Assembly (NCBI GenBank): GCA_030445245.1
Contig: JAUCSD010000001.1
Span: 248,001-312,000 of the forward strand
DNA length: 64,000 bases
Direction of reading: 5' to 3'
DNA from: Candidatus Saccharimonadota bacterium
GTDB taxonomy: Bacteria; Patescibacteriota; Saccharimonadia; Saccharimonadales; Saccharimonadaceae
Position numbers and translations under genes: made by a program. The notes below the pieces were generated by a model. The model ran no database searches. It was given only the letters and a program-made list of their open reading frames with translations, and had not been told where the DNA came from. This document shows, piece after piece, positions 1 to 64,000 of the stretch (position 1 is the first letter of the stretch; each line of letters opens with the position of its first letter).

Positions 1-990
1 GAGGCTTTTGACTATGCAAACACACATACCTCTTCTGAGTTACTCAAGGACATGGAGTATCGACGCGTGGGCGGCGTTGCTATTGCAATCGCTCGCCCTT
101 TAGAAGGACCGAGTCTCGATGAGACCATAGAAGCAGGCGATGCACCCATCGTACGTTTCTTGCCTTGGGGAAATAATGCTACCAAGAGCGATTTTAACCA
201 GCCCGCCCAGACACAGTTACTCGCGAACGTTGCTAATAGGCCAATTATTGCGATGAGTTCTCCTTCAGTAGGCTCGACACTGAAGTTGAGCCGTAGGGAT
301 AGAAAATACATACAGGACGGCGACTTTTCACCAGTAGCTCGTGAAATGCTTGCGAGTCTCGATGAACTCACCGAAGGTAAATTAGCTCGGGTTGCATTCA
401 TGGGAGCCTCACAGGGCGCTGCCTTTGGTATTGCAACCGCCTCTGAGGCCCTACGTCGAGATCATTTCGAAACTGTTGAAGGCGTACTTGCGCTTGGCCT
501 GCCCAATGTTAGGGAGCGCGGCCGTCCGGAACTATTAAACGATTTTTCTAAAGCTGGTACCGTCGAACTTCATGAAACACTTGTGCGAGGTGGCGTCCCG
601 CAGCTCGTAACCGCCAATCACTTATCGCTACACGAGCCAAAGCGGCCATTGCACTTTTCTATGGTGACAACCGCTAAAATGTCCCGACACCCCATTCTTG
701 GGTATGCCCTTTCAGGCGGTATGGGCAAAATTGACACGATGTGGCAACGTGACATACCGACAATTTTGCGAAATAGTGTCCCGCTTACGCTTGTGAGTGA
801 GGGCCAAGGCGCGATTATGCCGACTGAGTCACTTCAAGCCAGAGTTGCCGAGCTTGAGGCCGGGCATGAGGAATTGGGATTAGATGAGGCTATGCTTCGT
901 CGACTAGGTCTCGTTTCAATTGTTGATGGGAATCATACGTTAGCTGACCATATGCCGACGGTCGCAGCTCTGCTCGATCGAATCTCTTAA
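1..990 (+). CDS. Alpha/beta hydrolase-fold protein, 5' end cut by window
   Basis: The reading frame is open from base 1, so the ATG at 52 is probably internal and the true start lies upstream. From that Met, the nucleophile elbow G-A-S-Q-G (Ser about residue 120) and a late His in DGNHTLADHMP (about residue 295) fit a serine hydrolase of the alpha/beta fold; an acid between them cannot be placed with certainty. No signal peptide is visible in the part seen. The substrate cannot be told. The gene stands alone; accessory DNA begins right after its stop. Confidence 0.6.
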   Translation, partial: EAFDYANTHTSSELLKDMEYRRVGGVAIAIARPLEGPSLDETIEAGDAPIVRFLPWGNNATKSDFNQPAQTQLLANVANRPIIAMSSPSVGSTLKLSRRDRKYIQDGDFSPVAREMLASLDELTEGKLARVAFMGASQGAAFGIATASEALRRDHFETVEGVLALGLPNVRERGRPELLNDFSKAGTVELHETLVRGGVPQLVTANHLSLHEPKRPLHFSMVTTAKMSRHPILGYALSGGMGKIDTMWQRDIPTILRNSVPLTLVSEGQGAIMPTESLQARVAELEAGHEELGLDEAMLRRLGLVSIVDGNHTLADHMPTVAALLDRIS

Positions 991-1095
991 TTTTTGCATA
1001 AATCCACTAAATAGTATGGATAGTTGCGATTAGAATAAGGCCTCATTGGTATGTCACATTTTCATATGCGTTGAACCCTTTGGCTAAACAGGAAT

Positions 1096-1170
1096 CACCC
1101 ATTAAAAAGATTGACAAATTGTCAATCTTTTTAATGGGTGGGGAGGAGAAAAGTATTCGAACTTTTTCAT
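1096..1170 (-). repeat. Degenerate tRNA-Gln 3'-end copy with hairpin (unit 1)
   Basis: A perfect 21-bp inverted repeat (arms 1096-1116 and 1120-1140) abuts, in minus-strand sense, a stretch with GTTCGAA followed by a CTCCTCCCCACCCA acceptor-like end. This is the outermost and most decayed of five partial copies of the tRNA-Gln 3' end (4898-4972). The hairpin has an A-rich and a T-rich arm like a tRNA terminator. The call as a tRNA-derived repeat rests on its likeness to the better units at 1217 and 4226. Confidence 0.5.
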
Positions 1171-1176
1171 AGCAAA

Positions 1177-1251
1177 AAAGTCTACAGATCAATCTGTAGA
1201 CTTTCTCATAATTTCATGGCTGGACGTGAGTCCGACGCTTCGAACCCCCCC
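1177..1251 (-). repeat. Degenerate tRNA-Gln 3'-end copy with hairpin (unit 2)
   Basis: In minus-strand sense the unit contains GGGGGTTCGAA (T-arm) and then CCAGCCATGAAATTAT, which matches the end of tRNA-Gln and continues into the bases just past its CCA. Identity beyond the mature tRNA shows that the copy includes flanking DNA, as an attachment-site duplication would. A 13-bp hairpin (1177-1204) lies directly downstream in tRNA sense, where tRNA-Gln has its terminator. The acceptor stem and T-stem have lost pairing, so this is not a working tRNA. Confidence 0.7.
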
Positions 1252-1450
1252 TGATTGCCAATTTTATTCTACTTGGACAAAGATTAGAGAAGCTCAACTT
1301 TCTTTATGGGAAGGATATTGTAGTTGCAAGGTACGATATAGCTTGGATTCCATAGATCATTTCGTTAGTCTATCTGTCGTATCATCTATCTTGGTTAAGA
1401 TTGTCGCCTCGCATTCTACGATATTCCGAATGTTAGTTTCTTGGATCAGC
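1252..1450. other. Non-coding stretch between tRNA-like unit 2 and the YCII pseudogene
   Basis: No convincing gene, RNA or repeat is visible. An open frame on the plus strand (1226-1546) crosses this stretch, but it has no ribosome-binding site, an unconvincing composition, and overlaps the antisense YCII remnant, so it was not annotated. Confidence 0.4.
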
Positions 1451-1770
1451 CTATCTCCCGCAGTTCTTGCGAGCAGCGACAGGCGACCGCAAACTTGCGA
1501 GCCCACTTCTCGGCGGCCTTACGGTTTGGCAATTCGAGGACAGTGAACCCGCCAGTGATCTCCGAGTCCGGATAGATTTCAGCTGACACTGATCCATCGG
1601 CGGAGACTAGCACACCGGATCAACCTTCTCTTCAATTCCGCCAGCGAATACGTGCACATCTGCGGCTATCGCCTCTTCAGTGACCGCATTGGCTTCTGCC
1701 CCAGAATCAGGAGCTCTTCATCCGTGAGCTGTATGGCTTTACTTGGGAAAGAAATGAGGTATTTTGTCAT
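1451..1770 (-). pseudogene. Frameshifted YCII-related (DGPF) domain protein remnant
   Basis: The minus strand starts MTKYLISFPSKAIQLTDEEL at 1770 and then must change frame twice. After a first shift the frame reads VTEEAIAADVHVFAGG; after a second, near 1620, it reads VSADGSVSAEIYPDSEITGG and then LELPNRKAAEKWARKF to a stop at 1451. The order of these pieces (N-terminal strand, central GG, DG, E, GGF, then AxxWA near the end) fits YCII/DGPF proteins of about 110 residues. The two shifts mean it is broken, barring sequencing error. It lies between two tRNA-like units, as a decayed single-gene cassette. Confidence 0.65.
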
Positions 1771-1848
1771 ATTTTTAATTGCCTTTCGTAGTTTTCTTGA
1801 TATTTCTATTATACAGTTTGAGTCGTCTACTTAGTCGTTGTAAGATAC

Positions 1849-1918
1849 AAAAAAAGAACTCCACATGGAAGTTCTTTTTTATAGTAATAATCTTGGCTGG
1901 GGAGGAGGTTCTGGAATA
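1849..1918 (-). repeat. Degenerate tRNA-Gln 3'-end copy with hairpin (unit 3)
   Basis: Reading the minus strand, 1918-1894 gives an acceptor-like end CCTCCTCCCCAGCCA, matching CCCTCCATCCCAGCCA of tRNA-Gln apart from a few changes and including the CCAGCCA tail. Twelve or so bases further on is a hairpin (1849-1880) with a run of A in one arm and T in the other. The T-loop is degenerate. Spacing and order equal those at the real tRNA-Gln. Confidence 0.7.
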
Positions 1919-2074
1919 GAGCTTTCTAGAAAACCGAACCGATTTCGAAAGATACGTAGGCCACTAAACGAAAAACAGGAAAACCAATAGTACTGAAAGT
2001 GTTGGAGGCGGGTGACTCCAGCGTCATTATGAAATAACTTCTTTGCATTGGTGGAATGATGGGCCATAGTCGCT
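1919..2074. other. Upstream region of peptide gene
   Basis: No gene is visible. The stretch lies between a tRNA-like unit and the promoter of the peptide/cyclase-like pair. A 75-residue open frame on the minus strand (1879-2106) crosses the repeat and the promoter, lacks a Shine-Dalgarno, and was judged spurious. Confidence 0.4.
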
Positions 2075-2102
2075 TTGATAGCTAATATTCGTATGCTACA
2101 AT
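2075..2102 (+). promoter_or_regulatory. Sigma70-type promoter of the peptide/cyclase-like pair
   Basis: TTGATA (2075-2080), a 16-base spacer and TACAAT (2097-2102) stand 25 bases before the ATG at 2128. The start has a strong AAGGAGG Shine-Dalgarno between. The element therefore carries its own promoter, independent of neighbours. Confidence 0.6.
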
Positions 2103-2127
2103 ACAAATGCCTAAAAGGAGGAGTATA

Positions 2128-2355
2128 ATGTCAGAAACAAAATCTTTTAATACCTACAATCACACTTCGCCTGAAGTCCAGACGGAACGACTGGAACTAA
2201 CCGAAACAGAAGTTGATGAACGTTTTGCTGCTATTGTTAAAGCAGAGGAAGTACTCGCGGCAACCAACCATGATGAACGTGAACTGCGTGAGGCCACATC
2301 GCTTTATAAACCAAGTCAAGGGTACGACATAAATAGTATGAAAGCAGCCGGCTAA
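2128..2355 (+). CDS. Small peptide of 75 residues, possible RiPP precursor
   Basis: The start at 2128 is chosen over an upstream ATG at 2107 because AAGGAGGAG lies just before it. The product is acidic in its first two thirds and ends in YKPSQGYDINSMKAAG. It has no signal peptide, no cysteine and no membrane segment. The next gene, an asparagine-synthetase-like enzyme, begins 11 bases after its stop. A small leader-like peptide next to such an enzyme is the layout of lasso-peptide and related modified peptides, but no B1/B2 protease or exporter is nearby and the ending does not match the classical lasso pattern (acid at position 7-9 of the core). The function as substrate is inference. Confidence 0.55.
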   Translation: MSETKSFNTYNHTSPEVQTERLELTETEVDERFAAIVKAEEVLAATNHDERELREATSLYKPSQGYDINSMKAAG

Positions 2356-2366
2356 AGTCGAAGTTA

Positions 2367-3989
2367 ATGACGCTCACACGTCAATCAGCTTTTTTCGAAG
2401 CAGCACTTACTACCAGGCACCATGACCTTACTGGTCATGGTGCCTGGAGTGATAAATCCACGCAGGATTATTTTATCTTTGTGTCCTCTTTTGGAACGGT
2501 CAAGTTGCGCAAGCGTCATGCCTACCCTGCGACCTTCGCGCGGAGTATCGGTCCTTCGCTTATTTTTGGATATGGCAACGAGACGCTCGGTCACATGATT
2601 GCAGAACAAGCACTCTCTAACGTCTCCGAAGACGCTTTTGTCTCCGAAGAATTTTTATATTGCACCATTGACTGCCAGCAGCAAAGTATTGTCGTTCAAC
2701 GCGACGCAGTATGCACAATGCCCCTATTCACCATGGAGCACAGTGATGTTATTGCGTTATCGAATAGATATGATCAACTTTTTAACCAAATCGATAAACG
2801 CCAGGTACACATCAATCAGGCTGCACTCGTTAACTATTTGCTTTTTGACGATAGGCACAATCAGTTAGCCACTGGAGCGGATGTGCTTTATGACAGGGTA
2901 CGTTTTATATTACGAGATGGCGCAACCCACGTGACATATCCCAATCACGCCTACATTGCAGAGAAAACTCAAGAAAAAGGACATCCTCGTTTTTTCAAGG
3001 AAGCACTTGAGACAACATTAGACACTTATTGGGAACGCTACGACACTATCGGATTCCAACTGAGCGGGGGACTGGATTCGGCAACAGCGCCGGGCTATTT
3101 TGCTTCACAAGGTAAAACTGTCGTTGCCGCTTCATTTGGGCTGCCTGCAACCATGGGCGAGCGCCAACGCGCCAAATTAGACGACATGGCGCGACGCTTC
3201 TCTTCATTGCAAAATCATATTATTAATCTCACACCCGAAGAATATTTTCCATTTTCTGATAGAATTACAGCAAATCACTGGGGCATTTCGCACGAATATC
3301 AGGATATACACCAGCTTGCCGCTATGCAAATGGCAGATTATTTTTCGCGACAAGGAATCACTGCTATGTTCACTGGTGTAGGTGGTGACGAATTATGTCA
3401 AAACATTACTAACGACAAAATATTTCCGTTTGGCTCTGCGGTCAAAGAAGCCCGCGCCACCGCAGTCGTACCACAATACATGACAGATAAATTCAAAATA
3501 CTTCACACTAAGACGCAAGAGCAGACGCCCCATCATCAAGATCGTCCGATCCCAACAGTCGCCTATTCGGTTATCTTAACGAATATCGGTTTCAATAACA
3601 CCTTTATTGATCGTAATGTCTGGCCAGTGGCACCATTGTCAGATCCCAAATTATTTTTATATGCGCAGAGCATCCCCGCATGGTACCGCCATGACAAAGG
3701 GTTGCTGCGCGCATACCAATTTGCGCGACAGTTTCCTCCTTCAATCGTCTATCCCGAAACACTTGAGGATTTTAGCGAGTTCCTTCATTTCTGCAAACCT
3801 CAGGTGTGTAGCTTGCTTGATTCTTTTTTTGACGTCTCCCTACTTGGACAACACGATCTGATAGATGAATCATCATTCAAAGACTACTATACACACGCTA
3901 CTCGTTCAAAATATGATGACTCCGACACACGCATCCTCGAGCTTATCCGATTACTTGCGGTAGAAATTAATTTACGAATGTTTCAATAG
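2367..3989 (+). CDS. Asparagine-synthetase-like amidotransferase / lasso-cyclase-like protein
   Basis: The 540-residue protein has an N-terminal half like the glutamine amidotransferase fold but without the catalytic Cys2, so it cannot take ammonia from glutamine in the usual way. The C-terminal ATP-pyrophosphatase domain keeps the PP-loop SGGLDSA (233-239) and a second GVGGDE motif (about 340). Such proteins adenylate a carboxylate and join it to an amine; family members include asparagine synthetases, beta-lactam synthetases and lasso-peptide cyclases. A missing Cys2 and a tiny upstream gene favour a modifying enzyme over asparagine synthesis. The start has a weak Shine-Dalgarno, consistent with coupling to the peptide gene. 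A strong 15-bp hairpin lies inside codons 16-27. After the stop, GACTTTCG pairs with CGAAAGTC (3997-4030), a probable terminator. Confidence 0.75.
   Translation: MTLTRQSAFFEAALTTRHHDLTGHGAWSDKSTQDYFIFVSSFGTVKLRKRHAYPATFARSIGPSLIFGYGNETLGHMIAEQALSNVSEDAFVSEEFLYCTIDCQQQSIVVQRDAVCTMPLFTMEHSDVIALSNRYDQLFNQIDKRQVHINQAALVNYLLFDDRHNQLATGADVLYDRVRFILRDGATHVTYPNHAYIAEKTQEKGHPRFFKEALETTLDTYWERYDTIGFQLSGGLDSATAPGYFASQGKTVVAASFGLPATMGERQRAKLDDMARRFSSLQNHIINLTPEEYFPFSDRITANHWGISHEYQDIHQLAAMQMADYFSRQGITAMFTGVGGDELCQNITNDKIFPFGSAVKEARATAVVPQYMTDKFKILHTKTQEQTPHHQDRPIPTVAYSVILTNIGFNNTFIDRNVWPVAPLSDPKLFLYAQSIPAWYRHDKGLLRAYQFARQFPPSIVYPETLEDFSEFLHFCKPQVCSLLDSFFDVSLLGQHDLIDESSFKDYYTHATRSKYDDSDTRILELIRLLAVEINLRMFQ
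2413..2447 (+). promoter_or_regulatory. Perfect 15-bp hairpin inside the start of the cyclase-like gene
   Basis: Arms 2413-2427 and 2433-2447 pair perfectly around a TTACT loop and code for residues 16-27 of the enzyme. There is no T-run. It sits about 60 bases after the peptide gene stop, so it could stabilise the peptide mRNA or lower expression of the downstream enzyme. That role is inferred from position only. Confidence 0.5.
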
Positions 3990-4068
3990 AGGTTTTGACT
4001 TTCGACGCGCAGGTTCGTACGCCGAAAGTCGACAGGAGTTTAAAATCACCGCTCGATAACCTCGAATC

Positions 4069-4130
4069 ATGAAAAAAGATTGACATAATATCAATCGTTT
4101 TTCATGGCCAGAGTGATGGAACCCGAACCT
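4069..4130 (-). repeat. Degenerate tRNA-like 3' end with hairpin (unit 4)
   Basis: In minus-strand sense, GGTTCGGGTTCC (T-arm-like) is followed by CTGGCCATGA and then a hairpin (arms 4069-4083 and 4091-4105) with A-rich and T-rich arms. The TGGCCATGA end resembles CCAGCCATGA of tRNA-Gln. It lies only about 100 bases from unit 5, with no gene between. It is more diverged than units 2, 3 and 5. Confidence 0.5.
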
Positions 4131-4180
4131 GTTACAATAAAATGTATTAACCATTTTTGTAGCTTTGAAGCCAAAATATG

Positions 4181-4249
4181 CAAAATACGCCCGAAATGGG
4201 CGTATTTTGTTAAGAAATGATCACTTGGCTGGGAGGAGGGACTTGTTCC
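4181..4249 (-). repeat. Degenerate tRNA-Gln 3'-end copy with hairpin (unit 5)
   Basis: The minus strand at 4249-4226 has AAGTCCCTCCTCCCAGCCA, one deletion away from the TCCCTCCATCCCAGCCA of tRNA-Gln. A 12-bp hairpin (4181-4209) with a 5-base loop follows 16 bases later. It is the copy nearest to the intact tRNA, and the interval between them carries a single GC-rich gene. Confidence 0.75.
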
Positions 4250-4373
4250 AAGTTTTCGATAGCTCTACAGGGGTGGATATTTCAGAGATACGGAAATTAC
4301 TAGATGAAGAGGCTGACAATATTCGATAGCCTTTGACAAAATAAGTCTTAGTCTACTCGAGCAGCTTCCTTAT

Positions 4374-4402
4374 TTGACATATAATAAACAAGATAGTATA
4401 AT
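4374..4402 (+). promoter_or_regulatory. Consensus sigma70-type promoter
   Basis: TTGACA (4374-4379), exactly 17 bases, TATAAT (4397-4402): a full consensus promoter for the orphan gene at 4438. It is among the strongest promoter matches in the window, which is striking for an accessory gene. Confidence 0.8.
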
Positions 4403-4437
4403 AAAGGACGAGATTTCCTTCTGTGAGAGGTAACGAC

Positions 4438-4743
4438 ATGAGTGACAGGTTTGAATGGACCACCGACCGTCAGGGTCGTACGCAACACGCACTGGTCATC
4501 ACACTCGACCAGCCGTGCGTGAACGTCGATGACCTGGGAGAGCAGAACAGTGCGGTTCCGCCCGTCAAGCTCTCAGACGGGCTCAAGGTCACTTACGAGA
4601 TCGTTCCCGATGTGGACGTCATCGACGGTGACGTCCTGCGGAACGAGCGACACCCGGAGACCGGGAGAGTCCAGCTGGACCGCGGTCCGCTGACGCAGGG
4701 CAAAATTTCTCTGCTCACCGACCTCGGGTACCTCCACTCCTGA
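4438..4743 (+). CDS. GC-rich orphan protein, 101 residues
   Basis: Not recognised. The ATG at 4438 is preceded by AGAGG at a good distance and by a perfect promoter. The predicted protein is acidic, soluble and without signal peptide or obvious motif. Base composition and codon choice (GTC, CTC, GAC, CGT) differ clearly from the AT-richer genes around it, suggesting recent transfer. A GC-rich hairpin (4763-4810) follows the stop. The gene fills the interval between tRNA-like unit 5 and tRNA-Gln, like a single-gene cassette. Confidence 0.65.
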   Translation: MSDRFEWTTDRQGRTQHALVITLDQPCVNVDDLGEQNSAVPPVKLSDGLKVTYEIVPDVDVIDGDVLRNERHPETGRVQLDRGPLTQGKISLLTDLGYLHS

Positions 4744-4844
4744 GCCCCGCGTGTCACAGTCTCAACGCCCCCGGCTTCGACCCTCTTACGAGGAGCGGAG
4801 TCGGGGGTTGATTTCGTTTCGAGGGCTGAATGTTTCCTGAGTCA

Positions 4845-4887
4845 AACCATATAAAACACGTCCGAAAGGGACGTGTTTTATATGGTT
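4845..4887 (-). terminator. tRNA-Gln terminator hairpin
   Basis: Arms 4845-4863 and 4869-4887 form a perfect 19-bp stem with loop GAAAG, ten bases beyond the tRNA CCA end. The stem holds internal A and T runs, so it can work in both directions. Copies of this arrangement recur at the degenerate tRNA ends upstream. Confidence 0.8.
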
Positions 4888-4897
4888 AATAATTTCA

Positions 4898-4972
4898 TGG
4901 CTGGGATGGAGGGATTCGAACCCCCGAATGCTAGTACCAAAAACTAGTGCCTTACCACTTGGCGACATCCCA
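4898..4972 (-). tRNA. tRNA-Gln (anticodon UUG), CCA encoded
   Basis: Acceptor TGGGATG pairs with CATCCCA. The anticodon stem CTAGT/ACTAG encloses TTTTGGT, giving UUG at 34-36; the T-arm has GGTTCGAATCC; discriminator G is followed by encoded CCA. An extended -10 (TGGTATACT) lies just upstream at about 4980-4990. The gene is the intact anchor of the series of partial tRNA ends that runs from its 3' side down to 1096. Confidence 0.95.
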
Positions 4973-5024
4973 AAGCTATGCTAGTATACCATATTTCAAT
5001 CTATTAAAACCAGTCTTTAGCGTC

Positions 5025-7547
5025 CTAGTATGTTCTTTCGAGGTAGTTACGACCGATCCATTTATGCATCTCGACAAGGAGTATTGTTGCAACGAAAGAT
5101 ATAGAGCCTGTGACGACGAGGTCGCCGATTGTAACGGGGGTAACGTGTAGGAGCGGACCTAAGGGCCCAAAGATGACCATTCCCTGTAAAGTAACGGCGA
5201 TCGCTAGGCCAACGTAAAATTTGCCATTAAAGACGCGGAGGCGTGAGATGATCGATTCGTCATCACTACGAGTGTTAAAGGCGTTAGCCCATTGCATCAC
5301 CACGAGAGCCGAGAAAGCGATAGTACGACCGTACTCATGGCCATACTGTGCGGTATAGATTGCGTACATACCAATAGTGAGGGCGGCCATGCTCAGAGCT
5401 ACGAGTACCATACGGGAGGCTAGAAACTTTCCGATGATTGGTGCGTCTGGTTGGTTTGGTTTGCGCTTCATATTAGCTTTTTCACCCGGCTCGAGACCTA
5501 GCGGAATAACCATTGACGTATCGGTCACAAGATTTACCCACAAGATCTGTACTGGTACGAGCGGGATCGGTAAACCAATGGCAAGCGAGCCAAGCATTGT
5601 CAGTACCTCACCTGCATTTGTGGCGAGTAGATAGAATAGCATTCGACGAATGTTTGCGTAAATTGTACGACCCTCGTGCATGGCGTCGACAATGCTCTTG
5701 AAATTATTGTCCATCAAGATGATATCGCCAGCATCTTTTGCAATACTAGCTCCACTCCCCATAGCGACGCCAACATGGGCATTAGTGAGGGCCGGCACAT
5801 CGTTAACGCCGTCTCCGGTCATGGCGGTGATGTTATGTTTATTCAGCAATGTTAGTATGCGGTATTTATGCTCAGGAATGACGCGTGAGAATACTCGGGT
5901 GTTCTCAATTATTCCTTCAAGCTCTTCATCACTCATGACATTCATGCGACGACTATCAAACACTTGGTTGTGCGAGTCTACCATGCCAAGCTGACGACCA
6001 ATTTGATATGCTGTTTCAAAGTGGTCGCCCGTAACCATACGCACGGTTACGCCAGCATTAACTGCTGCCGTGATTGCTCTTTTAGCTTCGGGGCGTAAAA
6101 TATCGGCGACAGCAACAAAGCCGTCAAACGTGAGTGTATGCTTATGAGTCAGGTCATCAAATGTCGTAATTGGCTTCTTCAGCATGCTATGGGCTATGGC
6201 GATGACCCGGTACCCTTCAGCGGTTAGCTTGTGGAGTTGTACCAAGGCCTGTTCGCGTTCATTTTCGGTTAGATCACTACGCGTCAGGACATGTTCGGGT
6301 GCTCCCTTTATGAATAGGTCGTACTCTTCGCCGTTATGCCATACATTTCCGCTCATTGCAGCGGCCTGATCGAACGGGAGGCTGAGCATTGGTAATTGCG
6401 AGGGTTGAGTAGCTCCTTTGGATTCGGCGAATTCGTTCAATGCGTTATCAAGAGGGTCATGCATCTTGTGTGACGCGTGATTAACTCCTCGTGCAATTAT
6501 CTGAGCGAGCGATTTAACAGTCCCATGAGTTTGCCATGTCGTCTGAACGGTTAGCTGGTTTTTAGTAAGTGTGCCGGTCTTATCTGTAGCTATCGTCGTA
6601 ATTACGCCAATTGTTTCAATAGCTCGCATGGTGCGTACGAGAGCCTTTTTCGCTGCCATTCGCCGCATACCTAGGACCAAGACAACCGATATGGCAACCG
6701 GAAGACTCTCTGGGACAGCACTCACGGATAGTGCTATGACAAAACGTAAGCTCTCAGTAACATCCATACCTCTATAAAGAGAAAGGCAAAATGCGACAAC
6801 AGCGATACCGGCTACTACGGCAATGATTTGCGTTAATAGTCGATCGATCTTCTGTTGGACGGGACTTTTGGTTGCCGCGTCCTTAGTAAGTGCGGCTAAC
6901 TGACCAAATTCTGTATCGTTACCTGTTGTCGTAACGATAGCGCTGGCGCTGCCCGATACGACGAAAGAACCCTGGAACAGCATATTACTTTGCTCATACA
7001 CCTCCCTGTTGCCTCTGAGCGCCTCTGTTTGTTTGCTAATTGGCTGCGACTCGCCGGTTAGTTGTGATTCATCGATTCGCAAAGAACTAGAAGAAAGCAG
7101 ACGAGCATCTGCGGGAATTTTCTCACCTTCAGTCAGCATAATAATATCACCAGGGACGAGCAAACTTGAGTCGACACTTATTGCCTTACCGTCGCGTAGC
7201 ACTTCAACAGCTTGCGATTCATGTTTGCGCAGGGCTCGCAGTATTCGTTCGGTTGAGAATTGCTGTACATAGTAGATAATTGCGCTTGTAGCTATGATTA
7301 TGGCGATGATAACTGCATCAAGGACATCATGATGAAAGAGGCTGATAGCCATGGCTACAAAAAGCACCACCATGAATATGCTGGCGAATGGTTCGATTAA
7401 TTTACGCCATAACGGCTCACCGCTTACTTTGATCGTGTTGGGTCCATATATCTTAAGACGTTCCTTCGCATCACTAATAGCAAGGCCATTTTCAGAGGTT
7501 GCGAGTTCGGCAATGGTACTCCGCGCAGTGTTTGTGTAATAGAGCAT
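5025..7547 (-). CDS. P-type cation-transporting ATPase (Ca2+-type, P2)
   Basis: This 840-residue membrane pump couples ATP hydrolysis to cation export. The TGES actuator loop is at about 164-167, the phosphorylated Asp in DKTGTLT at about 322-328, then MVTGDH and GDGVNDVPAL in the P domain. Ten membrane segments are expected. Membrane segment 4 has PESLP and segment 6 has NLVTD, as in PacL/SERCA-like calcium pumps; a different cation cannot be excluded. The start at 7547 is preferred because TATAAT stands seven bases before it, a leaderless layout; an ATG two codons earlier touches the -10. The gene stands alone. Confidence 0.88.
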   Translation of the reverse strand: MLYYTNTARSTIAELATSENGLAISDAKERLKIYGPNTIKVSGEPLWRKLIEPFASIFMVVLFVAMAISLFHHDVLDAVIIAIIIATSAIIYYVQQFSTERILRALRKHESQAVEVLRDGKAISVDSSLLVPGDIIMLTEGEKIPADARLLSSSSLRIDESQLTGESQPISKQTEALRGNREVYEQSNMLFQGSFVVSGSASAIVTTTGNDTEFGQLAALTKDAATKSPVQQKIDRLLTQIIAVVAGIAVVAFCLSLYRGMDVTESLRFVIALSVSAVPESLPVAISVVLVLGMRRMAAKKALVRTMRAIETIGVITTIATDKTGTLTKNQLTVQTTWQTHGTVKSLAQIIARGVNHASHKMHDPLDNALNEFAESKGATQPSQLPMLSLPFDQAAAMSGNVWHNGEEYDLFIKGAPEHVLTRSDLTENEREQALVQLHKLTAEGYRVIAIAHSMLKKPITTFDDLTHKHTLTFDGFVAVADILRPEAKRAITAAVNAGVTVRMVTGDHFETAYQIGRQLGMVDSHNQVFDSRRMNVMSDEELEGIIENTRVFSRVIPEHKYRILTLLNKHNITAMTGDGVNDVPALTNAHVGVAMGSGASIAKDAGDIILMDNNFKSIVDAMHEGRTIYANIRRMLFYLLATNAGEVLTMLGSLAIGLPIPLVPVQILWVNLVTDTSMVIPLGLEPGEKANMKRKPNQPDAPIIGKFLASRMVLVALSMAALTIGMYAIYTAQYGHEYGRTIAFSALVVMQWANAFNTRSDDESIISRLRVFNGKFYVGLAIAVTLQGMVIFGPLGPLLHVTPVTIGDLVVTGSISFVATILLVEMHKWIGRNYLERTY

Positions 7548-7591
7548 TAGCATTATTATAGCAAATCCTCTACCCTTTTGGCCGAGGAACT

Positions 7592-7629
7592 AAAAAACGG
7601 GCGAACCTTGGTTGGTCTCGCCCGTTTTT
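7592..7629 (-). terminator. Rho-independent terminator of the GreA gene
   Basis: AAAAAACGGGCGA (7592-7604) pairs with TCGCCCGTTTTT (7618-7629), about 20 bases after the GreA stop, with a T-run in the minus-strand sense. Confidence 0.85.
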
Positions 7630-7650
7630 CACCTTTAGTTGTATGGGTTG

Positions 7651-8118
7651 TCAGCCGATACTAACGAGCTGCAGCCTGTTGGTGCGTACACCAGCGCTCC
7701 ACTCGATAATATCCTGAATCTGTTTGCCAAGTAACTTCTGACCAAGAGGGCTCTTGATCGAAATACGGCCGTCGCTTGGGTTAGCTTCAATACTCTCTAC
7801 AAGGCGATATCGGACGATACGACCCTGAGTGTCGAGTAGATCGACAACTGACCCAATGGCTACCCTGAAGGCGTCTCGCTTGCGAGGGAATAGCTTGGCG
7901 TGGGTAAGAGTCATTCTCTTATCAGCTATCTCACTGTCGATCACCTCGAGACTGGCGAGCTGTTCGGAACGAGCAAGTCGTTCGTCATGGCCGTCAGTCT
8001 TGTCGAGTTCTCGTAATAGTGTTAGCGCCTCGGTGCGTTCACGTTCAAGTCGAGCGACTTCTTTTTTTAATTCTTTCATTCCTTTTTTGCTAAGATATAC
8101 GGTTTTGGTGGCGTTCAT
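7651..8118 (-). CDS. greA: Transcription elongation factor GreA/GreB family
   Basis: The 155-residue protein has an N-terminal antiparallel coiled coil (about 10-75, rich in Lys, Glu, Arg and Leu) and a C-terminal FKBP-like domain with the family signature ISIKSPLGQKLLGK. GreA enters the RNA polymerase secondary channel and stimulates cleavage of backtracked RNA. GGAGGAG lies well placed before the ATG. The sequence is rather diverged from textbook GreA, so a GreA-like paralogue is possible. Confidence 0.85.
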   Translation of the reverse strand: MNATKTVYLSKKGMKELKKEVARLERERTEALTLLRELDKTDGHDERLARSEQLASLEVIDSEIADKRMTLTHAKLFPRKRDAFRVAIGSVVDLLDTQGRIVRYRLVESIEANPSDGRISIKSPLGQKLLGKQIQDIIEWSAGVRTNRLQLVSIG

Positions 8119-8243
8119 ATCGTTGTACTCCTCCTCTGTTTCGTTTTTGCGTAATTATTACCATAACTACAACGGCTAGTATGGACCAGAACGCTGAGCG
8201 TATTCTGAAAATATGGTCATTGTTGCACAAAGTACGACGCTAT

Positions 8244-8918
8244 TTACTGGAGGGTTAATGTGCCGTCTTTCAATAAGAAAGTGCGATCTGTTTTACCGGC
8301 GATATCGAGATCATGAGTGACTGCAATAATCGTCGTATTCTCCTTACGCGTAAGGTCGTGCAATAGCTTAAATATCTTTTTGCCGGTCTCGCTGTCGAGA
8401 TTGCCGGTTGGTTCGTCTGCTAGGATAATCGCAGGACGATTAGCTAAGGCTCTCGCAATTGAGACGCGTTGTTGCTGGCCGCCACTTAGACGTGCTGGTT
8501 TGCGTAATTGCTCGTCATCACTCAGCCCAACTCCCAAAAGGAGTTCCTGGGCGCGTTTATGACGTTTGCTGCCGCTTTTCATGCCACCAAACTCAAGGGC
8601 GAGCATGACATTCTCGATAGCACTTAGATTCGGGATGAGATTGTATTGTTGAAATACAAAGCCGATCTTGTGTGCCCGATATGTCGTCTGCTTGGCGCCG
8701 GATAGTTTGGCGATGTCAGCATCATCGACGAGGATTTCTCCTTCGGTGGGCGTATCGAGCGCTCCCAGTAAGCTGAGGAGGGTTGACTTTCCACTACCAC
8801 TTTTACCGATGATTGATGCAAACTGACCTGTTTGTACGCTGAAATTAACGTTGCTTAGCGCATGTACTGTGCCATGAGCGGCTTCATATGATTTGGTAAG
8901 ATTTTTAACAGTTAACAT
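8244..8918 (-). CDS. ABC transporter ATPase, MacB/LolD type
   Basis: The 224-residue nucleotide-binding subunit has Walker [10 protein letters not shown] (38-46), Q-loop near 90, signature LSGGQ (144-148) and Walker B IILADE followed by PTGNLD. The PTGNLD form is typical of the MacB/LolD/FtsE group, which drives efflux or lipoprotein release with an FtsX-type permease. It is the last gene of a four-gene operon, ten bases after the permease stop; the genes upstream are a kinase and a response regulator. Export of a toxic peptide or drug is likely by analogy. Confidence 0.9.
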
Positions 8919-8928
8919 AGAGCCTCCT

Positions 8929-10299
8929 TTATTCCGTTCTCAGTACTTCAGCGGGTCGTACACGAGCAATTGCCCAAGCAGGTACCGCGCTACCAATGAT
9001 GGCAATAAGAGCGACGATGCCGATGCTTATTACTACTGTCTGTGGCGTCAACGTACTGGTAACATTATTGACATTAGTTGTGAGTTGAGTTCTTGCACTG
9101 CGCAAGAAGACGGCGGGTTTGTTGCTGCCACTGGTTGGGCCGCCTTGCTGTCCGTTCGTAGGTGCACCATCTTTACTGCTACTTACGAGCGATTGGGTCA
9201 TTGGTCCGCTGACAGCGATACCAAGAACGATGCCAATGATTCCGCCGATGACTGTTAGGGTCATACCTTCGGTCATGAATTGGCTAATAACTTTGGCGTT
9301 ACTTCCACCGATTGCTTTAATGACACCGATTTCTCGACGACGTTCGCGTACTACCATAATCATGGCGAGTAGAACGATCGTTGCACCGGCGATGCTCGCA
9401 CCGATTACACCAGCAAGGGCAAGCCCTGCAATGCTTTCAAGAGGCGCTAAGCTACTTGCTGCTTCCTCTTCTTGGCTTGTGACATCTGCCTTATCTCCGA
9501 GTGATTTCTTTAAACTGGCGACAGTACTTGAGACATTGTCGCTGCTATCAACTGTCGCCGCAATGTTCGTAACGGCACCTGGCTGAGCAGTTAGCGTTTG
9601 AAGTGTTGCTAGTGGCACGATAATACCATTGTTTTCAAAGGCGTTATCAACAGAGAAGATTCCTTTAACGGTAATCGTCTGGCCGTAAGCAGTAAAAGTG
9701 CTGCCAACAGAAAGACTATTCTTATCAGCAAGTGACTTACCGATGAGGGCCACTTTATCACTGCTATTGCCGTCAATCATTGCACCACTGGTGAGTTTGT
9801 CACTAGGTGTGATTGATGATGGGTTAGTTGTACCCGTGACGCTTGTTCGAGGCGCGGGTGGTGTCTTCGCCTCAGTGTTCCCGTCTGCGTTTCCAGATAT
9901 ATTTGTCGATGGACCTGTTGATGATCCGCTATCAAATCGCATCATGCGTTTGCCAAAACTTCCCAGTTCAAAAGAGGGAGTTAGGTTTGTATCCGTCGTT
10001 CCAAGCTGATCCGTTAGTATTGCAGAAACGCTACTGATATGGGCAGTATTGCGTATTGTTTTTACTTGGTCGGCAGTAAGAGGATCACCTCCGCCCATAC
10101 CACCCTGGATGCCAGCTGGATTAATAGTTAAAGCGGTGGCTGTGGTCGCTTTTACTTCGCTAATTTTAGCGTTAACACTAGCACGCGCAACGAGCATGGC
10201 TAAAATGAGGCCGATGCTTATTGCTAGCATGGCGATGATAGCTCCTGAACGAACAGGGCTCCTGAGGGCACCGCGCATCCCTCTGGTTATAACATTCAT
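8929..10299 (-). CDS. ABC transporter permease, MacB/FtsX type
   Basis: 456 residues: a cytoplasmic start, membrane segment at about 17-38, a large extracytoplasmic domain (about 40-290), then three membrane segments in the FtsX domain. The region after the second segment carries the RRREIGVIKAIG motif of this family. The extracytoplasmic part has a low-complexity Gly/Ser/Thr stretch. A third FtsX-side loop rich in Gly, Gln and Pro precedes the last segment. It pairs with the ATPase at 8244. No MacA-like adaptor is nearby, as expected for a single-membrane cell. Confidence 0.88.
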   Translation of the reverse strand: MNVITRGMRGALRSPVRSGAIIAMLAISIGLILAMLVARASVNAKISEVKATTATALTINPAGIQGGMGGGDPLTADQVKTIRNTAHISSVSAILTDQLGTTDTNLTPSFELGSFGKRMMRFDSGSSTGPSTNISGNADGNTEAKTPPAPRTSVTGTTNPSSITPSDKLTSGAMIDGNSSDKVALIGKSLADKNSLSVGSTFTAYGQTITVKGIFSVDNAFENNGIIVPLATLQTLTAQPGAVTNIAATVDSSDNVSSTVASLKKSLGDKADVTSQEEEAASSLAPLESIAGLALAGVIGASIAGATIVLLAMIMVVRERRREIGVIKAIGGSNAKVISQFMTEGMTLTVIGGIIGIVLGIAVSGPMTQSLVSSSKDGAPTNGQQGGPTSGSNKPAVFLRSARTQLTTNVNNVTSTLTPQTVVISIGIVALIAIIGSAVPAWAIARVRPAEVLRTE

Positions 10300-10318
10300 A
10301 TGTTCTCCTTAGTTTAGA

Positions 10319-11350
10319 TTACAGGACTGAATGTATAGTGGATTGCTGATTATTTGCTTGAGACTTGCTGAAGTTTGGCAGTAAAACGCGAAATGTCGTT
10401 AAATGTCCGCTTCCGCTTGTAACGGTTAGGTCTCCATTATGCAGCTGAACGATTTTTTTTGCTAGAGACAACCCAAGACCGTACCCCTTCTTTTCGTCGT
10501 TTGTGCGTGAGGTGTCGGCACGATAGAATCGATCAAAGATATGTGGCAAGGCTTCGGGTGCAATACCCTTACCCTCATTGGCTACTTCAAAGCCAGCCAT
10601 CTGTCTGTGGCCGATCAAGTTTATTTTTATTGGTGAATTTGGCGGACTATATTTAAATGCGTTGTCGACCAGAATGGTAAGAAGCTCTTCGATGTTCGAT
10701 TTATTGGCGACGACATCATACGACTTGTGTCCGCTTAATTGCACGCGCTTACCTGTTTTATCGAAGCGCTCAATAACGGAAGAGGCAATGGCATTTAGCG
10801 TTACTTTTTCGCGTTCTATACTGTCGTGATCGAGACGAGATAGCTGCAGTAGGTTTTGCGAGAGTTTCGTTAGTTTATCGACTTCTTCGAGGTTGCTTTC
10901 GAGCAACTCACGCATCTCTTCCCTACTCAATTCAGTACTTCGAAGAGCTACCTCAAGTTCAGTTTTCATGCTGGCAAGTGGTGTACGGAGTTCGTGGCTC
11001 GCGTCGCTTGTAAAGCGCGACTGCGCCTCGTGGGCCTCCTCAATTGGAAATAAGGTGCGTCGTGCAAGATAGTAGCTACCAATACCACCCGCTACCCAGA
11101 TAGCAAGATTCGTGATGGCGAGTGATGAGAGCAGATTTGTTTCAGCCTCATGCACTTGAGCGTCACGAAAGGTGTCATATCGTGGGCGAGCAAGTCCAAA
11201 GTTGCTTGGGGCGTTTTGTTCCAGGGCTATAATTCGCGAGCGTACCTCTGATGTTGAGATAGAGTAAATGATAATACTAAAAATCAAACTTATCACCATC
11301 AAGATAATCAAATACCAAGCGGTTAGTTTAAATGTGGCTGATCTAAACAT
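10319..11350 (-). CDS. Sensor histidine kinase
   Basis: The 343-residue kinase has two membrane segments (about 10-31 and 78-97) around a short outside loop, no clear HAMP domain, a HisKA motif SDASHELRTP with His119, and an HATPase domain with the N box VDNAFKYSP and GLGLSLAKKIV. It autophosphorylates and passes phosphate to the response regulator whose gene ends 11 bases upstream. The small sensor loop suits detection of membrane or envelope stress. The shared operon with an MacB-type exporter points to control of that exporter. Confidence 0.9.
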   Translation of the reverse strand: MFRSATFKLTAWYLIILMVISLIFSIIIYSISTSEVRSRIIALEQNAPSNFGLARPRYDTFRDAQVHEAETNLLSSLAITNLAIWVAGGIGSYYLARRTLFPIEEAHEAQSRFTSDASHELRTPLASMKTELEVALRSTELSREEMRELLESNLEEVDKLTKLSQNLLQLSRLDHDSIEREKVTLNAIASSVIERFDKTGKRVQLSGHKSYDVVANKSNIEELLTILVDNAFKYSPPNSPIKINLIGHRQMAGFEVANEGKGIAPEALPHIFDRFYRADTSRTNDEKKGYGLGLSLAKKIVQLHNGDLTVTSGSGHLTTFRVLLPNFSKSQANNQQSTIHSVL

Positions 11351-11361
11351 GCGTGGTGCGG

Positions 11362-12039
11362 CTACTTACTCGCCTGTAGCTTATAGCCAAAGCCACGGAT
11401 CGTGTGAATGAGTGGTTTATTAAATGGCTGGTCAATTTTGGTGCGTAGATACTTTATGTATACCTCAACGGTATTTGGCAGAATATCGGCATCATAGTCC
11501 CAGACATGGGATATGATCAACTCTTTAGGGAGGGGTCGGTCTTGGTTGCGAAGCAAGTATTCAAGCAAGGCGAACTCCTTGCCAGTCAACTGGATAAGCG
11601 TGTCGCCACGCTTTACTTCATAGGTAATCGTGTTGAGTGTTAAATCACCGGCTTGCAGGATGGTTGCCTGCTGTTCTTTGGGGCGACGCATTAATGCGCG
11701 TACTCGAGCGAGTAGTTCCTCAAGCGCAAACGGCTTTGTGAGGTAGTCGTCAGCACCAGTATCAAGACCTTCGGTCTTGTCTTTGATGCCCGCAAGCGCC
11801 GTTAAAAGCAGCACGGGCGTATGAATCTTAGCGGCTCGCATATCGCGCACAATTGCCATGCCATCATATTCGCCAGGGAGCATTCGGTCAATAATGGCAA
11901 CATCATATGGTTCGGTTGTAGCCATGGCATGGCCCTCATCACCGTCGTAGGCGATATCTACGGCGTACCGTTCTTGCTCGAGCGCCTTTTTAAGTGCTCG
12001 GGCAATTTTATGTTCATCTTCGATTAACAAAACTCTCAT
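11362..12039 (-). CDS. OmpR-family response regulator
   Basis: The 225-residue protein has a receiver domain with phosphoacceptor Asp51 (VAIIDRMLPG), conserved Lys in LTKPF (about 105), and a C-terminal winged helix with the RGFGYKL ending of the OmpR group. It is the first gene of the operon regulator-kinase-permease-ATPase. A TATAGAT-like -10 lies directly before the ATG, so the leader is at most a few bases. Confidence 0.92.
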   Translation of the reverse strand: MRVLLIEDEHKIARALKKALEQERYAVDIAYDGDEGHAMATTEPYDVAIIDRMLPGEYDGMAIVRDMRAAKIHTPVLLLTALAGIKDKTEGLDTGADDYLTKPFALEELLARVRALMRRPKEQQATILQAGDLTLNTITYEVKRGDTLIQLTGKEFALLEYLLRNQDRPLPKELIISHVWDYDADILPNTVEVYIKYLRTKIDQPFNKPLIHTIRGFGYKLQASK

Positions 12040-12073
12040 ATCTATACACTACACACCTTAGCTTAAGGAAGTC

Positions 12074-12397
12074 TTAAGCGTTACTGGGAGCATACTTGTC
12101 ACTCCATGCTTCCATATCTTGTAAAATTGGCAGAAGATCATGCCCTTTCGCGGTGAGTTTGTACTCACATCGACTACCAGGGCCTGAAATAATTTTCTTG
12201 ATAATACCGGTTTCTTCGAGAGCAGTAAGTCGGGATGAAAGAGTGCGAGGGTTAATACCTCCGGTAAGATCCTGTAACTGACAGAATCTAACAATCTCTT
12301 CATTGATGAAGTAGCGTAGTAAATGGGGCGTCCATTTGTCGCCAAGTATGTCCGTTGCCGCCTGAAGGCAGCCGATCGGTTTTGTCGCCGTGTCCAT
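12074..12397 (-). CDS. HxlR-family transcriptional regulator
   Basis: The 107-residue winged-helix protein follows the HxlR pattern: an early Cys-like position replaced here (GCLQAATDILGDKW keeps Cys), W in DKWTPHLLRYF, INPRTLSSRL recognition helix and a wing. Family members sense redox or electrophile stress. TTGACC-17-TATAGT stands so that the -10 ends seven bases before the ATG, a leaderless start. It lies between the exporter operon and an ABC-2 operon and could control either. Confidence 0.85.
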   Translation of the reverse strand: MDTATKPIGCLQAATDILGDKWTPHLLRYFINEEIVRFCQLQDLTGGINPRTLSSRLTALEETGIIKKIISGPGSRCEYKLTAKGHDLLPILQDMEAWSDKYAPSNA

Positions 12398-12495
12398 ACC
12401 TCATACTATACATTGTCTAGCAGTATTGGTCAAATGTTGTATAGCTATTTTTTATGAAACTTGTGAAGAACTCTGCTCTGCGATACACTAAGCTT

Positions 12496-12636
12496 ATGGT
12501 AAAACAATCTTCCAAAAAAGTCGTCAAAAAGCAAACGCATAAAGTAGATTTTGAACCGAATAAAATGGCCTTGGCCGTTGCCGCAACAGCCGCGGCATCC
12601 CTCACATTGGTTGCTGTTATTGCAATGCAACTGTAA
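12496..12636 (+). CDS. Small basic single-pass membrane protein, 46 residues
   Basis: The N-terminal half is very basic (MVKQSSKKVVKKQTHK) and the C-terminal half is one hydrophobic segment of about 22 residues. TACACT ends six bases before this ATG with TTGTGA 17 bases further up, so a leaderless start fits better than the ATG at 12454. No function is recognised. Confidence 0.5.
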   Translation: MVKQSSKKVVKKQTHKVDFEPNKMALAVAATAAASLTLVAVIAMQL

Positions 12637-12685
12637 ATCTTACCCAGGGAGAGCATTACTATCTGCGGACTCCGCGGATAGTTTT

Positions 12686-13900
12686 TTAATTCTTACGTCC
12701 CATTACCTCTTTAAGACTCAACCGGCGACTGTATTCGAGTGCGCCAAACCGGAAGATACGCACGCCTATGCTAACGACAAATATAGTTGTTGCGATGAGG
12801 ATAGCAATCGATATAAGTGCTTCGTGAAGTGCTAGATTTCCGACGGCATTACGCAAGAGGAGCGGGATTGGTGCAGTGAGTGGGAAATAGCTCAGGAACT
12901 GGACGACCGGAGAGTCGGGTGAAGTAACGAAGAGCGGTGCAGCGTATAGAGGTCCGAAGACGAGCGCCATAGCGGCACCGAAGAAGCTACCGGCCTCTTT
13001 TGCGGTTGGCATGGCTGCTCCGAGTGTCATGAGAATACCCGTGAACATAAGGAAGCTGACAATGAATATGACAGCACCAAGACTAATAGCTACTGGGTCG
13101 AGTGGAATTGCCGAAAGATCAAATTGCGGAAGCGCTAGTTGATCTTTAAATATGAGGTATCCAATGATGATCGGTACAAGAATCACGAACATCTGGATGA
13201 ATGCGAGTGTGATGAGTGACAAGAGCTTACCGACAAGTAAGGATGTCGGTTTGATTGTTGCTAGAATCATCTCGATGACACGATTCTCTTTCTCCTCTGT
13301 AACGCTGGTAAGAATTTGGTTGCCGAAGGTGGCGATCATGAAGTAGAAGAGCACGAGGAAGATGCCTGGTGCGATCAATTTCATGAAACCTTTGTCGACT
13401 TCCCCGCTTTTAGTGAATGTTATCGCATCGTACTTAACACTTCCTTGTAATACCGAGCGAACAGCAGGACTTGTACTGGCAGCAGTCGACTGCTTCAGCA
13501 GTTGATCTGCTAGGTCTTGGTAGCGACTATTTTTAAATAGTCCAACATCCTTACCGTATACTCCAACGGATTCTTTGCTTACATCAGCTGGGTAGTAGAA
13601 GTACGCATCGAGCTTACCGGCTTTAACAGCCTCTTCTCCGGCAGACTTGGTTTGAATCGGGTGAGCATCAATCGACTTTAGGAGTGTAGGATTAATAAGT
13701 TCTGCCGCATCGGTGACACCTACGGAGTAGCGTTCGGTGGCTAATTTCTTTGTTTGAACGTCGGTCGTTTTATTTGAGAAGAAGATTATCATGCCGACGA
13801 GGGCTGCAATAATAGGGACTGCAAAAGCGGCGATCCAGAAGCTTTTCTTCTTGAGTGTACGAGTGATTTCGAAGCGGATGACGGTATTAAGATTGTGCAT
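12686..13900 (-). CDS. ABC-2 type transporter permease (NatB-like)
   Basis: 404 residues with one membrane segment at about 18-40, a long extracytoplasmic domain, and five or so segments in the C-terminal half, the layout of NatB-like ABC-2 permeases. The ATG at 13900 is chosen because AAGGAGG stands before it; it follows the stop of the ATPase gene by one base, indicating coupling. NatAB pairs export sodium or drugs; the substrate here is unknown. Confidence 0.85.
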   Translation of the reverse strand: MHNLNTVIRFEITRTLKKKSFWIAAFAVPIIAALVGMIIFFSNKTTDVQTKKLATERYSVGVTDAAELINPTLLKSIDAHPIQTKSAGEEAVKAGKLDAYFYYPADVSKESVGVYGKDVGLFKNSRYQDLADQLLKQSTAASTSPAVRSVLQGSVKYDAITFTKSGEVDKGFMKLIAPGIFLVLFYFMIATFGNQILTSVTEEKENRVIEMILATIKPTSLLVGKLLSLITLAFIQMFVILVPIIIGYLIFKDQLALPQFDLSAIPLDPVAISLGAVIFIVSFLMFTGILMTLGAAMPTAKEAGSFFGAAMALVFGPLYAAPLFVTSPDSPVVQFLSYFPLTAPIPLLLRNAVGNLALHEALISIAILIATTIFVVSIGVRIFRFGALEYSRRLSLKEVMGRKN

Positions 13901-13901
13901 G

Positions 13902-14816
13902 TTAGTTATCCTCCTTAGAATGGTGGCCATACACATCGACAAAAATATCATCAAGCGATGGTCGCTTCAGCTCAAATCGTAAACAGGTGACGCCTGAACC
14001 GGTGAGCGAGCGTTGGATAGCGAGTAGGTCTCCAATGGGATTAAGGATGGTCAAGTGGCCTTCTTTGCGTTCGATTGTGTATAGTTTATCGTTCGCTGGG
14101 ACCGTATCATCAGATACGATTTCAAGAATCTTGCCACCGAATTGGTCTTTTACTTCTTCGACGGTTCCGTAGAGGCGTCGTTGGCCATCTTTTAGGAGAA
14201 GAATTCGGTCGCATAAACGTTCAACCTCTTCCATTTGGTGTGTAACAAAGATGACGGTGGCGCCACCATGTTGATGCTCTTCGATGATATCCATTAGCAA
14301 TCGGCGGTTAATAGGATCAAAACCTTTAGTCGGCTCATCAAGGATGAGCAATTGAGGCTCACCCATCACTGCAATACCTAATTGGATCTTCTGTTGCATA
14401 CCGCCCGAGAGTTTATCAAGACGTGTATTCGCTTCGGCTTCGAGGCCGACTCGTTTAAGGAAGTCGAGCGACCAAAGTTTAGCATCTATTCGTGATAGAC
14501 CTTTTAGTTGGCCAAAATACATCATGGTATCGAGTACTTTTTCTTTTTTGTAGAGGCCACGCTCTTCTGGCAGATATCCTAGCTTAACATCACCGTCCAC
14601 GCGGTAAGGCTCACCATCAATAAATAACTCACCACTTGTCGGTTGATAAATACCGAGCAAGGCTCGGATGGTCGTTGTCTTGCCCGAGCCGTTACTGCCG
14701 AGTAGGCCAAATGTTTCGCCGCGTTTTATGTCGAACGATAAGTTTTTGATGACGGTTTTCTTATCGAAATCCATACGAAAATGATTGACGGTGATAAGCG
14801 GTGTGTTTTTGCTCAT
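13902..14816 (-). CDS. ABC transporter ATPase (NatA/CcmA-like)
   Basis: The 304-residue ATPase has Walker A LLGSNGSGKTTT (about 35-47), signature LSGGMQQK, Walker B LLILDEPTKGFDP and a C-terminal extension of about 90 residues as in ABC-2 drug and sodium exporters. It is translationally coupled to the permease gene at 12686 and starts ten bases after the YajQ stop. Together the two form a minimal exporter. Confidence 0.9.
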   Translation of the reverse strand: MSKNTPLITVNHFRMDFDKKTVIKNLSFDIKRGETFGLLGSNGSGKTTTIRALLGIYQPTSGELFIDGEPYRVDGDVKLGYLPEERGLYKKEKVLDTMMYFGQLKGLSRIDAKLWSLDFLKRVGLEAEANTRLDKLSGGMQQKIQLGIAVMGEPQLLILDEPTKGFDPINRRLLMDIIEEHQHGGATVIFVTHQMEEVERLCDRILLLKDGQRRLYGTVEEVKDQFGGKILEIVSDDTVPANDKLYTIERKEGHLTILNPIGDLLAIQRSLTGSGVTCLRFELKRPSLDDIFVDVYGHHSKEDN

Positions 14817-14826
14817 GGAGTATCCT

Positions 14827-15321
14827 TTAGCGAAAGTTTATAAAGTGGAGCGGAAAGTCGAATTCAGTAGCGCGAAGCAAGCTCATCACTGCCTGTAATT
14901 CATCCTTGCTGGCACTTGTTACGCGTACGGCATCACCTTGTATTTGAGTCTTAGCTTTCGGGACCTGTTCGCGGAGTAATTTAGTAATCTGCTTAGCGTC
15001 ATCTTGAGACAACCCCTGTTTAAAAGGAATTTCCCAGGTAACCTTTAGGTTGCTTTCAACCGGTACTTTGGACAAATCAAGTACTTTTGCACTCTGTTCT
15101 CTGCTCGCTAGTTTTTTACGAACGATATCAAGCACAGCGTCACATTGCCACTGTCCTGCGCCGGTAATCTTAAAACCGATTTTGTCCTTCATCCACTCAA
15201 TCGCGGCTGAGGTACCCTTGAAATCATATCGGTTACTTATTTCGCGTTCAGTACTGGCGAAAACGTTATTCATTTCGGCTTTATCAAAGTCGCTTACGAT
15301 ATCAAAAGAAAAACTTGGCAT
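14827..15321 (-). CDS. yajQ: YajQ-family nucleotide-binding protein
   Basis: The 164-residue protein matches the family throughout: start MPSFSFDIVSDFD, then EIxNRYDFKGT, a central KVTWEIPFKQGLSQDDAKQI and the ending SLLRATEFDFPLHFINFR. YajQ proteins have two RNA-binding-like folds and in some bacteria bind cyclic di-GMP. It lies upstream of, and close to, the ABC-2 exporter pair. Confidence 0.93.
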   Translation of the reverse strand: MPSFSFDIVSDFDKAEMNNVFASTEREISNRYDFKGTSAAIEWMKDKIGFKITGAGQWQCDAVLDIVRKKLASREQSAKVLDLSKVPVESNLKVTWEIPFKQGLSQDDAKQITKLLREQVPKAKTQIQGDAVRVTSASKDELQAVMSLLRATEFDFPLHFINFR

Positions 15322-15351
15322 ATGATAATTATACTATTTTTGGATGATTGC

Positions 15352-15999
15352 TCAAAATGAATCTTCTAATGCCTTATTCAGTAGTGACGGGTCAAGCACT
15401 GTAATTTTTTGTGTGAGTGCGAGATACCCAGCTTTGCGTAGGCGAGATACCTCACGGCTGACTGTCTCGCGGGATAATCCTGCTCGTAAGCTGAGCTCAG
15501 TGACGTTGATCGACAGGTTGTACGGAGCTTCCTGCGAAACCTCACCGAAACCTCGCGCATCGAGGAGTATTTCGTAGATGACTCGTCCTCGCGCATTTCT
15601 GCTCATAAGATGGGTGATGCGTTTTAAGACCCCGTCGAACCCAATATATGCTTGGATGAGCATATGTTTCATAACATCTGGATTAGTGTTTACGAAATGA
15701 GTCGTATATTTAATGGGTGCACGGTAGATAATGATATCTGTTTCAGCTGAGTAATAATGAGTATTCGGTAAACCTGTAATAGCTGTGAGTATCATGAAAT
15801 AGGCGCCAGGTTTAAATATATTAACAATTATCTCCGTACCCGAGTGAGTAATGTCGTATTGCTTTATTCGGCCGCTTACCAAGTAATAGGCATATTTGGG
15901 GTTTTCGTCGGCGAGGAGGAGTACGTAGCCCTTTTTATATGCGTCACGTTTGTATTGACGAAAAAAATTTTCTATTTTGGAACCCACCGCCTTTTCCAT
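15352..15999 (-). CDS. Crp/Fnr-family transcriptional regulator
   Basis: The 215-residue protein has a beta-roll domain (about 25-120), a long dimer helix, and a winged helix with recognition region ELSLRAGLSRETVSREVSRL. There is no N-terminal Cys cluster, so it is not an iron-sulfur FNR. A perfect TGTGA-N6-TCACA palindrome lies about 40 bases upstream of its ATG, between this gene and the divergent exopolysaccharide operon. If the mRNA begins at the ATG, the site centres near -40, the class II position, so autoregulation is likely. Confidence 0.88.
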   Translation of the reverse strand: MEKAVGSKIENFFRQYKRDAYKKGYVLLLADENPKYAYYLVSGRIKQYDITHSGTEIIVNIFKPGAYFMILTAITGLPNTHYYSAETDIIIYRAPIKYTTHFVNTNPDVMKHMLIQAYIGFDGVLKRITHLMSRNARGRVIYEILLDARGFGEVSQEAPYNLSINVTELSLRAGLSRETVSREVSRLRKAGYLALTQKITVLDPSLLNKALEDSF

Positions 16000-16031
16000 G
16001 AGATCATTTTAACATGTAAAATAAGCGTTAG

Positions 16032-16047
16032 TGTGATAGAAATCACA
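16032..16047. promoter_or_regulatory. CRP/FNR-type operator TGTGA-N6-TCACA
   Basis: The palindrome TGTGATAGAAATCACA matches the classical CRP consensus at all ten specific bases. It is in the divergent region between a Crp/Fnr-family gene and the exopolysaccharide operon. Binding by that regulator is inferred from position and family. Confidence 0.75.
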
Positions 16048-16191
16048 GCGAAGCATAAGCTCCCTTATTACTATAAGCCCATAAGACGCTGAGCTCACTC
16101 TCCGTCCATATATAGAACAACTGCCGGTGAGAAATCCTCCATCCAGATTTACTATAAACAGCCGCACCCCGCTGCAGAAAGGATAGGTTGT

Positions 16192-16338
16192 GTGGGTAGC
16201 CTAATCTCCATCAACTTCATGCTTGTCGTGTTGATTGTCATGGCTGTGTCTATTATTTTTGTTAATGTGGCAGCCTACTTGGCGTATGTTTTAATCAAAG
16301 TGTATATCAAGCTGAGGCAGTATAATGATGCGGTATAA
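16192..16338 (+). CDS. Tiny membrane protein at head of exopolysaccharide operon
   Basis: The GTG start at 16192 follows AAAGGATAGG at normal distance and gives 48 residues, mostly one or two hydrophobic helices (about 8-35) with a basic tail KVYIKLRQ. It overlaps the next gene by 14 bases, so the two are coupled. Small membrane partners (IcaD, PgaD) are needed by poly-N-acetylglucosamine synthases. That role is suggested by the glycosyltransferase two genes on, not by sequence likeness. Confidence 0.55.
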   Translation: MGSLISINFMLVVLIVMAVSIIFVNVAAYLAYVLIKVYIKLRQYNDAV

Positions 16339-16936
16339 AGTTCAAAAAATCGCGTTTGCGGCATTTACTTTCTTGTTCACAATGTTTGTATTCTTAAATA
16401 CGTATGAAGTCGTATTCAATAAGGATATCGCATTCGCCAGCTCTATTCGGAAAGTATCTTCGCAGAAAACGATTAACAGTGCGATAGAAGAATTTGCTAC
16501 AAAAAATCAAACAGACGAGATTAACGCGAGTGGCTCATTGGATACGATGGAGTATCTTGAAGTTCCGTCACTCAATATTCGACTACGGGTCGAAGAGTCA
16601 CGCAAAATAGGTACCTTATGGTACGAACGCCCCGGTGCATTGCACCGAATAGGATTAAATAAAAATCAACATGGCGCAACGATAGACTATGTATTGTACG
16701 GCACCGCTTCCTGGCGGTCTATTACAGATCCAGACCGCATTGAAAAGGGCGTGACTGCTAACGTCGTATATAATGGCGGCAGTTCGTCTTTAGGATTTAC
16801 GGTGACAGATAAAAAAGTACTTCCGATTGGCCAATCACTAATTGTTGATAAATCGGAATCTAGGCAGCTACTCCTGATAATTGAAAAGCCAGATGAGCAT
16901 GTATTCTACGGATATAGTATGGAACTCGAAAAATGA
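16325..16936 (+). CDS. Sortase-like membrane protein lacking catalytic residues
   Basis: 203 residues: one N-terminal membrane anchor (about 8-27), a linker, then a beta-rich domain that follows the sortase order (YLEVPSLNIRLRV, later LYGTASWRSI, GFTVTDKKVLPIG, LLLIIEKPD). Where sortases have the catalytic His (GHS or similar) there is Thr, and where TC should be there is EKP. The domain would then be a structural or binding module instead of a transpeptidase. The likeness is moderate and could be wrong. Coupled to both neighbours. Confidence 0.5.
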   Translation: MMRYKVQKIAFAAFTFLFTMFVFLNTYEVVFNKDIAFASSIRKVSSQKTINSAIEEFATKNQTDEINASGSLDTMEYLEVPSLNIRLRVEESRKIGTLWYERPGALHRIGLNKNQHGATIDYVLYGTASWRSITDPDRIEKGVTANVVYNGGSSSLGFTVTDKKVLPIGQSLIVDKSESRQLLLIIEKPDEHVFYGYSMELEK

Positions 16937-18222
16937 ATGAAATAATTTTCAAGATAACACTTTCGGTCATTTCTTTCTTTGTTATTATGACATTATTCAA
17001 GAACTATGTTTTTCTGATCATTGCTCCTCTATACCCCATTCGTGAGCAGCTGCGCTATATTCGTCAGATGAATAGACGGGCTCGTCAAAAATTACCAAGA
17101 TATGAGCCTCGTGTCTCAGTTGTTATACCTGCCTGGAATGAAGAAGTGGGTATTCTCAAGACGATAGAGTCAGTACTGCACAATGGCTATAAGAATACCG
17201 AAATAATTATTATCAATGATGGATCAACTGACGGCTCACATAGACTCATCACTAAGTATGTCAAAAAAGTGGGATCTATAAGGCCGAATAAAATTTCACG
17301 AATTTGTTATGCCTATCAGAAGAATGGCGGGAAAGGAAAGGCGCTCAATAACGGCATTAAACGTGCCCGGGGTGATATCATTCTCACGATTGACGCAGAC
17401 TCTGCTCTTCAAAAAGGTGCAATTCAGAAGCTCGTAAGGTATTATCTTGACGATGAAATTATGGCGGTGGTTGGTAACGTCGAGGTGATCAATGCAGCGA
17501 GCATCTATGGATTTGCACAGCAGCTTGAGTATTATTTTGGGTTTTATAATAAACGTGCCCACGCCCTGCTTGGTGGAGAATATATTTTTGGAGGAGCCTG
17601 TGCCTCGTTTAGGAAAAGTGTATTCGAGCGGATTGGCATGTTCGATACCGACAATAAGACAGAGGATATTGAAATGTCGATGCGCACTAAGGTGTATGGC
17701 ATGAAATCGGCATATGCCGAGGATGTAGTTTGTTACACTGAAGGCGCATCAGATCTAAAAGGCCTTGTCGCACAGCGAATACGTTGGAAGAAAGGACGAC
17801 TCGATACCTTTATTAAATACCGCTCACTCTTCTTTTCAACCGCTACTGAACATAACGCGTTTTTATCATTCTTCATTCTACCCTTTTCGGTACTCATGGA
17901 AGTCCAGTTATTATTTGAACCAATCGCTATCGCCATATTGATTGTCTATAGTATCTTAGCGAGTGAATACCTATCGCTTGCGATTGGACTTCTTTTCATT
18001 GGACTCGTATTTTTTGTCGTATCAGTCTTTCACGTTCATCGTCCGCGTCCGTTTTTTACTCTTTACTTCCCCTTCTTTTGGCCGCTGTTTTACATGCTTG
18101 ATTGGATTGAATATCTTGCGCTATATAAGAGCATTAGCATGATCCGCAAACGTAAAGATGTCGAATGGCAACGCTGGGATCGAAAAGGTATTAACGCCGT
18201 TATCGTAAAGGAGGAGGTATGA
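16933..18222 (+). CDS. Family 2 glycosyltransferase, poly-GlcNAc-synthase-like
   Basis: 429 residues: an N-terminal membrane segment, cytoplasmic GT-A domain with VVIPAWNEE, INDGSTDGS, DADSAL, acceptor-site ED in TEDIEMSMR and the processive QRIRW motif, then three or four membrane segments. This is the layout of IcaA/PgaC and hyaluronan-type synthases, which polymerise and extrude a beta-linked sugar chain. It overlaps the genes on both sides by four bases. The product sugar is not certain. Confidence 0.88.
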   Translation: MNEIIFKITLSVISFFVIMTLFKNYVFLIIAPLYPIREQLRYIRQMNRRARQKLPRYEPRVSVVIPAWNEEVGILKTIESVLHNGYKNTEIIIINDGSTDGSHRLITKYVKKVGSIRPNKISRICYAYQKNGGKGKALNNGIKRARGDIILTIDADSALQKGAIQKLVRYYLDDEIMAVVGNVEVINAASIYGFAQQLEYYFGFYNKRAHALLGGEYIFGGACASFRKSVFERIGMFDTDNKTEDIEMSMRTKVYGMKSAYAEDVVCYTEGASDLKGLVAQRIRWKKGRLDTFIKYRSLFFSTATEHNAFLSFFILPFSVLMEVQLLFEPIAIAILIVYSILASEYLSLAIGLLFIGLVFFVVSVFHVHRPRPFFTLYFPFFWPLFYMLDWIEYLALYKSISMIRKRKDVEWQRWDRKGINAVIVKEEV

Positions 18223-19418
18223 CACATAAGGAACTCGTTGTCGTTAATCTATTCTTGGGAGTACTCATTGTCTTTTTTGGCTTACTAACACTTGGCACGT
18301 CGCTCAATCAAAGTCCTTTGGCTATGGTGGCTAATGCAATAAAAAATGATACGGCAGCGACCCAAGCGCAACTTCAAAATGACCAGATAAAACGGTGCAA
18401 TAAGGCATCTCCATTACTATTCCCTGAACATGAGGATGATCCGCATCTTATTAAGCTAAAAGTATACCAGGATATGTGCCAATCTTTTGTAACTGACACA
18501 CTCATGGTTTTTACGGGCTTCCCTCAAGACGCGACAACCGCCGAGGCTGATGCAACGGTCATGGCAAAGAAGCTAATTCTTCTGAGTACATCAGGTATTA
18601 AGCCGATTGTCGTTGCTGAGCCGTATGCCACTAGTGGAGCGGTTTCGTATAGGGACTTTATAAATGGAAAATACGACCTTACACTTCAAATCTACTTTGA
18701 GAAAATTCACGATCTTGGCGTGACCGACAAGATGATGGGTACATGGGTGCCCTTTCCTGAGTCAAATACACCGAACTGGAATAATAAAGATACCGAGCCA
18801 CACGATTTCGCGTTATGCGTAAATAAGTATCTGAGCGCATATAAAAAACAGTTTCCTTCAGCTCAGGGTAGTATTTTACTCAATGCTACAACCTACGATC
18901 CGAATGATCTCGAGTACGATAACGGTGATTATCTAGATTTGACGCCGTACGTTCAAGACATCAATAAAAGTCTTGTTAGCAGTCTCGGAATCCAAGGATT
19001 TCCATGGATATCGAACGCGACTGTGAAACGGCGCGATATATTCCGCGCCTCAGAGTTCTTGCAGCCCGATTTAGCCATATCGGCTGCTCGAGAACTGCGC
19101 ACTCGTAACATCTGGTTTAATACGGGATCATTTGCTAGGAAATACACAAATGATCCTGCCAAGTTAATGACCGTATCAAACAGTGATCGTAAGGCAATAC
19201 TCAGTGGCATTCTCGAGACAGCAAACAGTGTTCAGGATTACCAGCAGAACAATTATCGTGTATCAATTAATTTGTTCAGTGAAGATAAAAGTGATACGAC
19301 TGAAGCGACTGATTGGTCGTATTTCCAAAATGATGACTCAAAAACAATTCTAAGATATTTCTTATCGGAAGCTCAAAATCTCGATATACCTATTTCTATT
19401 TACGACAAGTCGAAGTAA
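18219..19418 (+). CDS. Membrane-anchored extracytoplasmic protein of exopolysaccharide operon
   Basis: 399 residues with one N-terminal membrane segment (about 8-28) and a large outside domain. Stretches such as PIVVAEPY, MGTWVPFPES and GIQGFPWIS, spaced by alternating strands and helices, suggest a TIM-barrel glycoside hydrolase, possibly acting on the polysaccharide made by the upstream synthase. No family is recognised with confidence. It starts inside the end of the glycosyltransferase gene with GGAGGAGG before its ATG. Confidence 0.6.
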   Translation: MTHKELVVVNLFLGVLIVFFGLLTLGTSLNQSPLAMVANAIKNDTAATQAQLQNDQIKRCNKASPLLFPEHEDDPHLIKLKVYQDMCQSFVTDTLMVFTGFPQDATTAEADATVMAKKLILLSTSGIKPIVVAEPYATSGAVSYRDFINGKYDLTLQIYFEKIHDLGVTDKMMGTWVPFPESNTPNWNNKDTEPHDFALCVNKYLSAYKKQFPSAQGSILLNATTYDPNDLEYDNGDYLDLTPYVQDINKSLVSSLGIQGFPWISNATVKRRDIFRASEFLQPDLAISAARELRTRNIWFNTGSFARKYTNDPAKLMTVSNSDRKAILSGILETANSVQDYQQNNYRVSINLFSEDKSDTTEATDWSYFQNDDSKTILRYFLSEAQNLDIPISIYDKSK

Positions 19419-19463
19419 ACAGCGCAAAGTACGTAGGTAAAGAATGATACAATTAATCTCAAG

Positions 19464-20000
19464 ATGAGAACTATGTTACACTCACTTGATCATCGATTTA
19501 CGGCCATAATCCAAGGGTGGTCAAACTGGGTACGTCCATTTATGCTGTTCGCCACACTTGTTGGTCAGCCTATCTTTACGGTAGGAATCGGTGCGCTTAT
19601 AGCGGGCATTGGCTGGGGGGCATCAAACGAGAGCCTGTTTATGGCTGGAATTATCGCCGTGGCAACATTTGGCATTAGTACTCTAGCAAAATTATATTTC
19701 CGACGCGACCGTCCTGTAACGGAATACGTAGCGCGCATGCGGTTTGATACGTACAGTATGCCAAGCGGACACGCTGCTGGGGCGGCCACTTCGTATGGTT
19801 TATTGGCAATTATCTTTTGCCCGATGGTACCTATGCTCTGGGCCTATGTCATTGGTATTTTAACCTCATTGCTCGTCCTATTGATTGGCGTGTCGCGTGT
19901 TTATCTTGGTGCACATTATCCGAGCGACGTGATTGCCGGCTGGCTACTTGGGTTAGCGGGTCTTGTTAGTATCATCTTTATTGTCCAGCCAAGCTTATGA
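19464..20000 (+). CDS. PAP2-family membrane phosphatase
   Basis: 178 residues, five to six membrane segments. The three phosphatase motifs are clear: KLYFRRDRP, SMPSGH and SRVYLGAHYPSD. Such enzymes dephosphorylate lipid phosphates, for example undecaprenyl diphosphate or phosphatidate. It overlaps the lipid kinase gene by four bases (ATGA), so the two act in the same lipid cycle or are at least made together. Confidence 0.92.
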   Translation: MRTMLHSLDHRFTAIIQGWSNWVRPFMLFATLVGQPIFTVGIGALIAGIGWGASNESLFMAGIIAVATFGISTLAKLYFRRDRPVTEYVARMRFDTYSMPSGHAAGAATSYGLLAIIFCPMVPMLWAYVIGILTSLLVLLIGVSRVYLGAHYPSDVIAGWLLGLAGLVSIIFIVQPSL

Positions 20001-20845
20001 AAGTGGTCGTTGTATATAATCCCAAATCTGGAGGTGGGCTGACGCGAAGCGAGCTTCGTGCGCTTTTTAATAAGTATGATCTTACTATTGATACGTTTGT
20101 GCCGATCGACGATAAGATGAGCCGTAAGCTCGCGCCGTTTATCAAAAAGAAGGCTACGATTGTCGCGGTCGGTGGTGATGGAACACTGAGTGGTGTCGCT
20201 GGTCTTATCGCGGGCACACCGGCTGTGTTTGCACCTTTACCCGGCGGTACTCTGAATCACTTTACGAAGGATCTCGGTATCTCCCAAGATATTGAAGAAG
20301 CAGTAGCGAGGCTTTCCCATGCAAAAATTCAGGAGATTGACGTGGCTAGAGTAAATGGAACGGTATTTATCAATAACTCGAGCATCGGTCTATACCCTTC
20401 GTCGCTTCGTATGCGTGATCGATTTGAGCAGTATCTTGGTAAATGGTTAGCGGCACTCATCTCAAGTATTAGAACGCTCGTCCGTTTTCGCACCTATAAC
20501 GTAACTATCGGCGATGAAACGTTTCGTACGCCGTTCGTATTTGTTGGTAATAATATTTATTCACTTGAAGGTCTCGGAGGCGTCACGCGTAATCGTCTTA
20601 ATAAAGGTGTCTTGTCTGTGTTCATCGCGCGCACGAGCTCCCGTCTTGTGCTTTTTAAGATTGTTTTGTTTGCGCTCATTGGCCAAATGCATTTGCTTGA
20701 TGAATTTGATGAACGAAAAACAACTCGACTGAGTATTGTGTCAAAACGAAAACGACTGAGCGTCTCACGTGATGGTGAAGTGATGCATCTTAAGCCACCA
20801 CTTACCTACGAGATTCAAGCAGGCGTGCTGAGAATACTGTATTAA
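19997..20845 (+). CDS. Diacylglycerol kinase catalytic-domain lipid kinase
   Basis: The 282-residue protein has NPKSGGG near the start, GGDGTLSG at about 56 and PGGTLNHFTKDL, the motifs of soluble DagK/YegS-type lipid kinases, which phosphorylate diacylglycerol or similar lipids. Translation is coupled to the PAP2 phosphatase, giving opposite activities from one mRNA. Confidence 0.9.
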   Translation: MKVVVVYNPKSGGGLTRSELRALFNKYDLTIDTFVPIDDKMSRKLAPFIKKKATIVAVGGDGTLSGVAGLIAGTPAVFAPLPGGTLNHFTKDLGISQDIEEAVARLSHAKIQEIDVARVNGTVFINNSSIGLYPSSLRMRDRFEQYLGKWLAALISSIRTLVRFRTYNVTIGDETFRTPFVFVGNNIYSLEGLGGVTRNRLNKGVLSVFIARTSSRLVLFKIVLFALIGQMHLLDEFDERKTTRLSIVSKRKRLSVSRDGEVMHLKPPLTYEIQAGVLRILY

Positions 20846-20897
20846 GATATGATTCGCGCCATAAGCGCAACCAAAGGGTGGTATAATGGAAAACAAT

Positions 20898-22031
20898 ATG
20901 AAAGTACGAATAGACATCGACACGAGAACATTTGTGCGTTTTTGGTTAGTAGTAATTGGATTTGCCTTCGCAATCCTGGCAATTTATAGCGTCCGAACGA
21001 CATTAGTCCTGATTGGCATCGCCTTTTTCCTCGCACTCGCTCTTAATGCCCCCGTGAGCTTTCTAGCACGAAACTTACCAGGCAAAAGTCGTATCGCCGG
21101 AACGGCAGTAGCCTATATTCTTGTTATTGCAGTACTTGCCGCGTTTGCTTTTCTGGTCGTACCACCTATCGTGCAACAAACAGTAAAGTTTAGTCAGACA
21201 ATCCCTAGCTTGCTCGATAACGCCACAAGCCAGTGGCATGGACTAAACAGTCTTGTTACGAAATATCACCTCGAGTCTCAGGTTAATAGTGCTATACATA
21301 CGATTCAAAACAACACGACTGGTTGGGCTGCACAAGCTAGCCAAAATGTACTCTCGGGTATCAGCTCGGTTGCGGGTATCATCGTATCAGGGATTCTTGT
21401 ACTCGTACTCTCCTTCCTTATGCTTATCGAAGGACCAATGTGGCTGAAACGAATATGGGGAATTTATAATGACGAAGAACGTATGGAGTACCACCGTAGA
21501 CTAGTAAGTCGTATGTACAATGTCGTGACAGGATACGTCATTGGTCAGCTAACAGTGTCAGCAATCGATGCGGCCTGTGCTGGGCTTGTTGTATTTGTTT
21601 TAAGCTTCGTCTTTCCGTCCGTTCCTGTCAATTTGGCTTTGCCAGCAGTCGCTGTCGCCTTCACTCTTTCATTGATACCCCTTTTTGGTGCAACGATTGC
21701 CGGCGTCATTATATCTGTTCTTCTGGCGTTTAACGACCTGACTGCCGGTATCATATTTGGCATCTACTTCATCCTTTATCAGCAGCTTGAGAATAACTTT
21801 ATTTCACCAACTATCCAAGCGCGCAAGCTTGAACTCTCTGCGCTGACCGTTCTTTGTTCCGTGATACTTGGCGTGACACTGTTCGGTCTTGTCGGTGGTA
21901 TCGTCTCGATCCCAATCGCTGGATGTGTCAAAGTATTACTTGAAGACTATCTCGTTCGTGCAAAAAAGAATCGTGAGCGTAGTGAAACGCCAATCACGAA
22001 GCTGGCTAAAAAGTTACACGCTAGCGATTAG
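20898..22031 (+). CDS. AI-2E family transporter
   Basis: About 377 residues with eight predicted membrane segments and the PF01594-type core (PALAVAFTLSLIPLFGA, ISPTIQARKLELSAL). The family has been linked to autoinducer export and to sodium or proton antiport; the function here is open. TATAAT overlaps the ATG at 20886, so transcription should begin after it and the ATG at 20898 is the likelier start. Its stop codon overlaps that of convergent cysS by four bases. Confidence 0.87.
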   Translation: MKVRIDIDTRTFVRFWLVVIGFAFAILAIYSVRTTLVLIGIAFFLALALNAPVSFLARNLPGKSRIAGTAVAYILVIAVLAAFAFLVVPPIVQQTVKFSQTIPSLLDNATSQWHGLNSLVTKYHLESQVNSAIHTIQNNTTGWAAQASQNVLSGISSVAGIIVSGILVLVLSFLMLIEGPMWLKRIWGIYNDEERMEYHRRLVSRMYNVVTGYVIGQLTVSAIDAACAGLVVFVLSFVFPSVPVNLALPAVAVAFTLSLIPLFGATIAGVIISVLLAFNDLTAGIIFGIYFILYQQLENNFISPTIQARKLELSALTVLCSVILGVTLFGLVGGIVSIPIAGCVKVLLEDYLVRAKKNRERSETPITKLAKKLHASD

Positions 22032-23479
22032 TTAGCGTATTCCCAGATAGTGCCGTCTTGGGTGTCGAGGACGGTGATTCCTTTTTCCTTAAGAGTGTCT
22101 CGTAGCTTATCAGACTTAGCCCAGTCCTTTGTGTCTCGAGCACGCTCACGTTCAATGATAAGTTGTTTCGTATCATCATCAATGTCGGGCGTACTGGCCT
22201 GTAGCTGCAATCCGAGGACGCTATCAATCGTTTCAAGTAGTTGTTTCAAGCCATGCTGGTGAATTGCGCTAATAGGCTTGCCGTCGAGTCTAGAGAAGGC
22301 CTCGTCGACGACACGCAGAGCCTCTGGTGTGTTGAGGTCATTGTTAAGGGCCTCCATGATGGCGCCTGAGGCGGCTACGAGCGTAATGGTGTTATCTGCA
22401 TCCGGAGTTAGCGTGTCGTATGTTTGGAAGCGTAGAGCGGCAATATTGCGCCAGTGGTTCAAGCGGTTTTTGGCGGCTGTTAGGTTTTCGAAGGTAAAGT
22501 TGCCTTCATTACTATATTGGCCTTGCAGTACGAACATACGATAGTCGAGAGGACTGAAGCCTTTTTCTACAAGATCTTGAAGCGTATATCCATTACCCAG
22601 GCTCTTGCTGATCTTCGTGCCGTTAACCTTGAGGTGGTTATTGTGAAGCCAGTAGTGAGAGAAGATTTTTCCACTTGCTGCTTCCGATTGGGCGATTTCA
22701 TTTGTATGATGAACGGGAATATGATCGATTCCTCCGGTATGGATATCAATGGTCGGGCCAAGAATACTCATAGCCATGGCTGAACATTCCAAATGCCAGC
22801 CTGGGAAGCCCATTTTCTTTTCATCACCTGTATCGAGAAGATCAGTTGGTGTTTCCCATTCCATGTCGCGAACTTCGCCAGCGGGCGTGAATTTCCAGAG
22901 GGCAAAATCACTTGGGTTACGCTTTTCAACGTTGAATTCAACGCGAGCACCAGCTTTTTGAGCTTCAAGATCAAGTCCCGCGAAGTCTGCATAGGTTGGA
23001 AATTTACTTATATCAAAATAGATACCATCGTCAATTTGATAGGTGTACCCCTTCTCTTTGAGGATTCGTACGAGATCAAGCTGTTGGGGAATGAAGTCGG
23101 TCGCTTTGGTGATATGCCCCGGCATGATGAGGCCCAGCTTCTCTATGCCCATAAGAAAATCTTCGGCATAGTATTCTGCTATTTCCCAGGCTGTTTTGCC
23201 TTCGCGTCGGGCACCCTTTTGCATCTTATCTTCACCTGTGTCTTCCTCGTCGTTAACGAGGTGGCCAACATCGGTAATATTCATGACGCGCTCAACGTTA
23301 TATCCGTCCGCGATTAGCGTACGGACGAGCATATCCCAGTAAATATATGCTGACCAGTTCCCTACATGCAAAAAGTCGTAAACCGTTGGACCACAGGTAT
23401 AGAGATTTACCTTCTTTTCATCAATTGGCGCGAATACGTCGGTTTGTCGGGTTAGGGTGTTATGTAGTTTGAGTGTCAT
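22028..23479 (-). CDS. cysS: Cysteinyl-tRNA synthetase
   Basis: The 483-residue class I synthetase has the zinc ligand Cys in YTCGPTVYD, HVGN in place of HIGH, WHLECSAM and GGIDHIPVHHTNE for zinc and amino acid binding, and KISKS (KMSKS). It charges tRNA-Cys with cysteine. Its start overlaps the end of the DHH phosphoesterase gene by 20 bases, so the two are probably co-transcribed. Confidence 0.97.
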   Translation of the reverse strand: MTLKLHNTLTRQTDVFAPIDEKKVNLYTCGPTVYDFLHVGNWSAYIYWDMLVRTLIADGYNVERVMNITDVGHLVNDEEDTGEDKMQKGARREGKTAWEIAEYYAEDFLMGIEKLGLIMPGHITKATDFIPQQLDLVRILKEKGYTYQIDDGIYFDISKFPTYADFAGLDLEAQKAGARVEFNVEKRNPSDFALWKFTPAGEVRDMEWETPTDLLDTGDEKKMGFPGWHLECSAMAMSILGPTIDIHTGGIDHIPVHHTNEIAQSEAASGKIFSHYWLHNNHLKVNGTKISKSLGNGYTLQDLVEKGFSPLDYRMFVLQGQYSNEGNFTFENLTAAKNRLNHWRNIAALRFQTYDTLTPDADNTITLVAASGAIMEALNNDLNTPEALRVVDEAFSRLDGKPISAIHQHGLKQLLETIDSVLGLQLQASTPDIDDDTKQLIIERERARDTKDWAKSDKLRDTLKEKGITVLDTQDGTIWEYAN

Positions 23480-24458
23480 GGTCGTAGGCTTTCAATGCTT
23501 TATCTGTTGCAGTCACAAGTTCTGCTACGATTTTATCGTATTCTTCATAAGCGCGGAAGCCTGAGGCGTACTTATGACCACCACCACCGAAGTAACCAGC
23601 AATTTCTTCAGCGATTGGGATGTTGGCGCGGAGTTTGCCTGTTATCTTACCATCAGGATAGGTCTTGATAGCTACGCCAATTTCAACGCCTTCAACTAGA
23701 CGCATTTCATCAAGTACGAGAACACTTGGGTTGTACTGGTCACTATAGGCCTGAATGTCTTCCCAGGGAATATGGACAACGGCGAGCTTGCCGTCGAGCA
23801 AGTATTCAATCCGACCGAGGAGCTCACCTTTATAGGCAAGGATTTCAGGAGACTTTTTCATGAACTCACGACGTCGACCTTCGATTACGGATGAGGCGGC
23901 ACCGAGCTCGGTTAATTTGCCAGCTACGAAGTATGTCTCGGCGGTTACGTTCTGCGTACTCAGACCAAGACTATCACTAAGGATAGCGACGAGCATGTTC
24001 TCGGCTGCTTGCTGGTTGATTTTCCATCCGTTATCAGCAGCTAGGCGGTAGAGAATCTCACTGGTAGCCACTGCATCCTCAGACAGCATGGTGTGCTCGA
24101 ATGTGAGCGTAGAGCCGGTTGTGTGGTGATCGACCACGAGTACTGGATGAGACTCAAGGAAGTGGCGTACGCCTGGTGTTTCGAGTACTTTAGTAATGAG
24201 CACATCAGCGCTGGTGTCGACAATGATAGCAAGATCAGCAGATGTGTCGAACTCGCTTACTACTCGGTCCCATCCTTGGATGTAACGCAGATATTTTGGT
24301 GTTTCAACAGGACAATAGAGAATGACGTCTTTGCCAAGGTCACCTAATATTTCCTCAAGTGCGAGGGCGCTGCCAACGCTATCGCCGTCTGGATTTTCGG
24401 CCTGGATGACAATTATTTTTTTTGCTGCGTCAATAAGGGATGCTGGTTCTTTATACAT
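23460..24458 (-). CDS. DHH/DHHA1 phosphoesterase (NrnA-like)
   Basis: 332 residues: DGDSVGSAL (about 20-28), DTSAD, the DHH motif in VVDHHTTGS, and C-terminal GGGGHKYASG of DHHA1. NrnA-type enzymes degrade nanoRNA and may hydrolyse pAp or cyclic dinucleotides. Located directly upstream of cysS, overlapping it. Confidence 0.92.
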   Translation of the reverse strand: MYKEPASLIDAAKKIIVIQAENPDGDSVGSALALEEILGDLGKDVILYCPVETPKYLRYIQGWDRVVSEFDTSADLAIIVDTSADVLITKVLETPGVRHFLESHPVLVVDHHTTGSTLTFEHTMLSEDAVATSEILYRLAADNGWKINQQAAENMLVAILSDSLGLSTQNVTAETYFVAGKLTELGAASSVIEGRRREFMKKSPEILAYKGELLGRIEYLLDGKLAVVHIPWEDIQAYSDQYNPSVLVLDEMRLVEGVEIGVAIKTYPDGKITGKLRANIPIAEEIAGYFGGGGHKYASGFRAYEEYDKIVAELVTATDKALKAYDHDTQTT

Positions 24459-24528
24459 ATTCCCTTTATTGTAACAGATTATAGAGGTGTATTAAGGGTG
24501 AAATATGATTGATATATAACGGTTGTCA

Positions 24529-25143
24529 TTATAGTATTCGCCGTCCTTCAAGAGCATGCGAGAGAGTGATCTGGTCGGCGTATTCAAGGTCAACGCCAAC
24601 GGGGATGCCGCGGGCGAGTCGAGTCATTTTAACCTCGTAGCCGTTTTCTTGAATAAATCGTTGCAAGAATAATGCGGTTGATTCGCCTTCAACACTTGCG
24701 TTTGTGGCGATAATGATCTCTTCCACTTGATCTGCCTTAAGCCGGGCAAGTAGTTCTGGTATGTGGAGTTGCTCTGGGCCAACGCCATCAATAGGTGAAA
24801 TGGCACCACCGAGTACATGGTAAGTGCCATCATACTGCCCTGTTCGCTCGAGTGCGATGATATCAAGTGGTTCTTCTACAACAGCTACGAGTTGTTTATT
24901 ACGTGACGGGTCACTGTATAGCTTCGATATGTCCTCACTAGCGTCAATCAACGCGAATGTTACAGGGCATGTTTTGACACCGCTATGAAGCTCAGCTATT
25001 GTCCGTGCTAGCTTCTGAGCGATATGCTGATCGCCCCGTAATAGATAATATGCATAGCGCTCCGCTGTGCGGGCACCAACGCCTGGCAGTCGGCCAAGTT
25101 CGTCAATTGCACGCAGGAGCGCTGCAGGTAGTAGCTGCGTCAA
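24529..25143 (-). CDS. recR: Recombination protein RecR, zinc finger degenerate
   Basis: The 204-residue protein has the N-terminal helix-hairpin-helix LPGVGARTAERYAYYLL and the Toprim domain (VVEEPLDIIALERTGQYDGTYHVLGG). RecR acts with RecF/RecO in loading RecA. The family's four-Cys zinc finger should lie at about 55-80; here only one Cys remains (KTCPVTF) and the others are Ile, Ser and Leu-type residues. It follows ybaB by eight bases, the classical dnaX-ybaB-recR neighbourhood. Confidence 0.95.
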   Translation of the reverse strand: MTQLLPAALLRAIDELGRLPGVGARTAERYAYYLLRGDQHIAQKLARTIAELHSGVKTCPVTFALIDASEDISKLYSDPSRNKQLVAVVEEPLDIIALERTGQYDGTYHVLGGAISPIDGVGPEQLHIPELLARLKADQVEEIIIATNASVEGESTALFLQRFIQENGYEVKMTRLARGIPVGVDLEYADQITLSHALEGRRIL

Positions 25144-25151
25144 GTTAACTC

Positions 25152-25442
25152 CTAGAGTCCAAGGTTACCGAGACCACCCATGAGTGGCTTCATTTTTTCA
25201 GCGGCAACTTCTTGTGCTTTTGCCATGCCATCGCGTACAGCAATTTCAATCCAGTGTTCTAGCTCTGAGATATCATCAAGGTCAACTTGAGCTGGGTCGA
25301 TTTTAACACTCTTGATTTTAAGTTCACCATTGATTTGAACAACGACAGCACCGTCGCCTGCCTCAACTTCAATGATTTCTTTTGCTAGGTCTTTTTGCGC
25401 TTTGCGCAGTTGATTCAACATCTTTACTTGGTCAAACGCCAT
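25152..25442 (-). CDS. ybaB: YbaB/EbfC-family nucleoid-associated protein
   Basis: The 96-residue protein has the family helix MLNQLRKAQKDLAKEI, the central GELKIKSVKIDP strand pair and the C-terminal DGMAKAQEVAAEKM helix. It forms a DNA-binding dimer. It is next to recR as in most bacteria. Confidence 0.9.
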   Translation of the reverse strand: MAFDQVKMLNQLRKAQKDLAKEIIEVEAGDGAVVVQINGELKIKSVKIDPAQVDLDDISELEHWIEIAVRDGMAKAQEVAAEKMKPLMGGLGNLGL

Positions 25443-25481
25443 TGTCTTATTCCTCCGTCAATTTACTTTACCCAGTATACG

Positions 25482-26939
25482 TTACTTCGCGGTAGTTTTA
25501 TATATATAAAATCTATCAGCGTCACCGGCCATGCTGTCCGTTACGATGCGCCAAGGCTCGGTTGCGTTTTTTGTGTAGGCTGCTCGGCTGACAATCGTTG
25601 TCGGGGCGGCTACTGGTGAGGTAGCGGGAGCGACGAGGACATCTTTTTGGTAGTGAGCTACTACTTGATAGAATGGTACTTCTTTCTCGCTGACAACGAG
25701 AGCGACAATTCCACGATCTTTTACGTCGAGTTGGTCATTAACGAGGCGTAGGTCTTCACTAAAGTTACCAGCGGTCTGTGGGTCGTATTGGTAGCCGTAC
25801 ATGTATCTATCGACTCCCGAGAGAACCATACCACCGATCAATACGGCAAGAGGAATAAGTCCGGCCAGCCGAGCGTACGGGTTGCGTGGGAATAAGCGAT
25901 ACCAATTGCTTAGTAGTGTGCTGATGCCCATTGCCATGAGGAGAACGACTGGAACGAAGGTGATACTGACAAAGTTAGGATTAATAATCAGGACCGGCAG
26001 CAGTAGGATGATCCACGCAGCGGTGATATAGCTACGTGCCGTGTATTTTGTCGTAACGAGACGGAAGATGCCAAGGAGAATGAGTATCATTGATCCAAGA
26101 CCGTAGACTGGTGTCATGAGAGTGCCGCTACTCGGTGATAGGAAGTCGAGGTATTGTCGTAACAGCTGAATGGCATTTGCCTGGAAATCTGGTGAGCTGC
26201 TCGGTATGCCCAGAAGAGTGAGGCCGATCGAGGGATTACGCCAGATGACGTAACCGAGAGGTGTAATCAAAAGTAACGCGCAAATACTTGCAATGAGCAT
26301 TTTTGTTTTTGGTAAACGACGCATGAGATAGCGAAGATGTGGGTGAAGTACGGCGGCGCTTATGAGTGCTGCAAGAATGTAGATACTTAGTGGTGTATAG
26401 AGGCTGAGGGCAGCGATACCAAAGAGGATAATCTTCCATATGCTTGATCCCTTTGCGCCACGAGAGACCATCATGGCGGCAACGAGGAGCCAGATTGACC
26501 AGAAGATGTAGATAATGCTTTGCGTGCCACTTTGTGCTACGAATAGGAATTGCCCGGTAGTAATAACGAGCACGGTCGTGAGAACCGCTACATTTCGACG
26601 GAACCATGTTCGAAGAAGAATAAGCATTCCAACGGCAGATGCTAGGCCAAGGATGAGTGATGGTAGCTTGATGCTGAGGTTTGAGACACCGAGCAGTTCG
26701 ATGCTCGCTCGCTGCATTAAGTGATACGGCAGATTGACGACCATATTTGGATCAAATTTATCCAGTGAGAATCGGATTGCATCACTGCTTATGACCGATT
26801 GCATCTCAGCCGAACTAAGGGCGCCTGGTATGTAGAGCCCTGCTACTGCGAATACAGCTAAGAGAATCAGGCCGATGAGCCCATAACCTAGGAAGTAGCG
26901 CCAGCGATAGAGGAGGTAATCCGTTATATGTTTGCCCAT
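25482..26939 (-). CDS. Integral membrane glycosyltransferase (GT39/ArnT-like)
   Basis: 485 residues with about eleven membrane segments and a short C-terminal outside domain. The first outside loop has DAIRFSLDKFDP, then PSLILGLASAVGMLILL, the pattern of polyprenyl-phosphate-dependent sugar transferases of the GT-C fold. Such enzymes transfer sugars from lipid carriers to proteins or envelope polymers outside the membrane. The exact substrate is unknown. Confidence 0.7.
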   Translation of the reverse strand: MGKHITDYLLYRWRYFLGYGLIGLILLAVFAVAGLYIPGALSSAEMQSVISSDAIRFSLDKFDPNMVVNLPYHLMQRASIELLGVSNLSIKLPSLILGLASAVGMLILLRTWFRRNVAVLTTVLVITTGQFLFVAQSGTQSIIYIFWSIWLLVAAMMVSRGAKGSSIWKIILFGIAALSLYTPLSIYILAALISAAVLHPHLRYLMRRLPKTKMLIASICALLLITPLGYVIWRNPSIGLTLLGIPSSSPDFQANAIQLLRQYLDFLSPSSGTLMTPVYGLGSMILILLGIFRLVTTKYTARSYITAAWIILLLPVLIINPNFVSITFVPVVLLMAMGISTLLSNWYRLFPRNPYARLAGLIPLAVLIGGMVLSGVDRYMYGYQYDPQTAGNFSEDLRLVNDQLDVKDRGIVALVVSEKEVPFYQVVAHYQKDVLVAPATSPVAAPTTIVSRAAYTKNATEPWRIVTDSMAGDADRFYIYKTTAK

Positions 26940-26966
26940 AAATTACTTACGATTATAGCACGATTA

Positions 26967-28313
26967 CTAATCGTGGTGTTTGTCGAGCGACATAAAGCGT
27001 AGGCGCTCCGGATGGAAGTAGAGCTCGACTTTACCGGTTGGTCCGTTACGGTGTTTAGCGAGAATAAGATCGGTGATATTCTCACGTTCGGTTTCAGGAT
27101 TATAGTAAGCTTCACGATAGATGAACATAACAATATCGGCATCCTGCTCGATTGAACCTGATTCACGCAGGTCGGAGAGTTGTGGAACTTGAGGTGTGCG
27201 ACTTTCAACTGAACGCGAAAGCTGGGACAGTGCGATGACCGGGACGTTTAATTCACGAGCAATCAGCTTGAGTCCACGTGAGATCTCACTCACCTCTTGG
27301 ACGCGGTTTCCGTTGTCGCGGCCACTTCCCTGCATAAGCTGGAGATAGTCGACGATAATAAGTCCAAGTGGGGCGGTGTGAGCGGCTCGACGAGCCTTGG
27401 TACGCATTTCGAGAACGGAGAGACCAGGTGTGTCGTCGAGATAGATAGGTGCTTCAGCCATTTCACCCATTGCCTCGCTGAGTTTACTAAAGTCCTCGTC
27501 AGAGAGATTACCGGTACGGATATTCCAGGCATCTACTCCACTGGCATCAGCCAACATACGGTCGACCAGCTGTTCTTTACTCATCTCGAGGCTGAAAAAG
27601 AGCACGGCTTGTTTGGCAACGGTAGCAACGTTATATGCGAGGTTGGTCACAAGAGTTGTCTTACCCATGGCAGGACGAGCCGCGAGGATAATAAGATCGG
27701 ATCGTTGCAGCCCGGCTGTGATATTGTCGAGGTCACGCCAGCCGGTTCGTACGCCACGAAGGGCGCCTTTATTACGGTGAAGTTCTTCCATACGGTCGAA
27801 GCTGTCTGTTAGGATAGTTTCGATACTGACAAGGTCTTGTTTGAGCGATTGGTCGCTCACACTAAAGAGTTCGGCCTCCGCTTTTTCAAGTAGTTCCTGA
27901 GTGCTGGTGTTTTCGTCAAATCCTAGCTCTGAGATTTCGCCACTGGCCTTGATAAGTCGACGACGGATGGCCTTTTGAGAAACGAGCTCAGCGTAGGCTT
28001 CGGCGTGGGCTGCGGTCGGTACATAGTTGGTTAGCTCGGTAAGGTAGGCTGAGCCCCCGACAGCATCAAGCTCATCTTTCTTTTTGAGTTCCTCGGTAAG
28101 TGTTAAGAGGTCGACCGGTTTATGGTGCTCATAAAGACGCATCATGCCACCAAAAATCGTACCATGGCGCTTGTCGTAGAAATCTTTTGGTGTGACATGC
28201 TCTGAGATGTCAGCCAGTGTTTCTTCGTCAATTAAAACAGCACCGAGCAAACTTTTCTCGGCGTCTAGATTCTGTGGTGGTACTTTACCAACCGGTACGT
28301 CTTTTGTGGCCAT
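26967..28313 (-). CDS. dnaB: Replicative DNA helicase DnaB
   Basis: The 448-residue protein has the N-terminal domain starting PPQNLDAEKSLLGAVL, Walker A RPAMGKTT, LIIVDYLQLM, LSQLSRSVESR and the C-terminal arginine-rich hexamer motifs. It unwinds DNA at the replication fork. It is downstream of dnaX by about 20 bases, so fork helicase and clamp loader share an operon. Confidence 0.97.
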   Translation of the reverse strand: MATKDVPVGKVPPQNLDAEKSLLGAVLIDEETLADISEHVTPKDFYDKRHGTIFGGMMRLYEHHKPVDLLTLTEELKKKDELDAVGGSAYLTELTNYVPTAAHAEAYAELVSQKAIRRRLIKASGEISELGFDENTSTQELLEKAEAELFSVSDQSLKQDLVSIETILTDSFDRMEELHRNKGALRGVRTGWRDLDNITAGLQRSDLIILAARPAMGKTTLVTNLAYNVATVAKQAVLFFSLEMSKEQLVDRMLADASGVDAWNIRTGNLSDEDFSKLSEAMGEMAEAPIYLDDTPGLSVLEMRTKARRAAHTAPLGLIIVDYLQLMQGSGRDNGNRVQEVSEISRGLKLIARELNVPVIALSQLSRSVESRTPQVPQLSDLRESGSIEQDADIVMFIYREAYYNPETERENITDLILAKHRNGPTGKVELYFHPERLRFMSLDKHHD

Positions 28314-28332
28314 GATTCTCCCAAACTGTCGA

Positions 28333-29835
28333 CTATGCGTCTACAGTAACCTCTTCTCCTCCACCCATAATAGCAGCAACAGCCGCAGCAGTGCTATCTT
28401 TTGGTGGCGGAGGTGTACCAATCGTCGTAATCAGAAAACCACCGGCACCGATTTCTTCGAATGATTTGAGTAAGTTGATATGATGTTTAGCATCATCGAG
28501 CTTCTTTTTATAAAAGGCGTTTGCCGTGTAGAGCGTGAAGTCTGAGCCGTCAATCTCGTATCCACATTTAGACAAAACACTGTACACAGCAACAAAGTTT
28601 TGACGAGCATATTCGATGAGTTTGTCCCAGTCGAAATCAAGAGCATTTTCTAGTCCTGGCTTGATGGTGTCCACTTCTTGTTTGTTTTTTGATAGGATGG
28701 GCTTTTGCTGGCTGGCTATTATCTTGTCGAGTGATGCGTTCGAACCCTGACTATTTGTCTGGGGGTGAGGTATTTGAGCTGTCTGAGCTGAAGGCGCGAC
28801 GGGATGAGGTTTTGTTGCCTGTTTGGCAAGCTCGGCAAGAGGCGCACTTACTTCAGGTGACGCAGCTGTGAGCGCGACCGATTTTGGTTTGACGCTATGC
28901 GTACCGAGTACGGTAAGTAGTTTGATACTTGGCTGTGAAGACCGGGCAACATCAAGTAATTGATCGAGTAGCGCTAGAAGTTGTGGTTTTTCGGCGATGG
29001 TCACGCGTACTTTTTGGATAAGCTGGCTTGTCAGAACGCTTGGTTGAATCCCGCTACGGTCACTCTCGTCAAGCAATTCGACGATTGTTTTTAGGTCTTT
29101 ATTACTGTAAGCTTCAAGTAATTTTTCAACGTGTTCAAGCGGTGCTAAGCCGAGTGACTGCTCAACAAGAGCACGGGTAATTCCCTCTTTATCGTCGGAC
29201 AGGCTTCGCAACTGGTCGAGGAGGCTGATACTATCACGGAAGCTGCCGTCACCACGTAGTGCAATAAGCTCAAGGGCATCATCAGCAACTTTAATCTTTT
29301 CTTCGGTTGCAATATGACGGAGGTGTTTGACGGCGTCTTCAATGCCGATAGTTCGGAAGCTAAACCGTTGGGTTCGGCTGATAATCGTCGGTGGCAGCTT
29401 ATCGACATCAGTAGTAGCTAAGATGAATACGGCGTGCTCTGGTGGCTCCTCAAGCGTCTTTAAAAGTGCATTGAAGGCAGCCTTGGATAGCATGTGTACT
29501 TCGTCGATGATGTAGATCTTTTTGTCCGCTGAAACAGGTGCTATCTGTACCTTTTCCCGAAGGTCACGAACGTCTTCGACGCCATTGTTGCTGGCGGCGT
29601 CGATCTCGATAATATCAAGGTGGGTCGCCTGCTCATCGTACGGCAGTTTATTAATTTCGTAGGCGAGGATTCGAGCGATCGATGTTTTACCGACACCGCG
29701 TGGTCCAGTGAGTAGGTATGCGTGAGCAATCCGACCCTGGGATAGACTTCGTGCCAATACGTCAGTAACGTGGGCCTGGCCCACGACTTCGCTTAGCGAC
29801 TTGCTCCGATACTTACGGTAGAGTGCTTGTGTCAC
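28333..29835 (-). CDS. dnaX: DNA polymerase III subunit gamma/tau, without zinc module
   Basis: 500 residues: Walker A GPRGVGKTS, Walker B EVHMLSKAAFNALLKTLEEPP and sensor motifs, then a linker and C-terminal part. In most bacteria four Cys form a zinc module between Walker A and DAASNNGVED; here that insert is missing and the sequence goes straight from YEINKLPYDEQATHLD to IIEIDAASN. The start is GTG with GGGGT upstream. Loads the sliding clamp; heads the run dnaX-dnaB. Confidence 0.95.
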   Translation of the reverse strand: MTQALYRKYRSKSLSEVVGQAHVTDVLARSLSQGRIAHAYLLTGPRGVGKTSIARILAYEINKLPYDEQATHLDIIEIDAASNNGVEDVRDLREKVQIAPVSADKKIYIIDEVHMLSKAAFNALLKTLEEPPEHAVFILATTDVDKLPPTIISRTQRFSFRTIGIEDAVKHLRHIATEEKIKVADDALELIALRGDGSFRDSISLLDQLRSLSDDKEGITRALVEQSLGLAPLEHVEKLLEAYSNKDLKTIVELLDESDRSGIQPSVLTSQLIQKVRVTIAEKPQLLALLDQLLDVARSSQPSIKLLTVLGTHSVKPKSVALTAASPEVSAPLAELAKQATKPHPVAPSAQTAQIPHPQTNSQGSNASLDKIIASQQKPILSKNKQEVDTIKPGLENALDFDWDKLIEYARQNFVAVYSVLSKCGYEIDGSDFTLYTANAFYKKKLDDAKHHINLLKSFEEIGAGGFLITTIGTPPPPKDSTAAAVAAIMGGGEEVTVDA

Positions 29836-29879
29836 TGATTGTTACCCCTCACTTTTTCTGTTTCTATTGTACCCTGATT

Positions 29880-30057
29880 TGTGTGGCATCTGTGTTGTGA
29901 TTTGTTACGATTGGCCTGTATTTGTTTAGGGCACGGTATCGTATCCATTTCCTGTCGACGTACCACGCTACGATGTTTTGTGACCAATTAGCTTGCGAGG
30001 TAGTGAGAGTTTTTGATAAAGTATTAATCGAGTCAAATCGAGACCCTAGGAGGGGAA
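29880..30057. other. Intergenic stretch between dnaX and GC-rich orphan
   Basis: It holds the minus-strand TACAAT -10 of dnaX near 29870 and the leader of the plus-strand orphan gene. A clear tRNA-like repeat was looked for and not seen. Confidence 0.3.
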
Positions 30058-30663
30058 ATGACTCGTTCAGATAGGAGTGAGCTGGCGGTTATCGTGGAGG
30101 GACAGAAATCCCTCTGAATACCACCGTTCCTGATGTGTGTGATTGGGCATCGTGAGATCTTCGACGCCCTCGCACCGGCCGTAGGGCCGAAGGGGCACAT
30201 CGAGCCTGGTGCGCATTTCTGGCGCACGCTGGCGCCGTTCATCACGGGGTACCTGAATCATCCAGGAAACGACACGTATGCGAGAGATCTGCGTCGAGCA
30301 CATGAGCGGGCCGGCATTTCTCGCAAGCTGCTCACGATGGCGACCGACTGGAACGTGACGATCATGTGTCAGGTCGCCGCCGCTCGTAGCCGCCGGACAC
30401 TCATGCCGTCACTGGTTGAGGCCGGCAAACGTATGGCCACCGACTTCGGTGCTGACCCGAACGGGGTCGGCTTTCATCTTCCGCGACTGAGGTCGATGTT
30501 CCAGAATGTCACCATCATCCCGGAGATGCGCGAAGCTCTGTGGGAGGTTCTGGACTGGCCGAAGATCGGCGCGGCGGTCGGCCCCAGAAGTAACAGCGTC
30601 CTTCTGGCGGACTGCCAGAAGATCCTGCCATCCCGTTTCGTCCAGCAGTTCAAGTTCTCTTGA
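30058..30663 (+). CDS. GC-rich orphan, possibly one gene with in-frame UGA
   Basis: Not recognised. AGGAGGGG and an ATG at 30058 open a frame that meets TGA after 19 codons (30115-30117). The same frame continues at once as a 176-residue frame from the ATG at 30133 to 30663, which has no good ribosome-binding site. Either a 19-residue leader is coupled to the main protein, or the gene carries a nonsense mutation or recoded UGA. The main product is basic and helical, without signal peptide. Its composition is clearly more GC-rich than the neighbours. A 17-bp hairpin follows the stop. Confidence 0.55.
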
Positions 30664-30677
30664 TCTACCTCCGACGT

Positions 30678-30716
30678 GGGCACTCGACATGGCCGATCAG
30701 GCCGTGTCGAGTGCCC
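30678..30716 (+). terminator. Strong GC hairpin after orphan gene
   Basis: Arms 30678-30694 and 30700-30716 pair over 17 positions, one a G-U, with a 5-base loop. There is no T-run, so it may protect the mRNA end or end transcription only weakly. Confidence 0.55.
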
Positions 30717-30747
30717 CGGCAATACCATAGATTCCACTACTTGAGAT

Positions 30748-31629
30748 TTAGAAGAAAGATGTTTGTCGCGCAGGGATGACAAGGGCCGTCTGATTGTAAG
30801 ACAGGCTGACCTTAAAACCGATGTACTTTTTTAAAGGTAGAAAAACTGGCTCTTCCTCGTGACTACAAAATAGAAGTGAGCCGAGCATGCCAATGGTAAC
30901 GCCCGATATAAGATGTTGGTCCGAGCAATCATGTGCTATGCCGAGATCCGGTCGCTTCTTCGGAAAAAAATGCTCATCGAGAGACTGGACGTGATTTTGA
31001 GTGAATGTAATGCTAAGCTCGGTCTCTATCAATTCGCGGGTGGCGATCAGCTCAGAAGTTGCATCGTCTGCAGTGAGCGGTTGTTCGAGTAGACTGATCT
31101 TCTTCCTGAGCTGGATAGTTTCAGCAATACCGGCTATCTTGGCAATTTTTGCTTCGTATTCTCGAGCAATGTGTGCCGAGGGGAATATATCAAGAATAAG
31201 TGCGTAGCGGGCACCTTGTTCGAGCAGACGCGCATTATTACGGGCAGCGTGAGAGATACCCACTTTAATCGTACCTTTGCCAAAATATGCCAGATAGAGC
31301 ATGTGTGGTTCTTGGTTACGAGCTTCTTGCTGCGTTGAAACACTCGTTGCATGGTAAAAAGCTGGGTTAAAACCAGTACGCTGCTGGCAGCCGGCACATT
31401 GCTCGTAGTTCTTCTCGACAGTATTGGCGTTGGGACAGACGAAGCGCTCTCCAGTGGCGATATCACCCCATCCAATACAAAAACGCTGCGTCATAGTAAA
31501 ACGCAGCGTTAGTTTGTGATTCAACGGAGCTAGATCATAGAAAGAATCATTTTGCTGAAATGATAAAACGGGTGTTTCCTCTCGCGAAAAACCAACGCGT
31601 GAAAAGAGATAATCGCCCGCCTCTGGCAT
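30748..31629 (-). CDS. DUF2797-family protein
   Basis: 293 residues. It has a zinc-ribbon-like CAGCQQRTGFNPAFY region and then LYLAYFGKGTIKVGISH with AARNNARLLEQGARYALIL, the hallmark of DUF2797 and similar to a GIY-YIG fold (first strands and Arg). The biochemical role is unknown. The ATG at 31629 is chosen because it lies just after the stop of the upstream gene, giving coupled translation; an in-frame TTG at 31653 would overlap that gene. Confidence 0.8.
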   Translation of the reverse strand: MPEAGDYLFSRVGFSREETPVLSFQQNDSFYDLAPLNHKLTLRFTMTQRFCIGWGDIATGERFVCPNANTVEKNYEQCAGCQQRTGFNPAFYHATSVSTQQEARNQEPHMLYLAYFGKGTIKVGISHAARNNARLLEQGARYALILDIFPSAHIAREYEAKIAKIAGIAETIQLRKKISLLEQPLTADDATSELIATRELIETELSITFTQNHVQSLDEHFFPKKRPDLGIAHDCSDQHLISGVTIGMLGSLLFCSHEEEPVFLPLKKYIGFKVSLSYNQTALVIPARQTSFF

Positions 31630-31636
31630 GAATAAA

Positions 31637-32164
31637 CTAGAGAGCGGCTTCAACAGCTGCCCAAGTAGCCTCGGGGTTATCTTCAGGTACGATGATAGTT
31701 ACTTGGTCGCCCATAGCAATATGGAAGTATGTAACACTTGCAAGAAGGATGCGGTATTCTCGGCCGTTTGCTTCAACGTAGTAGGCACCGTCGTGTTGAA
31801 CAAGTGTACCAATAATCTGGCGACGACCTATTGGGCCGATCTGCTTGTAGATGAATCCGCCATCATCGGCAATAGTTAGTTTAAGGATATCTCCTTCAAC
31901 TAATTTTGATTTACTGGCGTAGTTTGCTGGAACAGGATAGCTTTTGCCATCAGGACCAATCATGATTTGGCCATCGAAGACGCCTTCGATAACTTTGCCA
32001 CCAACAGCTTCTTGACTGTTTCGTGGGGTAACGATGTTGCCATCATCACCGACGATACTGATAAGTAGCTCCTTGGCTGCAGCTAGGTTTGTTTCTGCCT
32101 CCTGGATAAGCGAGCGTAGCCGCTTAACTTGTTTTTCGGGTAATTCAGACATGGTAACTCGCAA
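31637..32164 (-). CDS. Coiled-coil plus OB-fold protein (proteasomal-ATPase-N-domain-like)
   Basis: About 171-175 residues: an N-terminal helix (about 5-40) that looks like a coiled coil, then two barrels of similar pattern (VIEGVFDGQIMIGPDGKSYP and IIGTLVQHDGAYYVEANGREY). The coiled coil followed by tandem OB folds resembles the N-terminal part of ARC/Mpa ATPases, but no ATPase domain follows. Function unknown. Start is either TTG at 32164 or ATG at 32152; neither has ideal spacing to AAAGGA. A TTGACA-17-TATATA promoter lies upstream. Confidence 0.55.
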   Translation of the reverse strand: MRVTMSELPEKQVKRLRSLIQEAETNLAAAKELLISIVGDDGNIVTPRNSQEAVGGKVIEGVFDGQIMIGPDGKSYPVPANYASKSKLVEGDILKLTIADDGGFIYKQIGPIGRRQIIGTLVQHDGAYYVEANGREYRILLASVTYFHIAMGDQVTIIVPEDNPEATWAAVEAAL

Positions 32165-32200
32165 TTTCCTTTGTCTATTTTTGTAGTGATATTACCCTTA

Positions 32201-32229
32201 TATATACCAGCCCTAGTCTTGGATGTCAA
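32201..32229 (-). promoter_or_regulatory. Sigma70-type promoter
   Basis: On the minus strand TTGACA (32229-32224), 17 bases, TATATA (32206-32201). It drives the OB-fold gene and the DUF2797 gene behind it. Confidence 0.7.
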
Positions 32230-32236
32230 TGTTTAC

Positions 32237-32761
32237 CTATTGACCAGTGTGTACCCAATCTTGCCATGTGTTGGGTGCGTACATGCCATTAGATACCAGG
32301 CCCATTCCTAACGTTGAACAGAGAGTCGACGTCAGGTCACTTGCGGTGAACGTGTTTGTCTGGAAGCCATCCTGCGTCATCAGGTATATTGATCCAGACT
32401 TGCTTCTTGCAATGAGTTTGTATCCTTGGTAGGGGTCAGCACCAGTGTTTGTAATGCAGTAAATCATATTATAGCTAATGGTTGTGTCGTAGGCATTTTT
32501 AGTGGCTTGAATTTCAAGTGACTCAAGGTTTACCTTAGTACGAGGGAATTGTTGGCTCGGATTTGCTGTATCGACACGTGCACGATAAGCCTCCAGCTCG
32601 CCAGAGATACTTTCAAGATCGGATTGTACGGAGGCGTCATAGGCTTTCTTTTGGGCACTGCCGTAGCTGAGGATGCCAATGGTCGCCAGAATCCCGATTA
32701 CTACGATAACGATGACAAGTTCGATGACCGTAAAACCTTTTTGCATCCCTAGATCCTTCAT
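32237..32761 (-). CDS. Type IV pilin-like / pseudopilin protein
   Basis: A short leader ends before GFTVIELVIVIVVIGILATI, the prepilin peptidase site with Glu5 and the long hydrophobic helix of type IV pilins and pseudopilins. About 170 residues with two Cys in the C-terminal part (YCITNTG and TLCSTLG), as in the pilin D-loop. Probably exported and assembled into a pilus used for attachment. The start may be the Met at 32746 close to the leader. No assembly genes are adjacent. Confidence 0.85.
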   Translation of the reverse strand: MKDLGMQKGFTVIELVIVIVVIGILATIGILSYGSAQKKAYDASVQSDLESISGELEAYRARVDTANPSQQFPRTKVNLESLEIQATKNAYDTTISYNMIYCITNTGADPYQGYKLIARSKSGSIYLMTQDGFQTNTFTASDLTSTLCSTLGMGLVSNGMYAPNTWQDWVHTGQ

Positions 32762-32935
32762 GGCGCTTATGCTTAATGGAGTTTATTCTAGCAGGTGTAA
32801 GGCACTGAGGCAACTTCGGACTGCTTTTCCACACGTATATATGGGGTGCACGGAAAACCGTTGTTATTTTTATCTGATAAATAAGCCGTTTGACAGTATG
32901 CTATATTTTCCAAGTCTGTATCTTTCTTAGTTGTA

Positions 32936-34441
32936 CTAGAGAAATGCTGCAACGCCTGCATTCTTATCACTTCGCGTCCATTCAAAATTTGCATTCTCGA
33001 GCTTTGCTTCAAGATTCTTACGTGCGTCGGTTTCAAACCCAATAAGTACTCGACCAGAATCACTTGCTGCGCTTCGGTAATGGAATAAACTGATGTTCCA
33101 TAGGTCGCCAACTGCATCGAGGAAATCGATCAATGCACCAGGTCGTTCTGGGAACGTTACTTCGTAGAGGTATTCTTTCACTTTCTCGTGAGGTTGGCCG
33201 CCGATCATATGGCGGACATGTTCTTTTGTCGTCTCGTCGCCTGAAAGATCCATGTGTGCGTATTCATGGTTAGTCATTTTATTCATCAGTGTTTGCTTAT
33301 CCGCGGTATTCTCTACGGTTACACCAACGAGAATTCGTGCATTTGCGCGTTGGTCTTTGCGATAGCTTAGTTCTGTAATGTTGCGCGTACGTACTATTTC
33401 GCTACAAAAACCATGGAGCGTACCGGGTTTCTCGCCTAATGTCACGGCAAAGAGCGCTTCTCTTCCTGAGCCAAAGAGCGTTCGTTCAGCCACTTGCTGG
33501 AGACGCTCGAATGTCATGTTAGCGCCTGAACAAATGGCTACGGGTACGGCATTTTTAGGCAGGTTGTAGTTGGCAATTCCTGCCACCGCAAGAGCTCCAG
33601 CAGGTTCGACGATGCTGCGCGTATCTTCAAAGATGCTTTTAATTGCGGAGCACATTTGGTCCGTCGAGACAGTGATAAAATCGTCTACTTTATTCATAGC
33701 GATCGGAAAGGTATTCACTCCAACTTGTTTAACGGCGACGCCGTCAGCAAAGATGCCGACATGTTTTAGGACAATGCGTTCTTCCTTAGCGATGCTAATC
33801 TGCATTGAGTTGCTGTCTTCGGGTTCCACGCCGATCACCAAGATGTCGGGCCGAAGCGCCTTCACGTAGCTGGCGATACCGGCGATCAGTCCGCCACCGC
33901 CAATTGGTACGAAGATATGGGTTGCGGCTGGTAGTTGTTCGACAATTTCGCGACCGATCGTCCCCTGCCCGGCGATGACTAATGGATCATCGAATGGATG
34001 AATGAAGGTACGCTTCGTTTCTTTGGCACGCACTTTGCAATAATCGGCTGCTTCGGAGTAACTGTCACCTGCCAACTCAACCTCACCACCATAACTTCTG
34101 ACTGCATCTATTTTAATTGCTGGCGTTGTTCGTGGCATGACAACGAGCGCACTGATACCAAGCTTCTGTGCGGCCAAGGCGACACCTTGCCCGTGATTAC
34201 CGGCACTTGCCGCAATAACACCGCTCGCTCGCTCAGAGGCAGTCAGCTGGGCGATTTTATTGTAGGCTCCGCGTAGTTTAAAGCTATGAACGGGTTGCAA
34301 GTCCTCACGTTTTAGATATACATCACGTCCGGTCTGGAAACTTATTTTTTGAGCTCGCTCAAGTGGTGATTCTATCGCGACGTCGTAGACACGTGAGGTG
34401 AGGATAGCTCGGACAATGTCATCAATGAGTAATGGGCTCAT
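32936..34441 (-). CDS. ilvA: Threonine dehydratase, biosynthetic type
   Basis: 501 residues. The PLP lysine is in SFKLRGAYN; the glycine loop is PIGGGGLIAG; two C-terminal ACT-like domains (from about 320) with FPERPGALIDFLDAVG support isoleucine feedback control. It makes 2-oxobutanoate from threonine, releasing an enamine first. It is the last gene of ilvB-ilvN-ridA-ilvA; its start overlaps the RidA gene by four bases. RidA acts on exactly that enamine. Confidence 0.95.
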   Translation of the reverse strand: MSPLLIDDIVRAILTSRVYDVAIESPLERAQKISFQTGRDVYLKREDLQPVHSFKLRGAYNKIAQLTASERASGVIAASAGNHGQGVALAAQKLGISALVVMPRTTPAIKIDAVRSYGGEVELAGDSYSEAADYCKVRAKETKRTFIHPFDDPLVIAGQGTIGREIVEQLPAATHIFVPIGGGGLIAGIASYVKALRPDILVIGVEPEDSNSMQISIAKEERIVLKHVGIFADGVAVKQVGVNTFPIAMNKVDDFITVSTDQMCSAIKSIFEDTRSIVEPAGALAVAGIANYNLPKNAVPVAICSGANMTFERLQQVAERTLFGSGREALFAVTLGEKPGTLHGFCSEIVRTRNITELSYRKDQRANARILVGVTVENTADKQTLMNKMTNHEYAHMDLSGDETTKEHVRHMIGGQPHEKVKEYLYEVTFPERPGALIDFLDAVGDLWNISLFHYRSAASDSGRVLIGFETDARKNLEAKLENANFEWTRSDKNAGVAAFL

Positions 34442-34806
34442 GCCTGCTCCCTGTAGACGACCGCCTCTATCTCGACAAGCAGTGCTGTGTCGCCACCAAC
34501 GCGTGGTAATTCGCGTACACTGATAGTGCTTCTGGCAGGACGAGGTGCTTCGAAGTATCGCTCGTAGACGACGTTCATGGCGGCGAAGTCGTCCATATTC
34601 GTTAAGAAAACAGTCGTCTTTATAACGTCGTTCAGCCCGGCACCGTTCGCTTCAAGAGCTCTCGTCATGTTACGGAGTACTTGTTTGGTTTGTTCCGCTA
34701 TATCAGGAGCGGCTGTTTTCGTGGTGGGATCAATGCCTATCTGTCCGGAAATAAATAGGAAATTGCCAGCAGAGCGGACAGGTGTGTAGGGGCCATAGGT
34801 GGTCAT
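34438..34806 (-). CDS. ridA: RidA-family enamine/imine deaminase
   Basis: The 122-residue protein has GPYTPVRSAGNFLFISGQIG, the conserved Arg in ARSTISV and EIEAV at the end. RidA hydrolyses reactive 2-aminoacrylate or 2-aminocrotonate made by dehydratases such as IlvA, encoded by the next gene and overlapping it. The ATG at 34806 is preferred since GAGGAG stands upstream and an earlier ATG would lie inside ilvN. Confidence 0.93.
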   Translation of the reverse strand: MTTYGPYTPVRSAGNFLFISGQIGIDPTTKTAAPDIAEQTKQVLRNMTRALEANGAGLNDVIKTTVFLTNMDDFAAMNVVYERYFEAPRPARSTISVRELPRVGGDTALLVEIEAVVYREQA

Positions 34807-34813
34807 AGTAGAT

Positions 34814-35068
34814 CTAATTCTCCTCTGCGACGTGTTCAACATCGACTAGTTTTTGTAATTGCATGGTAATTTGCTCGGTCGCTTTGGCGTCACCGAAGGC
34901 GGTAATACTCATATGAGATTGTCTTGACGCACCAGGGACCGGCGTCACTTGCAACGCCTCGATGTTATGTCCACGGCGATTAAACACCTGGGCGCAACGG
35001 ACAAGTACGCCAGGGTTATTATGGACAGTTAGAACGAGTGTGTAGGTATGGTCAGTTTCGTGTTTCAT
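34814..35068 (-). CDS. ilvN: Acetolactate synthase small subunit (single ACT domain)
   Basis: 84 residues with one ACT domain (LVLTVHNNPGVLVRCAQVF, RRGHNIEALQV). It lacks the C-terminal half of the longer IlvH, so it is of the short IlvN/IlvM kind. It activates the catalytic subunit and may confer valine inhibition. The gene starts one base after the ilvB stop. Confidence 0.9.
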   Translation of the reverse strand: MKHETDHTYTLVLTVHNNPGVLVRCAQVFNRRGHNIEALQVTPVPGASRQSHMSITAFGDAKATEQITMQLQKLVDVEHVAEEN

Positions 35069-35069
35069 C

Positions 35070-36791
35070 CTAGGTACTCCCTACTGGTTTCTCAAGTTTG
35101 GTAGTCGGTGCTTCGATCAGCATATGACTATATCCTCGTCCGGCTGGAATCATTGGATAGACATTGTCGGTCTTGCTGACTTCACAGTTGATAAGGACTG
35201 GACCATCGTTATAAGCGAGTGCCTCGGCAATCTTCTCATCTACTTCGTCGGGCTGCTCGATGTTGATGGCCTTAATGCCATAACTTTCAGCCAGCTTTAC
35301 AAAATCTGGATTTCCGACAAGATCAACGCCACTGAGTCGGTTATCATAAAACAACTCCTGCCATTGACGAACCATGCCTAGATAGTGGTTGTTCATGATG
35401 AATATTTTGATCGGTAGCTTATGGACAGCGGCTGTGGCCAGTTCATAGGAGGTCATTTGAAAGCCGCCATCACCAACGATAGTAAGGACTTGTTTATTGG
35501 GTTCGGCAAATTGGGCACCGATAGCACTGGGCAAGCCGAAGCCCATCGTTCCCGCTCCGCCGGAACTTATCCAGTAGTTGGCGTGCTTTACCTTATAAAA
35601 CTGCGCTGCCCACATTTGGTGTTGGCCAACATCAGTTGTGACAATTGCTTCGCCTCGAGTAAGGCGCATAGCACTGTCAATTACATGCTGCTGAGATAGT
35701 CCGTCGGCATCGTCAAAGTGGAGCGGCAATTTGACTTTGTATTCGTCAAGATGCTCGCGCCAAGGAGTGTGGGTTGCGGTTTGATTGGTTGCTGTTAGCG
35801 CCTGCAGGAAGACGAGCGCGTCAGAATGAACGGCGATATCCGGACGGACCATTTTACCAAGTTCGGCGTTATCAATGTCGACATGAACGATTGTTTTATT
35901 TTCGACGAAGCTCTTCACGTCTCCGACGATTCGATCGTCAAAACGTGAGCCAATGTTAAAGATAACATCAGCTTCTTCGATCGCTTTATTCGCATATGCC
36001 GTGCCATGCATACCGAGCATACCAAGGGAAAGCTCGTGCGTCTCGTCGATGGCGCCTTTGCCAAGCAGCGTCGTAACAACGGGGAGGTCGAATTGTTTTG
36101 CTGCGACGAGAAGATCGGTTTCGGCTTTAGCGATTAGGACGCCATGTCCTGCGAGAACAACAGGACGTTTGGCGTTAGCAAGTACATCTGAAATCCGACG
36201 TATAGCCTCGCTATCTAGGACTTGTTTTGGCTCAATTTGGGTTGTGTCTACGGCGTCGAGGTTGCCGGTGAAATCTCCAGAACTGATATCTTTTGGTAAG
36301 TCGACGAGGACTGGTCCCGGTCGGCCACTACTGGCGATGGCGAATGCTTCACGTACTACTTTAGGAATGTCATTGGTCTCCATGACCAGGTAGTTATGCT
36401 TCACGACTGGCATGCTGAGGTTGAATGTATCTGCTTCTTGGAAGGCGTCAAGACCAAGCATTGTGGTGATTTGTTGGCCGCTGATAACGATCATAGGAAC
36501 ATTATCCATTTGCGCGGTCATAAGACCAGTGATTGTGTTGCCTGCCCCTGGTCCGCTGGTGACGAGTACGACACCTGGTTTGCCGCTTGCTCGGGCGTAG
36601 CCGTCGGCCATATGGGCGGCACCTTGTTCGTGCCGAGTGGTGATGAGTTTAATGTGGGTATTGGTCGTGACAATTGCGTCAAAGATTGGTATGGCTGCTC
36701 CGCCGGAATAGCCAAAAATATATTCGACGCCTTGCCTTTCAAGGCTCTTGATAAGTGCTTCGGCACCCGTAAGGTGCTGCGTAACTGACAT
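35070..36791 (-). CDS. ilvB: Acetolactate synthase large subunit
   Basis: The 573-residue thiamine-diphosphate enzyme has the catalytic Glu in [25 protein letters not shown] and the cofactor motif GDGGFQM with NN about 28 residues on. It condenses two pyruvate, or pyruvate with 2-oxobutanoate, at the first shared step of branched-chain amino acid synthesis. Start at 36791 with AAAGGGA before it. It heads the operon; a leader peptide and attenuator precede it. ilvC, ilvD and ilvE are not in the window. Confidence 0.96.
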
Positions 36792-36814
36792 GCGGTTCCC
36801 TTTCGTTTTTAAGA

Positions 36815-36842
36815 ACAAAAAATCCCGGCTGCGGGGCCGGGA
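36815..36842 (-). terminator. Attenuator terminator of the ilv operon
   Basis: In minus-strand sense CCCGGC (36841-36836), a short loop and GCCGGG (36829-36824) are followed by ATTTTTT, about 25 bases before the ilvB start. It lies between a leader peptide and ilvB, where a classical attenuator stands. Confidence 0.88.
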
Positions 36843-36868
36843 GTGTTCATCTTTTAGTGTGTGAGCAA

Positions 36869-36922
36869 TCAGCGCCGCGCGGTAGACGTGGTAATAATGC
36901 TGAGAATAATGTTGTTATTCAT
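36869..36922 (-). CDS. ilv operon leader peptide, 17 residues
   Basis: The frame reads [17 protein letters not shown] then TGA. Four of the 17 codons are Ile, one is Leu and three are Thr, precursors and products of the pathway controlled. It lies between promoter and terminator hairpin. When isoleucyl-tRNA is scarce, a stalled ribosome would favour readthrough. AATGAGC precedes the ATG as a weak ribosome site. Confidence 0.8.
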
Positions 36923-36936
36923 GCTCATTGGCTTTA

Positions 36937-36965
36937 ACTATACGTGAATAAAGCCAACATGGCAA
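36937..36965 (-). promoter_or_regulatory. Promoter of the ilv operon
   Basis: Minus strand TTGCCA (36965-36960), 17 bases, TATAGT (36942-36937), with the leader peptide ATG about 15 bases downstream. Confidence 0.75.
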
Positions 36966-37240
36966 ATGTGGAATGACCGTTAGCGCCGTTAGTCTGATGA
37001 TTCGTATACTCTTAATTTGTTAAGAATAGGCTTTGTCCTAGCGGAGGCTGACGTCGTAATTGAACCCCCCTTCTTTGCCATTTTAGGCGTAGTACCACAT
37101 GCCTACATCGCTCGCTCTAAGCACTTTCTCTGGAAACAATTCTACGATAGCCACATCAAGGTAGACAATATCGTAAAATATAATTCTATATCTTGCACAT
37201 AAATAAAGCTATCTATCATCTTACTCTCAGTTTGATTCGG
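36966..37240. other. Intergenic region between ilv operon and LCP gene
   Basis: No gene is supported. A 61-codon plus-strand frame from a TTG at 37017 has no ribosome site and a composition unlike neighbours. Around 37055-37085 the minus strand has GGCAAAGAAGGGGGGTTC, which looks like part of tRNA-like unit 2 (about 1235-1260), but no acceptor end follows. Confidence 0.3.
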
Positions 37241-37252
37241 TACACTGACGCA

Positions 37253-38275
37253 ATGAATCGTCGTCGAGTATTACAGATAATAAGTGCAGTTTTAGTTGTA
37301 GCCATCATTATTGGCGGTTATGCTGCATTCTCGCTATATAACAAGGCTGATGCTGCCCTAGCTAATGTAACGAAGGCAGGCTCAAACTCAAAACTAACTG
37401 ATCTGCTTGAGCCAGAAGCGCTTAATGGCGAAGAAACAGGGCGTGTTAATTTACTTATTGCCGGTAACTCAGCCGACGATCCAGGTCATAATGGCTCGTC
37501 GTTGACTGACAGTATTATGGTTGCAAGCATGGATATGACGACAAAAAAATTAACGCTTATTAGTATTCCTCGAGACCTGTGGGTGAATTATGGCGGTAGC
37601 TCTATGAAAATAAATGCTGTCTACACTCAGGGTGGAATGGACGCGCTCAAGCAACAGGTCGAAGGTATTTTGGGTATTACCATCAATCATCAAGTGTTGA
37701 TTAACTACTCCGCATTTAAGAGCATGATAGATGCCGTGGGTGGTATCGATGTCACAATTGATAGCTCAGACTCGCGTGGCATTTACGATCCAATGATTGG
37801 GTTTAGCATCGGTAATGGTACACAACACTTGGATGGTACGCAGGCGTTACTACTCGCACGTTCACGCAATGATCCAACCTATGACGGTCGCATAGCCTAC
37901 GGACTGCCAAATGGTGATTTTGATCGTCAAATGTATCAACGTAAGATACTACAGGTGCTTATTACTAAGCTAACGACAGTGAAAACGCTTATCAATCCAA
38001 CAACGTTACCTGACATTATTGATAGCTTTAGTGGCAATGTCACCTCCGATTTAACGGCAGGACAATTGCGTCGACTCTATGATCTGAGCAAACAAATATC
38101 GACAACGGATAGTATTTCAATACGCGGTGATGATAACAGCTTGTTGCTCGCTGATTATACATCGTATAATGGCCAGTCTGCATTGATACCAAGAGCTGGA
38201 GCTGATGACTATACTGTAATCAAACAATACGTCGCTACCTACATGACAGCACAACAAACGGCCGCTACTCAATAG
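37253..38275 (+). CDS. LytR-CpsA-Psr family cell-wall polymer ligase
   Basis: 340 residues: one membrane anchor (about 8-28), then the LCP domain with DSIMVASMD, SIPRDLWVNY and ARSRNDPTYDGR, whose Arg and Asp residues bind the lipid pyrophosphate. LCP proteins attach polymers such as wall glycans to peptidoglycan. TACACT ends exactly six bases before the ATG at 37253, so the mRNA is probably leaderless; an upstream TTG frame start is unlikely. A terminator follows at 38286. Confidence 0.93.
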   Translation: MNRRRVLQIISAVLVVAIIIGGYAAFSLYNKADAALANVTKAGSNSKLTDLLEPEALNGEETGRVNLLIAGNSADDPGHNGSSLTDSIMVASMDMTTKKLTLISIPRDLWVNYGGSSMKINAVYTQGGMDALKQQVEGILGITINHQVLINYSAFKSMIDAVGGIDVTIDSSDSRGIYDPMIGFSIGNGTQHLDGTQALLLARSRNDPTYDGRIAYGLPNGDFDRQMYQRKILQVLITKLTTVKTLINPTTLPDIIDSFSGNVTSDLTAGQLRRLYDLSKQISTTDSISIRGDDNSLLLADYTSYNGQSALIPRAGADDYTVIKQYVATYMTAQQTAATQ

Positions 38276-38285
38276 CTTCTTAGAT

Positions 38286-38324
38286 AAATAAAATACCGCT
38301 CCAAATTGGAGCGGTATTTTATTT
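38286..38324. terminator. Bidirectional terminator between LCP and rplL
   Basis: A perfect stem of about 19 bp with A-run and T-run ends (AAATAAAATACCGCTCC and its complement) serves the plus-strand LCP gene and the minus-strand rplJL. Confidence 0.9.
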
Positions 38325-38355
38325 GATTGGTTAACAATTGGTCGAATAATTGAAA

Positions 38356-38730
38356 TTAGCTAAGTTCTACGCTAGCGCCAGCTTCTTCAAGCTGCTTTTT
38401 AGCTGCTTCGGCGTCGTCTTTACCGACTTTTTCCTTGATTGCTGAAGGAACATTGTCAACAAGTGCCTTAGCTTCACCAAGACCAAGACCAGTAAGTTCT
38501 TTAACGGCCTTGATTACAGCAACTTTTTGGCTGCCAGCTTCAGTTAGGGTTACTGTGAATTCAGACTTAGCGTCTTCGTCAGCAGCAGCTTCACCAGCAG
38601 GTGCAGCAACGGCAACGGCTGCAGCAGCTGGTTCAATACCGTATTCGTCTTTTAGGATAGTTTTAAGGTCGTTAACCTCAAGTACAGTCAAGCCTGTAAG
38701 CTCTTTTGCAAGTTTGTTTAAATCAGCCAT
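38356..38730 (-). CDS. rplL: Ribosomal protein L7/L12
   Basis: The 124-residue protein has the N-terminal dimer helices, an Ala-rich hinge (about 35-55) and the C-terminal domain with [20 protein letters not shown]. It forms the ribosome stalk that recruits translation factors. It is 29 bases downstream of rplJ. Confidence 0.97.
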
Positions 38731-38759
38731 GATAGCCTCCTTTTATAGTAGTAAGTAAA

Positions 38760-39284
38760 TTAACTAGTTGCTTTTGCTTCAACACCATCAAGTAGTGCGT
38801 GAAGATTGCCAGACAATGCGTTGGTAATGTCGTGGATTGGTGAAAGTAGTTGTGCAACCACTTCTCCAATAAGCTGTTCTTTGCTTGGTAGTCCTGCGAG
38901 GGCTTTTACGTCCTCTGGGCTTAATAGCTTGCCTTCGCCCGAGAAAGCGCCTGCAAATTGCAGTGCTGGGTGAGTTTTAGCAAACGCATTAAGGATCTGT
39001 GCAGGTGCCACTTCGTCGTCGGCACTGATTGCATAGAGTAGCTGGCCAGTAAGTGCTGAAGTGTCGATGTCTTTGTAGGTATCATCAGCCTGAAGTGCCA
39101 CACGGACAAGTCGGTTTTTGATAACAACAATAGTAACACCAGCTTCGCGGGCAGCCCGTCGAAGCTCTTGAACATCAGCTACGCTGAGACCTTGGTACTG
39201 TGCGAACACAGTCATTTTAGCCGCAGCCAACTTCGTGCTCATCTCTGCAACCAAAGCATTCTTTTTATCGCGAGTAATTGCCAT
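38760..39284 (-). CDS. rplJ: Ribosomal protein L10
   Basis: 174 residues. Start MAITRDKKNALVAEM at 39284 is chosen because AAAGGA precedes it; an ATG 45 bases upstream lies in the leader. The body has the L10 pattern VFAQYQGLSVADVQELRR and VIKNRLVRVAL. L10 anchors L7/L12 dimers on the ribosome. A long structured leader and a consensus promoter precede it, and rplA and rplK lie elsewhere in the window. Confidence 0.95.
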   Translation of the reverse strand: MAITRDKKNALVAEMSTKLAAAKMTVFAQYQGLSVADVQELRRAAREAGVTIVVIKNRLVRVALQADDTYKDIDTSALTGQLLYAISADDEVAPAQILNAFAKTHPALQFAGAFSGEGKLLSPEDVKALAGLPSKEQLIGEVVAQLLSPIHDITNALSGNLHALLDGVEAKATS

Positions 39285-39299
39285 AAAAATCCTTTCTTT

Positions 39300-39500
39300 G
39301 ATTGATATTTTATTCGACCAAATTGTCAACGTGCTGGTAATGAGAGGGTCAAAGACGGCAGGTTTTCTTGAACTTTTGCAAGTTTTTGGAAATCAAAAAG
39401 TCTTTGATTCTCGCACTACCAAAGACTATATTTGAATGAAAATGTTTATTTACATCCTCGGTAGCATGATTAAGTGATTTCTCACCGCCACTGTCTCTGG
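39300..39500 (-). promoter_or_regulatory. Structured leader of rplJL (L10 leader candidate)
   Basis: Between promoter and rplJ is an untranslated leader of about 225 bases with paired elements: GTCTTTG and CAAAGAC copies (near 39350, 39401 and 39420), and CTACCG with a GGTAG counterpart. Many bacteria control rplJL by L10 binding to such a leader. Position and pairing fit; the conserved binding core was not proven by eye. Confidence 0.5.
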
Positions 39501-39514
39501 TAATGTCTACGCGT

Positions 39515-39544
39515 AGTATAACAAACCACATGTGAAAATGTCAA
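39515..39544 (-). promoter_or_regulatory. Consensus promoter of rplJL
   Basis: Minus strand TTGACA (39544-39539), 18 bases, TATACT (39520-39515). It gives a leader of about 225 bases. Confidence 0.85.
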
Positions 39545-39606
39545 CAAGCTGAGCGATACTTAGTAGGTTTAGACAATCGATCAGGTATATACGTAGCGTC
39601 GTCATA

Positions 39607-40233
39607 TCAACCCCTGATGAATAATAGATAGATTTGCTCGGCAATTATTTCTCTGGATTGTGATGCTGAGATGACCGGTATCGCATATTTTTTGGCAAGT
39701 GCTAGGTATCCTTGCTTGACCATTGTTTGAAACTGTGCGTTGCGTGACTCGAATGTGTCAGGAGATGTAAGTTCTCCGCGGTCTCGTATGCGTTTTGTTC
39801 GCTCTCCTTCGTCACTAAGTGACAAGATAACGGTAACGTCAGGTTGCATATATTGCTCATCGGTATATTCTTTCGTTAGACGCATAATGAGGTCAAGGTC
39901 GACCCCCTCGCCGTATCCTTGGTAAGCAAGTGATGATAGATAGTTACGCTCCGCAATAACCCACGTGCCGCGATCAAGATCTTTTCGGACTGCAAGCCAG
40001 CTTTCGTGTCGTGAGGCTGTAAACAAGAGGAGATTTGTCATCGAGTCACGGAGGATATCACCGTTTTTAATGAGAGTTCGGATCTCATTGCCGATTGGTG
40101 TGTTACCTGGCTCATGAAGCTGGGTTGTTTCAATGCCGCTACTCGCCAATTTTTCACGAAGTAGCGCGACCTGTGTCGATTTGCCTACTCCATCATGTCC
40201 TTCGATAACGATATATTTGCCGCGTGTTTGCAT
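39607..40233 (-). CDS. tmk: Thymidylate kinase
   Basis: About 208 residues: P-loop IEGHDGVGKSTQ, RNYLSSLAYQGYGEG as the DRY/base-binding region, and a LID segment with Arg residues. It phosphorylates dTMP to dTDP. GAGAGG before the second ATG supports 40233. With thyA and folA it forms the thymidylate supply genes spread through this part of the window. Confidence 0.93.
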   Translation of the reverse strand: MQTRGKYIVIEGHDGVGKSTQVALLREKLASSGIETTQLHEPGNTPIGNEIRTLIKNGDILRDSMTNLLLFTASRHESWLAVRKDLDRGTWVIAERNYLSSLAYQGYGEGVDLDLIMRLTKEYTDEQYMQPDVTVILSLSDEGERTKRIRDRGELTSPDTFESRNAQFQTMVKQGYLALAKKYAIPVISASQSREIIAEQIYLLFIRG

Positions 40234-40312
40234 AAGCATCCTCTCTTAAAATTGTAACATGGACATGCCTATCTGCATTTACCTATTTCGATCTAGCCTT
40301 TACACTGTGAGT

Positions 40313-41305
40313 ATGGTGTATCAGGTTGCGATCAAAGAGGTGCTTAAAGCGTATGGTATTTCATACGTCCGTATTCATGACTCACAAAAAGGCTACCGCA
40401 ATGAAATCTGGCCGGTTGAGACTGCCGATGGTCGCATGATTAACGTGACGTTTTATAAACGAGAAGATGGGATAGTTGAACGTATGCGACGAGCAGATAC
40501 TGTATCGGAGTACTTAGCTGGTTGTGGTATGCCAACCCGCCAGCGCATTGATTCTCGTATGCTGCAGTTGAAGAGTTCTTCGGGGATAACAAGTATAGGC
40601 GTCTACACCTATCTGCCGGGCGCAACCATTCCGTGGGAAGCATATACTATGACGCATCTCAAGCTGCTTGGTAAGACAATGAGCGATATGCATGCTCGAC
40701 TTGATGGACTGGTGATTGATGCTATGCCATCTGTCTATGACGAATACCAAATGATTATCGCGCGAATGCAGGAATACTTTACTCGGCCGTCAGTGATCGG
40801 ATCTATGAACCTTAAGCTGCATGTAGGGATTAGTATCGATAAACTTAATGAATATAGCCAGCTTCTGGGGCAACTGCAATTACTCCCCGATCAGCAGGTG
40901 CTTCATATGGACTTTGTGCGTGGCAATATTCTCTTTAAAGAGGCTATGTCTCAAGACATGGCCCAGTTCGATGGTCTCGCGATATCGGGTATCCTTGATT
41001 TTGAGAAGACTGCGCTTGGCCACCCGTCTATGGATATCGCACGTACGCTCGCTTTCTTACTCGTGGACTGTAAATATAAACCAGCTGACAAAGTTCAAAA
41101 GTATTTTTTACATTCTGGCTATCAGAAGCGTGGACAGCGAATTGATTCCACCCAGCCGGACGTCCTAGGGGCTCTCGTCGAGTTGTTTCTTGTATATGAT
41201 TTCTATAAATTTCTTCGTCACAATCCTTATGAATTTCTTGATCTCAATGCGCATTATACGCGCACCAGAGATATACTGAAGCGTCAAAATGTGATACGAT
41301 ATTGA
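40313..41305 (+). CDS. Phosphotransferase of the APH/choline-kinase superfamily
   Basis: 330 residues. The catalytic motif HMDFVRGNILF and the metal motif ISGILDFEKTALGHP (both near 215-250) mark the aminoglycoside-phosphotransferase-like fold. The substrate is likely a small alcohol or amino sugar; the next gene is a cytidylyltransferase-like protein, so a sugar or alditol phosphate is plausible. TTTACC-17-TACACT ends six bases before the ATG at 40313, which fixes this start over the frame opening at 40259. Confidence 0.8.
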   Translation: MVYQVAIKEVLKAYGISYVRIHDSQKGYRNEIWPVETADGRMINVTFYKREDGIVERMRRADTVSEYLAGCGMPTRQRIDSRMLQLKSSSGITSIGVYTYLPGATIPWEAYTMTHLKLLGKTMSDMHARLDGLVIDAMPSVYDEYQMIIARMQEYFTRPSVIGSMNLKLHVGISIDKLNEYSQLLGQLQLLPDQQVLHMDFVRGNILFKEAMSQDMAQFDGLAISGILDFEKTALGHPSMDIARTLAFLLVDCKYKPADKVQKYFLHSGYQKRGQRIDSTQPDVLGALVELFLVYDFYKFLRHNPYEFLDLNAHYTRTRDILKRQNVIRY

Positions 41306-41327
41306 TACAAAAGAGGTAGAGGGTAAT

Positions 41328-41882
41328 ATGACAGACTGGAAAAAGCGACTAATTTCGCAAAGTGATTTGATGGTGCTTGGCGAAAAGCTAAAAGAAAAAA
41401 ATAAGAAAATTGTTTTTACCGCTGGATCGTGGGATTTGATTCACGCTGGCCAGTGTCGCTACCTTGAGCGCGCTCGCGAACACGGGGATGTGCTCGTCGT
41501 TGGAGTAAGTAGTAATAACGCAATCAAACAAGTAAAAGGCCCTAACAAGCCAATTCTTGATGAGAAAATCCGAGCCGAAATGCTTACATACCTCCGTTCG
41601 GTTGACTTCGTAACAATTCTGCCAGAACCAAGCTGCCAGCCATCACTTGGCTTACTCAAGCCTGAAGTCTATATCACGGTCAAAGAAGATTGGACTGATG
41701 ACTACAAAGCATCTCGAGAATATAAGACAGTTGTCGGATACGGTGGCGAAGTTGTCGTAGTAGACCGTCAATCAACGACTATCTCTACCACGCAAATCTT
41801 GCAACGTGCTATTGGCGGACACCTTAGTGAAGTGCTAAAGGACTTCATGCAATACCGCAAGGAACCGCTAAAAGAGAAATAA
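41328..41882 (+). CDS. Cytidylyltransferase-like nucleotidyltransferase
   Basis: The 184-residue protein starts its core with FTAGSWDLIHAGQCRYLERA (the HxGH-type site as HAGQ) and ends the fold with TISTTQIL (ISSTxI-type motif). This is the group of HldE C-domain, glycerol-3-phosphate and ethanolamine-phosphate cytidylyltransferases. It activates a phosphorylated small molecule with CTP or ATP. The upstream kinase may make that phosphate. Confidence 0.85.
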   Translation: MTDWKKRLISQSDLMVLGEKLKEKNKKIVFTAGSWDLIHAGQCRYLERAREHGDVLVVGVSSNNAIKQVKGPNKPILDEKIRAEMLTYLRSVDFVTILPEPSCQPSLGLLKPEVYITVKEDWTDDYKASREYKTVVGYGGEVVVVDRQSTTISTTQILQRAIGGHLSEVLKDFMQYRKEPLKEK

Positions 41883-42410
41883 ATGAGCGACGAAGTAAAC
41901 GAGAAACAAAAACTATATCGTGATGCGAGGGTAACTGGCAAGTACGATGAGATTTGGCAATCCGTTGGCAAGTGTGTGTTCTGCGATCTCAAAGACAAAT
42001 ATGTTGTTTTTGAGGAGAACGGCATCGTGATGACGATTGTCTTATTCGCATATATCGATGGGCATGTTATGATCCTGCCCCGCCGCCACGTGCGTTCAGT
42101 CAAAGACCTGACGCCGAGTGAGTGGGAGACAATGCGTAAGTTCATGTATATAGCCAAAAAACTCATTCGTGATATCCACGGCGTTAAAGGGATGCAACTC
42201 GTGGAGAAAGAAGGTAGCCTTGCCCAGAGCACGGTGACCGATCATCTTCATTTCCACTGCATACCGTTCGATGGTCCTGATCTGTCGGTATGGAATTATC
42301 GTACGCTGAAGAATACGCCGCTTGAGAATGCTAATTTATATAAGGCTGCATCGAAAAAGATTACCAAGCTGAGCGATCGGTTTGAAGAGAAGTATAAAAA
42401 TGAAGACTGA
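41883..42410 (+). CDS. HIT-family hydrolase/transferase
   Basis: The 175-residue protein has CVFCDLKDKYVVFEENG at the start, HVMILPRRHV and the histidine triad as HLHFHCIP. HIT proteins cleave nucleoside polyphosphates or adenylylated compounds. It begins directly after the stop of the cytidylyltransferase-like gene, so they share an mRNA. Confidence 0.9.
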   Translation: MSDEVNEKQKLYRDARVTGKYDEIWQSVGKCVFCDLKDKYVVFEENGIVMTIVLFAYIDGHVMILPRRHVRSVKDLTPSEWETMRKFMYIAKKLIRDIHGVKGMQLVEKEGSLAQSTVTDHLHFHCIPFDGPDLSVWNYRTLKNTPLENANLYKAASKKITKLSDRFEEKYKNED

Positions 42411-43398
42411 GTTTGATTGGGGTGAGCTTGCATTCGGAAGTAAGAAGCCGCTTAGAGAACTCGATGCTATATTTATTGTCGCGCCACGCGAACTGTCTAC
42501 TCACCGGTTCGCGCAACTGATTAAGCACTATTTGCCTAAGGGCAATATCATCCTTGGTCTTGCCAAAGAGACGTATGTGCTAGGATTCGAAGATCAACCA
42601 CAGTTTCGCATGCTTGAGCTTGATGAGTCGTTCAAAAAACTTATTGCTAAAATAAATGCCTCGAGCTCCAAGAATAAGATATACACCCTTACCTATTTCC
42701 AGCGTGAGTTCAAGCACGTCATTGATAAGATCACTTTTCAAAAAGTATTACTCGTCAATGGTTCGTGGAAGTATGTGTTCCATAATAGCGAAGCATATTA
42801 CATCCTTGCTAATCGTCAGATTGATTATGAGATGATATCACCATTTGCGAGTGAAGCCGAAGCGCTTGAGTATAATGAACGCATAGGTGACGAGATGCGA
42901 TTGATAAATTGGTCGAAAGAGCCAACGGGCACTTTCACTGAGGAAGAAATGTTGGCATTCGCTGATAAGGTTGCTAAATTATCTTTTGATCATAGTTTCC
43001 AATGTGGGGTCACGTTGGGGAGAAAAACGGACAAAGGCTATGAATACCTCGCCTCTACCTTTAATGAAGTAGTGCCGTTCCAAACGTACGCACTCCATTA
43101 TGGCGCTTCACGCGAAATAAACTTTTCGCCTCCACATGATCTTAACCATTACGACACTATTCACGCTGAGGTGGCGATGATCATCAAAGCGGCTGAACAG
43201 AAGATTGACCTGAATGGCACGACTCTATTCATCAATCTTCTGCCTTGTCCGTCATGTGCCCGCATGTTTACTCAGACTACTATTGCCGAATTTGTATATG
43301 TTCAAGATCATTCAGCCGGATACGCTGTTTCACTGCTTGAAAAAGCTGGTAAGGTGATACGCCGTGTCGTTGCACAACCAAATCAAAAGGAGGGTTAA
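42400..43398 (+). CDS. CMP/dCMP deaminase-like protein with N-terminal extra domain
   Basis: About 332 residues. The C-terminal part has the zinc site HAEVAM and PCPSCARM of cytidine/deoxycytidylate deaminases; the first 180 residues form an extra alpha/beta domain not recognised. It starts within the end of the HIT gene and precedes thyA, so it likely feeds dUMP to thymidylate synthase. The start at 42400 is the ATG closest to the HIT stop; one at 42382 is possible. Confidence 0.82.
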   Translation: MKTEFDWGELAFGSKKPLRELDAIFIVAPRELSTHRFAQLIKHYLPKGNIILGLAKETYVLGFEDQPQFRMLELDESFKKLIAKINASSSKNKIYTLTYFQREFKHVIDKITFQKVLLVNGSWKYVFHNSEAYYILANRQIDYEMISPFASEAEALEYNERIGDEMRLINWSKEPTGTFTEEEMLAFADKVAKLSFDHSFQCGVTLGRKTDKGYEYLASTFNEVVPFQTYALHYGASREINFSPPHDLNHYDTIHAEVAMIIKAAEQKIDLNGTTLFINLLPCPSCARMFTQTTIAEFVYVQDHSAGYAVSLLEKAGKVIRRVVAQPNQKEG

Positions 43399-43401
43399 CT
43401 T

Positions 43402-44214
43402 ATGGTACATTCTGAATATCAATACTTGCAGCTTATGAAGACTATCATAAAAGATGGTCGCAGTAAGCCAACTCGTGGCATACATCATATCAAATCTATT
43501 TTTGGGGCTCAGATTCGTTTTGATATGCGCCAAGGCTTCCCATTACTCACCACGAAAAAGATGCCATTTAAAATTTTACTTCACGAACTTCTATGGTTTA
43601 TATCTGGCAGCTCCGATGTAAAATATCTGCATGATCACAAAATCCACTATTGGGATGGATTCCTGAATGATGGTGCCACTGACCTTGGACGAGTGTATGG
43701 TGTCCAATGGCGTCACTGGAAGCGTCCCGATGGTACGGAGTTTGATCAGCTTCAATGGGCTATTGATCAGATAAAGACAAACCCCGACTCGAAGGGCATT
43801 ATTGTGAATGCTTGGAACGCCGGTGAGCTTGATGAGATGCGTCTCCCACCATGCCATACCATGTTCCAGTTCGACGTCACTAAAGGCAAGCTGCGCCTTC
43901 ATCTTTATCAGCGCTCATGGGACGTATTCCTAGGTGCGCCATTCAACATCGCTCAATACGCCATGTTGCTCCATATGGTGGCTCACGTAACTGGTCTTGA
44001 AGCGCGGGAACTGATTATATCCGCCGGTAACGCTCACTTATACAAGAATCATATTGAGCCAGCAAAAGAGCAGCTAACACGTAAGCCATATCCATTCCCT
44101 AAGCTTAAGATTATCGGTGACGTTAAGAATATCGATGACTTTACTGAAGAGAATTTCGTACTTGAAGGCTATGAATCTCACCCGCACATCAAGACGGATC
44201 TTGTCATCGTATAA
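43402..44214 (+). CDS. thyA: Thymidylate synthase ThyA
   Basis: The 270-residue enzyme has the folate/dUMP site RVYGVQWRHW, the nucleophile in LPPCHTM and LYQRSWDVFLGAPFNIAQYA. It makes dTMP from dUMP with methylene-tetrahydrofolate. The usual RSxD is RSWD here. AAAGGAGG precedes the ATG. The gene ends 11 bases inside the convergent glycosyltransferase gene. Confidence 0.96.
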   Translation: MVHSEYQYLQLMKTIIKDGRSKPTRGIHHIKSIFGAQIRFDMRQGFPLLTTKKMPFKILLHELLWFISGSSDVKYLHDHKIHYWDGFLNDGATDLGRVYGVQWRHWKRPDGTEFDQLQWAIDQIKTNPDSKGIIVNAWNAGELDEMRLPPCHTMFQFDVTKGKLRLHLYQRSWDVFLGAPFNIAQYAMLLHMVAHVTGLEARELIISAGNAHLYKNHIEPAKEQLTRKPYPFPKLKIIGDVKNIDDFTEENFVLEGYESHPHIKTDLVIV

Positions 44215-45394
44215 GACTGTTATATGCGTCGATATGAGCTTTTGCCATATGCTCTAGTGTAAACCGGACATCGAAGTCGGACCGGCATGCGTGACGGTCG
44301 ATGCGTAGTGCTGCGGGGATGGCATAGGTAAGCGCGGTAGCCGTGCTTTGTTCGTCAAGCTTCTTGTCGGTGTCGAATATTTTCGGAACGACAACCCCTG
44401 TTTTCTCGTGGCTCACTACCTCAGGTATGGCTCCTGAATCGAGTCCAATCACCGGCGTTCCACAGGCGAGACTCTCGATACTTACCATGCCGAATGGTTC
44501 GTCAAAAAGTGACGGCACGAGAAGCGCAGCCGCATTACCTAAGAAGGCCTGTTTGTCCGCCGTGTCATTAATAAAGCCGACATACTCAATTTCATCCCCG
44601 TCTATCTGTGGCTCTACTTGTTCTTGCCAGTACGTGTCTTTTGCGTGTCCAGCGTAGTGCTTACCGGCTATCTTAAGTTTAAGCGGTTGTGAGGCTGTTT
44701 GGTTGTATTGCTTAACGGCGGTAATGGCAAGGTGCACACCCTTTGCTTCAATGATCCGGCCGAGATAGGCCACGTAGCCACCAGACGGCTGATAATTAGG
44801 GCTGAATAAGAGCTCAGGGAGGCCATGAGGTATGTTCCCTACCCAGTTAGTATCCTCAGGCATACCGTTGCGTTGGGCGAGTGACATCGATAGCCAGTTA
44901 AGGTCTTTATATTTAGGAAAGACATTCTTATATTTTACGAGAAAGTTAAAAGGGTCATGATGAGTGAAAACAACCGGTTTGTTGCAGAGTTTGACAAATG
45001 GGAGGGCGATATCCTCTTCGTTGGTGTAGATATGGATAATATCGAAGGCGTCGTCATTTGCCATGGCGTATGCCTTAGCGATGAGCTCGGCTTGTACCTG
45101 TCGGGCAAGACTGATGAAGGTGAACGGGTGTTTTTTGAGCAGCTCTAAATAGGTATCGCCACGTCCGGCAAGCTCAGACTCAAAATAGCTGAGATCGGCG
45201 GTGATTGTCGGCACCGAGGCACTCGTTGGGCCTGGCGAAAATAAAGTCACATCCATACCTTGGCGTTGTATTTCTTGAGTAAGACCTAGTGCTAACTGGC
45301 CAGGTGAAAAAATAACACCGGGTAATATATCCCGGTGCATGAAAATATGCGGGACAACAAGTCCGACTCTATTTTTTAGGTTTTTCGTCATCAA
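44204..45394 (-). CDS. GT4-type glycosyltransferase
   Basis: 396 residues of the GT-B fold: PGQLALGL near the start, the linker GGYVAYLGRIIEAKGVHLAI and the nucleotide-sugar site EPFGMVSIESLACGTPVIGLDSGAIPEVV. It is a retaining transferase, acceptor unknown. It overlaps a tiny upstream frame (45369-45467) by about 23 bases. Confidence 0.92.
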   Translation of the reverse strand: MMTKNLKNRVGLVVPHIFMHRDILPGVIFSPGQLALGLTQEIQRQGMDVTLFSPGPTSASVPTITADLSYFESELAGRGDTYLELLKKHPFTFISLARQVQAELIAKAYAMANDDAFDIIHIYTNEEDIALPFVKLCNKPVVFTHHDPFNFLVKYKNVFPKYKDLNWLSMSLAQRNGMPEDTNWVGNIPHGLPELLFSPNYQPSGGYVAYLGRIIEAKGVHLAITAVKQYNQTASQPLKLKIAGKHYAGHAKDTYWQEQVEPQIDGDEIEYVGFINDTADKQAFLGNAAALLVPSLFDEPFGMVSIESLACGTPVIGLDSGAIPEVVSHEKTGVVVPKIFDTDKKLDEQSTATALTYAIPAALRIDRHACRSDFDVRFTLEHMAKAHIDAYNSLIR

Positions 45395-45467
45395 GAAAAC
45401 TTAGATCAAGTTCATCTGAATTAAGCTCAGGATCGTCGTAATACGCGTCTGCTTGAGTATCTGTCAT
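45369..45467 (-). CDS. Tiny acidic peptide overlapping glycosyltransferase start
   Basis: ATG at 45467 with GGGAG upstream opens 32 codons: MTDTQADAYYDDPELNSDE and a tail LDDEKPKK. It overlaps the start of the next gene in another frame. The high Asp/Glu content and good ribosome site suggest it is translated. It could couple translation of the glycosyltransferase or be a short unrelated protein. Confidence 0.45.
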   Translation of the reverse strand: MTDTQADAYYDDPELNSDELDLSFLDDEKPKK

Positions 45468-45526
45468 TTTGGTATCTCCCTCTTCGACTTAATTGTATCA
45501 GGTGGGCCGATGCGTGTAAATATCGT

Positions 45527-46138
45527 CTACTTCCGCCAGTCGCCACTGTTGCGACGGTTACGACCGTTCATGTGCCATGCGTGTGGATTGGCTTTCATGA
45601 GTTGTTCGAATAGGTCTTTTGCGGTTTGGGTGTAGAGCTTTTCTTTCGCGACGAACTCACGGTTGCTTTGCCAGCTGTCCTTCAGTACGTTACCGGACGC
45701 AGCTTGCTCGGCTAGCTCAAAGTCAACGTCGAGATTGTCAGCGTCTTTGACGATTTTTGACTCAAGTGTCTCGCGTGTTTCATATTCTTCCCAAAGGGCG
45801 TAAAATTCCTTTTCGATCGAGGTTCCTGCAAGCATATCCTGCGCAGCAAGCTCTTCATTGCGAATTACGTATTGGCGTGCAATATAGTCAACGTCGCCAG
45901 CGCGGCTTTCGGCAATATCGTGCATAAGGGCCATTTTAGCGATCTTGCCAGTATCCACATTCTTCTCTTTAGCAGCGATGGTCATTGCGATCCAAAAGAC
46001 ACGGAAATGATGGTCTGCTAAGTTCGCAAAGCTGGTTGTGTGGAATCGGCGCCACATTCGGTCGATAAGGCGGATATTGCCCATCTCAAACAAAAAGTTA
46101 ACATCATGTTCAAGGTCGTTAGATTTGGGCGTAGTCAT
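45527..46138 (-). CDS. HD-domain phosphohydrolase (YfbR/HDDC2-like)
   Basis: 203 residues with H in ADHHFRVF, the HD pair MALMHDIAESRAGD and a late Asp in VKDADNLDVDFE, the pattern of 5'-nucleotidase-type HD proteins. TATACT stands six bases before the ATG at 46138, favouring it over an upstream Met and implying a leaderless mRNA. Divergent from folA, with which it shares the intergenic region. Confidence 0.85.
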   Translation of the reverse strand: MTTPKSNDLEHDVNFLFEMGNIRLIDRMWRRFHTTSFANLADHHFRVFWIAMTIAAKEKNVDTGKIAKMALMHDIAESRAGDVDYIARQYVIRNEELAAQDMLAGTSIEKEFYALWEEYETRETLESKIVKDADNLDVDFELAEQAASGNVLKDSWQSNREFVAKEKLYTQTAKDLFEQLMKANPHAWHMNGRNRRNSGDWRK

Positions 46139-46206
46139 AGCCCTAGTATATTCGATGGAGACTGCATGCACAAATTATATGTTTGTGAGAATGGTATACT
46201 TAGACT

Positions 46207-46725
46207 ATGATTTCTATTATTGTTGCTGCAGACCAAAACGGTGCCATCGGTGCAAAAAACAAAGTTCCTTGGCGACTTCGTGATGATCTCGTACGACTTA
46301 AAGAACTTGTTTCTGGACATACAGTCATTCTAGGTCGCAAAACATATGATTCAATGGCCGGGTATTATGATGCCAGTGGGCGGCCTATGCCCGGGCGGAC
46401 GTATATTGTCGTAAGCCGGAGTACCGACTATCAACCAAGTCGTGACAATGCCCGTGCGGTACACTCTATCGAAGAAGCTATGACTCTCGCTAAAGAGCTA
46501 GGAGATCAAGAGATTTTCGTTAATGGTGGTGGTGAGATCTATAAGACTATGCTTCCGTTAGCCGATAGAGTCTATCTTTCCCAGGTTCAGACTAAAATAG
46601 ACGATGTCGATGCAGTTTTTCCGGCGTTAGATCTAAGTCAGTGGAGTGAGGTGTCGAGAGAACATCATTCACAAGATGATCGCAATGAATTTGACTATGA
46701 TGTCGTTATGTATGATCGTCGCTAG
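46207..46725 (+). CDS. folA: Dihydrofolate reductase
   Basis: The 172-residue enzyme has AADQNGAIGAKNKVPWRLRDD, the NADPH site VILGRKTYDSM and GGGEIYKTMLP. It regenerates tetrahydrofolate used up by ThyA. An extended -10 (TGGTATACT) ends six bases before the ATG. A terminator with a stem of about 20 bp follows at 46738. Confidence 0.96.
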   Translation: MISIIVAADQNGAIGAKNKVPWRLRDDLVRLKELVSGHTVILGRKTYDSMAGYYDASGRPMPGRTYIVVSRSTDYQPSRDNARAVHSIEEAMTLAKELGDQEIFVNGGGEIYKTMLPLADRVYLSQVQTKIDDVDAVFPALDLSQWSEVSREHHSQDDRNEFDYDVVMYDRR

Positions 46726-46737
46726 GAGGACCTAGCC

Positions 46738-46778
46738 AATAAAAATACCCTCACTGTAACAGTGAGGGTATTTTTATT
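46738..46778. terminator. Bidirectional terminator between folA and rplA
   Basis: AATAAAAATACCCTCACTGT pairs with its complement around a single A; runs of A and T at both ends let it serve both convergent genes. Confidence 0.9.
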
Positions 46779-46792
46779 ATGTGTACTACTAA

Positions 46793-47806
46793 TTAGTTAG
46801 TAACGTTCTCAACCTTGATACCAGGACCCTGAGTGGTGCTGATGCTTGTTGATTTAACGTAGCCGCCCTTAAGACTTGATGGCTTTTGTGACTGAAGGCT
46901 GTCGAAGAATGCTTTTGCGTTTTCGGCAAGTTTCGTTGCGCCAAATGATACTTTACCAATTGAAAGGTGAACAATTGCTTGCTTATCAACACGATATTCA
47001 ACCTTACCAGCCTTAGCCTCGGTAACAGCCTTTGCAACATCAGTCGCAACGGTACCAGACTTAGGGTTTGGCATAAGACCACGTGGGCCAAGCACACGAG
47101 CGTATTTACCAAGACGCGGCATGTATTGAGGAGTAGCTACAAGAATATCGAAGTTGATCTCTTGTTTCTCAAGTTGCTTGATGAATTCTTCATCACCAAC
47201 GATGTCAGCACCTGCAGCTTTGGCTGCTTTGTGGTCAGCTTCTGGAGCAAACACAGCAACGCGGATAACCTTACCAGTACCGTTTGGAAGAGATACGGTA
47301 GTACGAATGTTTTGGTCAGCCTGACGGGGGTCAACACCAAGACGAACGTGTACTTCTACAGATGCGTCGAACGTAGATGGGTTAGTCTTAGTAGCTAGCT
47401 CAAGTGCTTCGGCAAGTGTGTATACTTTTTCAGCTTCAACTTGCTTTGCAACGTTGCGGTAGTTCTTGCCACGACGTTCGCTACGTGGGCGAGTAACTGG
47501 CTTTGGACCTTTAGCAACGTTTGCTTCAGCATCTTCAGACTGTGGAGCGGTATCACCAGCTTCTTTACGAGCTTCTTTTTCAGCTTTTGCTTCAGCTTCA
47601 GCAATTGCTTTTTCACTGCGCTTACCAGCTTTTGCGAGTGGCTTGTCTTCTGTGGCTACTGCTTTTTCTTCTGATGTAGCAGGAGCTTCTACTTCAGGAG
47701 CAGATGCACCAGCTATTGCTGCTTCGATCTCAGCAATAGTATTTTTTTCGCTAACTTCTAGCTTGAGTTCTGCTGCTTTTTCAAGCAATTCGGCTTTTTT
47801 AGCCAT
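46793..47806 (-). CDS. rplA: Ribosomal protein L1 with long N-terminal extension
   Basis: The L1 domain (from about residue 120; [28 protein letters not shown]) is complete. Before it stand about 115 extra residues: a SAP-like helix pair ([18 protein letters not shown]) and an Ala/Glu/Lys-rich low-complexity stretch. Typical L1 has 230 residues, this 337. L1 is usually directly after rplK; here rplK is 4.4 kb upstream. AAAGGG stands before the ATG and TATAAT at 47873-47878. Confidence 0.95.
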
Positions 47807-47927
47807 AGGTGTAAACCCTTTCTGTGGTGCTAACGGCTGTTTAGGCCTCCCAACATTGATTGTTATGAGCTAATTATATCATAATAAAAACATAATGACC
47901 ACTGTTAGCGTGATTGTTGCGTACAAG

Positions 47928-47959
47928 GTACATAACAAGCGGGGCGGCTGGTTATGTAC
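47928..47959 (-). terminator. Hairpin downstream of the gene at 47972
   Basis: GTACATAAC (47928-47936) pairs with GTTATGTAC (47951-47959) around a 14-base GC-rich loop. No T-run is present. Confidence 0.4.
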
Positions 47960-47971
47960 GTATTGAGGATG

Positions 47972-48286
47972 TTATGGCTGATTGTTGCATACTCTGATGA
48001 GCCTTCGTTGTTCTTGTCTATTCCTTTCAACTATTGCGTTAATTAGGTCGAGTACTGCCATGCAGCGCTTCTCGCCACCCGCAACAGTGAGTCGATATTG
48101 TTGGGCGTTACCGAGAACCTTGACGTTTACAGCGCCAAGGTTCTCAAGTTCTACGCTCCGAACGCCTCGTAAGGGGTTTCTGCTCAGTCGCACATAGAAT
48201 GTATTGAACGTTATAGATACCTCATCTTTTTTGACAGTCATTGAATCGCCGTCGATCGTCATAAATGGAATTCGTCTTGCCGCCAT
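47972..48286 (-). CDS. Small basic protein of unknown function
   Basis: Not recognised; 104 residues if started at the ATG at 48286, shorter if one of two later Met codons is used. No good Shine-Dalgarno is seen. The middle looks like a row of beta strands followed by a C-terminal helix (MAVLDLINAIVERNRQEQRR), a little like a PH fold. It stands with other unrelated genes between rplA and rplK. Confidence 0.45.
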   Translation of the reverse strand: MAARRIPFMTIDGDSMTVKKDEVSITFNTFYVRLSRNPLRGVRSVELENLGAVNVKVLGNAQQYRLTVAGGEKRCMAVLDLINAIVERNRQEQRRLIRVCNNQP

Positions 48287-48358
48287 CGCAGCGCACCGCA
48301 CCGTCCCTTAGCCACCCCGCCTGTCAATTTTTACGATAATACATTCATTTATAAAAGA

Positions 48359-48417
48359 AAAGAGCCCACCCACGGATGGCTGCTGTGAGCATGTCCTTGG
48401 ACACGCTCACGGGCTCT
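48359..48417 (-). terminator. Long hairpin after orphan gene 48437-48766
   Basis: GAGCCC (48362-48367) pairs with GGGCTC (48411-48416), and inside GTGAGCATGTCC pairs with GGACACGCTCAC with one mismatch. CCACGGA and TCCGTG could form an alternative pairing. T-rich bases follow in minus sense (TTTTCTTTT). Confidence 0.65.
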
Positions 48418-48436
48418 CTCCGTGAATGAACTGTGA

Positions 48437-48766
48437 TCAGGGCGGCGGTGTTTCCGGAAGCGTCGTTCTCCTTCTGATCACAACGAGCAATTCCTCGAAC
48501 CTCTCTGGTTCAGCGTAGCTCTTCGAGATATCGGGGAGGTATCCTATTTGGATAAGCTGAAGGATGAGGCTCTGACGTGCTTCGGGACTAAATGCCCTAG
48601 CCTGTTCCAAGAGACTCAGAGCGAATAGTGCCGTCACCTGGTGATCGGTACTTGGAGGCAAAGTGATATCGGCTCTGACCCTTCGACGCGCAAAACGCCA
48701 TACGAGCCAAGCCACTCCACCGATCACGACACACGATATTAGAATGCGTCGGCCGAAGACTTTCAT
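48437..48766 (-). CDS. Single-pass membrane orphan, 109 residues
   Basis: Not recognised. An N-terminal membrane helix (about 7-25, ISCVVIGGVAWLVWRF) is followed by a basic patch and a helical soluble part rich in Leu and Glu. GAGAAGAGG precedes the ATG, and TTTACA-16-TATACT lies further up. Own promoter, strong hairpin at the end and unusual composition recall the other orphans in this window. Confidence 0.55.
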   Translation of the reverse strand: MKVFGRRILISCVVIGGVAWLVWRFARRRVRADITLPPSTDHQVTALFALSLLEQARAFSPEARQSLILQLIQIGYLPDISKSYAEPERFEELLVVIRRRTTLPETPPP

Positions 48767-48887
48767 AAGACCTCTTCTCGAATGCGTCCGAAATTATCGT
48801 ATATAGACAGTATAAAATAAAAGATGAATGTGTAAAGAATAATTCAATTATATATGAGAAAAGAATCTTATGAGGAAGAGGGTCGAG

Positions 48888-49433
48888 CTATAGCTTGCCT
48901 ATTATCTTATAGAGGCTGTGCTTTGAGACGATGGTTTGAATAAGCGCGTTACGCAGAGCCTCTTGTAGACTGACGCTGCGCAGGATTAGCTTATCTGAAT
49001 AGGTACCCCATGTATCGCGCTCATCAGGACGACTTAACTCCGTAAGAATTTGACGCATGGCCGGTCCATGCTCCAGATCTTCCTTTTGCATTGTCTGTAG
49101 GACGTACTCTGGAATTGGCAGGCCGCTCGAATACCCGTAGTATGATTTCCCGTCAATAATGATGCAGGCCCAGGCTTCTTCGAACCATACGCCGTAGCGC
49201 TCCACCAAACCGCTTTCGATACCAATTCCGTATTCGGCTAATTTGATTGTAGCGACATTTTGAGCGCGGTTGTACGCACCCTGCTTTATCTGCTCTCCTC
49301 TAGGTGTGTCAGGAACACCAGATGGAGTATCAATTCCCGTAACGGTCATTTCGTCACTTGGAATGAATTCTGCCATAACTTGCGTGACGATTGCAATCTT
49401 TGCTTTATTCTTAGTGCCAACAATAATATTCAT
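48888..49433 (-). CDS. Inosine/xanthosine triphosphatase-like protein (YjjX/DUF84)
   Basis: The 181-residue protein has VGTKNKAKIAIV at the start, SGVPDTPRGEQIKQGAYNRA, GIGIESGLVERYGVWFEEAW and GPAMRQILTE, the YjjX/DUF84 pattern. Such enzymes remove non-canonical purine triphosphates. TATACT ends nine bases before the ATG. Confidence 0.88.
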   Translation of the reverse strand: MNIIVGTKNKAKIAIVTQVMAEFIPSDEMTVTGIDTPSGVPDTPRGEQIKQGAYNRAQNVATIKLAEYGIGIESGLVERYGVWFEEAWACIIIDGKSYYGYSSGLPIPEYVLQTMQKEDLEHGPAMRQILTELSRPDERDTWGTYSDKLILRSVSLQEALRNALIQTIVSKHSLYKIIGKL

Positions 49434-49450
49434 AATTCTATGAGTATAAC

Positions 49451-49480
49451 AAAAGAGAGGGCTATCGTGCCCTCTCTTTT
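49451..49480 (-). terminator. Terminator of the gene at 49494
   Basis: AAAAGAGAGGG pairs with CCCTCTCTTTT around CTATCGTG; a T-run follows in minus-strand sense. Confidence 0.85.
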
Positions 49481-49493
49481 GTTTGTTACCTTG

Positions 49494-49742
49494 CTACTGA
49501 GTCATGCTCAGTAGTGTCCAGCCGCTTCCATCACTCCTCAAGCGGTAATCGTTCGCACCGTCTGTCATACTGAAGATCTGTGCGATTCGCTCGCCGCTGC
49601 GGATAACGGTACGTAGTCCCGCGTCGATGAAATCGTAGGTTGTGCCTTCGAATTCAATGCGGCGTGGGTAGGTACGCATACCTCGGCCGAAGCCGATAGC
49701 TGTTACTGCAACTGGACTGTTGATGGTAATTGATTTGTTCAT
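49494..49742 (-). CDS. Small conserved-looking protein, 82 residues
   Basis: Not recognised. TTAGGAG before the ATG at 49742 fixes the start; the longer open frame upstream is spurious. It reads as beta-rich with a basic centre (GFGRGMRTYPRRIEFEGTTYDFID) and ends DYRLRSDGSGWTLLSMTQ. No signal peptide. Confidence 0.6.
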   Translation of the reverse strand: MNKSITINSPVAVTAIGFGRGMRTYPRRIEFEGTTYDFIDAGLRTVIRSGERIAQIFSMTDGANDYRLRSDGSGWTLLSMTQ

Positions 49743-49833
49743 ATTCTTACTCCTAAGACTGTAAAGATTTGTTTTTTGGATAAAATAAAAACTGACAACA
49801 AGAAAATTGGTCAGCTGCGGAATTATGAGTAAG

Positions 49834-50001
49834 CTACGAGGAGACAAATCGGCACCGCCGGGCCTGATCTGCTGTATCACCTGAAGTAGCGTTTGAATAT
49901 GTAGTTGCGACAGGGACGCTTTGCATTGAAATGCTAGTGTGTATATCGACTAGTTGTTTTAAATAGGTCTGTACGTAAAAAGGTTCTCCACCAGTACTCA
50001 C
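49834..50001 (-). CDS. Possible short gene behind TATACT promoter
   Basis: A GTG at 50001 follows AAAGAAGG and TATACT and opens 55 codons beginning VSTGGEPFYVQTYLKQLVD. The TGGEP start recalls radical-SAM proteins by chance or as a fragment, but no Cys motif follows. The region just upstream (about 50084-50125) holds an imperfect direct copy of its first 35 bases. Weakly supported. Confidence 0.3.
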   Translation of the reverse strand: MSTGGEPFYVQTYLKQLVDIHTSISMQSVPVATTYSNATSGDTADQARRCRFVSS

Positions 50002-50149
50002 ATGACCTTCTTTAGTATAGCGCGTCCACCCGCTGGGTCGTCAATACCATTAGCGGTTTTTACAACTCATTTAAATACAAAAAGAAGGTTCTCAAGGCCC
50101 GCCACTACTGGTCACATGAACTAATCTTTACCGCATGTAGATAGATGTG
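50002..50149. other. Intergenic with imperfect direct repeat
   Basis: In minus sense, the segments around 50125-50084 and 50005-49978 share TCATGTGA, an AGTAGTGG/AGTACTGGTGG block and GAGAACCTTYTTTTT. The meaning is unknown. Confidence 0.35.
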
Positions 50150-50683
50150 CTATATAAAATCGTTCGTTGAGACGGTATCCCAGGAATCGAGGATTTCGTC
50201 AAATATGAACGAGGCAATGTCGTAGGTAATGGGATTGATGGTGTCTTTTGCCGCTATAAGTTCAGCTTTGGTAAATAATCTCAGATCTGTCGATTCACCT
50301 TCATCAGGTGACTCATGAGGCTCCTCGTTCGCTGTAAGTGCGTACGCACTGTCTGTATGGGCGTGACCTCCTTTATTAGGATAGCCCATTGTAGTATGTG
50401 TCACCGGGTATGGATGGACGACAGAACCAGTGATACTTTTTAGGCGTGTATGTGGTTGAAGTAGGCTGACCTGTTCGATATTATATCCAGTCTCTTCCTT
50501 AAGTTCATGTATGAGTGCTTCCCACGGGTTTTCATCGAGCTCGATATGACCACCGAATTGCGCAAGCGAGTTCATTTTTTTATGAAAGTGCAGCATAACT
50601 TTCGGTTCACTAAAATCTGTACGAAATAAATAAATACTTATAGTGTGATCGTGCTGCCCTGGTTTGGTGTGAATATGTGCCAT
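50150..50683 (-). CDS. Nudix hydrolase
   Basis: The 177-residue protein carries a Nudix box GGHIELDENPWEALIHELKEETGY. Nudix enzymes cleave nucleoside diphosphates linked to other groups; substrate unknown. TATACT ends six bases before the ATG, so a leaderless mRNA is likely. Confidence 0.9.
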   Translation of the reverse strand: MAHIHTKPGQHDHTISIYLFRTDFSEPKVMLHFHKKMNSLAQFGGHIELDENPWEALIHELKEETGYNIEQVSLLQPHTRLKSITGSVVHPYPVTHTTMGYPNKGGHAHTDSAYALTANEEPHESPDEGESTDLRLFTKAELIAAKDTINPITYDIASFIFDEILDSWDTVSTNDFI

Positions 50684-50712
50684 GGAAATAGTATAAGTGC
50701 TTTAGGATTGGT

Positions 50713-51264
50713 TTACCACCAGTGGTTATCGGTGTTTGTCCGGTAGCCCCAAGCAAAATACACTCCCGCGCTTGGGTTGTAGCCATCCGTTAGAGCGAGG
50801 AGCGGATTATTTGTTATCTCTGCTGCGGGGAGTTGTGAATCATTTTTGTAGCGGATAAGTTCGTAGTCAGTGCCGTTGGATTGGTAGAGATACGTGTCGC
50901 CGTTTCCCAGTGTACTTGGCATCTGCGGAGTCTTTGATATGTATTTAGGCGAGAGACCGACAATAAAGCTATCGCCTGTAGCCTGGTCCCATCCGCACCA
51001 GTTATTGGTACAGCCACTTTGGCCTGTCGTTATAGGGTAGGTGCTATTGTCTACTTTATAAAGTTCGAGTGCTTTCGTGAGTGTTTTAAGGTCAGACTGC
51101 TCGCGTGCGAAGGTGGCGCGACCTTGAATGCCATTGTAAGCGATAATGGTAATCGCCGCTAAAATGGCGATAATAACGACAACAATCAACAGTTCAACAA
51201 TGGTGAAGCCTCGATTTATTTGTGTCGATACTGTCTTTATTTGTGTTATACCTGCCCACGTCAT
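50713..51264 (-). CDS. Type IV pilin-like protein
   Basis: 183 residues. A leader of about 18 residues ends before GFTIVELLIVVVIIAILAAI with Glu5, the prepilin motif. The C-terminal domain has a Cys pair (GCTNNWCGWD). TATACT stands six bases before the ATG. The second pilin-like gene of the window (other at 32237), without assembly genes. Confidence 0.87.
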   Translation of the reverse strand: MTWAGITQIKTVSTQINRGFTIVELLIVVVIIAILAAITIIAYNGIQGRATFAREQSDLKTLTKALELYKVDNSTYPITTGQSGCTNNWCGWDQATGDSFIVGLSPKYISKTPQMPSTLGNGDTYLYQSNGTDYELIRYKNDSQLPAAEITNNPLLALTDGYNPSAGVYFAWGYRTNTDNHWW

Positions 51265-51335
51265 ATGGATAGTATATCGTACGTGCTTATAAAATAAAAT
51301 TGATCCTCTCCTATGGCGTGGGTATGGGAGAAGTT

Positions 51336-51384
51336 GCTTTTCGTCCTTTTGGACTCGTCAGCATAGATATTCATCTACGGAAGC
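51336..51384 (-). ncRNA. Hammerhead ribozyme, stem III open (type III)
   Basis: The minus strand gives, in order: GCUU (stem III 3' strand), cleavage triplet UUC, a 7-bp stem I (CGUAGAU/AUCUAUG, loop GAAU), CUGACGA, a 4-bp stem II (GUCC/GGAC, loop AAAA), GAAA and AGC of stem III. Every core position of the family (CUGANGA, GAAA, NUH with H=C) is met. Predicted cleavage is between 51380 and 51379. Stem III is only 4 bp including A15.1-U16.1. It lies about 105 bases downstream of the orphan gene at 51489. Confidence 0.88.
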
Positions 51385-51484
51385 GGTGTTGACCGCCAGA
51401 TTTAACTTTTAAGTACAACTCGCGTAGTTGGACCAAGGAGACGAGCGCGAATTCACCAAGTTAAATCTACGGTCACACCGCTCC
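51379..51484 (-). promoter_or_regulatory. Long imperfect hairpin overlapping ribozyme stem III
   Basis: About 24 paired positions join GGAGCGGUGU-GACCG-AGATTTAACTT with its counterpart near 51380-51408; the inner part (about 50 bases) has further pairing. The outer arm includes the bases GCUUC that the hammerhead needs for stem III and cleavage, so the two folds exclude each other. Confidence 0.6.
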
Positions 51485-51488
51485 GCGG

Positions 51489-51971
51489 TTAAGCGTTGCG
51501 AATCGTGTAGTAGGTCAGGTAGCGTTCGACACGTGCCTTGGCCTCCTCCCAGTCGACGGTCTTGTTACGTGAGAGGACGACGGTGCTGTCTCCCGGCTGG
51601 CTGACACGTCTGAACGCCGGATCGGCCTGGAGGGCCTCGATGAGCAGGCGGTCCGCTTTCCTCGTCGGAGGCAGGATGAGGAATGACTCATCGATCGTCG
51701 TTGCCTCGAGAAGTGCCTTGATCTTTCCGGCATGCGCTACTTTCTGACGAGCAACGAGCGTTTCGATGGGTGGAGTCAGGGCGGTGACGAAGTCCGTCAG
51801 GGTGTGCCTGGGTGAGAGTGTTACCGTCACCTTGCACGCTGGACCCTGAGCAACTCCCGTGACTTCCTTGAGTTTGCTCAAAGTCACGCGGAACCTTCCG
51901 TCGGTCGGCACACACAAGATGATTAACTGACGCCGCTCTGCCAGTGGCTTGAGCGCGAACAATTCGGGCAT
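51489..51971 (-). CDS. GC-rich orphan protein upstream of a hammerhead ribozyme
   Basis: Not recognised. The Met at 51971 (AGAGAGG before it) is preferred over the frame opening at 51989, giving 160 residues: a first domain (about 1-85; LFALKPLAERRQLIILCVP, then VTLSPRHTLTDFV) that could suit a small nucleic-acid-binding fold, and a C-terminal half rich in charged helices. Composition is more GC-rich than around it. TTGACG-17-TAATAT (52180-52152) gives a leader of about 175 bases with a large hairpin. Confidence 0.6.
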   Translation of the reverse strand: MPELFALKPLAERRQLIILCVPTDGRFRVTLSKLKEVTGVAQGPACKVTVTLSPRHTLTDFVTALTPPIETLVARQKVAHAGKIKALLEATTIDESFLILPPTRKADRLLIEALQADPAFRRVSQPGDSTVVLSRNKTVDWEEAKARVERYLTYYTIRNA

Positions 51972-52035
51972 GGCGCCTCTCTTCTGCAAGCCGTCTCGCG
52001 AGTCCGCACCGGTCAGGCGCGTAAATGGTACTCAG

Positions 52036-52087
52036 CGATACGAGCAGACAATACATCCGTACGTGAATGTACAGTCTGCTCGTATCG
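52036..52087 (-). promoter_or_regulatory. Large hairpin in leader of orphan gene
   Basis: CGATACGAGCAGAC (52036-52049) pairs perfectly with its complement at 52074-52087, with a further TACAT/ATGTA inside. It lies in the leader between promoter and the ATG at 51971. Confidence 0.6.
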
Positions 52088-52151
52088 ATTCGTTATGATC
52101 TGGCTGTCAAGGGGCATCAAGGAGTAATTAAACTGCACTCAAAACTTGCTT

Positions 52152-52180
52152 ATATTACCAGTGTATGTTCGGATCGTCAA
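52152..52180 (-). promoter_or_regulatory. Promoter of orphan gene 51489-51971
   Basis: Minus strand TTGACG (52180-52175), 17 bases, TAATAT (52157-52152). Confidence 0.6.
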
Positions 52181-52200
52181 TTGAACATATAGACGGACAA

Positions 52201-52235
52201 TAAAATAACCGCACGAAATCGTACGGTTATTTTAA
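52201..52235 (-). terminator. Terminator of rplK
   Basis: AAAATAACCG pairs with CGGTTATTTT with further pairing inside; it is 18 bases after the rplK stop, so rplK is not read through to rplA. Confidence 0.88.
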
Positions 52236-52252
52236 AGAATGGATCGTGACGA

Positions 52253-52678
52253 TTAGTCGACGATTTCAACACCCATCGAACGTGCTGTACCGGCGATAAC
52301 TTTCACGCGGCCATCCATGTCGATAGCGTTTAGGTGGTCTTTTTTCGACTCAGCAATTACTTCAAGCTGAGCACGAGTGATTTTACCAACCTTATCGGTG
52401 TGTGGCTTGCCACTACCCTTTTTGATACCAACCGCTTCGCGGATAGCATCGTCAACTGGCTGACCAAGTGACTTCCAAGCAAACGTTCGGTCCTCGAACA
52501 CTTGAATGTGAACGATGACGTCTTTGCCCATAAGATCTTTAGTCGCGTCGTTAAATGGATTAATGAAATCCATCATGTTTAGACCCCATTGACCAAGGGT
52601 CGAACCAACTGGAGGACCAGCGGTTGCGCGTCCGGCAGGGATGCGGAGCTTCAAATTACCGATAACTTTTTTTGCCAT
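52253..52678 (-). CDS. rplK: Ribosomal protein L11
   Basis: 141 residues, start MAKKVIGNLKLRIPAGRATAG at 52678 with AAGGAAA upstream. GPPVGSTLGQWGLNMMDF and the C-terminal RNA-binding domain ending AGTARSMGVEIVD are typical. L11 binds 23S rRNA at the GTPase centre. Normally paired with rplA; here a terminator and five genes stand between. Confidence 0.97.
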   Translation of the reverse strand: MAKKVIGNLKLRIPAGRATAGPPVGSTLGQWGLNMMDFINPFNDATKDLMGKDVIVHIQVFEDRTFAWKSLGQPVDDAIREAVGIKKGSGKPHTDKVGKITRAQLEVIAESKKDHLNAIDMDGRVKVIAGTARSMGVEIVD

Positions 52679-52817
52679 TATATAAATTTCCTTCTTTTGT
52701 ACTCGTATTACCGAGTGCGTAACTGAAATAGTATAACGCATTTAGATATTAATTTCCAGTGGTAACAAATTATTAAGAAAGCGATGTTTTCAAACTCAAA
52801 TGAGGTGTGACAATCTG

Positions 52818-52848
52818 CCGGGGCGATCTCATGGAAGAGTCGCCCCGG
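52818..52848 (-). terminator. GC-rich hairpin after orphan gene 52866-53336
   Basis: CCGGGGCGA (52818-52826) pairs perfectly with TCGCCCCGG (52840-52848). No T-run. Confidence 0.5.
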
Positions 52849-52865
52849 CTGTCCTATCCATACTC

Positions 52866-53336
52866 TCATCCGCTCAATGGTTTGCATTGGGTGAGGCCAG
52901 CATTCGTCAGTATCCGGTCGAGCTGCTGCTTCGTCGGGTTGCGAAGGTTTAAAAGCGTGTCTGGATACTTTTTGTTATCCCGGCCAGTCACTGACACGAT
53001 GTATTCTTGAGGGTCTTCCGATGTATAGCCGCGGACTTTGTACTTCCTGCCGTCACTGCCATCGAAGATGAGTGTGACATTGCAGCCTCCGACGACGGGG
53101 AGAGGGCCTGTGACGTATCTGTTCTCTTGGCCTTTGACCCTGAAAATATCAGGGGTTGCGCGTTTCCAGCCTGCCCTATGAATCCGAGCGTAGATAGCGA
53201 GGCGAATCTTTTCAGCCTCAAGATCGGCGGAATTTCGTCGTATGGCGACGAACGCGCCCGAGGTTGTGCCTGCGGTTACAACGGCACTCACGACACCGAC
53301 GAATATAAGGTGGCGTCGTGTGTATTTTTTCGCCAT
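52866..53336 (-). CDS. Membrane-anchored orphan protein, 156 residues
   Basis: Not recognised. A basic start (MAKKYTRRH) and one hydrophobic helix (about 10-30) suggest a signal anchor or uncleaved signal with the rest outside. The outer part is basic, with one GGCNVTLIFDGSDGRKYKVRG strand region and two Cys that could pair. GGTATCTCGGAA precedes the ATG. GC-richer than neighbours and inserted between rplK and nusG. Confidence 0.5.
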   Translation of the reverse strand: MAKKYTRRHLIFVGVVSAVVTAGTTSGAFVAIRRNSADLEAEKIRLAIYARIHRAGWKRATPDIFRVKGQENRYVTGPLPVVGGCNVTLIFDGSDGRKYKVRGYTSEDPQEYIVSVTGRDNKKYPDTLLNLRNPTKQQLDRILTNAGLTQCKPLSG

Positions 53337-53417
53337 TTCCGAGATACCTCTTGCTTCTGAGTACGGGTGCGGACAACCTAGTTATACTGCAAGATGATAA
53401 ATATTTCTACTGAAAAC

Positions 53418-53450
53418 AAATAAAGCTCGCAAACCGCGAGCTTTATTTGT
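53418..53450. terminator. Terminator hairpin between 53456 gene and orphan
   Basis: CAAATAAAGCTCGC pairs with GCGAGCTTTATTTG around AAACC; it ends the minus-strand gene at 53456. Confidence 0.85.
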
Positions 53451-53455
53451 TCCGG

Positions 53456-53752
53456 CTACATGCGTTTCTGCCAGCTGTAGTCACTCTTTGAGTCAAATGT
53501 GTGAGTTATGGGCTTTGCCTGGTAGACGATTCCTCCTGGCTGCTCGCGCTCTAGGTCATATCGTCGCTTGTCGACTGAGAGTACACGTCCAAGTACATCT
53601 CGGCCGATTGATCGGAATGTCTCTTCCAATGTTCCTCGTCCTTTCTCGTGTTCCTGAGAAGGATAGTCGCCTTCGCGAGTGACAACATGTAAGTCTGGAT
53701 CATCTTGGTGGGGAATGATCGCCTCGATACGGACTTTATCGAAATTAACCAT
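53456..53752 (-). CDS. Small soluble protein, 98 residues, unknown
   Basis: Not recognised. AAGGAAACCTC precedes the ATG. The protein is charged, with IIPHQDDPDLHVVTREGD, a central helix GRGTLEETFRSIGRDVLGRV and a tail KSDYSWQKRM. It follows nusG after a terminator-like hairpin (53766-53798). Confidence 0.55.
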   Translation of the reverse strand: MVNFDKVRIEAIIPHQDDPDLHVVTREGDYPSQEHEKGRGTLEETFRSIGRDVLGRVLSVDKRRYDLEREQPGGIVYQAKPITHTFDSKSDYSWQKRM

Positions 53753-53810
53753 GAGGTTTCCTTATAAAAAACAGGCTCGCAGAGTTGCGAACCTGTTTCC
53801 TGAGAGTTTA

Positions 53811-54356
53811 TTAAACTTTGCGAACTTGGAGTGCGTCGAGTTCAACCGGTGTATCACGGCCAAACATGCTAACCATGACTTTGATCTTACCCTTTTGGGT
53901 ATCGATCTCACTGATGGCACCATCGAAGGCTTTGAAAGGACCATCGGTGATTGAGACAACCTCGCCAACCTTGAAGTCAATGTGGTGCTTAGGATCTTCA
54001 ACGCCCATGCGCTTCTTGATCTTGCTGATTTCGCTATCAGATACAGGAGTTGGCTCAGTACCGCTACCTACGAAGCCGGTAACACCTGGCGTGTTGCGTA
54101 CGATGTACCATGTCTCATCGGTTAGCTTCATTTCAACGAGAGCATAACCTTGGAAGATTTTCTTCTCAACAACCTTGCGCTTGCCGTTTTTGATTTCGAT
54201 TTGCTTTTCTTTTGGTACCATGACATCGAAAATCTTGTCAGCCATGTCAACGGCATTGATACGCTGTCGGATGCTATCAGCTACTTTTTCTTCGTAGCCA
54301 CTGTAGGTATGAATGGCGTACCATTGGCGGGTTGAGTCATATCGATTATTAGACAT
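53811..54356 (-). CDS. nusG: Transcription termination/antitermination factor NusG
   Basis: 181 residues: NGN domain (WYAIHTYSGYEEKVADSI) and a C-terminal KOW domain (GEVVSITDGPFKAFDGAI). Binds RNA polymerase and links it to Rho or the ribosome. Eight bases after secE, as in most bacteria. Confidence 0.97.
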   Translation of the reverse strand: MSNNRYDSTRQWYAIHTYSGYEEKVADSIRQRINAVDMADKIFDVMVPKEKQIEIKNGKRKVVEKKIFQGYALVEMKLTDETWYIVRNTPGVTGFVGSGTEPTPVSDSEISKIKKRMGVEDPKHHIDFKVGEVVSITDGPFKAFDGAISEIDTQKGKIKVMVSMFGRDTPVELDALQVRKV

Positions 54357-54364
54357 TTGGTTCC

Positions 54365-54715
54365 TTATCCTAAAATTAATTGAAATAAATATTTAAACAG
54401 TGCATCGAGTAGCAGAATGAGTACCATGAAGAACCCAGTGAATGCGAGTACAGCGAGGGTCATGCCCCATGTTGCTTTACGGTTAGGCCAACGGACCTGA
54501 CGCAACTCGTACCATGCGCCAGCAAAGTAGCCACCAATTGCTAGAATTGGATTCTTACGTTTTGTTTTCTCGCCCTCTGTTGGAGCCGGAGTTACTTTTT
54601 TGGGTGTTTTTGCAGGTTTTGCAGTCGTTTCCACACTGTCTATCGCAGTAATGCGAGTGACTTTCGTGGTACTTGCTGTTTTCTTAGCAGGTGATTTTTT
54701 GTCCTTTGTTGCCAA
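54365..54715 (-). CDS. secE: Preprotein translocase subunit SecE with N-terminal extension
   Basis: 116 residues: a first half of about 55 rich in Lys, Thr, Pro and Ala, then the conserved amphipathic helix ELRQVRWPNRKATWGMT and one membrane helix. Minimal SecE has about 60 residues; the low-complexity extension is extra. It heads secE-nusG behind TTGACG-17-TATAGT. Confidence 0.93.
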   Translation of the reverse strand: MATKDKKSPAKKTASTTKVTRITAIDSVETTAKPAKTPKKVTPAPTEGEKTKRKNPILAIGGYFAGAWYELRQVRWPNRKATWGMTLAVLAFTGFFMVLILLLDALFKYLFQLILG

Positions 54716-54769
54716 AGTGGTTTTTCTCCCAAATTAAATAGCCTGCTCGTAGGCAGACTGTCAAGTACC

Positions 54770-54798
54770 ACTATAGCTCGCTACCCAACATTCGTCAA
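54770..54798 (-). promoter_or_regulatory. Promoter of secE-nusG
   Basis: Minus strand TTGACG (54798-54793), 17 bases, TATAGT (54775-54770). Confidence 0.75.
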
Positions 54799-54825
54799 GC
54801 ATGCTACCATGGATACATCGTGCTT

Positions 54826-55959
54826 ATGGATCTATTCGCTATCGTCTTTTCAAGTATTCTAACTACACTACTTGTCTTCATTACCTTCCGGTTGTATCGC
54901 TCTCTTCAACTATTCCGTATCCGCAAAAACTATACCGCAGCCATTAGCGCACCAAGTGTGAGTGTTTGTATACCGGCGCGTAATGAAACCCATGCGATGA
55001 CCCAATGCCTCGAGCGCGTGCTTGCCAGTGATTATCGAAAACTTGAAATTATAGTATATGATGACAGCTCAGCCGACGACACCTCCATACTCGTTCGATC
55101 TTTTGCGCATGCAGGAGTCCGATTCGTTGCAGGTGGTGAGTTACCTGATGGGTGGCTCGGCAAGAACCACGCGCTTGAGGTTCTTGCTCGTGAGGCCAGT
55201 GGTACCTATGTTGTCTTTATGGATGTCGATACATATATTACGCCAACAACAATAAGTCAGATGGTGGGTTATATTATGACCGAAGACGCCGAGATGGTAT
55301 CTGTGATTCCGGGTCGTAGTGACACGGGACGTGGAAGTGTGTTATTTGGCCATCTTCGTTATTTCTGGGAATTAGTATTCTCAACTAAAGCCCATCCTGC
55401 CTCATCAAGTAGTTTTTGGATAACGAAACGGCACGCATTACTCGAGACAATTGGCGGCTTTGCGAATTTCAAAGACGCCGTCGCGCCTGAAAGTGTGCTC
55501 GCGGGTATTGTCAGTGCCTCGAACTATCGTTGCCTTGTGGCAAACGCAACACTCGGAGTAACGTATGAAAAGAAATGGTCATCCCAGGTAGAGACAAGCT
55601 ACCGTCTCCTCTACCCTAAAGTAGGTGGAGTTTGGTGGAAGGGTTGCCTAGCAATTATCGGCTTACTTATTCTCAACTCACCCATCGTCGTATTGTTAAG
55701 CGGTTTCTTTATAGGATGGGACCTTGTTCACCTAATGGCTCTTTGGATGTTGCTGGCTTTTATGGCTATGTATGCCGTTTACACGTCACACGTCTGGCGA
55801 ACCAACTGGTGGCTTGGCGGTTTTCTATGGCCGATCATTATCTTCCAAGAGCTCATCTTATTCGGCCGTAGTATGTATGGGTATATGCGCCATACGATCA
55901 CGTGGAAGGGTCGTCCCGTTACTCCAAACGTCCTACCTATGTCTCGTGTAGTGAAATAG
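54826..55959 (+). CDS. Family 2 glycosyltransferase, membrane-bound
   Basis: About 378 residues: an N-terminal membrane segment, GT-A domain with VCIPARNET, YDDSSADDT and DVDTYI, and three C-terminal membrane segments. The layout is like CrtQ/diaponeurosporenoate-type transferases, which glycosylate lipids. No partner genes are next to it. GTG at 54820 is an alternative start. Confidence 0.82.
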   Translation: MDLFAIVFSSILTTLLVFITFRLYRSLQLFRIRKNYTAAISAPSVSVCIPARNETHAMTQCLERVLASDYRKLEIIVYDDSSADDTSILVRSFAHAGVRFVAGGELPDGWLGKNHALEVLAREASGTYVVFMDVDTYITPTTISQMVGYIMTEDAEMVSVIPGRSDTGRGSVLFGHLRYFWELVFSTKAHPASSSSFWITKRHALLETIGGFANFKDAVAPESVLAGIVSASNYRCLVANATLGVTYEKKWSSQVETSYRLLYPKVGGVWWKGCLAIIGLLILNSPIVVLLSGFFIGWDLVHLMALWMLLAFMAMYAVYTSHVWRTNWWLGGFLWPIIIFQELILFGRSMYGYMRHTITWKGRPVTPNVLPMSRVVK

Positions 55960-55974
55960 AAACGAGTTAATTGT

Positions 55975-57585
55975 CTATTTACTTTTCTTAGCGGAGAGTG
56001 TGAAGCTGAAACTTGATCCATGGTTAAGGCGACTATGTATGCCAATCTTTGCGCCAAGTTTTTTAGCAAGCTTAGCGGCAACGTAGAGGCCAAGCCCGGT
56101 GCCACCTGTTTCTCGGGTACGGTAATCTTCAGAGCGGTAGAACTTATTAAAGATTTTACCCTGGTCGCTTTTACTGATGCCAATGCCAGTATCTCTCACT
56201 TCAAAGGTAATCTTGTCGTCCTTACGTCGGATGTTTAATGTAACACTGCCCTCTTTGGTGTACTTTATAGAGTTGGTGATAAAGTTCTGGAGAAGCTCGC
56301 GCAGATATAGACTACTGGCGGTAACTTGGCCGAGGTGTGTTCCGACATCGAGGTTAAAATGGAGACCTTTTGCTTCGGCCTGAGGTGCGTATTCTTTGTA
56401 TAAATCGTCAACAAGCGTACGAACTTCAATAAGCTCAGGGGTGTCTGCGACGCCGCGTTCGGCACGTGATAATGTGCTTAGGTCGTTCACCATCTTAGCG
56501 AGGAATATTACTTGGTCGTGAGCGGTGGAGATACTCTGTTTCAAAACGAGATCACTGATGTCTGGACGTTCCATCATTAGTTGCACGTTGCTGATTGTAC
56601 CTTCGGCAATAGTAATAGGCGTACGTAACTCGTGGCTAACGACGCTAATAAATTCATCCCGCTCTTCTTCAAGACTTTTGGCCTTGGTGATGTCACGCAG
56701 GATAAGGATGTAACCATCCTGGTTCTCAGCTTTCTTCGCCTGGCTGTAACTACTTCGAATCGGCGAGTACGTAACCTCAAGTCGAAGAACCTCATCTTCG
56801 ATAGCCATCGTCAGATCGTCACGTATAACCACTCCTCGTGATTTCTTAAGGTTATCGAAAAGACTGAACGGCTTATTGTCCTTGCTTCGAAACGTGAGAA
56901 CCTCATCAATATGATGACCATTCAGGCTACTGTTGGTGTCAAGAAGGTTAAGGCTGGCTGCGTTATACACTCTGATGATACCGTTTTGGTCTGTGCTTAG
57001 TACGGCATCGGCCAAGTTGTTGACGATCGTAAGGATTCGATCGCTCTGAAGCGTCTCAAGCGCTTTGCTCCGTGAGAGTTCGGCTCCGTCCACTTCTTGT
57101 ACTCGGCTTAATGCAATCGCAACGAAACCAACAATCATAACTGCCAGTGCGGCAAGGATATTTGTCAGTACTACCGTACCATTGCCAAGATGAAGGATAC
57201 TATCACCCGTGGCCGTTAAAATTAAGACGATCACACTTGAGACGAGACCGAATCTTGCGAAATACGCATATGACGCCATGAGAAGAAGTACCCATGTAGC
57301 AATGAAGGGTGTTGCGAACCCTGAGATAAGTAGAATATAAAATGCTGATAGAACATGATAGATGGCAAACCGGATACCCGAAGCACGCCATGATCTAGAT
57401 GGAAGAAGATACTGGAATGAAGCGAGGAGCACCCATGGAATCATCATAGAGAAGAAAACAAGATCACCCGCGTAATGTGATTGATCGACGATTCCGTATT
57501 GGACGAGGATGCCGTAAAAGACCAAGATGATAGGCATCATTAAACCGGCAAGGCGCATAATGTATGCCGTTCGTTCGTTTATCAT
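55975..57585 (-). CDS. PAS-containing sensor histidine kinase with multi-pass sensor
   Basis: 536 residues: six or so membrane segments (about 5-170), a PAS domain (about 185-300; ADAVLSTDQNGIIRVYN), HisKA with SVVSHELRTPITIAE and HATPase with NSIKYTKEGS and GTGLGLYVAAKLAK. No response regulator is adjacent, so it is an orphan kinase here. GGTGG precedes the ATG at 57585; an in-frame ATG at 57603 is close to a TATACT element. Confidence 0.9.
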   Translation of the reverse strand: MINERTAYIMRLAGLMMPIILVFYGILVQYGIVDQSHYAGDLVFFSMMIPWVLLASFQYLLPSRSWRASGIRFAIYHVLSAFYILLISGFATPFIATWVLLLMASYAYFARFGLVSSVIVLILTATGDSILHLGNGTVVLTNILAALAVMIVGFVAIALSRVQEVDGAELSRSKALETLQSDRILTIVNNLADAVLSTDQNGIIRVYNAASLNLLDTNSSLNGHHIDEVLTFRSKDNKPFSLFDNLKKSRGVVIRDDLTMAIEDEVLRLEVTYSPIRSSYSQAKKAENQDGYILILRDITKAKSLEEERDEFISVVSHELRTPITIAEGTISNVQLMMERPDISDLVLKQSISTAHDQVIFLAKMVNDLSTLSRAERGVADTPELIEVRTLVDDLYKEYAPQAEAKGLHFNLDVGTHLGQVTASSLYLRELLQNFITNSIKYTKEGSVTLNIRRKDDKITFEVRDTGIGISKSDQGKIFNKFYRSEDYRTRETGGTGLGLYVAAKLAKKLGAKIGIHSRLNHGSSFSFTLSAKKSK

Positions 57586-57636
57586 TACACCACCTTTTCG
57601 CATGCTACTTGTAGTATACAGCCTAGCGTAAGCTTT

Positions 57637-58332
57637 TTAAATAGACGGTGTCTCTTTTTTTAGATCTCGGCGATGAATCTTATATGCAGGATCGGCTGTT
57701 TCAACTAATTTCCAAAAGGCTTCGGAGTGATTCATCTGTACCGTATGACTGAGTTCATGAATCAATACATAGTCGATGAGTTCGAACGGCAATTTCATAA
57801 GGGCGATATTAAGACTAATGGTGCCGTTACTGCTGCAACTTCCCCAGCGCCCGCTTGCGTGCGAGAAGCGTACTCGTTCATAGGTAAGGTCGGTCTTCTC
57901 AGCGAGGAACGCAAGACGCTTTGGTAAATAACTCTTTGCTTCAATCCGTAGTGCGTCTATGACGACGTCACGTACGATCCGGGCGACACCCAGACTCTCG
58001 AGGTCCATGCCTGGTGGCATGAGGACAATAATTTGCTGACCGTGTCGTTTTGCCGACGGCCGCGTGAGAGTCGTTGGTCGAACAATAAGGGTGTGACTTT
58101 TGCCAATCTGCATGCCATGCTCGAATGTCTCTTCGGTATGCTGCTCCGCCATCATGGCTCGTAATTGTTCGCGCGATGAACGGATGAGCCGTTTTACTAA
58201 GAATACTGGCGCGTATAGCGGTAATGAGGCCCGCAAGCGTCCATCAGGGGCAACGCGTATACGAACATGCGACGCTTTGGCGCTGCGTCTGAGTGTAATG
58301 ACGCCGAATTCCTCATCAGTAATTGTCGACAC
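57637..58332 (-). CDS. YgjP-like metal-dependent hydrolase (M48 superfamily)
   Basis: 231 residues. The zinc motif HELSHTVQMNHSEAFWKLVE and the preceding GRWGSCSSNGTISLN are the marks of the YgjP/DUF45 group. The family is predicted to hydrolyse peptides or nucleotides in the cytosol; true substrate unknown. Ten bases after the P-loop kinase gene. Confidence 0.9.
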   Translation of the reverse strand: MSTITDEEFGVITLRRSAKASHVRIRVAPDGRLRASLPLYAPVFLVKRLIRSSREQLRAMMAEQHTEETFEHGMQIGKSHTLIVRPTTLTRPSAKRHGQQIIVLMPPGMDLESLGVARIVRDVVIDALRIEAKSYLPKRLAFLAEKTDLTYERVRFSHASGRWGSCSSNGTISLNIALMKLPFELIDYVLIHELSHTVQMNHSEAFWKLVETADPAYKIHRRDLKKETPSI

Positions 58333-58341
58333 GACGGCTCC

Positions 58342-58935
58342 TTATCGGATAGTAATGTTACGTCGCCTGGAAGAAGGTTCAGGAGACTCGTTGCGTGTCG
58401 GTGGGGTGATATGCTTCGATATCTCTGCTCGTGGCTCTGAAAGTTTCTTCAGGATGATCTTGGCCTGGGTCGCATAGGTGTGCTTACCGCTGATAACAAC
58501 AGGCTTTTCGATAGCCGTAGGCTGAGCGAAACGTTGTACGAGTTTGTCGTATTCTTCAGGTGAGGCGGCGCGGTTTAGCTTGTTCTCTCGTTGGTAGCGG
58601 CTTTTTGCCGTGGCGGGTTCGGTCTGCACCCAAATGAGGATCGTTTCATAGCCTGCGGTTCGGGCGAGCTTTGCGAGTTCAAGACGTTGAGCTCGAGTAT
58701 CTGCCGCCCCTTCTACGAGAATGGATTGGCGGGTTTTTAAAAGCTCAGTGAGCTGATGATAGAAGATGCCATCGATGAAAATGGTCGGATCACCGATCAG
58801 GGTAAGCAGTTTTTCATGGCTGACATAGGGCGCGTGAAAGGTGTCGGCAAATTTTTCAGCAAAAAAGGTCTTACCACTTCCTGGCACCCCCACCATGATA
58901 ATCAAGTGTGGTTGACTGAGGCTCAATGATTTCAT
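58342..58935 (-). CDS. P-loop kinase (zeta-toxin/T4-kinase-like)
   Basis: 197 residues from the Met at 58935. P-loop MVGVPGSGKTFFAEKF, EGAADTRAQRLELAKLA and a QTEPATAKSRYQRE lid fit small AAA/kinase proteins that phosphorylate nucleic acid ends or small molecules. TATACT ends seven bases before this ATG, so the longer frame upstream is unlikely and the mRNA leaderless. Co-transcribed with the YgjP-like gene. Confidence 0.78.
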   Translation of the reverse strand: MKSLSLSQPHLIIMVGVPGSGKTFFAEKFADTFHAPYVSHEKLLTLIGDPTIFIDGIFYHQLTELLKTRQSILVEGAADTRAQRLELAKLARTAGYETILIWVQTEPATAKSRYQRENKLNRAASPEEYDKLVQRFAQPTAIEKPVVISGKHTYATQAKIILKKLSEPRAEISKHITPPTRNESPEPSSRRRNITIR

Positions 58936-59038
58936 ATATGACAGTATAGCAAAATTATGCGCAGATATATACATTACGTAAGCTTTATAGATAAGAGACC
59001 ATTGACATATCATGGTGTCTATGCTAAGATACGAAATG

Positions 59039-59078
59039 AATAAGGTCTGTGGAGGACCAATAAGGTCTACTGAGGGCC
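59039..59078 (+). repeat. Tandem 20-base direct repeat in leader of surface-protein gene
   Basis: AATAAGGTCTGTGGAGGACC and AATAAGGTCTACTGAGGGCC stand head to tail before the Shine-Dalgarno of the next gene; each has its own purine-rich Shine-Dalgarno-like core. TTGACA-17-TAAGAT lies just upstream (about 59003-59031). Confidence 0.6.
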
Positions 59079-59091
59079 AACGGAGGATTAC

Positions 59092-61062
59092 GTGAAGAAG
59101 TTTTATTTGGTATTAGTCGGATTGATTGTTGCTGCGGGTAGCATTTTTCTTTTTAACTTCCTAGGGGGCGTCTCTAAAGCTGCTCTTCCGGAAGACTGTG
59201 ACAGCAACTCGGTCATTTATTGTGGTGGTACGACTGCTGCAACGCTCGCTGCGCGTTACAAAGCGAACAAGACAGGTGACCTTGATAACATCTATAGTGC
59301 CTATGGCCTTAGCGCAAACGACATGACTCATGCCGGTACGATCGCTAAAATGGGTGAAGTACGAAAAGATGGTCGTGTTATGGTTGGCGGCAAAACCGTC
59401 GCTACTGATGCACACAGCATTGGTCGTCATAGCATATCAGGTAGCACGAAGAAGGTTATTAACGGTAAGACATACTATCAACGTACGCCGTCAATCTCAT
59501 TCGCCGTCAATTCAATTGCTGCCTATGTCTTCTTTGACGCAAACGGTAACTTCCGTGCTGCAGTACTTACCTCTTGTGGTAACCCTGTAAGCGCAAAGCC
59601 ACCTGTTTACAAGTGTGACAGTCTTACTAGTAAAGCGATTACACGTACTCAGTATGGTTTTACAGCCGCTGCCAGTGCAAGTAACGGCGCTTCAGTCACT
59701 AGCTACACCTATGACTTTGGTGATGGCAAGAAGACAACTACTGCCGCTAAGACAATTAATCACGATTACGTTACCCCAGGTACGTATACTGCGAAACTAA
59801 GCGTGACAATGAACGTGAATGGTACTGCTAAGACAGTTACTGCTCCAAGTTGTCAGACGACTATTAAGGTCTCTCCTCCTCCTGTTACCCCTACCTATGT
59901 CTGTGATAGCTTAACTGCTACTAAGATCTCACGTACTGAGTATGCCTTCAACGGTAAAGCAACTGTCACTGGTGGCGCTACCATTACGAACTATGTGTTC
60001 GACTTCGGTGACACTAAAACTCAGACAGTTACGAATCCTACAAATGTTACACATACATACGATAAAGCTGGTACATATACTGCAAAACTATCTGTAAACG
60101 TTAAAGTAAACGGTGTTAACAAGACAGTTACAAGCACGAAGTGTCAGGTGCCAGTTACGGTTGAAGAAATTCCTGTAACACCTGTATATACTTGTGACAG
60201 CCTCACGGCTACTAAGATCTCTCGTACAGACTTTACCTTCACTGGTAAAGCAACCGCTAACGGTGGTGCAACTATCACTAACTACGTCTTTGACTTCGGT
60301 GATAGCAAAACCCAGACAGTTACTAACCCTACTGCAGTTGCACATACGTACGACAAAGTTGGTACATACACTGCGAAGTTGACTGTCAACTTTAAAGTAA
60401 ATGGTGTCGACAAGACTGCTACTGGCACAAACTGTCAGGTACCAGTTACGGTGGAAGAAATCCCTGTAACACCTGTATACACCTGTGATAGCCTATCTGT
60501 TACTAAGATTTCTAAGACAGAGGCATCATTCACTGGTAAAGCAACCGCTACTGGTGGTGCTACCATTACGAACTATGTGTTCGACTTCGGTGACTCAAAG
60601 ACTGAAACAGTTACGAACCCAAGCGACGTAAAGCACACCTACGCTGAAGCAAAAGACTATACTGCAAAGCTTACTGTTAACTTCATGGTTAACAACGAAG
60701 CCAAGACGGTTACTGGTCCAAACTGTACTGTTAAAGTAACTGTTGCTCCAGAAGAATGTAAGCCAGGTATCCCAGTCGGCGACGTTCGTTGTACTGAGGA
60801 ATGTAAGCCAGGCATCCCTGTAGGTGATAGCCGATGTACTGAAGAATGTAAGCCTGGCATTCCAACTGGTGACGAACGATGTACGCCTTGTGACATCCCT
60901 GGTAAAGAACAGTACCCAAAGAACGATACTGTAAACTGTGTTGAAACTCCCGTTGAGCTTCCACACACTGGTGCAACAGAGAACCTTCTTACCCTTCTTG
61001 GCGCTGGTTCACTGATTGCGGCTGCTGGCTACTACATTGCAAGCCGACGCGCATTACCATAA
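59092..61062 (+). CDS. PKD-repeat surface protein with LPHTG cell-wall sorting signal
   Basis: 656 residues. A signal peptide (about 1-30) is followed by a domain to about 165, then four PKD-like repeats with YxFDFGDxKTxTVTNP and HTY..GTYTAKL patterns (about 180-555), three 15-residue ECKPGIPxGD repeats, and a C-terminal LPHTGA-hydrophobic-RR sorting signal. Repeats 2-4 are near identical at a DNA period of about 290 bases. It is likely anchored to the wall by sortase, possibly as adhesin to the host. GGAGG precedes the GTG start. Confidence 0.9.
   Translation: MKKFYLVLVGLIVAAGSIFLFNFLGGVSKAALPEDCDSNSVIYCGGTTAATLAARYKANKTGDLDNIYSAYGLSANDMTHAGTIAKMGEVRKDGRVMVGGKTVATDAHSIGRHSISGSTKKVINGKTYYQRTPSISFAVNSIAAYVFFDANGNFRAAVLTSCGNPVSAKPPVYKCDSLTSKAITRTQYGFTAAASASNGASVTSYTYDFGDGKKTTTAAKTINHDYVTPGTYTAKLSVTMNVNGTAKTVTAPSCQTTIKVSPPPVTPTYVCDSLTATKISRTEYAFNGKATVTGGATITNYVFDFGDTKTQTVTNPTNVTHTYDKAGTYTAKLSVNVKVNGVNKTVTSTKCQVPVTVEEIPVTPVYTCDSLTATKISRTDFTFTGKATANGGATITNYVFDFGDSKTQTVTNPTAVAHTYDKVGTYTAKLTVNFKVNGVDKTATGTNCQVPVTVEEIPVTPVYTCDSLSVTKISKTEASFTGKATATGGATITNYVFDFGDSKTETVTNPSDVKHTYAEAKDYTAKLTVNFMVNNEAKTVTGPNCTVKVTVAPEECKPGIPVGDVRCTEECKPGIPVGDSRCTEECKPGIPTGDERCTPCDIPGKEQYPKNDTVNCVETPVELPHTGATENLLTLLGAGSLIAAAGYYIASRRALP
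59890..60750 (+). repeat. Tandem PKD-coding repeats, about 290-base period
   Basis: Three consecutive copies begin at about 59899, 60189 and 60480 with strongly conserved DNA (GTGATAGCCT...ACTAAGATCTC and others). The likeness at third codon positions indicates recent duplication or conversion. A fourth, older PKD copy precedes them. Confidence 0.85.
60751..60885 (+). repeat. Three tandem 45-base repeats coding ECKPGIPxGD
   Basis: Three copies at 60751, 60796 and 60841 each code for 15 residues with two Cys per unit (ECKPGIPVGDVRCTE), likely a disulfide-stiffened stalk before the wall anchor. Confidence 0.8.
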
Positions 61063-61094
61063 TTACTTCTAGGAGACTGACCGCTCTAGAAGAC

Positions 61095-61157
61095 ATATTA
61101 CCGCGGTAATATCTCCAACAAATAAATGACCCCTCTTTAACCAGAGGGGTCATTTTT
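61095..61157 (+). terminator. Palindrome and terminator after surface-protein gene
   Basis: An 18-base perfect palindrome ATATTACCGCGGTAATAT (61095-61112) is followed by AATGACCCCTCT pairing with AGAGGGGTCATTTTT (61125-61157). The second is a rho-independent terminator; the palindrome could be a protein-binding site. Confidence 0.8.
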
Positions 61158-61177
61158 ACTGTATACTTATGAACAGC

Positions 61178-62242
61178 ATGTCATCTACTCTTCACCCACA
61201 TTCACCTGTTCGTATTTTTGCCGTGTCAGGTATCATTAGTGTTATCGCTCTGTCGCTTGTGTATATCTATATGGGCTGGGAGGCCGCAGCTGTCGCATTG
61301 ATGCTTGTTGTTATCGAGCTTACCTTTAGCTTTGACAATGCCATTATTAACGCACGCATCCTTATGACCATGAGCCCTTTTTGGCAGCGTATGTTTATGA
61401 CGGTCGGTATCGTGATCGCCGTATTTGGTATGCGTATCGTTTTCCCGATCCTGATTGTTATGATGAGCTCGGGTCTGCCACCCGATCAAGTCGTTCAACT
61501 TGCCTTTGATAATCCAGACAAGTATGCCGAAGTTCTGCATCGCGCCCACCCGAGTATCGCTGCATTTGGAGGCATGTTCCTTCTTATGTTGGCGCTTCAT
61601 TTCTTCTTCGACATTACTCGTGAGATTCAATGGATTAAGCGCTTCGAACTTCCGATGCAGGCGATTGGACGCAAGTGGCTTCATGCGGTGGTGTGTGCTG
61701 TCCTTCTTGGTATTGTCACGTTTCTTCCGCTTAATCATCACCCCCAGGAAGTACTCATTGCCGGTATCATTGGTATTGTAACTTACTTATTAATTCACGG
61801 CATATCAGAATTATTTACCATGCAGCGTGCTCGTGAGGAGAAACGGCTTGGCAGGAAAATGCTCCAGCAGGCTGGCGTGGCAGCGTTCGCTTCATTCCTA
61901 TACTTGGAAGTGCTTGATGCGAGCTTTAGCTTTGATGGCGTTATTGGGGCGTTTGCGGTCACGAAAGACGTTATTCTCATTGCGGTTGGTCTCGGCATCG
62001 GTGCTCTTTGGGTGCGCTCGCTGACGCTCTTTATCGTGCATCGCAAAGTGCTCAATACCTACCGTTATCTTGAACATGCGGCGCACTACGTTATCGCTGC
62101 CTTAGCTTTGACACTGCTTCTCGGTATTTTCTTTGAAATTCCCGAAGCACTAGTAGGTCTTGTTGGTATCGGAGTTATCGCCGTGGCTGTCGTCCACTCA
62201 AAACGAGATAACGATAAAGATGACGTTGTTTTGTTGAAGTAG
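61178..62242 (+). CDS. DUF475/TerC-like integral membrane protein
   Basis: About 354 residues with eight or nine membrane segments. Acidic membrane motifs ELTFSFDNAI and DASFSFDGVIGAFAV are the sign of the TerC/DUF475 group, thought to move metal ions. TATACT overlaps the ATG at 61169, so the ATG at 61178 is the likelier start. Directly before tRNA-Trp. Confidence 0.88.
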   Translation: MSSTLHPHSPVRIFAVSGIISVIALSLVYIYMGWEAAAVALMLVVIELTFSFDNAIINARILMTMSPFWQRMFMTVGIVIAVFGMRIVFPILIVMMSSGLPPDQVVQLAFDNPDKYAEVLHRAHPSIAAFGGMFLLMLALHFFFDITREIQWIKRFELPMQAIGRKWLHAVVCAVLLGIVTFLPLNHHPQEVLIAGIIGIVTYLLIHGISELFTMQRAREEKRLGRKMLQQAGVAAFASFLYLEVLDASFSFDGVIGAFAVTKDVILIAVGLGIGALWVRSLTLFIVHRKVLNTYRYLEHAAHYVIAALALTLLLGIFFEIPEALVGLVGIGVIAVAVVHSKRDNDKDDVVLLK

Positions 62243-62294
62243 TATTTGCTGCTCACCTCTGGAGTAGTATGGTATAATTAAGAGCGTAACGCAT

Positions 62295-62370
62295 AGGGGC
62301 ATAGCTCAGTTGGTAGAGCACTGGTCTCCAAAACCAGGTGTCGTAGGTTCGAGTCCTGCTGCCCCTGCCA
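62295..62370 (+). tRNA. tRNA-Trp (anticodon CCA), CCA encoded
   Basis: Acceptor AGGGGCA pairs with TGCCCCT; anticodon stem CTGGT/ACCAG encloses CTCCAAA, giving CCA; T-arm GTAGGTTCGAGTCCTGC; discriminator G and encoded CCA. TGGTATAAT at 62270-62278 is an extended -10. A terminator hairpin (62382-62413) follows. The gene anchors the second series of partial tRNA ends. Confidence 0.96.
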
Positions 62371-62381
62371 AGCATAAGCAC

Positions 62382-62413
62382 AAAAGACTAAGATTTCTTC
62401 GGAAGTCTTTTTT
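62382..62413 (+). terminator. tRNA-Trp terminator
   Basis: AAAAGACT (62382-62389) pairs with AGTCTTTT around a 13-base loop, followed by T-run. Confidence 0.85.
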
Positions 62414-62505
62414 GTTTGAGATTATATTGTACGAAAATAGCCACCGAAGTAGCTCAAGCTGTGTGTTCGATCTTGAACTCCACGGCGTGCTATTTTCGGT
62501 GGCCG

Positions 62506-62784
62506 TTATGCCACAGGTGCGTTGCGTTTCCGCGGTTTGCGGATAGCAACGATGAGTCCAGCGAGACAGAGGGCCCATGTGATCAGAGCCCATGCCGTTC
62601 CCGCATGCCACTGAGGCTCTTCCCATGACGGGTAGTACTCTGTGATGAGCGTGAAGAACGCACCGGCGCCAAGAAGATTGGCGAGCCAGCCCCAAACCGC
62701 ACGACCCCGCGTCGCGGATGTGAGCGGAATGAGTAGCATGCCGATCTCCGATAGGATTACCAGGCAAAAAATAGCCGTAGCCAT
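62506..62784 (-). CDS. GC-rich small membrane orphan, 92 residues
   Basis: Not recognised. Three membrane segments (about 3-20, 33-48, 60-80) and a basic tail RKPRKRNAPVA. GAAGGGAAA precedes the ATG. A perfect-looking promoter lies upstream and a complex GC-rich hairpin (about 62425-62505, CACCGAAAATAGC and inverted copies) downstream. Sole gene in the first interval after tRNA-Trp, antisense to the tRNA. Confidence 0.6.
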   Translation of the reverse strand: MATAIFCLVILSEIGMLLIPLTSATRGRAVWGWLANLLGAGAFFTLITEYYPSWEEPQWHAGTAWALITWALCLAGLIVAIRKPRKRNAPVA

Positions 62785-62826
62785 TGCGTTTCCCTTCGGC
62801 TCCGTATTGTCAATGTGACATTTAAT

Positions 62827-62855
62827 ATTATATCATACAATATTGCTTAAGTCAA
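62827..62855 (-). promoter_or_regulatory. Promoter of membrane orphan
   Basis: Minus strand TTGACT (62855-62850), 17 bases, TATAAT (62832-62827), near consensus. Confidence 0.78.
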
Positions 62856-62870
62856 TCATCCAGTAAAATT

Positions 62871-62941
62871 AGTTCGAAGTGCGTCCATGAGGGGCTGCCA
62901 AGTATAAGCAGTATAGACGAGTCCCATTTCGGAGACTTTTT
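62871..62941 (+). repeat. Degenerate tRNA-Trp 3'-end copy with hairpin (unit A)
   Basis: AGTTCGAAGTGCGTCC recalls the T-arm GGTTCGAGTCC; then GGGGCTGCCAAGTATAAGCA matches CTGCCAAGCATAAGCA, the last bases of tRNA-Trp plus 8-9 bases past its CCA, with one change. A hairpin like the tRNA terminator follows (GAGTCC..GGAGACTTTTT). The acceptor stem is rearranged; it cannot be a working tRNA. Confidence 0.8.
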
Positions 62942-62955
62942 GTTATTATAGGATT

Positions 62956-63495
62956 ATGAAACCACGATTCATTTACATGCATGGAAATCAAACGACACAT
63001 TGGTCTTTCGCGTGGGCAAAATGGCTTGAACGTGAATTGAAGACTCTTGGCTACGATACTTTCTTTGAGACAATGCCGGATTCAATCATTGCGAGAAAAG
63101 AGTATTGGCTTCCATTTCTGAAGGATCAAGCAAAAGTCACGGAGGATGATGTAATAATTGGCTGGTCAACCGGAGCGGTTGCGGCAATGAGATATGCAGA
63201 GAACAATAAGATCGCGGGAAGTGTCCTTATCTCCCCGTGTTATACAGACCTTGATGATGAACTTGAGAAACAAAGCGGCTATTATGATAATCCATGGAAT
63301 TGGGAAGCTATAAGATCTAATCAGTCGAGTATTGCGCTCATATACGGTGATGATGATCCGTATATTAAGCAGGCAGAATTTGAAGAAATTGCAGAATATT
63401 TGGAACCAGCCGTTCTTAAAATTACTGGAGGAAAACACTTTATTGAACAAAATGAGTTTCCTGAACTTCTAAGCTATATTCGACAGACGTATTAG
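62956..63495 (+). CDS. Alpha/beta hydrolase, RBBP9/YdeN-like
   Basis: 179 residues with MHGNQTTHWSFAW near the start (oxyanion region), nucleophile in IGWSTGAVAAMRYA, Asp in YGDDDPY and His in GGKHFIE: a complete Ser-Asp-His triad. It is a small soluble serine hydrolase, substrate unknown. TATTAT, inside the end of unit A, ends six bases before the ATG. The stop codon touches unit B. Sole gene between units A and B. Confidence 0.88.
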   Translation: MKPRFIYMHGNQTTHWSFAWAKWLERELKTLGYDTFFETMPDSIIARKEYWLPFLKDQAKVTEDDVIIGWSTGAVAAMRYAENNKIAGSVLISPCYTDLDDELEKQSGYYDNPWNWEAIRSNQSSIALIYGDDDPYIKQAEFEEIAEYLEPAVLKITGGKHFIEQNEFPELLSYIRQTY

Positions 63496-63567
63496 AAGTT
63501 CGAAGTCGTCCACTAGGGGCTGCCAAGCATAAGCAGTATAGAAAGACCTTTACAAGAAGTCTTTTTC
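63496..63567 (+). repeat. Degenerate tRNA-Trp 3'-end copy with hairpin (unit B)
   Basis: AGTTCGAAGTCGTCC, then GGGGCTGCCAAGCATAAGCA, identical over CTGCCAAGCATAAGCA with the end of tRNA-Trp and its flank, then AAGAC..GTCTTTTTC hairpin. It shares AGCAGTATAG with unit A but not with the tRNA locus, so A and B are closer to each other. Confidence 0.82.
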
Positions 63568-63674
63568 ATTTTGATTCAATCTATACGAGGTATGATTTCA
63601 GATGAGAATGTCATTCTTGATTAGTCGAAGCCTTACTTTAATAAGAGAATTTCATTTTCTCTAGAACTGTTGTT

Positions 63675-64000
63675 CTATCGTGGATCGGTAAAGTCATAAA
63701 ATTTAATGCTCTCGACTTCCATGCGCCACGTGTCCATGGCGGAGTCAATCTTACCTCCACCACTACCTCCCATTGCGAGATTTAGAATGGCGTAAAATTT
63801 ATTCCCATTGCCGAATGGCCATTCGTCCGGATTCTCAGATGGTTTCCTAACCTCATAGTACGGCGTTCCATCAAGTGTCCAGACGATTCCCGTTGGCGTA
63901 ACTTCTACGCCGTAAGTGTGAAATCCATCTTCACTATCGGGTAGCATGATTCGCTTCTCTTGACTCTTAGCGTGCGTATGAACCGTGGCTTCAATTTGAC
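63675..64000 (-). CDS. Glycoside hydrolase family 16-like, 5' part beyond window
   Basis: The frame is open to the window end: QIEATVHTH then DGFHTYGVEVTPTGIVWTLDG and ILNLAMGGSGGG, the C-terminal half of GH16 enzymes (beta-glucanase, laminarinase), with the region after the catalytic EIDxxE motif visible. It would cleave beta-1,3(4)-glucans outside the cell. The catalytic residues and any signal peptide are outside the window. It follows tRNA-like unit B. Confidence 0.82.
   Translation of the reverse strand, partial: QIEATVHTHAKSQEKRIMLPDSEDGFHTYGVEVTPTGIVWTLDGTPYYEVRKPSENPDEWPFGNGNKFYAILNLAMGGSGGGKIDSAMDTWRMEVESIKFYDFTDPR

Follow-up and report, generated by a model that had tools for sequence, protein, structure and literature searches.

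Results

A hammerhead ribozyme behind a GC-rich orphan gene

On the minus strand of the window, by which we mean the whole stretch of 64,000 nucleotides analysed, a GC-rich orphan open reading frame (ORF) is followed by a long hairpin, a type III hammerhead ribozyme and a pilin-like gene. The features, in the order of the minus strand, are:

52036-52087, minus strand: 14-bp inverted repeat CGATACGAGCAGAC...GTCTGCTCGTATCG, a possible leader hairpin upstream of the orphan ORF (sequence)
51489-51989, minus strand: GC-rich orphan ORF, 166 aa from TTG, 59% G+C (ORF list; an ATG start at 51971 is also possible)
51484-51381, minus strand: long hairpin of ~104 nt between stop codon and ribozyme (-48.1 kcal/mol, z = -6.1)
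51387-51333, minus strand: type III hammerhead ribozyme including the flanking stem III (covariance model R1, 65.7 bits, E = 7.9e-19)
51384-51381 with 51339-51336, minus strand: stem III, GCUU with AAGC, 4 bp, open end (sequence)
51380, minus strand: C17 of the UUC cleavage triplet (aligned consensus; predicted cut 3' of C17, between 51380 and 51379)
51379-51362, minus strand: stem I hairpin, 7 bp and a tetraloop or, by the family consensus, 6 bp and the six-base loop UGAAUA
51361-51355, minus strand: core CUGACGA (sequence)
51354-51343, minus strand: stem II, GUCC-AAAA-GGAC (sequence)
51342-51339, minus strand: GAAA strand between stems II and III (sequence)
50713-51264, minus strand: pilin-like gene with N-methylation motif, the downstream neighbour outside the unit (Pfam N_methyl and T2SSG)

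The ribozyme reads GCUUC/CGUAGAU-GAAU-AUCUAUG-CUGACGA-GUCC-AAAA-GGAC-GAAA-AGC, the slash standing for the predicted cut. Both the sequence and the model alignment contain the type III hallmarks, namely a CUGANGA core that joins stem I to stem II, a GAAA strand that joins stem II to stem III and, ahead of stem I, an NUH triplet, here UUC; the helices comprise 7, 4 and 4 bp, with I and II closed by loops and III open. A first, sequence-only reading of this DNA had claimed a complete set of core residues, three correctly placed stems and an open stem III of 4 bp, all of which are present at that place on the minus strand. It had also proposed that tetraloops close stems I and II, which holds for stem II (AAAA), while stem I may end in either of the two loops listed above. 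The family's commonest loop I is UGYGUR, a motif of a kind that may form the loop I-loop II tertiary contact; the window has UGAAUA at that place. From hammerhead chemistry and the aligned consensus position, the cut is predicted to fall between 51380 and 51379, in agreement with the earlier placement after 51380.

The orphan ORF has no homologue in Pfam, PHROGs, PADLOC, NCBIfam, 60 relatives, plasmids, phages or IMG/VR, nor was one found in GTDB genomes by a pattern-seeded scan. Its earlier description as a GC-rich orphan gene is therefore borne out within the databases searched, and the gene looks foreign. Its stop codon lies 4 nt above the hairpin, which lacks a U-tract and continues into CCGCUUCCGUAG; no terminator-like site was found on the minus strand at the hairpin. 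We considered reading the hairpin's 7-mers ATTTAAC...GTTAAAT as an attC site and set this aside because the two arms stay complementary for about 17 bp beyond them. Nor do the relatives support a conserved hairpin in the 5' leader (40% versus 42% in downstream genes).

The window has further GC-rich orphan genes that end in a hairpin or terminator and have no hammerhead, hence not all such genes need the ribozyme. At 52866-53336 (minus strand), a GC-rich orphan ORF adjoins rplK and has a strong 3' hairpin with neither U-tract nor hammerhead. Elsewhere in the window, a ribosomal protein L10 leader lies at 39385-39518 on the minus strand (Rfam RF00557, 66.9 bits).

Relatives and covariation of the stems

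In Rfam searches the hammerhead scored 25 bits with RF00163 (Hammerhead_1; gathering threshold 34, E = 0.0017 in a 1-kb search) and 25.5 bits with RF00008 (Hammerhead_3, in a whole-genome search; gathering threshold 48.5), the latter model giving three sub-threshold matches in the window's genome, of which the window copy is the weakest. The sequence-only reading had named the lack of an above-threshold hit as evidence against itself, and formally this is the result obtained; we nonetheless judge it to be the wrong test. A gathering threshold is a curation rule and not a property of ribozymes, and relatives with excellent structures likewise stay under the Rfam cut-off. We thus attribute the miss to Rfam models that fit this subfamily poorly. 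The covariance model R1, built from 59 aligned relatives with the copies of the window's genome left out, returns a single match in the 64-kb window, with the score and E-value listed above. It also detects a fourth copy in the window's genome (C1:858482-858541, 33.8 bits), and in all four cases a GC-rich orphan gene and then a strong hairpin directly precede the ribozyme.

The family search pattern TC-N18-CTGANGAGTCYNNNNRGACGAAA, in which only the core and stem II are fixed, gave 48 matches in 34 of 295 same-family genomes, and the reversed pattern gave none. Across the phylum, R1 found copies in 28 of 287 genomes and 25 of 248 genera. When 84,980 species genomes were scanned for exact matches to the version with the AAAA loop, 84 stretches came up, almost only from Patescibacteria: among the 80 listed, 58 carry Patescibacteria names (Saccharibacteria, Parcubacteria, Kaiser-, Falkow-, Shapiro-, Nomura-, Vogel-, Collier-, Colwellbacteria and others), 20 belong to bins named 'bacterium', several of which are the same contigs as Saccharimonad genomes from the family pattern search, and one each comes from Smithella SCADC and Mycobacterium asiaticum.

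The paired regions are strongly conserved as pairs. Stem I, which lies in the unconstrained N18, is perfect (7 bp) in 98 of 111 distinct copies, as compared with 0.85 expected on shuffling, and stem III, for which the search did not select, has at least 3 bp beyond the core pair in 102 of the 111, where about 8 are expected. Stem II is near-invariant, in part since the search pattern fixed it. In the 59 aligned copies, standard pairs fill 98% of pair cells and the covariation score is 0.785, versus 0.178 for shuffles and at most 0.102 for slid controls; changes on both sides occur in all 6 counted pairs of stem I and in 4 of 5 pairs of stem III. Alignment rows were required to have at least 6 of the 7 stem I pairs, which nearly all copies had anyway.

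We regard it as exceedingly improbable that the window's hammerhead is a chance resemblance or a decayed, inactive relic. The Rfam scores below gathering thresholds would fit such an origin, but the match to an independent model at this E-value, the intact core bases, the covarying stems of the relatives and the empty reversed-pattern control in 295 genomes all speak against it. Judged by these comparisons, the hammerhead is genuine and under strong structural selection, and it would presumably cleave itself in the cell.

Conserved placement behind genes and hairpins

Genomic context was counted at the 94-95 loci with enough flanking sequence. The nearest upstream gene lies on the same strand at 82 of 94 loci (base rate 0.65, p = 1e-6), some 12-13% of loci being without a same-strand upstream gene, and the ribozyme follows the stop codon at a median distance of 83 nt. 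Relative to shuffled sequence, the 110-nt stretches ahead of the ribozyme have a median folding z of -3.7, and 78% of them fall below -2 as compared with 23-31% of control stretches; from the last predicted base pair to the cut the median is 5 nt. G+C content is higher upstream than downstream of the ribozyme at 79 of 95 loci (p = 1.5e-12). Terminators are rarer than usual, a hairpin with a U-tract being found before the ribozyme in 8-15% of cases versus 23-31% after control genes.

The 77 upstream proteins are nearly all mutually unrelated, with six homologous pairs, and few match Pfam, among them a Csx3, one Tad4-like protein, response regulators, and SPFH and alpha-CTD proteins. In three Saccharibacteria loci (L225, L141 and L146), apparent operons with JAB, ThiF and ubiquitin-like proteins, as judged from translations, end in a hairpin and a hammerhead. 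Behind the cassettes, no other Rfam ribozyme reached its gathering threshold; at L168, 2992-3068 (minus strand), a RAGATH-10 match of 33.6 bits (gathering threshold 41.2) lies near a hammerhead unit.

Overlap of hairpin and ribozyme in the window

According to the sequence-only reading, cleavage and hairpin exclude each other. The overlap is real on paper: in the minimum-energy fold of the whole region, the outer arm of the hairpin takes up GCUUCC, and forming the ribozyme costs the hairpin 6.4 kcal/mol. It is not conserved, however, given that two sister copies pay 3.6 and 1.6 kcal/mol, that the median over 95 loci is 3.0 kcal/mol, and that at most loci hairpin and stem III are separate, the hairpin stopping before stem III. 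Hence, the overlap is probably incidental. We accordingly think it unlikely that the two folds form a regulatory switch, in which a signal or the speed of transcription would choose between cut and uncut mRNA. The fold of the window and its cost would suit a switch, as would costs above 10 kcal/mol at a few other loci; yet the sister copies, the median and the usual separation of the two elements argue otherwise, and nearest-neighbour energies leave out the loop-loop contacts that stabilise the ribozyme.

Units present or absent as a whole, and arrays

In two genomes of genus g36 (G155 and G238), a complete unit of promoter (TTGACA...TATAGT), 123-aa ORF, hairpin and hammerhead lies between the clpP stop codon and the promoter of the next gene. 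The unit is missing between the same flanks in three other genomes, G247 (89% identical downstream), G226 and G191, and in 22 relatives the match starts only past the ribozyme. The downstream gene has its own promoter after the ribozyme, which is kept in genomes without the unit. Among 28 species of the genus, copy number ranges from 0 to 9.

Some units form arrays, in which they lie about 0.6-1 kb apart and carry unrelated ORFs. In L279 (G163:C2:137500-143500), three units about 0.95 kb apart have like 5' and 3' untranslated regions and differing ORFs; their 3' hairpins are alike (GGCTTGGCGGG...CCCGCCAAGCC), and a preceding fourth unit retains the hairpin with a decayed ribozyme. L318 (G443:C16:11000-20000) packs five hammerheads into 3.3 kb, of which some have variant cores (CCGATGA), and a 172-nt stretch that contains a ribozyme is repeated there at 97%. 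One well-resolved empty site, together with the patchy distribution, suggests a self-contained accessory cassette whose 3' end is the hammerhead, and the earlier idea that the latter belongs to a mobile element fits the same evidence. Mobility would presumably be the reason for this modularity.

The clpP site also bears on the gene downstream. A ribozyme in a 5' untranslated region could, by cutting, free or destabilise the mRNA of the next gene; in the window, the pilin-like gene lies 70-75 nt downstream on the same strand, and at L134, L138 and L175 the next gene begins 20-40 nt past the ribozyme. Downstream genes are nevertheless on the same strand at 61 of 94 loci, which is the base rate of 0.65 and thus no orientation bias, many are convergent (e.g. 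tig in L133), and at the clpP site the next gene has a promoter of its own, with or without the unit. We therefore give little credence to control of the next gene, and for the same two reasons, the lack of a downstream bias and the own promoter at the one site examined, we disfavour the earlier suggestion that the ribozyme releases an RNA.

Transfer through an RNA intermediate, in which a unit-length and perhaps circular RNA is copied back into DNA as in retrozymes, would find its unit-length RNAs in arrays such as L279 and L318, where a hammerhead ends each unit, and would suit a multicopy, patchily distributed element. Retrozymes have hammerheads on both sides in direct repeats, whereas here a single ribozyme stands at the 3' side, with one R1 match in the window; a lone unit has one ribozyme and therefore could not be excised. 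Moreover, the ORFs of the units are mostly unrelated and do not form one conserved element, and the reverse transcriptase domain PF00078 has no match in the window's genome (G000), in the nine-copy genome G163 or in G155, which makes this route very improbable in our view. Equally doubtful is a recombination site acting at the DNA level, with an attC-like fold that resembles a hammerhead only incidentally. In its favour, the arrays and the sharing of one structured 3' element by unrelated genes recall integron cassettes, and short conserved 3' sequences such as TCTGCTTGTCATATTCGC recur ahead of the ribozyme. The invariant part, though, is the unpaired hammerhead core together with a loop motif of a known tertiary-contact kind, the units have their own promoters, and tyrosine recombinase genes (counted as general tyrosine recombinase matches) are few and common to all genomes checked.

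Copies in phages and in Mycobacterium asiaticum

IMG/VR contains 28 distinct hammerheads of the same form, of which 80% have a hairpin upstream (z < -2) versus 12% of controls, and in 24 of 25 cases the gene before them runs in the same direction. Since these hammerheads also lie past a hairpin and a same-strand gene, the gene-hairpin-hammerhead design may be shared with phages. At L014, L019, L085 and other IMG/VR loci, intergenic phage hammerheads of type III often occur twice per contig, each after a short hairpin, e.g. GTGTCTTCAAAGACAC.

The M. asiaticum copy (L246, NZ_LZLS01000065.1, 4499-4553, minus strand) is of the Saccharibacteria type and, with 75.3 bits, scores highest of the individually checked copies. 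The Saccharibacteria motif TCTGCTTGTCATATTCGC stands ahead of it in identical form. It is the sole copy in that 5.9-Mb genome; the island that carries it adjoins pgm and also has dnd phosphorothioation genes and a CcrB-like recombinase. Saccharibacteria live on Actinomycetota, and this one copy therefore suggests an exchange of cassettes between the two, with mis-assembly as an alternative.

Discussion

A proposed role at the 3' end of the mRNA

With this in mind, we propose that the window holds a self-contained accessory cassette, consisting of promoter, orphan ORF, hairpin and type III hammerhead, in which the ribozyme makes the 3' end of the mRNA; on balance, this is probably the correct account. 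Transcription of the gene would continue through hairpin and ribozyme, whereupon the ribozyme would fold and cut the transcript between 51380 and 51379, shortly past the hairpin. This would give the upstream mRNA a defined 3' end, made up of a strong hairpin, a short unpaired stretch and a 2',3'-cyclic phosphate, while the downstream product with its 5'-OH would be discarded. Such an end could replace an intrinsic terminator or a processing enzyme and may shield the mRNA against 3' exonucleases. The cassette would thereby gain a portable 3' end that functions wherever it lands, which would suit genes inserted beside housekeeping genes.

The conserved order of stop codon, hairpin and cut, the absence of a downstream bias and the lack of an intrinsic terminator fit a ribozyme-made 3' end of the upstream mRNA, in line with the earlier suggestion that the ribozyme sets the mRNA end. 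We infer that the RNA cuts itself in living cells, that the cut forms the 3' end and that the benefit is a more stable mRNA. Two features of the window itself count against this role: the outer arm of the hairpin overlaps stem III and could slow cleavage, and loop I (UGAAUA) departs from the family's commonest UGYGUR. Also against it speak the loci that lack a same-strand upstream gene and the orphan genes of the window that do without a hammerhead. Altogether, recurrence behind dozens of unrelated accessory genes suggests that Patescibacteria cut the 3' ends of those mRNAs by ribozyme. More tentatively, Patescibacteria and phages might use hairpin and hammerhead as a standard, host-independent 3'-end maker for mobile genes, with cassettes moving between Saccharibacteria and Actinomycetota.

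The role of bacterial hammerheads has been stated to be open (PMC6155905, PMC10085705). The present set has a uniform anatomical place, 3' of the hairpin of an accessory gene, and this makes a function directly testable: self-made mRNA 3' ends as opposed to termination or RNase processing. In the Patescibacteria, a large group in which gene exchange is poorly understood, the motif also provides a sequence tag for accessory, probably mobile, genes; standard Rfam annotation overlooks this tag. The single mycobacterial copy hints at exchange between an epibiont and its host phylum.

Comparison with known systems

In the non-subscription literature searched, no paper mentions hammerhead ribozymes in connection with Saccharibacteria, Patescibacteria or the Candidate Phyla Radiation. 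Bacterial and phage hammerheads have been described as intergenic, often clustered and flanking small ORFs of unknown function, with a relation to phages and mobile genes and an open function (Perreault 2011, PMC3088659; reviewed in PMC6155905; PMC10085705). These three papers describe neither Patescibacteria nor the gene-hairpin-hammerhead architecture, and in contrast to the hammerheads reported there, the copies in Patescibacteria have a defined place, past the hairpin behind the stop codon of an accessory gene.

The type III hammerheads of plant satellite RNAs and viroids (RF00008, sTRSV type) are alike in core and in the presence of both loops I and II, with stems I and II closed and helix III open. 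They belong to circular RNA replicons, whereas the copies in Patescibacteria are encoded in DNA genomes and stand singly at mRNA 3' ends. The latter further differ from the RF00008 type in a stem I of fixed length (18 nt) with a UGYGUR loop and in stem II, GUCC-AAAA-GGAC, and those of the window's genome score below the Rfam gathering threshold. Retrozymes and hammerhead retroelements (PMC4918200) similarly carry a hammerhead as part of a mobile unit, yet the cassettes have one ribozyme per unit and code for protein, and the window's genome has no reverse transcriptase. Intrinsic terminators share the stable hairpin past the stop codon; in the cassette, the U-tract is absent and a predicted self-cleaving RNA comes next. 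Integron gene cassettes resemble the units in their modular, unrelated accessory genes, common structured 3' element and arrays, but the units described here have their own promoters, and their 3' element is a ribozyme.
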